A stretch of 33,609 nt of DNA from a virus. A model generated the notes under the pieces. It was not told the origin of the DNA. It saw nothing but the letters and a program-made list of their open reading frames with translations, and did no database searches. Position numbers and translations under genes: made by a program. Of this stretch, positions 1-33,609 are shown piece after piece (position 1 is the stretch's first letter; each line of letters begins with the position of its first letter). The stretch lies in the IMG/VR virus record IMGVR_UViG_3300009522_000002, positions 1 through 33,609 of that record, one strand, 5' to 3'.

Positions 1-274
1 CTTCAGGCAGACAGCTTCGGTCTGCTCCTTGACGTACCGGAGCGCGTCGCCGTCGTTCTCGACCGCCTTCAGGCAGACAGCTTCGGTCTGCTCCTTGACG
101 TACCGGAGCGCGTCGCCGTCGTTCTCGACCGCCTTCAGGCAGACAGCTTCGGTCTGCTCCTTGACGTACTGGAGCGCGTCGCCGTCGTTCTCGACCGCCT
201 TCAGGCAGACAGCTTCGGTCTGCTCCTTGACGTACCGGAGCGCGTAGCCGTCGTTCTCGACCGCCTTCAGGCAG
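1..274. repeat. 66-bp tandem coding repeat, four full copies plus a partial
   Basis: Units begin at 1, 67, 133 and 199; a fifth stops matching after 265-274. Copies 1 and 2 are identical. Copy 3 differs by one base (C to T) and copy 4 by one base (C to A). Both changes alter the encoded residue on the minus strand. The period is a multiple of 3, so every unit is read in the same frame by the DUF4116 gene. The array touches the window edge exactly at a unit boundary, so the true copy number is not known. Confidence 0.95.
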
Positions 275-327
275 TATTCCTCGTCCAACCAGACTTCGAG
301 TTCAGTGAGTTTGATCTTGATTCCCAT
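1..327 (-). CDS. DUF4116-repeat protein, N-terminal part (runs off left edge)
   Basis: Read leftward from ATG 327, the frame is open to base 1, giving 109 residues with no stop. The start has a clear Shine-Dalgarno (GGGGGAG, 3 bases before ATG). After a leader of about 18 residues come tandem 22-residue units of the form AVCLKAVENDGDALRYVKEQTE. I recognise this as the Leu/Ala-Val-x-x-(D/N)-G-x-A-L-x-Y-V pattern of DUF4116 repeats, a helical-repeat family of unknown function known from bacteria and amoeba-associated genomes. The units differ by single substitutions only (R/Q and D/Y changes). An in-frame ATG at 447 could add 40 residues but lacks a good ribosome site. The gene faces the same way as the 30385-33609 block, so it may head that leftward operon if the genome is circular. 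Role unknown; a protein-binding scaffold is one guess. Confidence 0.8.
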   Translation of the reverse strand, partial: MGIKIKLTELEVWLDEEYCLKAVENDGYALRYVKEQTEAVCLKAVENDGDALQYVKEQTEAVCLKAVENDGDALRYVKEQTEAVCLKAVENDGDALRYVKEQTEAVCLK

Positions 328-483
328 GGCTCCCCCGGTTGTGGTTGTTTCCGTCTCTCGTCTTGCGCCCGCTAGCTTGTGGCCTTCCCCTTCCCACCAT
401 CGCCGCTTGTTTAGCGCTGGCCCCCGAAGGGTTTGGGTCGTTCGCATGGCCTCACCGCGTTTGGCGCGTTCCTCGCTGATGCG

Positions 484-512
484 TGGACAACTGGGAACGT
501 CCTGGATATCAG
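484..512 (+). promoter_or_regulatory. possible promoter ahead of the hairpin mini-ORF
   Basis: TGGACA at 484-489 and TATCAG at 507-512 are separated by 17 bases. Each keeps most of the sigma-70 consensus. The predicted start, near 519, would fall at the first arm of the alternative hairpin pair. The match is imperfect, so confidence is low. Confidence 0.25.
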
Positions 513-517
513 GCACG

Positions 518-573
518 TTGAGGGTCAATGCCCCTCAAAAAGGAGGTCCCATGCTGACCAAACTTTTGAGGGG
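518..573 (+). promoter_or_regulatory. two mutually exclusive hairpins around a Shine-Dalgarno and ATG
   Basis: TTGAGGG (518-524) pairs perfectly with CCCTCAA (532-538). The same bases, extended to CCCCTCAAAA (531-540), also pair perfectly with TTTTGAGGGG (564-573). Only one stem can form at a time. The second encloses AGGAGGT (541-547) and the ATG at 551, and holds a nested GGTC/GACC stem (545-548/556-559) with the ATG in its loop. This is the geometry of a translational on/off switch or attenuator. A DNA operator with dyad symmetry is the main alternative. Confidence 0.45.
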
Positions 574-613
574 GGCGCGCTCCATCAGCCAAAGGAAGTC
601 AGCGGGGCCTTAA
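551..613 (+). CDS. 20-residue mini-ORF (possible leader peptide)
   Basis: ATG at 551 is preceded by a near-perfect ribosome site (AAAAAGGAGGT, 3 bases from the ATG). It reads 20 codons to TAA at 611-613; the product is basic (MLTKLLRGARSISQRKSAGP). The stem arm at 564-573 lies inside the coding sequence, so ribosomes entering the ORF would melt the hairpin that hides their own start. No family is recognisable. It may be a leader peptide, a tiny toxin, or simply chance next to a regulatory hairpin. Confidence 0.35.
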   Translation: MLTKLLRGARSISQRKSAGP

Positions 614-617
614 ATCC

Positions 618-723
618 GTGGTTTAACCACGCTCGACCGGATGCATACGGTCCCTACCCGTGACGACCCGAGGCGAAGTGGGGGCAGCACGTTAATCGCG
701 ATCATCCGGTGGTACCGACCGGA
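618..723. repeat. cluster of short dyad symmetries
   Basis: Three inverted repeats follow the mini-ORF: GTGGTT-T-AACCAC at 618-630 (perfect, 6-bp arms), GACCG/CGGTC at 635-639/648-652, and TCCGGT/ACCGGA at 705-710/718-723 around a GGTACC core. Their arms suit protein-binding dyads better than terminators, because no T-tract follows. The protein that would bind them is unknown. Confidence 0.45.
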
Positions 724-791
724 CTCCGATTGCCGCGCCTCCCTCTCCTTCCAGGACGCTCCCTGTCCAATCACCAGCTATTCAGTTTTCA

Positions 792-837
792 CTCAACCGG
801 AGCGCCTGGCTCAGGGAGCGTTTGGCGCGTCGTTGAG
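792..837. repeat. nested inverted repeat, possible structured RNA
   Basis: CTCAAC (792-797) pairs with GTTGAG (832-837). GCGCC (802-806) pairs with GGCGC (824-828). GCTC (809-812) pairs with GAGC (816-819). The three stems nest into one branched-free hairpin with small internal loops. No gene overlaps it. It could be part of a small RNA or a recombination or operator element. Confidence 0.35.
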
Positions 838-845
838 AAGAGGTT

Positions 846-889
846 TACCCGAATATGGATATTCATGCAAGGGTCAATACCCGAATATG
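846..889. promoter_or_regulatory. operator-like repeats upstream of hicAB
   Basis: TACCCGAATATG occurs at 846-857 and again at 878-889, 32 bp apart, about three helical turns. The first copy continues into GGATATTC, making a GAATAT/ATATTC dyad. The 8-mer TACCCGAA recurs inverted at 3693-3700 in the repressor/Cro switch, next to another AATATG dyad at 3652-3665. A shared binding protein, probably the S24 repressor, is inferred. Confidence 0.4.
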
Positions 890-941
890 ATCTAGTAGGT
901 GCAAAAAAATTCCATTGGGAGTCAGGAGGGAGGAAAGGCAC

Positions 942-970
942 TTGACAGTATGGATAAGTATGGATAGATT
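942..970 (+). promoter_or_regulatory. hicAB promoter with 10-bp tandem operator repeat
   Basis: A perfect -35 TTGACA (942-947) and a -10 TAGATT (965-970) are separated by 17 bases. AGTATGGATA is repeated perfectly at 947-956 and 957-966, filling the spacer. Such a repeat is a natural binding site for the HicB ribbon-helix-helix domain, which represses its own operon in known systems. Transcription should start at about 976-978, right on the hicA ATG. Confidence 0.65.
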
Positions 971-976
971 CTCTCC

Positions 977-1165
977 ATGAACAGCAGGGAAATCATCCGG
1001 GCGATTGAGGCTGAGGGCTGGTATGTGGTGGAAAAGCACGGAAGCCACTGGCAGTTTAAGCACGCATCTCGCCCTGGGCGCGTGACCGTGCCTCACCCGA
1101 AGAAGGATTTGCCCCTGGGCACCATCAAGAGCATTGAAAAGCAGTCGGGCGTCAGACTGCGCTAG
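977..1165 (+). CDS. hicA: HicA-family mRNA interferase toxin
   Basis: This 62-residue protein has the HicA dsRNA-binding-like fold signature. It opens with the typical N-terminal sequence (NSREIIRAIEAEGW) and carries the catalytic His in the GSH motif (G22-S23-H24), followed by the basic strand FKHASRPGRVTVPHP. Known HicA toxins cleave mRNA and are held inactive by HicB. The length matches the family. The ATG has no Shine-Dalgarno (it is preceded by TCTCTCC). The promoter places the RNA start at or next to the ATG, so the message looks leaderless. hicB follows 8 bases downstream in the same transcript. Confidence 0.93.
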   Translation: MNSREIIRAIEAEGWYVVEKHGSHWQFKHASRPGRVTVPHPKKDLPLGTIKSIEKQSGVRLR

Positions 1166-1173
1166 GAGGAAAT

Positions 1174-1569
1174 ATGGCTGCGTATATCGGCATCATCCAC
1201 AAGGATAAGGACAGCGACTTCGGCGTGAGCTTCCCCGACTTTCCCGGATGCGCCACGGCGGGGATCGATATGAACGAAGCGGCCTTGATGGCAAAAGAGG
1301 CCCTGGCCCTGCACATCGACGGGATGACTGAAGATGGAGAGCGCATCCCCCTTCCGTCCGCCCTCGAAGCCGTGCAGGCCCACGAGTTTGCCGAAGGGGC
1401 TCTTGCCTTCATCGTCGTTGACGTACCAGCCCCTCAGCGCCGGGCGGTCAAGGTGAGCATCACGATCCCAGAGGATGATCTGGCCAGCATTGACAACTAC
1501 GCCAAGGCGCACGGTATGGCTCGAAGCGCGTTCCTGGTGCATGCCGCCCGGGAAGCGATGCGGGGGTAG
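1174..1569 (+). CDS. hicB: HicB-family antitoxin with C-terminal ribbon-helix-helix
   Basis: The 131-residue product pairs with the toxin just upstream. Residues 1-70 form the HicB partial RNase H-like domain (DFGVSFPDFPGCATAG motif), which binds and blocks HicA. Residues about 88-131 (VKVSITIPEDDLASIDNYAKAHGMARSAFL) form a ribbon-helix-helix DNA-binding domain used for autorepression. A good AGGAGGAA ribosome site precedes ATG 1174, so antitoxin translation should exceed that of the leaderless toxin. In a temperate phage the pair may stabilise the prophage or act in abortive infection; that role is inferred. Confidence 0.93.
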   Translation: MAAYIGIIHKDKDSDFGVSFPDFPGCATAGIDMNEAALMAKEALALHIDGMTEDGERIPLPSALEAVQAHEFAEGALAFIVVDVPAPQRRAVKVSITIPEDDLASIDNYAKAHGMARSAFLVHAAREAMRG

Positions 1570-1570
1570 G

Positions 1571-1601
1571 GAAAAAGAAAAGGCCCTCGGGGGAGGGCCT
1601 T
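1571..1601 (-). terminator. intrinsic terminator of the lysogeny operon
   Basis: AAGGCCCTC (1580-1588) and GAGGGCCTT (1593-1601) form a perfect 9-bp stem with a 4-base loop. On the minus strand the stem is followed by a TTCTTTTTC tract, giving a standard rho-independent terminator just after the stop of the 1608-2045 gene. On the plus strand it follows hicB but has no T-run. Confidence 0.85.
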
Positions 1602-1607
1602 GGTGAA

Positions 1608-2045
1608 TTATTTCTTCGGAGGTGCCGGTGGTGCGGCTGGGACTTGGATTATGATCGGGGCTGGCGGCTGAGAGCTTGTAGGCTTCAAGGCGTCCAGCTT
1701 TTGTTGAAATACTTCAAATTTTTGATCAATCCTTTCAAGCGTCTTGTCGGCCTTGTCATTGGCTGCCCTGGCGTACTCTTTGTTCTGATCGAGGGAATGC
1801 TGGAACCAAGAGGCCTGGAACTGGGCAAGCCCAATCACTGCCGAGACAATACCGATCCCAACCCCCAATATCCACCAGCGGAGGTTTCTGACCTCTCCCT
1901 TGATATCACAGAGGTCGTCTTCCACCCGGGTTAGGCGATGTTCGTAGGTGCCGTCCATGCCCCCAGAATTACCATCTCCACCCGTGGGGTCAAGGGGTTC
2001 CCCCGGAAGATTCTCCCTCTGGAATGCCGGTATTATTTTTGCCAT
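1608..2045 (-). CDS. membrane-anchored coiled-coil protein, last gene of lysogeny operon
   Basis: The 145-residue product has a charged N-terminal region with a heptad segment (about 35-55, EHRLTRVEDDLCDIKGEVRNL). One hydrophobic membrane span follows (57-77, WWILGVGIGIVSAVIGLAQFQ), then a long coiled coil (83-121) and a Pro/Ala-rich tail (122-145). No enzyme motif is visible. The layout resembles small phage membrane proteins of the XhlA/DUF1640 style, but I cannot assign a family. Its ATG lies one base after the stop of the upstream Cys-rich gene, with AGGAT as ribosome site, so it is co-translated with the repressor operon. It probably sits in the inner membrane of lysogens; an exclusion role is conjecture based on position. 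Confidence 0.75.
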   Translation of the reverse strand: MAKIIPAFQRENLPGEPLDPTGGDGNSGGMDGTYEHRLTRVEDDLCDIKGEVRNLRWWILGVGIGIVSAVIGLAQFQASWFQHSLDQNKEYARAANDKADKTLERIDQKFEVFQQKLDALKPTSSQPPAPIIIQVPAAPPAPPKK

Positions 2046-2046
2046 A

Positions 2047-2466
2047 TTATCCTGCTATTTTGTTTTTAATTTCTTCCGACATTTTTGCAATTCTTATTAG
2101 CTGCTCTTTTATTGACGCATTCTTGAAATTGCCAAACATGTCTTCTATTGACTTTGGATTGTATATCCATGATATTGCGTATTCTTTTTCTCTTTCGTTG
2201 CTAATCAAATATTCAAATTCATCTCTGTCTAAAGACCACGCCGTTATCGAGCCACATTCTTTGCATTCAGACGTAAATGCCATTCCCATTATTAAGTTAG
2301 TTGTAAGTAATCCTGGGGCGAACCATGGCAATTCACTTTCAATTTCTTCTTTGCATAATGCAAGAGAAAACCACTCTGGCATGTATGGTATTCCCACCAA
2401 TGAAAAATATGTCAGCAAGCTACCGCACTGGCATTTTTTCTTTAAAAGTCTCTCGGGTGGTTTCAT
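2047..2466 (-). CDS. Cys-rich, zinc-ribbon-like protein of unknown function
   Basis: The 139-residue protein carries CxC at 12-14, a lone Cys38 and CxxC at 68-71 (ECKECGS), suggesting a zinc site built from two knuckles. A helical charged tail (90-139) follows. The start ATG overlaps the stop of the deoxyribosyltransferase-like gene by four bases (ATGA), so the two are translationally coupled. The gene is markedly AT-richer than its neighbours, which suggests later acquisition. I do not recognise a family. Confidence 0.75.
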   Translation of the reverse strand: MKPPERLLKKKCQCGSLLTYFSLVGIPYMPEWFSLALCKEEIESELPWFAPGLLTTNLIMGMAFTSECKECGSITAWSLDRDEFEYLISNEREKEYAISWIYNPKSIEDMFGNFKNASIKEQLIRIAKMSEEIKNKIAG

Positions 2467-2894
2467 ATAATAGCCTCCTTGATCCTTTCCACCAACTCCC
2501 CCACGTCCCTCACGATCACCTTACAGCTCCCGTGGATCATGGAGTTGACCACGGCCCCGGGCACATCCCCGGCTTGGCGGAAGTCCGTCCTGATCCCGAT
2601 CACGGGGATTCCCCGCGCGTGCGCATAGCCGATCTCCCAGGCCGTGCCGTCGTCCACCTGGGGGCCATCCAGCAGGGCCACCACAAGGTCACAGGCAGCC
2701 AGAGCATCCCGACAAACTTCCATCACCCGGCGCGGGCCATCCGCTCCCCAGCTCGCAATCTCGGCCTGGTCGAACAGCTCGTAAGGCCAAATGGCCGTGT
2801 GCCTCGTCTCGGCCTCAATACGGGCCTTGGTGGCACGGTGCCATGCTTGCTTGGCTTCGGAGAAGAGAGGGCCGGCGAGGTAGAGTGTGGGCAT
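2463..2894 (-). CDS. nucleoside 2-deoxyribosyltransferase-like protein
   Basis: The 143-residue product matches the nucleoside 2-deoxyribosyltransferase fold (PF05014 type). It has a N-terminal YLAGPLF strand-loop, a D-x-V-V-A-x-L-D-G segment (69-77), and DDGTAWEIGYA (81-91) with Glu87 at the nucleophile position. Enzymes of this family break and remake the N-glycosidic bond of (deoxy)nucleosides or nucleotides; some relatives only hydrolyse. The substrate here is unknown. I chose ATG 2894 because it overlaps the repressor stop as TAATG and begins exactly at the conserved strand; an upstream ATG at 2918 would add 8 unrelated residues. It is co-transcribed with the prophage repressor, so it should be made in lysogens. 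Confidence 0.85.
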   Translation of the reverse strand: MPTLYLAGPLFSEAKQAWHRATKARIEAETRHTAIWPYELFDQAEIASWGADGPRRVMEVCRDALAACDLVVALLDGPQVDDGTAWEIGYAHARGIPVIGIRTDFRQAGDVPGAVVNSMIHGSCKVIVRDVGELVERIKEAII

Positions 2895-3628
2895 TATTTC
2901 CCAGAAAGATCCGACCACGACCAGATGCAGCGCCCGACGATGGCGTTGGAAATCACACCACCGTAGTCAGCTCCCAGGCTGTACGATGTAGGAGGGTTTT
3001 CCGCCGCGTTGTCGCTGTAAAACGTGACCAGGGTATCCCCGTTGCGCTGCTTCGTGGCCACGCGCTTGACCATGGCCCCGCTATCTTGCCCCGGCTCTCG
3101 CACCAGGAATATCCCTCCTGGCTTGTCCGGCGTGAAGTCGTCCCGGTTCACCAGGACGATATCCCCTGGCCTGAGCAAGGGAATCATGGAGGTTGACCCT
3201 TTCTCGATTTCCACGGCCAGGAGGTTACGCCGGAACTGGATAGCATGCTGATGTCGGTAGACCAGCACCCAGCTCCGAATCAAGCCGGTGGACATTACGC
3301 CTGGACCGGCACCGACCTCACCCACGAGGGGGACGGCGAAATAATCTTCTTGGGGCGGTAGATTCTGACCGCTCCCCGCCGGGACTATTTTCGCGTCCAC
3401 CCACCTAACATCCTTTGCGAGTTCAGATCTTTCGTCAGGAAAAGTGAGCTTCGCCCCCATGAAATCAAGGATTTTTGCCAGGTTATCTGCCCTCATAGAT
3501 CCCTGGCCTTTCAAAAGCCGAGAAATTGCTGACTGAGAAACCCCTGTTTTTTCTGCCAAAGCTTCTTGCTTCATACCTTGGCGCGCAACACCATCCTTAG
3601 CGTCATGAAGGATTCCCATTTTTTCCAT
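2894..3628 (-). CDS. CI/LexA-type prophage repressor, HTH plus S24 peptidase
   Basis: The 244-residue protein has an XRE-type HTH at about 18-58 (QEALAEKTGVSQSAISRLLKG) and a C-terminal S24 autopeptidase domain (about 95-235). Catalytic Ser147 lies in GSTSM and Lys188 in AMVKRV. A likely Ala107-Gly108 cleavage bond lies in VGEVGAGPG. All parts needed for RecA-stimulated self-cleavage are present, so induction by DNA damage is expected. The start is fixed by AGGGGAGG, 6 bases before ATG 3628. It is transcribed away from the Cro-like gene across a shared switch region and is first in a four-gene operon ending at the 1571-1601 terminator. Confidence 0.95.
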   Translation of the reverse strand: MEKMGILHDAKDGVARQGMKQEALAEKTGVSQSAISRLLKGQGSMRADNLAKILDFMGAKLTFPDERSELAKDVRWVDAKIVPAGSGQNLPPQEDYFAVPLVGEVGAGPGVMSTGLIRSWVLVYRHQHAIQFRRNLLAVEIEKGSTSMIPLLRPGDIVLVNRDDFTPDKPGGIFLVREPGQDSGAMVKRVATKQRNGDTLVTFYSDNAAENPPTSYSLGADYGGVISNAIVGRCIWSWSDLSGK

Positions 3629-3651
3629 GTACTGCCTCCCCTTAAGAGTGT

Positions 3652-3711
3652 CATATTTGAATATGGGTTATGGCGTTGCAAAATTATTCATCTTCGGGTA
3701 CACACTACTCC
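3652..3711. promoter_or_regulatory. divergent lysis/lysogeny switch region
   Basis: CATATTTGAATATG (3652-3665) is a dyad with AATATG half-sites between the repressor and Cro-like genes. For rightward transcription, TTGCAA (3676-3681) and TACACA (3699-3704) are 17 bases apart. TTGCAA is its own reverse complement, so a leftward promoter may share it, with a weak -10 inside the dyad. TTCGGGTA (3693-3700) overlaps the rightward -10 and is the inverse of the TACCCGAA word at 846 and 878. Repressor and Cro binding here is inferred. Confidence 0.55.
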
Positions 3712-3918
3712 ATGGACATCATCCAAGATTTTCAAGCCGAATTTCAGCGCAAAGGCTGGACCCAGATGGAGTGGGAAGAGGCTACCGGCATACCCCAGTC
3801 CACGATTTCACGGCTCCTTGAGGGGAACTGCGACCCTCGTCTTTCGACGATCAAGCGCTTGACCCCATTCTTGTACGGCCCTTCCCCCGTCCCCCCGAAC
3901 ACACCGGACCCCTCATGA
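3712..3918 (+). CDS. Cro-like HTH regulator
   Basis: A 68-residue protein consisting of little more than one XRE-type HTH (QMEWEEATGIPQSTISRLLEG). It is divergent from the repressor, which fits Cro. The longer frame begins at ATG 3670, but those 14 residues are not HTH-like and lie over the predicted promoter. ATG 3712 starts at the first helix and has no ribosome site. With -10 TACACA ending 7 bases upstream, the transcript would start on or next to this ATG and be leaderless. The product should repress the repressor operon during lytic growth; that is inferred from position. Confidence 0.8.
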   Translation: MDIIQDFQAEFQRKGWTQMEWEEATGIPQSTISRLLEGNCDPRLSTIKRLTPFLYGPSPVPPNTPDPS

Positions 3919-4031
3919 TCATCATCCGTATTCTGCTCACCGCCTACGCCGTCTGGTGCGTGGGGTTCGCTATCTGGCAGGGCGTGCGGTGGTTGGTGCA
4001 ACCTGTAACGGCCCGAGAGGGCGAGGAGTAG
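3915..4031 (+). CDS. 38-residue small membrane peptide
   Basis: ATG 3915 overlaps the Cro-like stop (ATGA). The peptide is a single hydrophobic helix (IIIRILLTAYAVWCVGFAIW) followed by a charged tail ending in EGEE. The next gene starts 3 bases after its stop, and GAGGAG at the end of this ORF serves as that gene's ribosome site. A small early membrane protein is likely; its function is not recognisable. Confidence 0.6.
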   Translation: MIIIRILLTAYAVWCVGFAIWQGVRWLVQPVTAREGEE

Positions 4032-4034
4032 AGC

Positions 4035-4346
4035 GTGAAACACAAGATCCTCATTTATGACCTGTCCGACCCGTTGCAGGCCATCAAGCACCAACTGGAT
4101 GAGCATGAGGAGCACGCTTCTCAGGTCAAGGCAGAGGGAATCCAGGTCCCGGATCAGGCACCCCGAACATACACCTGGAGTGACCCGATCCGGGAGTTCG
4201 CAAACCAGTGCGGCACGATGTCGTCTGCCGCGACTAAGGCCGAGGAGCTTATGCTCCTTGACCTCCTGGGGGTCTCCAAGGGTGAAGCCCTCAGGGCGGT
4301 CTACGGGGCTGAAAAAGCGTCCGCGTTTCTCAAAAACGACGCTTAG
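4035..4346 (+). CDS. early protein of unknown function
   Basis: This 103-residue protein starts at GTG with GAGGAG 6 bases upstream. The N-terminal part is acidic and Gln/His/Glu-rich (HQLDEHEEHASQVKAEG). The C-terminal helix set (TKAEELMLLDLLGVSKGEALRAVYG) looks compact and could be a small DNA- or protein-binding module. I recognise no family. It sits early in the rightward operon after the Cro-like gene, where P22-type phages keep regulators. Its 3' end overlaps the converging gene 4330-4527 by 17 bases. Confidence 0.7.
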   Translation: MKHKILIYDLSDPLQAIKHQLDEHEEHASQVKAEGIQVPDQAPRTYTWSDPIREFANQCGTMSSAATKAEELMLLDLLGVSKGEALRAVYGAEKASAFLKNDA

Positions 4347-4527
4347 CCTGAGCTTCCATGTACCCTTGGAGAATGACCTTCGTATCAAGTGCATGGACTT
4401 GGCCCAGCACATCGAGAATGGCCAGGTTAGAGGCAAGGACTTCCTTGAGCAGTTGCTGAACAGGTTGCAGCTGCCCAACCAACAACAAGTCAGTGACGGG
4501 TGATCCAGTAGGCTGATCGTTCGACAT
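4330..4527 (-). CDS. small leftward gene inside the early rightward operon
   Basis: The 65-residue protein has a strong ribosome site on the minus strand (GAGAGGAGG, 6 bases before ATG 4527), which argues that it is real. It is helical and Gln/Leu-rich (VGQLQPVQQLLKEVLASNLAILDVLGQVHAL), perhaps a short coiled coil. It opposes the surrounding genes and its tail overlaps the end of the 4035-4346 gene. Convergent transcription would give an antisense RNA against that message. Function unknown. Confidence 0.6.
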   Translation of the reverse strand: MSNDQPTGSPVTDLLLVGQLQPVQQLLKEVLASNLAILDVLGQVHALDTKVILQGYMEAQAKRRF

Positions 4528-4611
4528 TTCGTTCCTCCTCTCGGTTTGGGTTTCAGGGGTGATTCTCCAATACCGGGAGGAGGGGCGGAAATAAAGGCTG
4601 AGGGGAAATTT

Positions 4612-4797
4612 ATGTCTTGTGCCCGATGTTCAAATTCTCGCCCAGGCGCGCTCACACCTGACGACGTCTGCCGCTTGGGGCTCAATGCTCGGCGCACAAG
4701 GTGCTCATGGTTCCGCGACGTCGAGTCCATGGCGACGCACGCGGCCGGTGTGCTCCCAGTGGAACGCGCTGACGAGCAGCACAGCGACCGGGAATAG
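4612..4797 (+). CDS. small Cys-containing protein (possible zinc finger)
   Basis: The 61-residue product starts at ATG 4612 with GAGGGGAA upstream. Cys3, Cys6, Cys20 and Cys31 could bind one metal ion (SCARC...VCRLG...RCSWF). The frame is open further upstream to 4546, but that part has no ribosome site. The next gene starts 3 bases after its stop. Role unknown. Confidence 0.55.
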   Translation: MSCARCSNSRPGALTPDDVCRLGLNARRTRCSWFRDVESMATHAAGVLPVERADEQHSDRE

Positions 4798-4800
4798 CCA

Positions 4801-4980
4801 GTGGCCAAGCGCAACGAGCCGAAAAGCGTCCGTTTGCCGGACTCACTCGAAAAGCAGATTGCAGTTGTGCTTGCCAAAACGGACCTCAGTTTTAACGACC
4901 TGTGCATTGTTGGCCTTCGCCTCGCGCTTCCGATAGCTGAAAACGATTCTCGCACCATTAAGCACATACTGGTGGAGTGA
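4801..4980 (+). CDS. 59-residue ribbon-helix-helix-like protein
   Basis: It starts at GTG 4801, coupled to the upstream stop (4795-4797), and ends at TGA 4978-4980. The sequence has an Arc/MetJ-like pattern: a short strand (KSVRLPDSLEKQIAVVLAK) followed by two helices (TDLSFNDLCIVGLRLALPIAE). Small RHH proteins of this kind are usually dimeric transcription regulators. The ribosome site is weak (GGGAA). It could regulate the early or late promoters; there is no direct evidence. Confidence 0.55.
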   Translation: MAKRNEPKSVRLPDSLEKQIAVVLAKTDLSFNDLCIVGLRLALPIAENDSRTIKHILVE

Positions 4981-5035
4981 TTGGCATGCAGTATTTTATT
5001 ACAACTACTTTTGAAGTTTTTTCGTAGGCGCAACT

Positions 5036-5428
5036 ATGACTTCTACCCTCCCCCGCGACCTGACCGGCCACAAGTTCGGTCGGCTGACCGTGCGTAAGGC
5101 GTCCAAGAGACGCGACTCACAGGGGAACATCCTTTGGCTGTGCGACTGCTCGTGCGGAGGGATCAAGTACGCCTCCCGCGTCCACCTCCGGAGAAAGCAG
5201 GTCGTTTCCTGCGGCTGCGCGGCCCGGGAGCAGCAGGCGCTCAACTTCTCCCATCATCGCGAGACACAGGAGCAGCTCAAGGCCGTGCTGGAGGAGAACC
5301 ATGAGCTGCGCCAGGAGATACAGTCCATCCGGTCCAAAGGTGGCTTCGGTGACCAGGAACGCCAGAAGCTGCTGGATCAGATCCACGACCTCGAATCCGA
5401 ACTCGGCTGGCACCAGGTCACCCTGTGA
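5036..5428 (+). CDS. phage protein with Cys-cluster domain and coiled-coil tail
   Basis: The 130-residue product begins with LTGHKFGRLTV and WLCDCSCGG...VVSCGC (Cys36, 38, 40, 59, 61). This pattern is common in phage and AP2/HNH-associated small proteins and is probably a metal-binding DNA-interaction module. Residues 68-122 form a long coiled coil rich in Glu/Gln/Leu. A 55-bp AT-rich gap upstream (TTGGCA at 4981, T-run at 5019) may carry a promoter or weak terminator. The stop overlaps the nuclease start by four bases (GTGA), linking it to replication and recombination. Function unproved. Confidence 0.7.
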   Translation: MTSTLPRDLTGHKFGRLTVRKASKRRDSQGNILWLCDCSCGGIKYASRVHLRRKQVVSCGCAAREQQALNFSHHRETQEQLKAVLEENHELRQEIQSIRSKGGFGDQERQKLLDQIHDLESELGWHQVTL

Positions 5429-6168
5429 TCGACCTCAACTCGAAATCCGCGCCTGCCATCTCGGGCCGCATGGACTGGCACATCGACCAAGCCATCGACA
5501 GCGAGGACGCAGAGCAGCCGAAGCGTGATTACCTGGGCGCATCGGTGCTGGGAGACCCCTGCGAGCGCGCGGTCCAATACTATTCCCTGGAGACCGACCC
5601 GGACTCCATCCCCTCCGGGAGCAAGCAGGACATTTTCGCGCGCGGCCATTGGATCGAGGCGCTCATGATCCGGCGCCTGCGTGCCGCCGGGTTCATCCTG
5701 GCCGACGTCGATCCACGCACCGGGAAGCAGTTTGAGGCGTCCTGGCTGGACGGCCAGGTTCTGGGCCATCCGGACGGCTTGCTGCTCCACTGGATGGGCG
5801 ACGGAGCGAGCCCCATCGAGCTGCCGGCCTTGTGGGAGTGCAAGGGCCTCGGCTCGAAGTGGTGGAAGAAGGTCGTCAAGGACGGACTGCGCTGGACATT
5901 TCCGCGCTACTTTGGACAGATGCAGCTGCTCATGGGCGGCTGCAACATTCCCCGCGGGCTCTTCACTGCAGTCAACGCCGACACCATGGAGCGTCACCAC
6001 GCCCTCGTGGCGTTCGACCAAAGTACCTACGCCAACCTGCTGGCCCGGGCCGAGCGCATCTTTCTGGCCAACCAGGCCGGCGAGCTGCTGCCGCGTGCGT
6101 TCTCCGACGAGGCGCGCATGGAGTGCCGCATGTGCAACTTCTCCAAGACCTGTTGGAGCCCTCGGTGA
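5425..6168 (+). CDS. Cas4/RecB-like PD-(D/E)XK nuclease with probable Fe-S cluster
   Basis: The 247-residue protein starts at GTG 5425, overlapping the previous stop as GTGA. It shows the PD-(D/E)XK nuclease core: His75 (RGHWIEA), Asp117 (GHPDG), Glu138-x-Lys140 (WECKG) and QMQ at 165-167. Cys46 near the N-terminus and Cys234, Cys237 and Cys243 at the C-terminus (CRMCNFSKTC) match the split 4Fe-4S arrangement of Cas4 and AddB. Such phage enzymes resect DNA ends for recombination. The upstream coiled-coil gene and downstream primase fit a replication-recombination operon. No annealing protein (Beta/RecT/Erf) is visible nearby. Confidence 0.88.
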   Translation: MIDLNSKSAPAISGRMDWHIDQAIDSEDAEQPKRDYLGASVLGDPCERAVQYYSLETDPDSIPSGSKQDIFARGHWIEALMIRRLRAAGFILADVDPRTGKQFEASWLDGQVLGHPDGLLLHWMGDGASPIELPALWECKGLGSKWWKKVVKDGLRWTFPRYFGQMQLLMGGCNIPRGLFTAVNADTMERHHALVAFDQSTYANLLARAERIFLANQAGELLPRAFSDEARMECRMCNFSKTCWSPR

Positions 6169-6188
6169 ATGAGGAAGGGAACCCCCCA

Positions 6189-8369
6189 ATGAAGGTCATC
6201 GACCTCAACACCGCCAGGCGGCAGGACGAAGACGCGGCTCCGGTCAGGGTGACTTTTCCCCAGGCCCTGGAGGGATTTCGGGACGCCATCGCGGCCTCTG
6301 GCCTGGGGCGTCCTGAAATCATCACTGACGGGCGCATCCACCGCTTCGATCTGCCCGACGAGAAGGGCGGCAAGAAGGGTGGCTGGTACGTTTTCCATGG
6401 CGACGGCATCCCGGCGGGCGCGTTCGGGGCATGGAAGCATGAATTGTCAGAATCCTGGTGCTCCAAAGCCAATTACGAATTGAGCCACGAAGAGCTCAAG
6501 GAAGTTCAAAATTTTTACCGCCGCGCCAAAGAGGAGGCTGCCGCAGATCGCGCGCGGGAAGCGGACGCCGCAGCACTCCGAGCAAAACAAATTTTCGATG
6601 CGGCATCCGAAGCCACGGAACACCCCTACCTCGCGAGGAAAGGGGTCGTGTCCTTTGGGTGCCGCATCGATCAACGTGGTGAGCTGCTTATCCCCATGTG
6701 CAATAGCCGCGGCGAAGTGCGGGGGGTGCAGCGTATCAAACCTGACGGTGTCAAGCGGTTCCTGTCTGGACAAGCGAACTCTGGTCTTTTCCACGTCATC
6801 ACGTCCCCGTCGCCTGATGCGTCCAGGACGGTCTACGTGTGCGAGGGCTACGCGACCGGAGCAAGCATCCACATGGCAACCGGCGAGACCGTCATCGTCG
6901 CCTTCAACTCCGGAGGACTCGAGCCGGCCTCATTGGCCGCAAAGGAGGTTTTCCCGACAGCAAAATTTATCCTTGCCGCCGACAACGACCGCTGGACTGT
7001 AGTCAACGGAGTCCCGAAGAACGTGGGAGTGGAATCGGCTCACAAGGCGGCCCAGGCAATCGGTGCGACCGTGGTCTGGCCTGAGTTCCGTGATCTCTCT
7101 TCCCATCCCAAGGACTTCAACGACCTGCACGCACTGGAGGGCCTGGACGCGGTCCGGATGTACGCCAAGGGCTACACCACCAGGATATCGGACTTCGGCC
7201 TGGCCCAGCTGAACGGCCGGGAGGTGCCCGAGCGCGAATGGCTCGTGGAGCACGTCATCCCCATGGACGGTGCGTTCATCTTCGCGGCTCCGGGCGGAAC
7301 GGGCAAGGGTCTCCTTACTCTGGACCTGGCCATCAAGACCTGCCAGGCGCCGGGAGAGGGCATCGACCTGAACCCTTCGCCCGGTACGTTCGGACACAAG
7401 GTCATGCAACATGGGCCCGTCGTCATGTTCTGCGCTGAGGACGACATCGACGAGATACATCGGCGGGCCGCGAACCTCTGTGGGACGTTCCCGCAGGGGC
7501 TATACGTGCTCTGTCTGCCGGACATGGACGGCCTCAAAGCCATGGCCATGGAGACTCGCCAGGGGTGCGAGGCAACGCCATGGTGGCAGGAGATGGTGGA
7601 GCAGATCATCCGCATTCAGCCGCGCCTCGTCATCATCGACCCGCTGGCCTGCTTCGTGTGGGCCGATCTCAACGACCGTAAGGTCGGGGCGGCTGTCATG
7701 GGCATGCTCACCCACCTGGCCAAGAAGGCCCATGCTGCGGTTATCGCAGTGCACCACCTGAACAAGCTCCCGGACGGGATCAAGGACCTGGACGCCGCAA
7801 AAGTGAAGATCAGCGGCTCGGCCGGGTTCGTGGACCACGCCCGCGGCGCTTACGTCCTGTGGCCCGAGGAAGAGATCAAGGCCAAGAAGCTCTGCAAGGA
7901 CCTGGATGTCGAATACATGCGCGGCCGGGTGGTCTGTGGCGGCCTGGCCAAGCACAACTACCCCGGCGACAACGAGCTCAAGACCTTCATTCGCGACGAG
8001 CGTGGCCTGTTGGTCGTCTCCACCGACCGGGTGAAGCAGCTCGATGCCCAGAACATCCCGAAGGCGCTCAAGCTCCTGGTCAAGGTCATCGAACACGCTG
8101 CGGCCCAGGGTCATCCGTTCCAGCACATGGGCCGGTATGGGCTCTTTGAACGTCGGGAGATGCTTCCTGAATCCCTGAGGGCCGTGGGAAGAAATAAGCT
8201 GGAGTGGCTGGGGCGCGTTCTCCTCGACGAGAAGAAGATCGCCAAATACCGCGCCGGGGGGAGCAAGGCTGAACAGTGGCTCGACGTTCCCACCGGACCA
8301 TTCGCTCAAGGCATCGGGATGCTGGAGCCGGGTGACTACGATTTGTTTAAAGAAGAGGACAATTCGTAA
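6189..8369 (+). CDS. TOPRIM primase - RepA/DnaB-like helicase fusion
   Basis: The 726-residue product combines a TOPRIM primase half and an AAA/RecA-type helicase half. TOPRIM residues are Glu219 (CEGYATG) and Asp265/Asp267 (AADNDR). The helicase has Walker A APGGTGKG (367-374), Walker B VIIDP (Asp484) and VHHLNK (521-526). It should unwind DNA and lay primers at the phage fork. ATG 6189 follows GGAAGGGAA; the frame stays open upstream to 5832, but that stretch overlaps the nuclease in another frame and is not part of the protein. The stop overlaps the next ATG as TAATG. No zinc-binding CHC2 domain is evident at the N-terminus. Confidence 0.92.
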   Translation: MKVIDLNTARRQDEDAAPVRVTFPQALEGFRDAIAASGLGRPEIITDGRIHRFDLPDEKGGKKGGWYVFHGDGIPAGAFGAWKHELSESWCSKANYELSHEELKEVQNFYRRAKEEAAADRAREADAAALRAKQIFDAASEATEHPYLARKGVVSFGCRIDQRGELLIPMCNSRGEVRGVQRIKPDGVKRFLSGQANSGLFHVITSPSPDASRTVYVCEGYATGASIHMATGETVIVAFNSGGLEPASLAAKEVFPTAKFILAADNDRWTVVNGVPKNVGVESAHKAAQAIGATVVWPEFRDLSSHPKDFNDLHALEGLDAVRMYAKGYTTRISDFGLAQLNGREVPEREWLVEHVIPMDGAFIFAAPGGTGKGLLTLDLAIKTCQAPGEGIDLNPSPGTFGHKVMQHGPVVMFCAEDDIDEIHRRAANLCGTFPQGLYVLCLPDMDGLKAMAMETRQGCEATPWWQEMVEQIIRIQPRLVIIDPLACFVWADLNDRKVGAAVMGMLTHLAKKAHAAVIAVHHLNKLPDGIKDLDAAKVKISGSAGFVDHARGAYVLWPEEEIKAKKLCKDLDVEYMRGRVVCGGLAKHNYPGDNELKTFIRDERGLLVVSTDRVKQLDAQNIPKALKLLVKVIEHAAAQGHPFQHMGRYGLFERREMLPESLRAVGRNKLEWLGRVLLDEKKIAKYRAGGSKAEQWLDVPTGPFAQGIGMLEPGDYDLFKEEDNS

Positions 8370-8427
8370 TGATAACGATTGATAATTACGTCACCACCCC
8401 GGAATCATTAAACAAGTCCAGAAAGCT

Positions 8428-8533
8428 AGTATCCATGCGGGTTGCCTGTCCCCAGAGCCAAGGCACGGTTTCTTGGGGACGCCGGGGACGGAACGTAAAA
8501 TCCAGTATCCATGCGGGTTCCCTGTCACCGGAG
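8428..8533 (+). repeat. 30-bp direct repeat pair
   Basis: Copies at 8428-8457 and 8504-8533 share 27 of 30 bases, with core AGTATCCATGCGGGTT then CCTGTC. The first copy's GTCCCC (8448-8453) can also pair with GGGGAC (8475-8480) in the spacer. Two copies with a 46-bp spacer are too few for a CRISPR array. Confidence 0.85.
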
Positions 8534-8539
8534 AGGACT

Positions 8540-8577
8540 GCGCAATTATATAAGCCTCTTAGGCTTATATATTGCGC
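8540..8577. repeat. large AT-rich inverted repeat
   Basis: The left arm (8540-8557) and right arm (8561-8577) pair over 17 bp with one bulged T and a 3-base loop (CTT). The outer part is GCGCAA/TTGCGC and the inner part TATATAAGCCT/AGGCTTATATA. No T-tract follows on either strand, so it is not a standard terminator. Confidence 0.9.
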
Positions 8578-8623
8578 GCGCGCACGCGAGGGGCGGCGAC
8601 GGGAAAAAGTCGGGGAGAAAAAA

Positions 8624-9013
8624 ATGATCCAGCTCAGACTGCCCTGGCCCGTGTCGACCAACAAGGCCTGGACGCCTACCGGGCGCAAAGGCCTCAGGCT
8701 CAACCCCAAGGCCAAGATCTACCGTCTGGCGGTCAAGAGCTACGTCCTGGCGGCCAAGCTGCAGGGACTGCCGATGTGCGGACCGCTGGAAATCAAGATC
8801 ACGCTCTTGCCGCCAGATCGGCGCAACCGCGATCAGGACAACTTCGCCGGCAAGTCGCTGCTCGATGCGCTGACCAAAGCTGGCGTGTGGAACGATGACT
8901 CGCAACTCAAGCGAACCGTCATCGAGTGGGGCAATGTCATGCGTGGCGGCCAGGTGCTCCTGGAGATCAAGTCGTTCGCAGGAGACGTAGTAAAACGCAG
9001 GGACGGAGAATAA
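8624..9013 (+). CDS. rusA: RusA-family Holliday-junction resolvase
   Basis: The 129-residue protein matches RusA throughout. It has an N-terminal strand (QLRLPWPVSTNKAW), the acidic pair in RNRDQDN (about 72-78) and VWNDDSQL (about 93-100), supplying the Asp residues that bind Mg. RusA dimers resolve branched recombination or replication intermediates before packaging. ATG 8624 has GGGGAGA upstream and starts at the conserved strand. An in-frame ATG at 8369 would add 85 residues read through the repeat region, without homology to the family. Confidence 0.92.
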   Translation: MIQLRLPWPVSTNKAWTPTGRKGLRLNPKAKIYRLAVKSYVLAAKLQGLPMCGPLEIKITLLPPDRRNRDQDNFAGKSLLDALTKAGVWNDDSQLKRTVIEWGNVMRGGQVLLEIKSFAGDVVKRRDGE

Positions 9014-9023
9014 CGAAGAAATC

Positions 9024-9314
9024 ATGACGACTGCACGTTCTGACCGCATGGCTGAGGCTTTGGCCGCAGGTTATCAAAAGGGCCACCGTGGACAACGGCT
9101 CGTGGACTTTGTCGAGAGTTGGATCGTCCCGAGAAACAAACAGGAGCGCAAGGTCCTGCGCGAAGCGTGCTCCGACTTGGAGAGCGCGACCATCAGCATA
9201 GGTTGCCCATTCTGTGGCGAACACATCACAACGCACCTCATGGACGAGGACAAGCGCAAAAAGTTCCTGGAGAAGCATAAAGCGTCGTGCGGGGCGATGG
9301 CGATAGAGGAATGA
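9024..9314 (+). CDS. C2HC zinc-finger-like small protein
   Basis: The 96-residue product has CPFC (61-64) with His85 and Cys89, a C2HC metal site, behind a helical N-terminus. It follows RusA by 10 bases and overlaps the next gene by ATGA. Role unknown; a DNA-binding helper of the early operon is plausible. Confidence 0.65.
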   Translation: MTTARSDRMAEALAAGYQKGHRGQRLVDFVESWIVPRNKQERKVLREACSDLESATISIGCPFCGEHITTHLMDEDKRKKFLEKHKASCGAMAIEE

Positions 9315-9556
9315 AATCCACCTTCCTCGCCCACGCTGTGCCCTCTGAGGCCCTGCTCAAAGCCCTGGAGTGGGTTCAGACGCACGGGACAATCACGGAG
9401 CCCCTCTTGCGCCGGGCCGTGCGCGACGCGGCCATCCTGAGCTATCTCAGGGTAAACCCGGGCCGGTATGCTGAGGCGGCCGGACGCTACGGAGTGACGG
9501 AGAACACGGCCAGGGAGGTGGAGTCCCTGGCCAAGAAACTTGAGCGACCCATGTAG
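9311..9556 (+). CDS. small HTH protein at the end of the early operon
   Basis: The 81-residue product begins at ATG 9311, overlapping the previous stop as ATGA. The longer frame from GTG/ATG 9287 is less likely because it has no site of its own. The C-terminal half (RYAEAAGRYGVTENTAREVESLAKKL) reads as a helix-turn-helix. It is the last gene before the lysis block, the place where lambdoid phages keep the late-gene activator. A late regulator is therefore a reasonable guess, but no Q-protein similarity is visible. Confidence 0.6.
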   Translation: MKSTFLAHAVPSEALLKALEWVQTHGTITEPLLRRAVRDAAILSYLRVNPGRYAEAAGRYGVTENTAREVESLAKKLERPM

Positions 9557-9560
9557 ATTC

Positions 9561-9585
9561 TCCAGAAAAATGCCAGATTTCTGGA
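9561..9585. promoter_or_regulatory. inverted repeat between early and late genes
   Basis: TCCAGAAA (9561-9568) and TTTCTGGA (9578-9585) are perfect 8-bp arms with a 9-base spacer, in the 53-bp gap between the HTH gene and the lysozyme gene. No T-tract follows. It may be an operator or late-regulator site. Confidence 0.45.
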
Positions 9586-9609
9586 CAAGGCCCGGGGTAA
9601 CTGCGGGCC

Positions 9610-10080
9610 ATGCCAATCACGCCAGACACCCGCTTACGCACCGAAGCGCTGATCAAGTCCGACGAGGGCTGTAAACTCGTCGCCTACCAGGACACGCGCG
9701 GCATCTGGACCATCGGATACGGGTACAACATCGTCTCCCAATTGCACTGTACGCCCACCATGGCATCAACCATGCGCTGGACACAGGAGCAGGCAGACAA
9801 CGCTTTCGAAGTCTGCTTCAATCGCTGTCTCGCCTCACTCGACGCAAATTTTTACGGTTGGGACAACTTAGACCCCGCACGCCAGGCCGTGGCCGTGAGC
9901 GCAATGTACGTGCTTGGCGTCAAGGGCGTCTTCGCTTTCGCTCCCACCATCCGGCTCATTACCGACGGCCAGTTCGACCAAGCCGCCGCCCATCTCCGCG
10001 CCTCCGCATGGGACCAGCAGGCTCATGCCCGCGTCGAGCGACTGGCAACCATGCTCCAGACCGGAGAGTGGCCGTCATGA
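9610..10080 (+). CDS. T4-type lysozyme (endolysin, GH24)
   Basis: The 156-residue endolysin carries the T4 lysozyme catalytic set with the same spacing: Glu19 (SDEG), Asp28 (YQDTRG) and Thr34 (WTIGYG). It cleaves the glycan strands of peptidoglycan. There is no signal-arrest-release segment at the N-terminus (MPITPDTRLRTEALIK), so it should wait for a holin. The ribosome site ahead of ATG 9610 is weak. Its stop overlaps the next start as ATGA. It is the first gene of the lysis block, which precedes the terminase genes as in P22. Confidence 0.93.
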   Translation: MPITPDTRLRTEALIKSDEGCKLVAYQDTRGIWTIGYGYNIVSQLHCTPTMASTMRWTQEQADNAFEVCFNRCLASLDANFYGWDNLDPARQAVAVSAMYVLGVKGVFAFAPTIRLITDGQFDQAAAHLRASAWDQQAHARVERLATMLQTGEWPS

Positions 10081-10229
10081 GGGCGTGGCTGCAACACCAT
10101 CTCAATCCCATGCACATCGCCTGTCGCCTGCGTGACTGTGGCCTGCCGTTCGGCTGGTCACTCACCATCGGCGGCACAATCGGGGCTCTCGTGCGCCCCA
10201 TCATCTACCGGAGGCCTCATGCTCGCTAG
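10077..10229 (+). CDS. 50-residue lysis-region protein, conserved small type
   Basis: ATG 10077 overlaps the lysozyme stop. The product has LNPMHIACRLRDCGLPFGW followed by a hydrophobic stretch (LTIGGTIGALVRPIIY) and a basic tail. The LNP-H-x-x-CRLRD-x-GL pattern is familiar from small proteins in phage lysis cassettes, but its exact role is unknown to me. It overlaps the holin-like gene by 11 bases. Confidence 0.65.
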   Translation: MRAWLQHHLNPMHIACRLRDCGLPFGWSLTIGGTIGALVRPIIYRRPHAR

Positions 10230-10464
10230 CCTCATCGCCCGCTACGGCTGGAAGACCATCCTCGGCACGCTGCTCCTGGCCGCGGGGCAGGCAGCCCCGT
10301 ATCTGCCGGCCCTCTCTCCCTATGCGCCCGCACTCAACTGCGTGGGTGTGGTTCTCGGTGGCGTGGGATTGCGCACGGCCCTGGCCAATGTCGCGCCGCT
10401 AGTGGACAGCGCCATTCCCAACCCGACACAAATTAACCCTTCGGAGGATCAACCCCATGCGTAA
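10219..10464 (+). CDS. holin-like membrane protein
   Basis: The 81-residue product starts at ATG 10219 with CGGAGG just upstream. The frame is open further back, to 10132, without a site. Two hydrophobic segments (about 13-32, TILGTLLLAAGQAAPYLPAL, and 40-60, ALNCVGVVLGGVGLRTALANV) fit a two-span class II holin. It lies next to the lysozyme and before the lipoprotein, as expected of a lysis cassette. There is no sequence-family match that I can name. Confidence 0.65.
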   Translation: MLASLIARYGWKTILGTLLLAAGQAAPYLPALSPYAPALNCVGVVLGGVGLRTALANVAPLVDSAIPNPTQINPSEDQPHA

Positions 10465-10759
10465 GTTCATGCTTTTCCCGGCCCTGGCCATCGTTCTCGG
10501 CATTTGCCTCCAGATCGGAGCCTGTGCCGGGACATCCACCAAGAACACCCCCCAGCAAAACGCCCTGGCCGTGATCGGTGACGTGAAGACCGCCGCCTCC
10601 CAGGCCGCTGGCGCAAGCGCGGCCATCACCAACTTGACCGCCTCGACCCCGGTCATCAGCTCGGCCACCGCTTCCCAGATCAACGGCTACGTTGCCTGGG
10701 CGAACTTCGCGTTGCAGGCCGTTGCCATCGCCACGCAAGTGGCTGGAGCGGCCCTGTAA
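10457..10759 (+). CDS. predicted phage lipoprotein
   Basis: The 100-residue protein has a type II signal peptide: basic start (MRK), a hydrophobic core, and lipobox IGAC with Cys23 as the lipidation site. The mature part is Ala/Thr/Ser-rich and helical. An outer-membrane lipoprotein in the lysis cassette recalls Rz1 spanins, but the mature chain is longer and not proline-rich. A surface or superinfection-exclusion lipoprotein is an alternative. It overlaps the holin-like gene by 8 bases and the next ATG as TAATG. Confidence 0.75.
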   Translation: MRKFMLFPALAIVLGICLQIGACAGTSTKNTPQQNALAVIGDVKTAASQAAGASAAITNLTASTPVISSATASQINGYVAWANFALQAVAIATQVAGAAL

Positions 10760-11031
10760 TGCCCAGCCAATCCGCCAGCCTCACGGGCAACGGGCAGGCG
10801 TGCCCCTCCCTCGGGGTGGATGCGGGCAAATCGTGCGACATTTCCATCCGGGGGACGTTCAGCGCGACGGTCGCGCTTCAGCGGAGCTTCGACCTGGGCG
10901 CAACCTGGGGAACCATCGCCAGCTACACGACCCCCACCGAGACGACCTACATAGGTGCGGGTGACTGCCTACTTCAGCTCATCACGACCGCCTTCTCCAG
11001 CGGGAGCGTCACCGCCAGGATTGGGTACTGA
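10759..11031 (+). CDS. small beta-rich phage protein
   Basis: The 90-residue product starts by TAATG overlap with the lipoprotein stop. It has the pattern ISIRGTFSATVALQRSFDLGATWGTIASYTTPTETTY, typical of small beta-sandwich phage proteins found near virion genes. It may decorate the virion or belong to the lysis set. I cannot decide between these. Confidence 0.65.
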   Translation: MPSQSASLTGNGQACPSLGVDAGKSCDISIRGTFSATVALQRSFDLGATWGTIASYTTPTETTYIGAGDCLLQLITTAFSSGSVTARIGY

Positions 11032-11033
11032 CC

Positions 11034-11585
11034 GTGGACCTGACCCGCGTTCCCCTGTGCTCCTACCCGGCCATCCGGCCGTGGCTCTCCACCGGCACTG
11101 TCATTCTGTGGCAGGGCAACGACTTGCTTGGACGGGCGATCCGCATGTTCTCGCAGTTCAGCCACGCCTCTTTGATCGTGCGTGACCTGGACCCAGAGAA
11201 CTGCGACCGCGTGTTCCTGGTGGAAGCCCTGGCAACGGGTCTTGAGCTTCGGCTCCTGTCGGAACGCATCCAGGGGTACAACGGGCGCGTCTTCGCCTTC
11301 CAGGCTCAGGGCATCATTCCCGAGACGCAAGCACGCATCAAGTCATTCGCCCTTAAAGAGTGCGGCCGGGGCGTGCCCTACAATTACGAGGGCTTGTTTG
11401 CCAACATCCTCGGGTACGTGTCCGAGGGCTGCCACAAGTTTTTCTGCAGCGAGTTCGCCGCCATGGCGTTGGAACAAGCCGGGATTGCCAGGCATCCCGC
11501 CTATCGCAACGGAGAGGCGGCGAGGCCCGGAGACATCCCCGTTTGGTTCGGGGGAAGCCTTAGGGAGATCGAGGTGCCTAAATGA
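11034..11585 (+). CDS. permuted papain-like hydrolase (YiiX/DUF830 type)
   Basis: The 183-residue product starts at GTG 11034. It shows the permuted NlpC/P60 (papain-like) order: His44 in FSHASLIV first, Glu64 in LVEAL next, and catalytic Cys138 in KFFCSEF last. The early TGTVILWQGNDLLGRAIR strand is typical of the YiiX/YebB group. Such enzymes are amidases or lipid/peptide hydrolases. In this lysis cassette it may cut peptidoglycan peptides or lipoprotein links; the substrate is unknown. It overlaps the next gene as ATGA. Confidence 0.8.
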   Translation: MDLTRVPLCSYPAIRPWLSTGTVILWQGNDLLGRAIRMFSQFSHASLIVRDLDPENCDRVFLVEALATGLELRLLSERIQGYNGRVFAFQAQGIIPETQARIKSFALKECGRGVPYNYEGLFANILGYVSEGCHKFFCSEFAAMALEQAGIARHPAYRNGEAARPGDIPVWFGGSLREIEVPK

Positions 11586-11848
11586 ACACCCTGGCGCTCC
11601 TGTCCATGGCCCTCAATCCCATCCTTCTCGGGGTCTTGGGTTACATGCTCAAGCGTTGGATAGAGCGCCTGGAAGACCTCCTCACCGAGTATCGTAAGAG
11701 TCAAGCCGAATGCCAGCTGTCCCTGGCCAAGAGCTACCGGACCAAAGCCGAAGCCGAGACGGACAGCGCCCGGCAGTGGGAGAAGATTGACTCCCACGGA
11801 GAGCGCATCACCCGGGTGGAAACGCTGCTCATAGGGGACGGCAAGTAG
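11582..11848 (+). CDS. membrane-anchored coiled-coil protein of the lysis region
   Basis: The 88-residue product has an N-terminal membrane helix (LLSMALNPILLGVLGYML) and a long charged coiled coil (WIERLEDLLTEYRKSQAECQLSLAK... ITRVETLL). Membrane anchor plus periplasmic coil is the layout of an inner-membrane spanin (Rz), though the order of genes differs from the usual Rz/Rz1 pair. It overlaps the hydrolase stop and precedes the small terminase by 2 bases. Confidence 0.7.
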   Translation: MNTLALLSMALNPILLGVLGYMLKRWIERLEDLLTEYRKSQAECQLSLAKSYRTKAEAETDSARQWEKIDSHGERITRVETLLIGDGK

Positions 11849-11850
11849 CC

Positions 11851-12258
11851 ATGCCCAAGTCAACGACCCGGAAGCTCACAGCGCTGGAACAGCAGTTCGC
11901 CCGCGAATATATCGTGGATTTGAACGCGTCTGCCGCGCTTGTTCGTGCCGGGTCCAGGTCCAAACATCCCGATGCCCAGGCCTCCCAAATGATGCAGCGC
12001 CCCCATGTCCAGACGGCCATCCAGGAGGCCATGGCGAAGAGGGTCGCTCGCACCGAGATCACCCAGGACAAGGTGCTCAAGGACCTGGAAGAGACGCGCA
12101 AAGGGGCTATGGCGAAGGAAGACTTCGGCTCCGCCCTCAAGGCCATCCAGCTTCAGGGCAAGCACATCGGCATGTTCGGGGACAAGGTGGAGCACAACCA
12201 CACGGGTTCCGTCACTCTTCAGGTCATCACAGGGATCGACCGTGCGCCCGGAGAATAG
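11851..12258 (+). CDS. terminase small subunit (Terminase_2 type)
   Basis: The 135-residue protein has the small-terminase pattern: LTALEQQFAREYIVDLNASAALVRAG (N-terminal HTH), MMQRPHVQTAIQEAMAKR, and a helical oligomerisation region. It recognises the packaging site and feeds DNA to the large subunit. The large-subunit gene starts one base after its stop (or overlaps it if GTG 12242 is used). Confidence 0.9.
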   Translation: MPKSTTRKLTALEQQFAREYIVDLNASAALVRAGSRSKHPDAQASQMMQRPHVQTAIQEAMAKRVARTEITQDKVLKDLEETRKGAMAKEDFGSALKAIQLQGKHIGMFGDKVEHNHTGSVTLQVITGIDRAPGE

Positions 12259-12259
12259 C

Positions 12260-13555
12260 GTGGAGTGCGTCTCTACAGGCTATGTGCCCCACCGGTTCCA
12301 GCGGGAAATCCACGCCAACCTCAAACGCTTTTCGGTACTCGTGTGTCATCGGCGTTTCGGGAAAACGGTGCTTTGCGTAAATTCCCTCGTGGATGCGGCT
12401 TCCAGGGGGAAGCGGGAGAACGGCAGATTTGCCTACATCGCCCCCACATATACGCAGGCAAAGCGCGTGGCTTGGGACTACATCCGCAAATATTGCTCTC
12501 CGCTTCCCGGAGTGAAGTTCAATGAGGTCGAGCTGCGTGCCGACTTGCCCAACGGAGCAAGGATCAGCCTGCACGGTGCGGATAACCCGGACAGCCTTCG
12601 TGGGCTCTACCTCGATGGTGCGGTCCTGGACGAATATGCGGATTTCCGGCCTGAGGCCTATCCTACGGTCATCAGGCCCGCCCTGAGTGACCGCAAGGGA
12701 TTTGCCATCTTCATAGGCACTCCACGCGGGCATAACCACTTTTTTGATCTCTACCAGACGGCATTACGTAACCCTGAATGGTATGCGGCCTGCTTCCCCT
12801 CAAGCAAGACGGACCTCATCCCCTTCGAGGAACTTTCCTCGGCCAAGGATCAGCTTACGGATGCGCAGTACGCTCAAGAGTATGAATGCTCCTTCGATTC
12901 TTCCTCGGACGACGTGTTGATCCCCTTGGGGTTGATCCAAGAGGCATTTGATCGGGATGTCCACTACCCTGAGGCGCCCGTTGTGATGGGGGCAGACGTG
13001 GGCATGTCGCTCGGAGGCGACCCGTCTGCCGTAGTGATCCGCCAGGGCGGCGAGGTGCTCGGGGCGGAAGAGTTTCGCTTTGCGGACACCATGCAGATAG
13101 CAGGAAGAATGCGCGAGATTTACGATTCTCAAGCCACAAGGCCAGACCAGGTGCTTGTGGATTCTATCGGATGGGGAGCTGGAGTCGCCCATACTCTTTC
13201 AGGGTGGGGCCTCCCGGTGGTCCCCGTCAATGTGGCAGAAACAGCCGCTTCATCAGAGCGCTTCAACCGCCGGCGCGATGAGCTGTGGTGGAAAGCCCGA
13301 GAATTCTTTTCCGAGAAGCAGTCCAGCCTCAGGGTGTTCCCATTGCGGAACAAGCTGACGGCTGAACTTTCAACGCCGATCTATGCCTATCTACCCAGCG
13401 GAAAAATCAAAGTGGAAGGGAAGGATGAGATGAAGCGTCGAGGTGTCTCATCTCCTAACCTGGCGGATGCCTTTGTACTTTCCATGGGATGGGTACGCAA
13501 GACATCCAAGACGATCTCCCTCGCCTCTCTGCGGCCCACGGGGACACCCACATGA
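12260..13555 (+). CDS. terminase large subunit, ATPase-nuclease
   Basis: The 431-residue packaging motor has Walker A HRRFGKT (30-36), Walker B VLDE (122-125), coupling motif GTPRG (153-157), and RNase H-type nuclease Asp residues at 246 (GADVG), 301 (VDSIG) and 403 (NLADAF). It translocates DNA into the procapsid and cuts the concatemer. I chose GTG 12260 because GGAG stands 5 bases upstream; GTG 12242 is possible. The stop overlaps the portal start (ATGA). The gene order small-large-portal matches P22. Confidence 0.93.
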   Translation: MECVSTGYVPHRFQREIHANLKRFSVLVCHRRFGKTVLCVNSLVDAASRGKRENGRFAYIAPTYTQAKRVAWDYIRKYCSPLPGVKFNEVELRADLPNGARISLHGADNPDSLRGLYLDGAVLDEYADFRPEAYPTVIRPALSDRKGFAIFIGTPRGHNHFFDLYQTALRNPEWYAACFPSSKTDLIPFEELSSAKDQLTDAQYAQEYECSFDSSSDDVLIPLGLIQEAFDRDVHYPEAPVVMGADVGMSLGGDPSAVVIRQGGEVLGAEEFRFADTMQIAGRMREIYDSQATRPDQVLVDSIGWGAGVAHTLSGWGLPVVPVNVAETAASSERFNRRRDELWWKAREFFSEKQSSLRVFPLRNKLTAELSTPIYAYLPSGKIKVEGKDEMKRRGVSSPNLADAFVLSMGWVRKTSKTISLASLRPTGTPT

Positions 13556-15702
13556 AGACCGGCGAAAACGCTCCCGAGGTCATGGGCTCCAAGCCCGACA
13601 GCCCCGAGAAGGTCTACAAGAAGACCCTCTCCGACGCGGCCGAAAAGAAGATCATCGCCGCGTCCCTCAAGCGCCACAAGATCGCTCACGATCACGAGGA
13701 GGAGAACCGCGAGAACGCGGTTAACGACCTCAAATTCCTGAACGGCGGGGATGAGCAGTGGGACAAGGGCGTCCTGGACCAGCGCAAGCTCTTCAAGTTG
13801 CCGGTGATCACAATCAACCGCATGCCCGTATTCGTGGCCCAAGTGGTCAACGATCTCCGGCAGAACCGCCCGGCCATCAAGGTCACTCCCAAGGACGACC
13901 AGGCCGACAGCGTCAAGGCTGACATCTTCTCTGGGCTGATCCGGAACATCGAATACATCTCCATGGCCGACGTGGCTTACGACCACGCCGGGGAGGTCGC
14001 CGTGTCGGCTGGTTACTACGGATATTTCCGCGTGGTGACTCGCTACAGCAACGATGACGGCTTCAACCAGGACATCCTCATCAAGCCCATTTGGAACGTG
14101 TTCAACGTCTCCATGGATCCCTTTGCCGTGGAGCCGGATAACTCCGACTGCCGGTGGGCGCACATCGAAGAGGTGATGAGCCGTGAGGCTTTCAAGGAGC
14201 GCTACCCGGACGCGCTCGGCCAGTGGGAAGCCGTTGACGGCCAGATCCAGGAGGATTGGGACACCGAAGACGCTGTCCGCGTAGCCGAGTATTTCTGGCG
14301 TGAAGAGGAGTCCGTCGAGATCGCCCAGATGGAGGACGGTTCCACGCTGGAGATGGACGAGGTCGAGGAAAATAACCTCAAGCCGTTCATTGCCAGGGGA
14401 GAAAACGGAAAACCCCGCATACGCAAGGTCATGCGGCCAAAGATCATGTGGTGCAAAATGACCTCCGGGGAAATTCTGGAGGGTCCGCAGCGCTGGCCCG
14501 GGGCCTTCATCCCCATCGTGCGCGTGGATCCCAAGGTGATGTTCATCGAGGGCAAAAAGATCCTCTCCGGGCTCATCCGCCACGCCAAGGGCGCGCAGCA
14601 ATACTACAACTACGACCGCTCCCGTCGGGCTGAACTGCTGGCCCTGGCTCCCAAGGCTCCCTTCACGGCCACGATGGAGCAGATTGCCGACCACCTTGAC
14701 GTCTGGAAAAACGCCAACGTCGAGCCCCTCGCCATCCTGCCTTACACCCACGTGGAGGGCGTGCCGCCTCCGCAGCGCACGATGCCCCCGGACGTCCCTC
14801 AGGGCATGATTGCCGAGGGTATGCAGTCCGTTGACGACATGAAGGCCACCATGGGCATCTTCGACGCCTCCATGGGAAATCAGTCCAACGAGCAGAGCGG
14901 GAAGGCCATCCGCTCCCGGCAGCGCCAGGCCGACAAGTCCTATTTCCATTTTTCCGACAACTTGAACCGGGCCATTCGCTGCCTGGGCGCAATCCTCATC
15001 GACCTCATCCCCAAGATCTACGACACGGAGCGCGTGGTCCGCGTCATGGGCGAGGACGGTAAGGTCGGCATGGTCATGGTCAACCAGAAGCTTGGGGACA
15101 TCACTCTCAACGACCTCAGCGCCGGCAAGTACGACGTGGTGGTCACCAGTGGCCCGAGCTACGCCTCCCAGCGTCTGGAAGAGGCGGACGCGCTGTTACA
15201 GCTGATACAGGCCGTGCCGCAGACCGGAGCGGCCATCATGGACTTGGTGGTGGAGGGGATGAGCTTCCCCAACTCGGACAAGATCGCGGACCGCATCCGG
15301 GCCACGATGCCCCCGAACGTGGTCAACCCGGGTACGCCCGCACCCCCGAGCCCTCAGGAGCAGCTGGAGCAGGCCAAGCTCAAGGCCGTGACAGACCGGA
15401 CGCAAGCCGAGGTCGCAAAGGCTAAGCTTGGCGTTCAGGGGCAGCAACTGGACCTTCAGGCCAAGCAAATGCAGATACAGTCCGACGCTCTTGCCCTCCA
15501 GGGCCAGCACCACAACGCGCTGCACGATCTCCACATGCACGCCGCAGAGCTTAACCAGGCAGCCATCGACATGCGCGCAGCCCAGCAGAAAGCGCTCATG
15601 ACCGCAGGCGACCGAGAGTTCGCGCACATGCAGACCGATCATCAGCGGGAGGCCCTGGACAGGCCCCCGTTCAACAATTTCGGACGCGCACCGGGCGCTT
15701 AA
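13552..15702 (+). CDS. P22 gp1-type portal protein
   Basis: The 716-residue length is close to P22 portal (725). The sequence carries the P22-portal features: a DLKFLNGGDEQW entry, ITINRMPVFVAQVVNDLRQNRP, and KMTSGEILEGPQRWPG. A long Gln/Ala-rich C-terminal helix (about 610-700, KLGVQGQQLDLQAKQMQIQ...) is equivalent to the barrel of P22 portal. Twelve copies form the DNA channel. The upstream frame to 13489 overlaps the terminase gene and is not used. Confidence 0.93.
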   Translation: MKTGENAPEVMGSKPDSPEKVYKKTLSDAAEKKIIAASLKRHKIAHDHEEENRENAVNDLKFLNGGDEQWDKGVLDQRKLFKLPVITINRMPVFVAQVVNDLRQNRPAIKVTPKDDQADSVKADIFSGLIRNIEYISMADVAYDHAGEVAVSAGYYGYFRVVTRYSNDDGFNQDILIKPIWNVFNVSMDPFAVEPDNSDCRWAHIEEVMSREAFKERYPDALGQWEAVDGQIQEDWDTEDAVRVAEYFWREEESVEIAQMEDGSTLEMDEVEENNLKPFIARGENGKPRIRKVMRPKIMWCKMTSGEILEGPQRWPGAFIPIVRVDPKVMFIEGKKILSGLIRHAKGAQQYYNYDRSRRAELLALAPKAPFTATMEQIADHLDVWKNANVEPLAILPYTHVEGVPPPQRTMPPDVPQGMIAEGMQSVDDMKATMGIFDASMGNQSNEQSGKAIRSRQRQADKSYFHFSDNLNRAIRCLGAILIDLIPKIYDTERVVRVMGEDGKVGMVMVNQKLGDITLNDLSAGKYDVVVTSGPSYASQRLEEADALLQLIQAVPQTGAAIMDLVVEGMSFPNSDKIADRIRATMPPNVVNPGTPAPPSPQEQLEQAKLKAVTDRTQAEVAKAKLGVQGQQLDLQAKQMQIQSDALALQGQHHNALHDLHMHAAELNQAAIDMRAAQQKALMTAGDREFAHMQTDHQREALDRPPFNNFGRAPGA

Positions 15703-15736
15703 TCCCGGGCAAACCCAGTCCCAGGAGGACGCACCA

Positions 15737-16747
15737 ATGGCCGATGACGACATCCTGAGCATCGTAGAACCGACAGCACCTGACGCCGGGGGTGAAACCG
15801 GCGCTTCCGGCGCCAATACCGAAGGGGCAAAGCCGAGCCCGACCAAACGCGAGCTGACCGTCGCGGAGATGATCTCCGGCGTGGTCTCCGATCCGGAGCC
15901 TGCCGAAGAGAAGCCTGCAGGAGACGGCGAGCAGTCCAAGCCCGAGGGCGAGGAGGTGGCGGCCAAGAAAGAAGAGCCGGAGACGATACCCAAGAAGCGT
16001 CTCGACGAGGTGACGTTCCACCGTCGGGAAGCCGAGCGCAAGGCCGAGGAAGCCTCCCGCGAGGCCGCTTACTGGAAGGGCGTCGCTGAGGGCCGCATTC
16101 CTCAGCAGGGGCAGCCGCAGCCAGGGCAGCCCGGTGCCGCTCAGCCCGGCCAGGACCCCAATGGGCCGCCTGCCGACATCCCCCCGCATCTCGCATTCCA
16201 GGTTCCCGCTCCCAAACCGGAGCAATTCCAGGACTCGGGCCAGTACATGGCGGCCATGTCCATCTGGGCGACTCAGAAGACCCTCCACGAAACCAGCATT
16301 CGCCAGCAGCTGACGACCCACAACCAGAGGGAACAGGCCGCCGTTGCCGAACGTCAGGCCAAGGCCCTCAGCTTCTTCGAAGAGGCCGAGAAAGCGCACC
16401 CCGACTTCAAAGAGGTTTTCCACAAAGACCTTTCGGTCACCCCGCACATGGGTGCCGCGTTGGTCCGGGTCGAAGGCGGCCACGACGTCGCTTACTATCT
16501 CGGAAAGAAGCCCGAGGAAGCCGGGAGGATCGCTAAGCTGTCCCCCGAGGAGCAGCTTATCGAGATCGGTCGCATCTCCGAGCGGATCAAGACCGCCAGG
16601 GCGAACAAGAAACCAACGAGCGCTCCTGACCCCATCAACACTGTGGGCTCCGGCAGCAAAGAGGCCGAGGCCTTTGACCCCGTGCATGGCCCCAAGGACA
16701 TCAACGCCTGGATGGAATGGGACCGCAAACGGAGCCAAAAAAGATGA
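15737..16747 (+). CDS. scaffolding protein
   Basis: The 336-residue, highly charged protein lies between portal and coat. An acidic disordered N-terminus and a Pro/Gln/Gly linker (about 120-150) flank helical segments (KRLDEVTFHRREAERKAEEASREAAYW; ALSFFEEAEKAHPDFKEVFHKD). The C-terminus is strongly basic (WDRKRSQKR), matching the coat-binding helix-turn-helix end of P22 gp8. It should guide procapsid assembly and leave before DNA entry. AGGAGG precedes the ATG. Confidence 0.88.
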   Translation: MADDDILSIVEPTAPDAGGETGASGANTEGAKPSPTKRELTVAEMISGVVSDPEPAEEKPAGDGEQSKPEGEEVAAKKEEPETIPKKRLDEVTFHRREAERKAEEASREAAYWKGVAEGRIPQQGQPQPGQPGAAQPGQDPNGPPADIPPHLAFQVPAPKPEQFQDSGQYMAAMSIWATQKTLHETSIRQQLTTHNQREQAAVAERQAKALSFFEEAEKAHPDFKEVFHKDLSVTPHMGAALVRVEGGHDVAYYLGKKPEEAGRIAKLSPEEQLIEIGRISERIKTARANKKPTSAPDPINTVGSGSKEAEAFDPVHGPKDINAWMEWDRKRSQKR

Positions 16748-16848
16748 CGGGCGCATAGCCCACAACAATTCAACACGCCCTTTCAGGAGGAGGCGCGAGG
16801 GAAGGCTCTCGTGATTCCCCCTGAAGGGTAGGACTCAGGAGGTCCGGC

Positions 16849-18045
16849 GTGGCTAACGCGATTCTCACACCCACCATGATCACCAGGAAGGCCCTGGCGA
16901 TCTTGCACCAGAAGCTGAACTTCGTCGGGACGATCAACAGGTCCTATGACGATCAGTTCGCCAACAAGGAAGCGCAGATCGGTCAAACCCTGAACGTGCG
17001 TCTCCCCAACCAGTACGTAATCCGCAACGGAGCCACGCTGGCCACGCAGGACACCGTGGAAATTACCGCGCCGGTCACCATATCGGCGCAGAAGGGCGTG
17101 GACCTCCGGTTCACCTCCATCGACCTCACCTTGAGCTTGCAGGACTTCGCGGACCGTATCCTGGAGCCGGCTGTGTCCGTCCTGGCCGCCAACGTGGAGG
17201 CGGACGCCCTCTCCATGGTCAACTCGGTCTATAACCAGGTGAACAACCCCGGAGCGGCCATCACCTTCAACAAGGTGCTTCAGGGCCGTAAGCTCTTGAA
17301 CGACGCGCTTGCCCCCATGGACACCAATCGCTCGGTGATCCTGAACACCCAGGACAACGTGGACCTGGTGGATCAGTTGAAGGGCCTGTTCCAGGACTCG
17401 GCGTCCGTGGCCAAGCAGTACAAGGAAGGGCAGATGGGCCGCACCAGCGGCTTCGACTTCTACGAGAACACCCTGCTCCAGCGCTTCACCTCCGGGACCG
17501 ACAACTCGGCCTATCTGGTGAACGGAGCCGGCCAGGTGGGATCCTCCCCCCTCTCCATGAACCTGGCCGTGAACACCGGAACCGGCACCTTCGCCGCTGG
17601 CGACATCATCACCATCGCCGGCGTCTACAAGGTGCATCCGGAGACCCGGGCCAACATGGGGGTCCTCCAGCAGTTCGTGGTCACCAGCGCCTATGCTGGC
17701 GGAGCGGGCAACGTGGCCATCGCTCCAGGCATCATCACTTCGGGCAACCGTCAGAACGTGACCGCTTCCCCGGCCAACGCGGCTATCATCACCAAGGTGG
17801 GCACAAACGCCCAGAACTACGGGTTGTCCTTGGCCTACCACCGCGACGCCTTCTGTTTCGCTACCTGCGACCTGGTCGTGCCTAAGGGAGTGGACTTCGC
17901 GGCCCGGGAGAACTTCGAGGGCATCAGTCTCCGCATCGTCAGGGCCTACGACATCAACACCGATTCGTTCCCCTGCCGCCTGGACATCATCTACGGCTAC
18001 GCGGCTCTTCGTCCGCAATGGGCCGCCAGGATCGCCTGCAACTAA
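16849..18045 (+). CDS. major coat protein, P22 gp5-like
   Basis: The 398-residue HK97-fold coat starts at GTG 16849 with AGGAGGT 5 bases upstream, one of the strongest sites in the window. The N-terminal ANAILTPTMITRKALAILHQKLNFVGTINRSYDDQF and the following VRLPNQYVIRNG match the P22 gp5 group. The middle contains an inserted variable beta region (about 225-300). A 101-bp gap before it holds no recognisable gene. Confidence 0.92.
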   Translation: MANAILTPTMITRKALAILHQKLNFVGTINRSYDDQFANKEAQIGQTLNVRLPNQYVIRNGATLATQDTVEITAPVTISAQKGVDLRFTSIDLTLSLQDFADRILEPAVSVLAANVEADALSMVNSVYNQVNNPGAAITFNKVLQGRKLLNDALAPMDTNRSVILNTQDNVDLVDQLKGLFQDSASVAKQYKEGQMGRTSGFDFYENTLLQRFTSGTDNSAYLVNGAGQVGSSPLSMNLAVNTGTGTFAAGDIITIAGVYKVHPETRANMGVLQQFVVTSAYAGGAGNVAIAPGIITSGNRQNVTASPANAAIITKVGTNAQNYGLSLAYHRDAFCFATCDLVVPKGVDFAARENFEGISLRIVRAYDINTDSFPCRLDIIYGYAALRPQWAARIACN

Positions 18046-18094
18046 CAACCGGGCCGGGATGGGCTTTGGCTCCTCCCGGCCAGCGAGGAACATC

Positions 18095-18403
18095 ATGGGC
18101 GCGAGATTCAGAGAAGGACGGGACGGACTCATCCAGTTGACATTCAACGTGGGGTCCGTCCCGGCCAACAGCACCAACGAGCAGACCTTCACGGTTCCCG
18201 GGCTTCTGCCCACGGACTTCGTGGAGGCCAACAAACCGAGCCATACCCCCGGCGTCAGCATCGGAAACTGCCGTTGTTCTGCCCCCAACACCATCGCCAT
18301 CCAGTTCATGAACGCCACCTCATCGCCCATCACCCCCGGCGCCGAAGTGTGGATGGTCTCCTGGTACCGGGCGGAAAACATCGACACCGGCGTTATCGCC
18401 TAA
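18095..18403 (+). CDS. small beta-rich structural protein after the coat gene
   Basis: The 102-residue product starts at ATG 18095 with GAGGAA upstream; the earlier in-frame ATG at 18059 has no site. The sequence is Thr/Val/Pro-rich and beta-like (LIQLTFNVGSVPANSTNEQTFTVPG). Position directly after the coat gene suggests a head decoration or fibre protein, but no family is recognised. Confidence 0.7.
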   Translation: MGARFREGRDGLIQLTFNVGSVPANSTNEQTFTVPGLLPTDFVEANKPSHTPGVSIGNCRCSAPNTIAIQFMNATSSPITPGAEVWMVSWYRAENIDTGVIA

Positions 18404-18414
18404 GGCGGCTCACC

Positions 18415-18729
18415 ATGACAGGATTTGACCGCCACGTGGGGACCAGCGTCAAGGGCAAGATCGAATACGACTTGCCCACCTACCTCTATCACCCGGCTGA
18501 GGAGGCCCGCATCTTCTACACCGTCGAGGAGGTGGAGGCGGCCCTGGCCGATGGCTGGCACAATGAGCCCTTTCCCAAAAAGCCCGTGCTCCCGGAGGAG
18601 TTGTCCTTCCTGAATCGGGACGAGCTTATCAGCTACGCCCGGGACTCCATGGGGATGTTCGTACCGTCGAATATCAAGCTGGAGACGCTTCAAGCCAAGA
18701 TCGCGGCCGGCCTGGGGAGCGGGGAATAA
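18415..18729 (+). CDS. conserved small virion-module protein
   Basis: The 104-residue product begins at ATG 18415. It is acidic with TYLYHPAEEARIFYTVEEVEAALADGWHNEPFP, a W-centred segment common in small phage head proteins, and a C-terminal helical part (NRDELISYARDSMGMFVPSNIKLETLQAKI) resembling a HeH/SAP-type DNA-binding helix pair. It may assist head completion. It lies 3 bases before the gp4-like gene. Confidence 0.7.
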   Translation: MTGFDRHVGTSVKGKIEYDLPTYLYHPAEEARIFYTVEEVEAALADGWHNEPFPKKPVLPEELSFLNRDELISYARDSMGMFVPSNIKLETLQAKIAAGLGSGE

Positions 18730-18732
18730 TCC

Positions 18733-19416
18733 ATGGCCACCGCAGCGGACATCATATCCGGGGCACTGCGCCTTATCATGGCCCTGGAATCAGGGGAGGT
18801 CATGACCTCAGCCGAGGGGGCGGACGGCCTGGAAGCTCTCAACATGCTCCTGGACTCGTGGAGCACGTCCAGCCTCTTGATTCCGTGCGTGACACAGACT
18901 CAGTACCCGACCACCGGGCAGATTATCGCGCTCCCCACCCGGCCCATGCGCGTGGTGGACTCCATCGCATCGCTTAACGGCATCGACTACCCCGTGGCAG
19001 TGATCAGCCTGGAGGCCTATCAAGCCATCCCGCTCAAAACCTTGTCGGCCAGGCCCAATTCCATGTGGTGGGACCAGCAGTACCCGAGTTCCAACCTCTA
19101 TCTCTATCCGGTTCCGGACCAGATCTACACCCTGAAGCTGGCCACCTGGGAGCGGTTGAGTTCCATCGCTAGCCTGAACACGGTGGTCAACCTCCCGGGC
19201 GAGTATGCCCGGACCATCAAGTACAACCTGGCCATTGAACTGGCTCCCGAGTGGGGAGTCCAGACGACGCCCGAGGTCAAGGCCGTGGCGGCGGACAGCC
19301 TCAAGGCCATCAAGGGCTACAACGGGAAGGCCGTGCCGCTCCTGTCTTCGGACTACGTGGGAACAGTCTCCCGGACCTACGGCGGCGGCCACTTCGATTG
19401 GAGGACCGGCCTGTGA
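18733..19416 (+). CDS. P22 gp4-like head-completion / tail accessory factor
   Basis: The 227-residue protein starts TAADIISGALRLI and carries ADGLEALNMLLDSWSTSSLL and the WWDQQYP...LYLYPVPDQIYTLKL pattern. This is typical of P22 gp4 relatives, which close the portal after packaging and provide the first tail layer. P22 gp4 is shorter (166) and also has a muralytic activity that I cannot confirm here. It overlaps the gp10-like start as GTGA. Confidence 0.87.
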   Translation: MATAADIISGALRLIMALESGEVMTSAEGADGLEALNMLLDSWSTSSLLIPCVTQTQYPTTGQIIALPTRPMRVVDSIASLNGIDYPVAVISLEAYQAIPLKTLSARPNSMWWDQQYPSSNLYLYPVPDQIYTLKLATWERLSSIASLNTVVNLPGEYARTIKYNLAIELAPEWGVQTTPEVKAVAADSLKAIKGYNGKAVPLLSSDYVGTVSRTYGGGHFDWRTGL

Positions 19417-20858
19417 ACGTCCCCGGATTCATAGGCCCCGCATACACCGGCCGGTCCTCCTACTGGGACGGCCAGGACCTGGTGAACCTGTTCCCGGTCA
19501 AGGACGATGCGGGCGGCAAAAGCCCCGTGGCCCTGGTCGGCACTCCCGGAATGGTCGCATGGGCCACCTTGAGCGCGACGGGCGGACAGGTGCGGGGCTT
19601 GCTCGTGGGGGGGGATGGAAACCTCTACGCCGTGTGCGGGCCCGGGTTCTACCAAGTGACCTCGGCCGGGGCTGTGACGAACCTGGGGACGCTCGTCACG
19701 TCCACCGGGCAGGTGTCCATGGCTCAGAACATGGGCGTGCAGATCATCCTTGCCGATGGAGCGAACGGTTACCTCTACACCTTCTCGGGGGGAACCTTCG
19801 CCCAGATCGTCAACGCCAACTTCCCTGGCGCCAACCAGGTCGAGTATTTCGACAGCTATTTCGTGGTGACCAAGCCGAACAGCAACTTCTTCTACTTGAG
19901 CGCCCTGAACAATGGGTCCACCTGGGATGGCATCACGAACAGTTCGAAGATGGGCCGGCCTGACAACATCGTGGCCATGCTCATGTGCCACCGCGAGCTT
20001 TGGCTTTTCGGCCAGGTTTCCACGGAAGTCTGGTACGACACCGGGGCCGCGGCTCCCACGTTCCCGCTCTCGCCCATCAGTGGCATATTCATCGAGCATG
20101 GTTGTGGCGCGCGGGCCAGCGTGGCCGTCCTGGACAACACGGCCTTCTGGCTGACGGACAAGCTTCAGGTGGTCCGGGCGAACGGCTTCCAGCCTCAGAT
20201 CGTTTCCACCCGTCCGCTTGAGTACCTGATTGGCCAATACGCCGTGACCTCGGACGCCCAAGCCTTCGCCTACGTCCAGGGCGGCCACACCTTCTACGTG
20301 CTTACTTTCCCCACGCAGGGCGTGACGTGGGTTTACGACTGCTCCACGCAGATGTGGCACCGTCGCAAGAGCTTCGGCCAAGGACGCTGGAGGGCGAACT
20401 GCCACGCCTATTTCAACGGTATGCACATCGTCGGTGATGAGGCGAACGGCAAGCTCTACCAGCTTTCCGAGACCGCCTACACGGAAGATGGGAAGACCAT
20501 CGAGCGCATCCGGACATCGGCCCCGCTTTCCAACGAAAACAAGCGCATCTCCATGAAGTCCCTCACGGTGGACTTTCAGATGGGCGTGGGACTCCCGGGA
20601 GGTCAGGGTCAGACTCCCGGGCCCGGCATGGTCCTGGGCGGAAACCCTCAGGCCATTCTGCAGTGGTCAGACGATGGCGGGAACAACTGGAGCAACGAAA
20701 ATTGGGTCAGCCTGGGAGCCATAGGCCAGTACACGGCGCGCGCCCGCTGGAGACGTCTGGGCAGCTTCCGGAGCCGCCAATTCCGGGTCAGGATCACCGA
20801 CCCGGTGCCGGTCGTCATCGTGGGCGCTTACGCTGAGATGAACCCGGGGATATCCTGA
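19413..20858 (+). CDS. P22 gp10-like packaged-DNA stabilisation protein
   Basis: The 481-residue tail-hub protein (P22 gp10 is 472) starts at GTG 19413, inside the gp4-like stop. The N-terminal VPGFIGPAYTGRSSYWDGQDLVNLFPV opens a beta-propeller-like series of repeats (LVGGDGNLYAV, ILADGANGYLYTF, GIFIEHGCGARASVAVL, NTAFWLTDK). These are hallmarks of the family. It plugs the portal and carries the needle and spikes. The longer frame from 19251 is a shadow of the gp4-like gene. Confidence 0.9.
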   Translation: MNVPGFIGPAYTGRSSYWDGQDLVNLFPVKDDAGGKSPVALVGTPGMVAWATLSATGGQVRGLLVGGDGNLYAVCGPGFYQVTSAGAVTNLGTLVTSTGQVSMAQNMGVQIILADGANGYLYTFSGGTFAQIVNANFPGANQVEYFDSYFVVTKPNSNFFYLSALNNGSTWDGITNSSKMGRPDNIVAMLMCHRELWLFGQVSTEVWYDTGAAAPTFPLSPISGIFIEHGCGARASVAVLDNTAFWLTDKLQVVRANGFQPQIVSTRPLEYLIGQYAVTSDAQAFAYVQGGHTFYVLTFPTQGVTWVYDCSTQMWHRRKSFGQGRWRANCHAYFNGMHIVGDEANGKLYQLSETAYTEDGKTIERIRTSAPLSNENKRISMKSLTVDFQMGVGLPGGQGQTPGPGMVLGGNPQAILQWSDDGGNNWSNENWVSLGAIGQYTARARWRRLGSFRSRQFRVRITDPVPVVIVGAYAEMNPGIS

Positions 20859-21283
20859 TGGCTGACACTACCAATATCGCGGCCCTCTCGGCCCCTCCCA
20901 TGCGATCCCCGCTGCTCAACCCGGATGGGACGATCTCCCAGCCGTGGGCGTCCTGGCTCAATGCCGTCTACGCCCGGCTAGGGAACGCCATCGCGCCCAG
21001 CAACGCGAACCTGAACACCCAGATTGCGGCCCTGAACACTGAGTATACCGGCACGGCCTCTGCTGTCTCGACCCTGGAATCGCAGATGTCTTCAGTCCAG
21101 GCCTTCGATACCGCCCTGAGCGTTGCCGTCCCGCTGCCTCAATATCTGAAGGCCAACGTTCCCGCCGCCTCAAGCCATGCCTGGCAGATGATTTTGGTCA
21201 CGAACGCCAGCGCCGGAGCTGGCCCGTACATATCAAACGGGACCAACTGGATCGCCATGTCCACCGGGGCGGTGCTGTCATGA
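20858..21283 (+). CDS. tail protein at the P22 needle (gp26) position
   Basis: The 141-residue protein follows the gp10-like gene with a one-base overlap (TGATG). It has an N-terminal LLNPDGTISQPWASWLNAVYARLG segment common to phage tail-attachment proteins. A short heptad stretch (NLNTQIAALNTEYTGTASAVSTLESQMSS) and a small C-terminal beta domain follow. The trimeric needle gp26 of P22 (233 residues) is longer. A reduced needle or head-tail connector is a reasonable guess from order. Confidence 0.65.
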   Translation: MADTTNIAALSAPPMRSPLLNPDGTISQPWASWLNAVYARLGNAIAPSNANLNTQIAALNTEYTGTASAVSTLESQMSSVQAFDTALSVAVPLPQYLKANVPAASSHAWQMILVTNASAGAGPYISNGTNWIAMSTGAVLS

Positions 21284-21744
21284 TCCGCCCGGCCACGCTT
21301 GCCGATCTCCCGGCCCTCCTCGAGCTCTCCATGGAATGCGACGCCACCATGCACTGGAGCGGCCACGGGCTTGGGATCGACAAGGACACCGTCCGCGATC
21401 TCTTCACCTCCCTCTTGCCCAGCCCGGAGGCTCTGGTGTCCGTGGTGGATCTGGATGGACAGGTGGCCGGCGCCTGTGTCGCTGTCCTGCATCCCTACCA
21501 CCTGAACCGGCATACCCTGATGGCCACTGAACTGATGTGGCACATGCTGCCGTCGCTTCCGGACGGCCCGGCCAAGACGCGCTGGTTCTTGCGCTTGCTG
21601 GACCACATGCGGACCTGGGCGAGGGAGCGGGGGGCCCACGTGTTCACCATCGGCACCAGGTGGGGGCACGCTTCCCTGCGTAAATCTCTTGAACGCAGGG
21701 GTATCAAACCTTTTGACTCGCTCCACGCGGAGGTCCTGCAATGA
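21280..21744 (+). CDS. GNAT-family acetyltransferase in the virion operon
   Basis: The 154-residue protein has the GNAT layout: an N-terminal strand-helix (IRPATLADLPALLELSMECD), a central VSVVDLDGQVAGACVAVLHPY beta hairpin, and a C-terminal strand-helix (FTIGTRWGHASLRKSLERRGIKPF). The acetyl-CoA loop is less classical than usual. It overlaps genes on both sides by ATGA, so it is an integral part of the virion transcript, at the place of P22 gene 14. Its target (a virion protein or a host protein) is unknown. Confidence 0.8.
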   Translation: MIRPATLADLPALLELSMECDATMHWSGHGLGIDKDTVRDLFTSLLPSPEALVSVVDLDGQVAGACVAVLHPYHLNRHTLMATELMWHMLPSLPDGPAKTRWFLRLLDHMRTWARERGAHVFTIGTRWGHASLRKSLERRGIKPFDSLHAEVLQ

Positions 21745-22877
21745 GTATCGGCGCAGCAATCGGGGGCGTCGCTTCGGGCGTGGGCTCTTTGGTCGGCGGC
21801 TTGAATGGCTCCAGCGCCTCCCAGCAGGCTGCCGACGATCAGTCGCAGGCCCAGGACCAGAATATCCAGTCATGGCAATCCCTTCTGCCTAACCTGGTTT
21901 CCAATACGCAAAGCGGCGCGGGCCTCGCCTCAAGCTGGGACCAGGCCGCGACCAACGCCCTCTATTCGGGAGGTGACCAAGCTTACGGCGACATATCGAG
22001 CAGTCTGCCATCGTGGAATGACGCCTACTCGAATGGTGTGAGTGCCCTCAATAATGGCATCCAGGCCTATGACACCGCCGTCAACAACGTCACCAACCTG
22101 AACAACCCCGGCGTCCAGACCTACAACGCAGGAAATTCCCTGGTCCAGAATCTCCTCGCAAACCCGTCCAGCATTACCAATACGCCCGGGTACCAGTTTA
22201 ACTACAACCAGGGCTTGACGAGTTTGGACCGAGGGGCGGCAGCCAGCGGTAACCTTTTCTCTGGTGGTCAGCAGGCGGCGGAACAGCAGTATGGGCAGAA
22301 CTACGCCACGAACTCCCTGAGCCAGTGGATGGGCTACGGAACCAACGCCATCAACGCGGGCCAGCCTTCCGTGAATAACGTGGGCAACGCCAATATGACC
22401 GCAGCGCAGGGCATCGCCGGACTGAACACAAGCTTAGCGGGTCTGGGGACAACCGTTGCGGGCGGCATTACCAACGTCAACAACAACCTGGGAAGCGCGG
22501 ACCTCAGCACCGCTCAGAACGTTGCGAACTCGGCTTACAACCAGGCCGGGGTGGTGACGGGCGAAACAAACAACATCAACAGCCTCTTCACGCAATATCT
22601 GAATGCCATCACAGGGGCCTCCACGAACTCGGGTAATGCGCAGGCCCAGGGTGCTACCAACAGCGCTTCCTCTCTGAATAGCGGGATCACGGGCGTGGGC
22701 AACTCCGTGAACTCCGGAATGAACAACTACCTCCTCCAGAACGCCCTGAGCGGCAGCGGATACAACAACACGTATAGCCCGGTGCCCGCAATGGCCGCAG
22801 GTAATACGATAGTCAACTCCAATCTTGGTTACAACCCCATGGCGTACTTCACCAGCTCCACGAACCCGCAGCAGTAG
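21741..22877 (+). CDS. DNA ejection protein, P22 gp7-like
   Basis: The 378-residue Asn/Gly/Ser-rich protein opens with a glycine-zipper hydrophobic helix (GAAIGGVASGVGSLVGGLNG). It carries the motif GYQFNYNQGLTSLDRGAAASGNLFSGGQQAAEQQYGQNYA (about 148-190), typical of podovirus internal DNA-transfer proteins. Repeated NNxxN stretches fill the C-terminal half. It is probably packaged inside the head and enters the host envelope on ejection. Confidence 0.82.
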   Translation: MSIGAAIGGVASGVGSLVGGLNGSSASQQAADDQSQAQDQNIQSWQSLLPNLVSNTQSGAGLASSWDQAATNALYSGGDQAYGDISSSLPSWNDAYSNGVSALNNGIQAYDTAVNNVTNLNNPGVQTYNAGNSLVQNLLANPSSITNTPGYQFNYNQGLTSLDRGAAASGNLFSGGQQAAEQQYGQNYATNSLSQWMGYGTNAINAGQPSVNNVGNANMTAAQGIAGLNTSLAGLGTTVAGGITNVNNNLGSADLSTAQNVANSAYNQAGVVTGETNNINSLFTQYLNAITGASTNSGNAQAQGATNSASSLNSGITGVGNSVNSGMNNYLLQNALSGSGYNNTYSPVPAMAAGNTIVNSNLGYNPMAYFTSSTNPQQ

Positions 22878-22886
22878 GGACATACC

Positions 22887-24917
22887 ATGTCTGTAATGCC
22901 CATAATGCCGCTCAGTGCGCCGACTCCGGTCAACATCCAGTCCCCGAACCTCGGGAACACGTTGTACCAGGCGGCGCTTATCAATCAGCAGAACCAGCAG
23001 ACGCAGCAACAGCAGTACGCCCTCGGTGCGCAGAAGGCCGTAGCCGCTGAGATTGCGCAATACGGCATCCCGCAGGATCCGGCGAGCACGCAGGCCGCCA
23101 TTCAGCGTGTAGCAGCTCAGGGGTACGACCCGAACCTGGTCATGCAGATCGGAAAGGAGATGATCGGGCAGCAGCAACAGCAGCTCGCGCTCAAGCTTGG
23201 CCAGCAGCGGTACGACCTGATGCAGCCTGTTCCGACCGGTGAGCAACCTCAGGCTCCCGGAGCCGGCGTACCTGCCGCACCTCCCCAGGGTGCCCAGACG
23301 CCCGCTGCCCAGACCAACCCGAGTGGAGCGCCGGCTGCGGCGCCAATCTGGCTCAGGCAGAACAATCCCGGCAACCTGCGCACCTCGGACGGCACTGGCT
23401 TCCAGACCTTCCCGGACATGAATTCCGGGCTGGCGGCCATGTCCAACCAGCTTGCCACCTACGGCAGCAAGTACGGCATCAACACCGTGGCCGGGGTGGT
23501 ATCCAGGTACGCGCCCCCCTCGGACAAGAACAACACGCCTGCGTACATCCAGCAAGTTGCTCAGAGCATGGGCGTAGACCCGAACGCTCCGATTGATCTT
23601 TCGGACCCGCAGGTCCGCTCGAAGATGATGCAGGCCATGATCCCCATCGAGACGGGCAGCAAGAACTTCACCCCGGCCATGATCAACGCGGCGGTGATGC
23701 CTCCCGCTCAGGGTGTCCAGGTTGCCCAGGGCGGCAACATCGCCTCCGACATGCCTTCGCCGGGCGCTTCCCCGACTCCGGGATCCACACCTGACCAGAG
23801 CGCCGGCAAGCCCTGGTATTTGCAGCCTCCCGGTCAACCCACAGGCCAGCCGGCAGCTCCTCAGGCTGGCGGCCAAACTCCCTGGTACGCGCAACCGCCT
23901 GGCGGACCGGCAGTCCCGCAGGGCCAGGGCCCGGGCGCAAACCCTCTTGCCTGGCAGAACGCCCCTCCCGGCATCTCCCATTTCATGAACCCCAACGGGA
24001 TGCTCGCGCGGGTCATGGCTCAGCCTCAGCTTGCCATGTACCCCGACGTGGCTGAGGCGGCGAACACGGAGTTGAAGATGATCCAGGCGGCACATCCCGA
24101 GATTGCCGCCCAGGCTGCCGCGTACCAGACGGCGCTTACCGAGGCGGCCAAGGTGCAGGCCCAGGAGCAGGGAGCGGGGCCTATCGCCCAGGCGACTTCC
24201 CAGGGGACGGAGCAGGGGAAGATTCAGGCGCAGAAGGACGCCGGGACGTTCCAGACCCCTCAAGACATCCAGCAGGCAAAGATACAGGAAGCGCAGGCCC
24301 TCGGGGAGCAGAAACAGAAGCAGGACGAACTCGCCGCCGCTCCTGCAGCCGTCCAGGCTCTTGCCGAACGCCAGTTGCGGCTAGGCCAGATCCTCCAGAA
24401 GGCCGACGCGGGCGGCATGACCGGTGGAGCAAAGCAAATTCTCGGGCAGGTCGTGAGCGCATACGGTGACATGCTTCCTCTTGACCCTGCGACCAAGCAA
24501 CGGATCATCGATGGAGGTGCGAACGCCACGGACCTGTCCAAATTAACAAGCCAGGAAGTCTTGGGGTCCATGCACCAGATGGCCGGTGGCCAGCGGATCT
24601 CCGAAGCCTTGATGTCCCTGGTGGGCAAGGCGAATGCCGGGGCCAGCATGGACGGCGCAGAGATCAGGAGCGTCCTCGGCCCGGTCATGGACTCCAACAG
24701 CCGCGCATTCGACGCCGCGGCCATCCCCCTGAACACCTACACCTCGAACGACCCCGAGCTCACGCAGAAGAACAAGGCCGTGCTGAAGATGTGGAGCGAC
24801 GTGCGCGACCAGGGGAATCAGATGCGGCAGGCGGTGAACAATTCTCCTCCCGGGACGCCCACGGGGAGGCGTGTCCAGCTTTCTCCCGACGGACAGAGTT
24901 TCATGGAGGTGCCTTAA
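22887..24917 (+). CDS. large ejection protein with lytic-enzyme-like domain
   Basis: The 676-residue protein has Gln-rich helices at the N-terminus and a Pro/Ala/Gln linker. A domain at about 153-260 reads LRQNNPGNLR...FQTFPDMNSGLAAMSNQL...GINTVAGVVSRYAPP...TPAYIQQVAQSMGV. This is the NNPGN/W-x-P-type virion muramidase-like domain seen in many phage internal proteins. A second linker and a helical C-terminus follow. It likely helps DNA cross the cell wall. Position matches P22 gp20. It overlaps the next ATG as TAATG. Confidence 0.82.
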   Translation: MSVMPIMPLSAPTPVNIQSPNLGNTLYQAALINQQNQQTQQQQYALGAQKAVAAEIAQYGIPQDPASTQAAIQRVAAQGYDPNLVMQIGKEMIGQQQQQLALKLGQQRYDLMQPVPTGEQPQAPGAGVPAAPPQGAQTPAAQTNPSGAPAAAPIWLRQNNPGNLRTSDGTGFQTFPDMNSGLAAMSNQLATYGSKYGINTVAGVVSRYAPPSDKNNTPAYIQQVAQSMGVDPNAPIDLSDPQVRSKMMQAMIPIETGSKNFTPAMINAAVMPPAQGVQVAQGGNIASDMPSPGASPTPGSTPDQSAGKPWYLQPPGQPTGQPAAPQAGGQTPWYAQPPGGPAVPQGQGPGANPLAWQNAPPGISHFMNPNGMLARVMAQPQLAMYPDVAEAANTELKMIQAAHPEIAAQAAAYQTALTEAAKVQAQEQGAGPIAQATSQGTEQGKIQAQKDAGTFQTPQDIQQAKIQEAQALGEQKQKQDELAAAPAAVQALAERQLRLGQILQKADAGGMTGGAKQILGQVVSAYGDMLPLDPATKQRIIDGGANATDLSKLTSQEVLGSMHQMAGGQRISEALMSLVGKANAGASMDGAEIRSVLGPVMDSNSRAFDAAAIPLNTYTSNDPELTQKNKAVLKMWSDVRDQGNQMRQAVNNSPPGTPTGRRVQLSPDGQSFMEVP

Positions 24918-26896
24918 TGCCTTATGTGAACGCCGATGGGTCTGGGACGGATTCGGTTATGGCCCCGGCGTCCGGTGACGCGGGGACCATGGACTTGATG
25001 ATGAACGACGGCACGGCCATCACTGTGCCCGCCAACATAACCCCTCAGGATGCGGCAGGTCTCCAGGCCAAATACGAGACTTGGAAAACTCTTCAGGCGC
25101 AAGCTAAGACCGATTCCACCTGGCGTCCTGTCGCCACGGGGATAGGCCAGGCTGCCGGGATGCTTGCGGCTGGCGGCGGGATTGCCGCCGCTGCCACTCC
25201 CACCGGCGGCGCAGATCTCGCGGTTGCCCCTGCCGCCCTTTATGCGGCTGGCGGCGGCGGTGCCGCAATCGGCGGCAACATCTACGACCAGGGGATGAAC
25301 ATTTATCGGAGGCTGACGGGGCAGCCGGTGGCAGACAACTCGATCGGAACGCAAGCCGGGAAGGCAGTGGAGGACGCCGCCTGGAACACCGTGGCCCCGG
25401 GGTCCATGGACGTTGTTGCCCCCTACATTGGGAAAGCCATTGGAGCAGCCGGCTCGCCGTTCCGCACGTTCCTATCCCTCGGCAAAGGATGGACAGACCC
25501 CGCCACCCGGCAGGCCTTCGACGACATCACGTCCATAGGCGGCGTCCCTACCGCCGACCTTGTGAACCCAAATTCGGCGAACATGGGCCAATCGCTTCGC
25601 AAGGCTCCCTTCTCCGGAAACGTCATGGCCACCGCAGATGGTGCCAACGTGGGGGCCTTCCAGAATGGCCTTTACAACGCAGCCTCCGGGTTCGGAACGG
25701 TAAGAACTCCGGACCAAATGGGGGCCATGCTTCAACGGGCAGTCCCGGAGCTTGAGGCCGGACACCAGCAGATGTTCGGAGATATTTTCAACGACACGCT
25801 GGGCCAGCTCCCGCAAGGTAATATCCCTACCCCGGCTACGGATGCATTTTTCAATCAATTCCGAGGCAAGTTGCCCATTGAAGACCGGGTAGCGCAAAAA
25901 ATACTTCCCTTCATGAAGGACTATGATGCCTCAATAAAGACCCCCGACATTCCCGCAAGCATCATCTTGGGTGCGGACGGAAACCCCATGGTGCCTTCGC
26001 AGCCCGGGACATCAACGCCAGCTATCCCGGCTGCTGCTGCCCAAAACCTGCGGACATTGATCGGGAAGGTTTTCAATGGGAATGCCGATGATCTCCCCCT
26101 TTCCTACCAAAAGCAGTTGTGGGGGGCTTTGTCCGAAGATCTCGGGGACGCCTTTACCAGCGCCGGGCCTGAAGCACGGAACGCCTGGGACAACGCCAAC
26201 TCAATGTATAGCGCATACCGTGGCAGCCCAAACAATGGCGTTACAGGCATCCAGGATGTGCTGGATTCCATAAAGTCTGCACCTGACCCACGAGCAGCCT
26301 ATACAACGGTTGCGAATGCCTTGAGCAATAAGAACACCTCGGGCGACTACATTGGGAAGCTCCTCGGGACCTTCCCCGAAAGCCTTTCCGGAGACCTTAA
26401 GGCCACCCTCCTGAGTCAGATGGGGCAGGCTCGTCCGGGCGTTCAGAACGCGCTCGTAGACGCAGTGAGCCCGGCGACCTTCGGGACCAACTGGGCTGGC
26501 GTGGATGATGCCACGAAGCAGATACTCGGGTGGGACCAGGGCGACCCCATGAAAATGGCTAGGATAGCAGGGTACATGAAAGCCCTGGGGTCACAGGCGA
26601 ACACCAGCGGCACGGGCGGAAACTTGGCATATCAGGCCCTTGTGAACAGCGGGGCGGCGGGGGCTGCGGCAGCTCTTGGGTTTTTGGACTCGGGGCATCC
26701 TCTTTCCGCAGCTGGAACTCTTGCAACTGCGGCGGCAGTACCTGCCTCAAAATACCTTACCGCAAAAGCAATGACTAATCCTGAAGTAGTCAACAACCTA
26801 ATCTATCAAGCACTTGCAGGGAGCGCACCGAGTCTTACTCCGGGGTGGGGAAACGCCATGTATCAAATGGGTAAGAACATTCCATCACCGTATTAA
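24917..26896 (+). CDS. large ejection protein, P22 gp16-position
   Basis: The 659-residue protein starts at ATG 24917 with GGAGGT 7 bases upstream; the open frame from 24791 is a shadow. It has a glycine/alanine-rich hydrophobic segment (about 73-125, GIGQAAGMLAAGGGIAAAA... AGGGGAAIGGNIYDQG) and a second one near the end (ALVNSGAAGAAAALGFLDSG), with long helical parts between. The layout fits a membrane-inserting ejection protein, third of the set 7-20-16 as in P22. There is no enzyme motif. Confidence 0.82.
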   Translation: MPYVNADGSGTDSVMAPASGDAGTMDLMMNDGTAITVPANITPQDAAGLQAKYETWKTLQAQAKTDSTWRPVATGIGQAAGMLAAGGGIAAAATPTGGADLAVAPAALYAAGGGGAAIGGNIYDQGMNIYRRLTGQPVADNSIGTQAGKAVEDAAWNTVAPGSMDVVAPYIGKAIGAAGSPFRTFLSLGKGWTDPATRQAFDDITSIGGVPTADLVNPNSANMGQSLRKAPFSGNVMATADGANVGAFQNGLYNAASGFGTVRTPDQMGAMLQRAVPELEAGHQQMFGDIFNDTLGQLPQGNIPTPATDAFFNQFRGKLPIEDRVAQKILPFMKDYDASIKTPDIPASIILGADGNPMVPSQPGTSTPAIPAAAAQNLRTLIGKVFNGNADDLPLSYQKQLWGALSEDLGDAFTSAGPEARNAWDNANSMYSAYRGSPNNGVTGIQDVLDSIKSAPDPRAAYTTVANALSNKNTSGDYIGKLLGTFPESLSGDLKATLLSQMGQARPGVQNALVDAVSPATFGTNWAGVDDATKQILGWDQGDPMKMARIAGYMKALGSQANTSGTGGNLAYQALVNSGAAGAAAALGFLDSGHPLSAAGTLATAAAVPASKYLTAKAMTNPEVVNNLIYQALAGSAPSLTPGWGNAMYQMGKNIPSPY

Positions 26897-27104
26897 TTAT
26901 CTTGGTGTGTGGGCGTCTAAGAATGATAGATACAAGGAAAAGCCAATGATTGAAAGTGGAAGCGTGGCTGGGCCTCCAAACAGGCAATATATTATGGATT
27001 GGGCAACGATGAATATAATTGTCAGCCCTATGACCCTCTTCATATCCCACCTCCCATTTCCCGCCCATATACGCCCCCTGGCAAGCGGCGCAAGGAGAAA
27101 GATA
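26897..27104. other. AT-rich gap after the ejection genes
   Basis: About 200 bp with lower GC than either neighbour. A plus-strand frame starts at ATG 26946 after AAGGAAAAG and reads a short hydrophobic segment (MNIIVSPMTLFISHLPFPAHI), but its second half is only the complement of the leftward gene at 27105. I see no terminator or clear promoter. The base composition marks this as the edge of an inserted moron. Confidence 0.45.
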
Positions 27105-27374
27105 CTAGTGGACCATCAATTTCATGAGTGCCGCGAGCAGGGCAGTCTGAGCCAGGAGCAGCCCGGCAACCCACTTAATAATTTCGATCTTGGTTTCAGC
27201 CAGCTTAAGCTCCAGATCGGCCTTCGTTGCCGCCATCTCACGCGCAAGGTCGGCCTTCGTGGCCAAATCCTTGCGCATCGCCTCGTCCTGCGACTCGAAG
27301 AGCTTCGCAAGCACCTCCGCCGCCTCAGGCCCAAGGGCCTTTTCCAGCTTCTTCGTATCATCGAACAGCAGCAT
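27105..27374 (-). CDS. small membrane coiled-coil protein inserted on the opposite strand
   Basis: The 89-residue protein is read against the virion operon from ATG 27374, with GGGAGGT 7 bases upstream. Residues 1-60 form a charged coiled coil with ATKADL repeats (LATKADLAREMAATKADLELKLAETKIEIIKW), typical of DUF1640/CCDC90-style small proteins. Residues 62-85 (VAGLLLAQTALLAALMKLM) form a C-terminal membrane anchor. It lies between the gp16-position gene and the fibre genes, exactly where P22 has immI and sieA. A possible own promoter (TTGCGC, 17 bp, ATAAGA on the minus strand) lies just upstream. Confidence 0.82.
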   Translation of the reverse strand: MLLFDDTKKLEKALGPEAAEVLAKLFESQDEAMRKDLATKADLAREMAATKADLELKLAETKIEIIKWVAGLLLAQTALLAALMKLMVH

Positions 27375-27443
27375 GGCGCGTACCTCCCGTCCCCTCTTAT
27401 CCTCTATGGAAAATTGAGCGCAACCGCAAGAGGAGCCCAATAA

Positions 27444-28064
27444 ATGTCCACCGGCATCAGCTACATCATGCTCCTGCACCCGAAATTTCAGGGGCTGGAC
27501 CTCAACGGGGACGTGCTCGAAGGCGGCATGGTCTACGCCTACCAAGCGCAGACCACCACTCCCATGACCACGTACAATGGCCCGAACCTAAGCACGGCGA
27601 ACGCTTGGCCGGTGGTTCTCGACCCCAACGGCCAGGCGGACATCTGGTGGAGCGGCCCGGGGAAACTCGTCCTCACCGACTCGCTTGGAAACACCATCTG
27701 GACCGTGGACAACCTGTACGGGATCGGCGGGAACGCCTTCAGCCAGCTGCCCGTCCAAGAGACGGACTACTACCTCGTGTGGGACTCCCCCAGCGGCACG
27801 TTCAAAAACTCCGGCCTGACGCGGGAAAGCGTCGAAAACGCCGTCAACAGCTTCAACCAGGCGCTCTTGACCAACGGCGGCGTGGTGGCGGCCGATGTAG
27901 GAGACACCTCCCTCGGGGCACTGAATACCAAGATCGCCGTGGCCGGGGGCGCCATTACCAAGAGCGTGACCACGGACGGGAGCGGAAACAAGACGCTGGT
28001 ACTCACCAGCCAGAACCCGGTGGGCGCTATCCTCTTTCTGAACGACAACTTTTTTACCGCATAG
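27444..28064 (+). CDS. fibre/spike head-binding protein
   Basis: The 206-residue product resembles the P22 tailspike head-binding domain: GGMVYAYQAQTTTPMTTYNGPNLSTANAWPVVLDPNGQADIWWSGPGKLVLTDSLGNTIWTVDNLYG. The C-terminal part ends with a beta-rich segment and no receptor domain of spike size. So the adaptor is a separate chain and the tip functions are probably carried by the following genes. AGAGGAG precedes the ATG. Confidence 0.75.
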   Translation: MSTGISYIMLLHPKFQGLDLNGDVLEGGMVYAYQAQTTTPMTTYNGPNLSTANAWPVVLDPNGQADIWWSGPGKLVLTDSLGNTIWTVDNLYGIGGNAFSQLPVQETDYYLVWDSPSGTFKNSGLTRESVENAVNSFNQALLTNGGVVAADVGDTSLGALNTKIAVAGGAITKSVTTDGSGNKTLVLTSQNPVGAILFLNDNFFTA

Positions 28065-28076
28065 GAGACAACGCAC

Positions 28077-28502
28077 ATGGCCCAGGGAAACCCGAACCTG
28101 CCCAACGCAGGGATAGCTGACATCGGAATTCAGCTTTCCACCACGACCCTGACAACTCTTCTTACGGGTCCGTCTGCAAACTTGAGTGCGACCCCACCTG
28201 TTGAGGGTGGTTACAAGGTCGGGAGGCTGATAGCCGTCTCCAACGACCCCACGCTGACGAACTACATCCAGTTGTTCAAGTCGGTAAGCAGCGTCTCCTA
28301 CCCGATCTATACGCCCATCGCCATCAACCTGGCGGCCACGTTCGGAAACTTCGCCTATTCCTTCGTGGATCTCCTGGCGGCCTTCAACGGAGGCATTCCC
28401 TACAACGTAGCGCCTGGGACCGTCCTGCAGGTGCAGTTGAGCGTGGCCCCGACCAGCGGCAAATACGTCTGGATTCTGGCCGACGGCCTGGCCGCCTTCT
28501 AA
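28077..28502 (+). CDS. fibre-region structural protein
   Basis: The 141-residue beta-rich protein (GYKVGRLIAVSNDPTLTNYIQLFKS... VLQVQLSVAPTSGKYVWILADGLAAF) lies between the adaptor and the glycine-rich adhesin, with 9-12 base gaps. No family is recognised. It may be a fibre subunit or collar. Confidence 0.65.
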   Translation: MAQGNPNLPNAGIADIGIQLSTTTLTTLLTGPSANLSATPPVEGGYKVGRLIAVSNDPTLTNYIQLFKSVSSVSYPIYTPIAINLAATFGNFAYSFVDLLAAFNGGIPYNVAPGTVLQVQLSVAPTSGKYVWILADGLAAF

Positions 28503-28511
28503 GGGGAAAAT

Positions 28512-29645
28512 ATGGGATACGATCTTCTTCCCTCTGGTGCTCAGCAAAGCCTGACGCCCTTGTCTCCCTGGCAGATGCCCTTCGCCCCCGGCCTGGGCCT
28601 CAACTCATCGCAGTCTCTGGCGAACCTGTTCAACCTCTACAACTACTGGCAGGGGCAGCAACCCCTGACCATCAGTTCTGCGACCAACCTGCCCACCGTG
28701 CAGGACGGGCCGATCCAGGTGTTCAAGGTCGGAAACCTGACCGTCAACTCGACGCTTGGCTTCAGCAACCGCTGCCGAGGCGGAATCCTGCTCTGCGATT
28801 CACTCACCATGGGTGCGAGCGGCGTCATTACTGCTCCCGGTGGTGCGGCTGGTTCGTCAAAGTGGCTTAATCAGGACATTTTGATCCCGCCCAATGCGGT
28901 GTTTACCGGGAAAAATACCTCATGGGCACAGTTCCAGGCGTGGATCGCAGCCAACAACTTCTTCATCTTCGACCCCACGCTCTTGGCTTTGGGCTATCCC
29001 GGTATGGGAGACATCCAGGCCAACCCGACCGCATGGCCGGGGAACGGCACAGCCATCATCTCGGCAGCCGGATGTGGCGCTGCTGTGTTTGGCCTGTCTG
29101 GCACTGCCGGCTCTACCACGACGGGATATTCCGGGACCGCAGGTACGAATGGCCCTGGAGCTGGGGGGGAATCTGGAGGGGGCGGCCAACTAGGGCTTTT
29201 CACTGGTCCTGGGAGAGTTTGGGGGGGTGGTTCAGGCTCTGCTGGAAGCGGGAATATCTCACCAGATCCTTGGGGCGGCTATGGAGGGCGCGTCGGTGGT
29301 CTCGCGACATCTGGAGGGGCCGGGAATCCCTCCGGGAATAATGTCCCCGCATCAAACGGCACAGGAGGAATTTTACTGGTATTTTCTCGAGGGCCTGTCT
29401 CGCTCACATCAGGGCATCTCCTGACGGCACCAGGGATGCCCGGCGAGTCAGATACGCAATACAACTATCCTGGTGGTGGTGGCTCCGGAGGTGGAAAGGT
29501 GGGGCTTTACTATGAAGGCACACTCACCGGCACGCCGAACCTAACGGCCCCAGGGGGCGCTGGCGGTTCTGGTCGGTGGGGTACGGGTGGTTCCGGAGGG
29601 GCCGGACAAACCGAAGCCAAACCTTTCAGCGCGATGGGGTACTAA
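28512..29645 (+). CDS. glycine-rich tip adhesin candidate
   Basis: The 377-residue protein has an ordinary N-terminal third and then a region from about 195 to 370 dominated by glycine runs (GGESGGGGQLG, GGGSGSAGSG, GGYGGRVGG, GGGGSGGGKVGLYYEG, GGAGGSGRWGTGGSGGAG). The spacing resembles the polyglycine-II sandwich of gp38-type phage adhesins, in which loops between glycine strands bind the receptor. Receptor recognition is inferred. The end (AKPFSAMGY) is short. Confidence 0.75.
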   Translation: MGYDLLPSGAQQSLTPLSPWQMPFAPGLGLNSSQSLANLFNLYNYWQGQQPLTISSATNLPTVQDGPIQVFKVGNLTVNSTLGFSNRCRGGILLCDSLTMGASGVITAPGGAAGSSKWLNQDILIPPNAVFTGKNTSWAQFQAWIAANNFFIFDPTLLALGYPGMGDIQANPTAWPGNGTAIISAAGCGAAVFGLSGTAGSTTTGYSGTAGTNGPGAGGESGGGGQLGLFTGPGRVWGGGSGSAGSGNISPDPWGGYGGRVGGLATSGGAGNPSGNNVPASNGTGGILLVFSRGPVSLTSGHLLTAPGMPGESDTQYNYPGGGGSGGGKVGLYYEGTLTGTPNLTAPGGAGGSGRWGTGGSGGAGQTEAKPFSAMGY

Positions 29646-29648
29646 GCC

Positions 29649-30143
29649 ATGGCCCAAGGATACACGCTTCTTCACGACCCGAACAACGCGGCTTCGATTG
29701 CTTTCTTGGCCATCTTCGGCACGTCCGGCGCGGTGATCACCGGACATGACCAGTGCGTTGCGTACATGCCCAATATCCAGGGATTCCCGACGGTGGTCTA
29801 CACGGACGGCAACGGTAACAACCACGCGCTCTACAATCCTGCGGATATGCCCACCGTCACGGCCTGGCGGCAGGGGATAGACAACCCGCCTGCCGCTCCG
29901 AAACCAACATCCATTCCCCTGGCCGCGTTCCTGGAGCGGTTCACCGATGCTCAACTTGCCGGGTTTCAGACCGCAGCGGCGACGGACCCGCAAATGCAGG
30001 TCATCATCTGGCGCACGAACACCACGCCGGGCGGAATGATCGACCTAACCAACCCCGTCGTACAGGGCTACATCAATTACGCGGCGTCCAAGGGGTACGG
30101 AGGGTTTACCCCGGCAGAAGCGGCGGTGGTGCTGACGCCGTAG
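29649..30143 (+). CDS. fibre-associated protein or assembly factor
   Basis: The 164-residue product follows the adhesin by 3 bases and is the last rightward gene. The N-terminal half (YTLLHDPNNAASIAFLAIFGTSGAVITGHDQCVAYMPN) is compact. The C-terminal half (LERFTDAQLAGFQTAAATDPQMQVIIWRT... GYINYAASKGYGGFTPAEAAVVL) is a helical segment seen in many phage tail-fibre-region proteins. It could be an adhesin chaperone. Confidence 0.65.
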   Translation: MAQGYTLLHDPNNAASIAFLAIFGTSGAVITGHDQCVAYMPNIQGFPTVVYTDGNGNNHALYNPADMPTVTAWRQGIDNPPAAPKPTSIPLAAFLERFTDAQLAGFQTAAATDPQMQVIIWRTNTTPGGMIDLTNPVVQGYINYAASKGYGGFTPAEAAVVLTP

Positions 30144-30180
30144 CCGCCACGAGTAGCACATGGAAATGAGGCGATTCGGC

Positions 30181-30375
30181 AGGGGTAAAATCAGGGGTAA
30201 AATGGACGTTGATTGTTGCCCGTAGACGTCTTTAGATGAGACTGGGAGCCGCATAAACCGGTATGCGCCGGGCGGCGTTCACGGCCTCTCACGCCGTTAA
30301 CAGGGGTTCAAATCCCCTTGGGGACGCCAACTTTAGCCAAAAGCGATCACACCTGGGGTAAAATCAGGGGTAAAT
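30181..30375. other. attP: attP site with arm-type repeats
   Basis: A tRNA-Glu 3' segment (30281-30329) is flanked by two pairs of direct repeats of GGGGTAAAAT: left at 30182 and 30194, right at 30355 and 30367 (last copy one A shorter). Repeats within each pair are 12 bp apart. This is the layout of P and P' arm sites around a core used by lambda-type tyrosine integrases, and the integrase gene ends 10 bp to the right. Phage genes on both sides show that this is attP rather than attL or attR. Confidence 0.85.
30281..30329 (+). pseudogene. 3' half of tRNA-Glu(CUC), att core
   Basis: Anticodon stem ACGGC/GCCGT (30281-30285/30293-30297) has loop CTCTCAC, giving anticodon CTC (30288-30290). TAAC follows, then T-arm AGGGG-TTCAAAT-CCCCT, acceptor strand TGGGGAC, discriminator G and CCA (to 30329). 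The 5' half and its GTCCCCA acceptor strand are missing upstream, so it is not a functional tRNA. On integration it would rebuild the 3' half of the host gene. Confidence 0.9.
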
Positions 30376-30384
30376 CGCTCAAAA

Positions 30385-31407
30385 TCAGCCCTCGGACCTA
30401 CCCGTCCGGGGGCTGTCTTTTTGCTCACCGAACACCACGGCAAGCGTGTTGTCCACAAACCCCAGCGACCGGATGTACCGCGCCGTGGTGTTCGGGCTCT
30501 TGTGCCTCAAGATGGCCTGGATGGTGGGAATGTCCACATTCGCCTTAGCCAGGATTGAAGCTGTCAGGTGACGGATGCCATGGAAGCCGAAGGGCTTGAC
30601 GTCGGCACGCTTGCACAGCCTTTCCATGTAGTGTTGCCGCGAGGTGAACGGCTGGCCGTCTTCCTGGCTGAACACGAACATGGACCGCTTGATCTTGCCG
30701 TGATCCTCAAGCGCCCGGCGTAGTTGTGGTGTCATGGGAAGCCACGCATACTCCAGGCTTCCGTCCTTGGTCTTCCGGGTGGCCAGCCTGATACGGCCCT
30801 GGGCCAGGTCCACGTCCGGCCAGGTCAGGCGGAACAACTCTCCACGCCTGGCCGCCGTGTGCAGGGCCGTGAGCAGAAAGGCTTGGTCCTCCCGGCTGGC
30901 CGCTGCGTGGGCCTTCCAGAAGTCGTCCTCGGTGGGCATGTGCCGCTCTCGCGCATCGTAGGAGAAACGCTTGATCGACCTGAATGGGTTTCGGTCCGAA
31001 AGGGCCAGGTAGTCGTGGCCCCAGGCCCAGGCAGCTGACAGGTTTTTCCGGTCCTTATTGGCCTCGTTGGCACTTCCCTTGGCCCGATGCCGCAGGGCAT
31101 CCAGGATGAGACGCGGGTCGATGCTCTCTGCCGGCGTCTCGCGGAGAACGAACGAGTACAAGTTGCGAAACGCCCTTACCTTCTCCTGATACGTGAACTT
31201 GACATATCTCTCCTTGGCGTAATCCAAGTAGGCGTTGGACAGATCAACTACAGTGACGGTCGGCCGATCTTCCTGTTCCCATACCTCGGCGTCTTGCGAG
31301 GCCTCCCACTTGGTGGCTTCGCCCTTCGTGCGGAAGACGCGTTGTCGCCGCTTCCCGTTTATCATCTTCGACGCTCGGTACCTGCCGTTCGGTTGCTTGT
31401 ACGGCAT
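30385..31407 (-). CDS. int: tyrosine-recombinase integrase
   Basis: The 340-residue enzyme has an AP2-like arm-binding N-terminus (PYKQPNGRYRASKMINGKRRQRVFRTKGEA), a core-binding helical domain (about 60-150) and the catalytic domain. Catalytic residues are Arg187 (AARRGEL), Lys at 212-214 (RKTKDG), His276-x-x-Arg279 (HGIRH), His302 and the nucleophile Tyr311 (TTARYIRS). I chose ATG 31407, with GGAGA upstream, at the start of the N-terminal domain; the open frame to 31488 has no site. It lies beside attP, whose tRNA-Glu core it should recombine. Confidence 0.94.
   Translation of the reverse strand: MPYKQPNGRYRASKMINGKRRQRVFRTKGEATKWEASQDAEVWEQEDRPTVTVVDLSNAYLDYAKERYVKFTYQEKVRAFRNLYSFVLRETPAESIDPRLILDALRHRAKGSANEANKDRKNLSAAWAWGHDYLALSDRNPFRSIKRFSYDARERHMPTEDDFWKAHAAASREDQAFLLTALHTAARRGELFRLTWPDVDLAQGRIRLATRKTKDGSLEYAWLPMTPQLRRALEDHGKIKRSMFVFSQEDGQPFTSRQHYMERLCKRADVKPFGFHGIRHLTASILAKANVDIPTIQAILRHKSPNTTARYIRSLGFVDNTLAVVFGEQKDSPRTGRSEG
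30386..30421 (+). terminator. terminator between fibre genes and integrase
   Basis: CAGCCCTCGGAC (30386-30397) and GTCCGGGGGCTG (30404-30415) pair at 11 of 12 positions with a 6-base loop, followed by TCTTTTT. It ends the rightward late transcript and lies inside the last codons and stop of the leftward integrase gene. On the minus strand a shorter T-run (ATTTT) follows, so it may work both ways. Confidence 0.8.
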
Positions 31408-31561
31408 TGTATTTCTCCAATCTCTCTCTGTAATTGTCAGGGAACATGACGGCCCCACGGGGGATAGCCTGGACGCCGCCCAGCGCACGCTTATGGCGGT
31501 ACACCCAGGCTACCGACCTGCCAAGGGCTGCGGCGATGTCAGGGGCGCTCAAGTCGGCCAT
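31244..31561 (-). CDS. excisionase-like HTH protein overlapping int
   Basis: The 105-residue frame starts at ATG 31561, two bases after the stop of the 31564-32514 gene. Residues 1-50 (MADLSAPDIAAALGRSVAWVYRHKRALGGVQ... RGAVMFPDNYRERL) form a winged HTH of the MerR/excisionase kind. From about residue 52 the frame runs over the start of int in another phase, and its C-terminal half is low-complexity (ARRRGMGTGRSADRH). The true product may matter only for its first part. Likely a recombination directionality factor. Confidence 0.65.
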   Translation of the reverse strand: MADLSAPDIAAALGRSVAWVYRHKRALGGVQAIPRGAVMFPDNYRERLEKYNAVQATERQVPSVEDDKREAATTRLPHEGRSHQVGGLARRRGMGTGRSADRHCS

Positions 31562-31563
31562 GG

Positions 31564-32514
31564 CTACTGACTGTCGTTCCCGGCCTGTCCCAGCGGGAGC
31601 GCCTGGTAGACCTCTCCTGCCTTGAGCAGGTTGCCCTTCTTGTCGTGGTAAAGCCTGCCCCCGGAGACGAAGGGGGGAGTCTCTTCCTTGACCTCTACGG
31701 TGTAGGCTGCTCCCTCGTTGTCCGAGGGCTTGGCGTCATAGGCGGTCTTGAAAATCAGCTTCACGGTGCCCTTGTACTTGGGCTCGTCGCGGTTGAAGGC
31801 GTCCACCATCAAGGTCTTGGCCTTGTCGTGGAAGTCGCGGATCGGGCGGCCGTGGTCCAGGGTGACCATGAAAATGATGTCGTTCATGGTGGCCCGGTAC
31901 TCGGGATCGCTGGTGATGGCCTTCAGGGGGCCGAGCACGCCGTCCATGCTCTCTTGCTCCAGGGCCAGAAGGCCCCGATACCGGTCTGCCTCGGCCCGGG
32001 CTGCGAGACAAGCTTCCCAGAGGACCACCTCGGAGTGGTACGGGAATACCCAGGATTCGCGGGCAAGGATGAACTGATCCCGGAAGTAGAGGGAGACGGC
32101 GGGGAGGGTGGCCTCTCCTTCAAACGTGGCCCCAGCCAAAAGGGCACGGTACTCTCGCTCAGTGGGGTCTACTTCAGGGGCGTTGCCCAGAGCCCCATCT
32201 TTGGCGTGGCAGTCATCGCAGAGGGCGCAGGGGTCGTCCTTGTCCCCGAAGTGCCTGGCGGGTTTGCCGCACTCACAGAGAGGGACTCCGGCCAAGTCCC
32301 GGCCGCGCTTCAGAAGCTTGAGGCAATGGGACGTGTTCCAGCGGTCAGGACCGCCCCAGCCCTTCTTGCCGGCGTAGGTCTGGACCTCATCGAGGACGCC
32401 CAGGGCCTGGAGCTTATCCACCGTCTCCTTGCGCAGGGACTCGATTTCCTCTTTCTTGGGGCGTCCCTTGGTGCACTTCCCGCCCTCCACGATCTTCAAT
32501 GCCGCGTTGCTCAT
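31564..32514 (-). CDS. phage protein with Cys-rich middle, function unknown
   Basis: The 316-residue product starts at ATG 32514 by ATGA overlap with the gene before it, with GGAGAAGG upstream. The N-terminal part is charged (KGRPKKEEIESLRKETVDKLQALGVLDEV). A Cys cluster (about 80-105: CECGKPARHFGDKDDPCALCDDCHAK) could bind zinc. The remainder is a mixed alpha/beta segment ending KGNLLKAGEVYQALPLGQAGNDSQ. I do not recognise a family. As part of the early leftward operon with int and xis it may act in recombination or regulation. Confidence 0.75.
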   Translation of the reverse strand: MSNAALKIVEGGKCTKGRPKKEEIESLRKETVDKLQALGVLDEVQTYAGKKGWGGPDRWNTSHCLKLLKRGRDLAGVPLCECGKPARHFGDKDDPCALCDDCHAKDGALGNAPEVDPTEREYRALLAGATFEGEATLPAVSLYFRDQFILARESWVFPYHSEVVLWEACLAARAEADRYRGLLALEQESMDGVLGPLKAITSDPEYRATMNDIIFMVTLDHGRPIRDFHDKAKTLMVDAFNRDEPKYKGTVKLIFKTAYDAKPSDNEGAAYTVEVKEETPPFVSGGRLYHDKKGNLLKAGEVYQALPLGQAGNDSQ

Positions 32515-32918
32515 GCTGCCTTCTCCTTGTTGATCGCACCGCCGCAGACCGGGCAGCACGGGTTATGCTTGAACTGCGTCCGCTTCTTCATGCGCTCCAT
32601 CCAGTCCCGGCCAAGGTAGCGCCGGAACTCGCAAGGCTCGGCCCCCATCATCTCCAGCAGCCGGTACATGCGCAGCCAGCCGTCCTCATGCAGCCAGGTC
32701 TTGAACGTGTCTGGGGAATCGAAGGGGACGCACAGCTCGCGCTCGACAGCCCCACGCACCGGGCCGCGCCAGTAGGGCATGCGCCGGGCGTCGGTTTGCT
32801 CGAGGATGCCCCAGCAGGCTTCGACCAAGGCCACAGCTTCGTCGCGGGACAGGTCCACAAACGCCTTACCCATGATGCCCAGCTCCTGGAGCTTGGTGGC
32901 GAGAGCAGGGAGGTTCAT
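32511..32918 (-). CDS. small protein with C-terminal zinc ribbon
   Basis: The 135-residue protein overlaps neighbours on both sides by ATGA. It is mostly helical (TKLQELGIMGKAFVDLSRDEAVALVEACWGILEQ; FKTWLHEDGWLRMYRLLEMMGAEPCEFRRYLGRDWMERM). It ends in a CCPVCGGA knuckle. Helices plus terminal zinc knuckle suggest a nucleic-acid or protein adaptor. Function unknown. Confidence 0.7.
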   Translation of the reverse strand: MNLPALATKLQELGIMGKAFVDLSRDEAVALVEACWGILEQTDARRMPYWRGPVRGAVERELCVPFDSPDTFKTWLHEDGWLRMYRLLEMMGAEPCEFRRYLGRDWMERMKKRTQFKHNPCCPVCGGAINKEKAA

Positions 32919-33208
32919 GACCGTGATTCCGCCTTGGCGATAGCGGCTCTGGCCATCTCGACTGGGCCTAGACGCCCCGGATGGGCGAGAAGAGTTTTCA
33001 AGGCCTTCAGCAGATCCGGGGCGGCGGCGGCGAGGTTGGATTGAAACTTTGCTTCATCGCTTCTCGCGGCGCTGCTCTTGAGGCATCCCCTACAGGTCAC
33101 CTTGGAAAGATCCTGGGTCTTGACGGTGCGAAGACCGCCGTTTCCGCAAGCAGGCTTCCCCTCGACGTCAAGGTGCATGATCTTTCCGGAGTTGATGAAC
33201 AGGCTCAC
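32915..33208 (-). CDS. small phage protein with CxxC and helical tail
   Basis: The 97-residue product starts at ATG 33208 with GGGGGTGG upstream, overlapping the previous stop. It has Cys21 and a CRGC pair (39-42) in an N-terminal region (KPACGNGG...VTCRGCLKS) that may bind one metal. The helical motif AAAPDLLKALKTLLAHP...ARAAIAKAE is common at the ends of small early phage proteins. Function unknown. Confidence 0.7.
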   Translation of the reverse strand: MSLFINSGKIMHLDVEGKPACGNGGLRTVKTQDLSKVTCRGCLKSSAARSDEAKFQSNLAAAAPDLLKALKTLLAHPGRLGPVEMARAAIAKAESRS

Positions 33209-33609
33209 GCCGCCACCCCCAACGCCCGCTCGATGGCCGCCCGGCAGAGCTGGAACTCGTAGTGACAGGCCGCACTGTACTTGGTGAAATTGCTTGCCCC
33301 GAGCAGGTCCTGCTCGATGACGTAGCCCAGCCGGGCCAGCATCTCGACTTGGCGCGACGTGGCCGGTTCGTCCAGCCAGCGCTTGGTCTTCTTGGCCGCC
33401 CCGTCCGTCTCGTGGGTGCGCAGGAAGTCATCGGCAGCGGCCATGGCCTGCAGCCGCTCCGAGGCCGCGATCCGGTGGACCTTGCGTTCCTCTTTGACCT
33501 TCCCCAGGGCGTGCCAGGTGTCCCCGTCAGGGCTGAAAATTCCGGCCCAGGCCTCGAACCCCTTGGCGATCATGGCCCGGCCGGAGCCGAACAGATCCAC
33601 GTACCGGAA
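33205..33609 (-). CDS. C-terminal part of a larger phage protein (runs off right edge)
   Basis: The frame is open to the last base; 134 residues lie in the window. A GTG at 33600 could be a start, but nothing marks it, and codons TAC CGG TTC continue upstream. The visible part is helical (FGSGRAMIAKGFEAWAGIFSPDGDTW... RHETDGAAKK... ATSRQVEMLARLGYVIEQDLLGASNFTKYSAACHYEFQLCRAAIERALGV). No family is certain. If the ends of the window are joined, this frame continues directly into the DUF4116 repeat frame. Confidence 0.65.
   Translation of the reverse strand, partial: FRYVDLFGSGRAMIAKGFEAWAGIFSPDGDTWHALGKVKEERKVHRIAASERLQAMAAADDFLRTHETDGAAKKTKRWLDEPATSRQVEMLARLGYVIEQDLLGASNFTKYSAACHYEFQLCRAAIERALGVAA

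Follow-up and report, generated by a model that had tools for sequence, protein, structure and literature searches.

A deoxyribosyltransferase gene and a coupled gene pair behind the repressor of a Desulfovibrionaceae temperate phage: a candidate lysogen-protecting cargo operon

Introduction

Why should a phage encode a nucleoside 2'-deoxyribosyltransferase (NDT), a four-cysteine protein (CYS), and a coiled-coil membrane protein (CC) directly behind its repressor? The question is raised by the virus record IMGVR_UViG_3300009522_000002 (33.6 kb), the whole 33,609 nucleotides of which were analysed and are called the window below. An earlier note on this DNA had placed the genes in the rexAB position and proposed a sensor/effector/anchor set. 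The rexABpp genes of P. putida, which lie behind a CI-like repressor, protect against phages (PMC12894663). Our preferred reading, to which we give a probability of about 45%, is that the repressor, NDT, CYS, and CC genes form a cargo (lysogenic-conversion) operon of a Desulfovibrionaceae temperate phage, located in a repressor-adjacent slot and protecting the lysogen.

Results and Discussion

Operon layout and phage context

The minus-strand unit comprised four tightly packed open reading frames between positions 3628 and 1608. The first gene (2894-3628) encoded a CI-like repressor with an HTH and an S24 peptidase-type domain. Pfam gave HTH_3 at 1.9e-10 and S24 at 8.8e-4, the latter below the cut-off, and in the alignment the AG cleavage site, Ser147, and Lys188 were conserved. 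The repressor was joined by TAATG to NDT (2463-2894, minus strand; 143 aa), and NDT by ATGA to CYS (2047-2466, minus strand), the ATG of which was preceded by AAGGAGG. One base separated CYS from CC (1608-2045, minus strand). An intrinsic terminator between CC and the convergent hicB closed the unit (1580-1601, minus strand), its hairpin (1601-1580) and T-rich tail giving an MFE of −16.4 kcal/mol and a z of −4.6 against shuffles. The four-gene operon with its junctions, its strong terminator, and an S24 repressor as first gene was thus found as the earlier note had described it. Judged from the gene order, the repressor promoter would drive all four genes in the lysogen, where the cargo is presumably made.

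A small Cro-like HTH gene (3712-3918, plus strand; HTH_31 at 1.8e-5, just under the cut-off) diverged from the repressor, and many related repressors likewise adjoined small divergent HTH genes. The record also held an integrase (30385-31488), a portal protein, and a major head protein. The divergent Cro-like gene and the integrase mark the immunity region of a temperate phage; the integrase, portal, and head genes with the HicAB/Cro flanks identify the record as a whole as a temperate phage.

On the other side of the operon, and outside it, lay the convergent HicAB module (977-1569), composed of a HicA toxin (977-1165, plus strand; PF07927, 4e-20) and a HicB antitoxin (1174-1569, plus strand; PF15919, 2e-32). 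Two perfect copies of TACCCGAATATG were observed upstream of hicAB (846-857 and 878-889), and a third copy with one mismatch (3700-3689) in the gap between the two divergent regulators (3629-3711), presumed to hold their promoter and operator region. In 100 shuffles this number of matches, with 2 mismatches allowed at most, was never reached. TACCCGAATATG is a candidate shared operator, through which the repressor or Cro may act near hicAB too. A tandem repeat with a 66-bp unit (4.2 copies, matching at 98%) filled positions 1-274 at the left end of the record. By its length such a unit would specify 22 residues per repeat, and the stretch is probably either flanking host DNA or part of a repeat protein truncated where the record stops.

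The repressor-adjacent slot

To compare the site among relatives, slots were collected from the repressor and not from NDT. Counting that of the window, 18 distinct slots behind repressors of the prophage type could be read; many weaker repressor matches, probably chromosomal regulators, were excluded from the count. The genes of the relatives came from simple, crude ORF calling, their cargo was read by eye, and the numbers are small. Over about two dozen repressor loci the cargo differed behind the same flanking repressor, which makes this site a slot with variable cargo.

A complete DarTG system (L151, 4713-6375; PADLOC 1.5e-62 and 3.4e-106) and a complete IetAS system (L219, 1337-4768; PADLOC 9.9e-79 and 4.4e-56) each lay directly behind a window-type S24 repressor. 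The claim that this position carries lysogen-protecting genes gained support here, as DarTG and IetAS occupy the very same place in sister prophages. Two complete known defence systems in 18 slots compare with about 0.08 expected from 5.2 known systems per genome (PMC9090908), a rough Poisson p of 0.003 on hand-read cargo. Other slots contained an HSDR_N protein (L145) or paired membrane proteins. In one slot an MliC-domain membrane protein of the lysozyme-inhibitor type, a domain with no known defence role, preceded NDT (L005, 5544-5984).

Apart from the window, 17 slots were available, and 5 of them contained an NDT where a rough estimate predicts about 0.004. In four of these five the distance to the repressor was no more than 0.7 kb, and in the fifth it was about 3.3 kb. 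An NDT-led search gave three further loci. Two of them (L040 and L053) held PLD-NDT pairs; in the third (L010, 3060-4017) a prophage NDT behind an S24 repressor was followed by a ThsB-type TIR gene (PADLOC 3.1e-38), with no ThsA seen nearby by eye. We found no paper describing a repressor-operon cargo slot of Desulfovibrionaceae prophages.

Family, fold, and active site of NDT

The second gene product matched Nuc_deoxyrib_tr (PF05014) at 1.7e-21, with 77 bits against a cut-off of 28.8. Its AlphaFold2 model was confident (pLDDT 87), and the best PDB match was DpNDT (7O62; TM 0.75-0.80, Foldseek E 8e-10), other NDTs also ranking at the top in both Foldseek and profile searches. Glu87, Asp81, and Asn117 aligned with the nucleophile, the sugar-pocket Asp, and the neighbouring-subunit Asn of solved NDTs (7o62, 8qc0, and 1s2d), and Met119 with their sugar-pocket Met. 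The roles of the nucleophile and sugar-pocket residues are described in PMC4270796, the text of which, together with the residue numbering, indicates that 1s2d is the L. helveticus purine enzyme. Among 96 homologues Asp81 was conserved in all 96, Glu87 in 95, and Asn117 and Met119 in 93-94, and Tyr5 was essentially invariant. The protein is a true NDT-family member, and the structural match and alignment confirmed what the earlier note had read from the sequence, a base-cleaving fold with Glu87 at the nucleophile position. NDT is inferred from these conserved residues to be catalytically competent and is predicted to act on deoxynucleosides.

The Asp that contacts the base in characterised NDTs (Asp75 in LhPDT, D62 in CtNDT) is replaced here by Cys61. 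This Asp was treated as a common feature of characterised NDTs and not as required for membership. Column 61 held Cys in 67, Asp in 17, and Asn in 12 of the 96 homologues, the Asn sequences including all ten of the Methanothrix group that were listed. Cys61 predicts an altered base preference or rate. The active site did not differ between the slot and chromosomal copies of the clade.

Two other assignments were considered. The only PADLOC match of NDT was a weak one to ThsB (0.007), and no TIR or ThsA model exceeded its cut-off in the four operon proteins, so NDT was not taken as a TIR/Thoeris protein. A retron effector was also rejected, with no PF00078 reverse transcriptase in the record and no Rfam RNA match in the window.

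Origin and spread of NDT

A tree of the 96 NDTs placed the window copy, with support of 100/97, inside a group of seven genes from outside the slot, and each of seven related genomes carried one copy of this gene. Elsewhere, chromosomal NDTs kept constant neighbours, a lysyl-tRNA-synthetase-like gene in Methanothrix and a GreA-like gene in Solidesulfovibrio (both named by eye). By descent, therefore, NDT is not a dedicated defence protein; it has a relative among the chromosomal genes of the likely host group, from which it probably derives. The earlier note had set its proposal against a housekeeping salvage homologue with no effect on phage growth, and of these two parts the tree bears out the homology.

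One of these seven genomes, G202, showed where such a gene may have come from. Its single close HicB homologue (76%) lay about 1 kb from NDT, and the two genes converged just as they do in the window, but a nitroreductase-like gene took the place of CYS-CC between them. Window positions 941-1547 and 2488-2894 were 74-78% identical in DNA to this locus (L245, 2721-3407 and 4270-4676), and the intervening DNA differed. The phage may have acquired HicAB and NDT from a G202-like chromosome, or the two loci may have swapped DNA, in either direction.

The repressor-linked NDTs of other prophages were spread over several clades, and supported branches forced at least 5 label changes, which suggests that NDTs were probably recruited into the slot repeatedly. 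Clustering of slot NDTs on the tree was weak (32 of 500 shuffles were as low).

These results bear on the strongest alternative to a protective operon, that NDT is a captured nucleoside-salvage gene which helps the lysogen to recycle deoxynucleosides, with CYS and CC as unrelated passengers and no anti-phage role. The placement of NDT among single-copy chromosomal genes, its conserved chromosomal positions in Methanothrix and Solidesulfovibrio, and its best structural match to an enzyme, DpNDT, all favour metabolic use. Salvage alone, however, does not explain why NDTs would have been recruited several times into a slot that also carries known anti-phage systems, and a second NDT would bring little gain where the host of the lysogen already has one. 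We consider salvage cargo a real possibility, ranking close behind phage exclusion.

The CYS and CC proteins

CYS carries a CxC motif at residues 12/14 and a CxxC motif at residues 68/71, and these cysteines were kept in all three homologues. Its structure model was poor (pLDDT 54). CC has one strongly hydrophobic, transmembrane-like stretch at residues 58-76, a short coiled coil, a further helical segment, and a Pro-rich tail. No Pfam family exceeded its cut-off for either protein, and PADLOC gave no match at E<=1. The hits of CYS to ERCC4 (0.0035) and YccF (0.046), below the cut-offs, and that of CC to SCIMP (0.11) were taken as chance.

Both families were rare. Three CYS members are known, from the window, the L007 prophage, and the genome G001, with 40-41% identity across the three loci. 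Among 348 genomes of the order, G001 alone had CYS; viral contigs gave L007 alone, and phage and plasmid records gave none. Window-type CC matched in only 4 of 345 genomes and in none of the viral contigs scanned. In all three CYS loci CC followed CYS directly, either overlapping or one base apart. The CYS gene of the window has 36% G+C within a window of 61%, and those of L007 and G001 were likewise AT-rich in G+C-rich DNA. The AT content of CYS is far above that of NDT, and so the two genes probably differ in origin.

Does the gene set recur as a whole?

The L007 prophage showed the order repressor-CYS-CC-NDT. All four families were present with the order changed, and it was the single recurrence of the full set. 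In G001 an S24 repressor was followed by three small genes, CYS, and CC, and the NDT of this genome sat elsewhere. Most slot NDTs stood without CYS and CC, either alone or with other partners.

A comparable layout was observed at L006 (5259-5847) and L160 (1519-2134), where a small zinc-ribbon protein and a coiled-coil membrane protein were encoded in overlapping frames. L006 also carried an NDT. Its zinc-ribbon protein was weakly Lar-like and differed from CYS, and the alignment gave no support to a common origin of the two.

A single machine in which CYS senses infection, CC anchors, and NDT is the effector was the proposal of the earlier note. The renewed meeting of all four families in L007 speaks for it, as does the NDT with CC and a different zinc-ribbon protein in L006. 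Co-occurrence was therefore observed, but such cases were rare. The claim that NDT, CYS, and CC are one set was not supported, since NDT also stands by itself or beside different genes, G001 has CYS-CC with its NDT elsewhere, and NDT nests among single-copy chromosomal genes. The varying gene order and the probably different source of CYS also count against it. Because NDT and CYS-CC assort independently, the three-protein machine is weakly supported, and we regard it as improbable. On these neighbourhoods, CYS and CC are better described as staying together, with NDT a neighbour that is independent of them.

Possible function of the operon

A use by the phage itself is slightly less probable again. 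NDT could tune the deoxynucleotide supply on induction, or the genes could modulate the lysis-lysogeny switch, as lambda RexA does by biasing it (PMC11077077). Both the cleavage site and the catalytic residues of the repressor are retained, which ties the region to induction; genes on the repressor transcript, however, are not expected to rise once the repressor is cleaved, and phages whose repressors are similar have exchanged what the slot contains. Neutral drift of recent cargo without selected function would fit the low G+C of CYS and the rarity of CYS and CC, but is very improbable given the intact frames, the packed and coupled junctions, the kept catalytic residues, and CYS-CC pairs conserved across three loci at 40-41% CYS identity.

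The protective cargo operon that we prefer would work as follows. NDT would cleave and exchange the base of 2'-deoxynucleosides via a Glu87-deoxyribose intermediate, as its family and conserved residues suggest. CYS and CC would form a separate, translationally coupled cytosolic/membrane pair. The lysogen would be shielded from competing phages as NDT alters the deoxynucleoside pool or modified nucleosides, and as CYS-CC acts through a Rex-like membrane response. The operon plausibly acts against other phages, by an analogy of location with the other contents of the slot and with RexAB-type loci. Against defence stand the lack of a PADLOC match for CYS and CC, the ordinary chromosomal nature of NDT in relatives, and the presence, among the slot cargo, of genes with no known defence role.

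A more far-reaching version is unlikely, namely an undescribed phage-exclusion locus in which a Cys61-type NDT would be anti-phage through infection-made deoxynucleosides, CYS-CC would be a new Rex-like sensor/membrane pair, and the site an unrecorded defence slot of Desulfovibrionaceae prophages. If it is true, a well-studied biocatalytic enzyme family would join the tools of phages in lysogens, and the S24-repressor slots of Desulfovibrionaceae would be a ready list of unknown cargo located where DarTG and IetAS sit. A phage would then, moreover, have taken over an enzyme gene that is common in hosts, and perhaps a linked HicAB module along with it.

Comparison with known systems

The nearest solved NDT, DpNDT of Desulfotalea psychrophila, has the same fold as the window NDT, the same Glu as nucleophile, and the same Asp, Asn, and Met in the sugar pocket; the window NDT differs in being encoded directly behind a phage repressor. 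Thoeris combines a TIR protein, ThsB, with a ThsA effector, and none of the four operon proteins matched a TIR or ThsA model above its cut-off. The NDT-like effectors of retrons (PMC12548924, PMC12887533) belong to the same enzyme superfamily and are used in phage defence, whereas the window NDT is a single 143-residue domain without an accompanying reverse transcriptase or Rfam RNA.

The defence hotspots of P2 prophages and P4 satellites (PMC9122126) resemble the window slot in their fixed phage position and swapped cargo, including known anti-phage systems. The window slot belongs to another phage group (Desulfovibrionaceae) and another position, the repressor operon.

Lambda rexAB and RexABpp resemble the operon in arrangement. 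In both, as in the window, genes for a soluble and a membrane protein (here CYS and CC) lie packed on the same strand just behind a CI-type repressor. The window differs by the one predicted membrane stretch of CC and by the added enzyme gene. CYS and CC gave no significant Rex-type match in Pfam, PHROG, NCBIfam, or PADLOC, libraries that may lack Rex models, and the operon is not classed as RexAB. The set of NDT, CYS, and CC is new; the kind of locus, a rexAB-like position behind the repressor, is already known.
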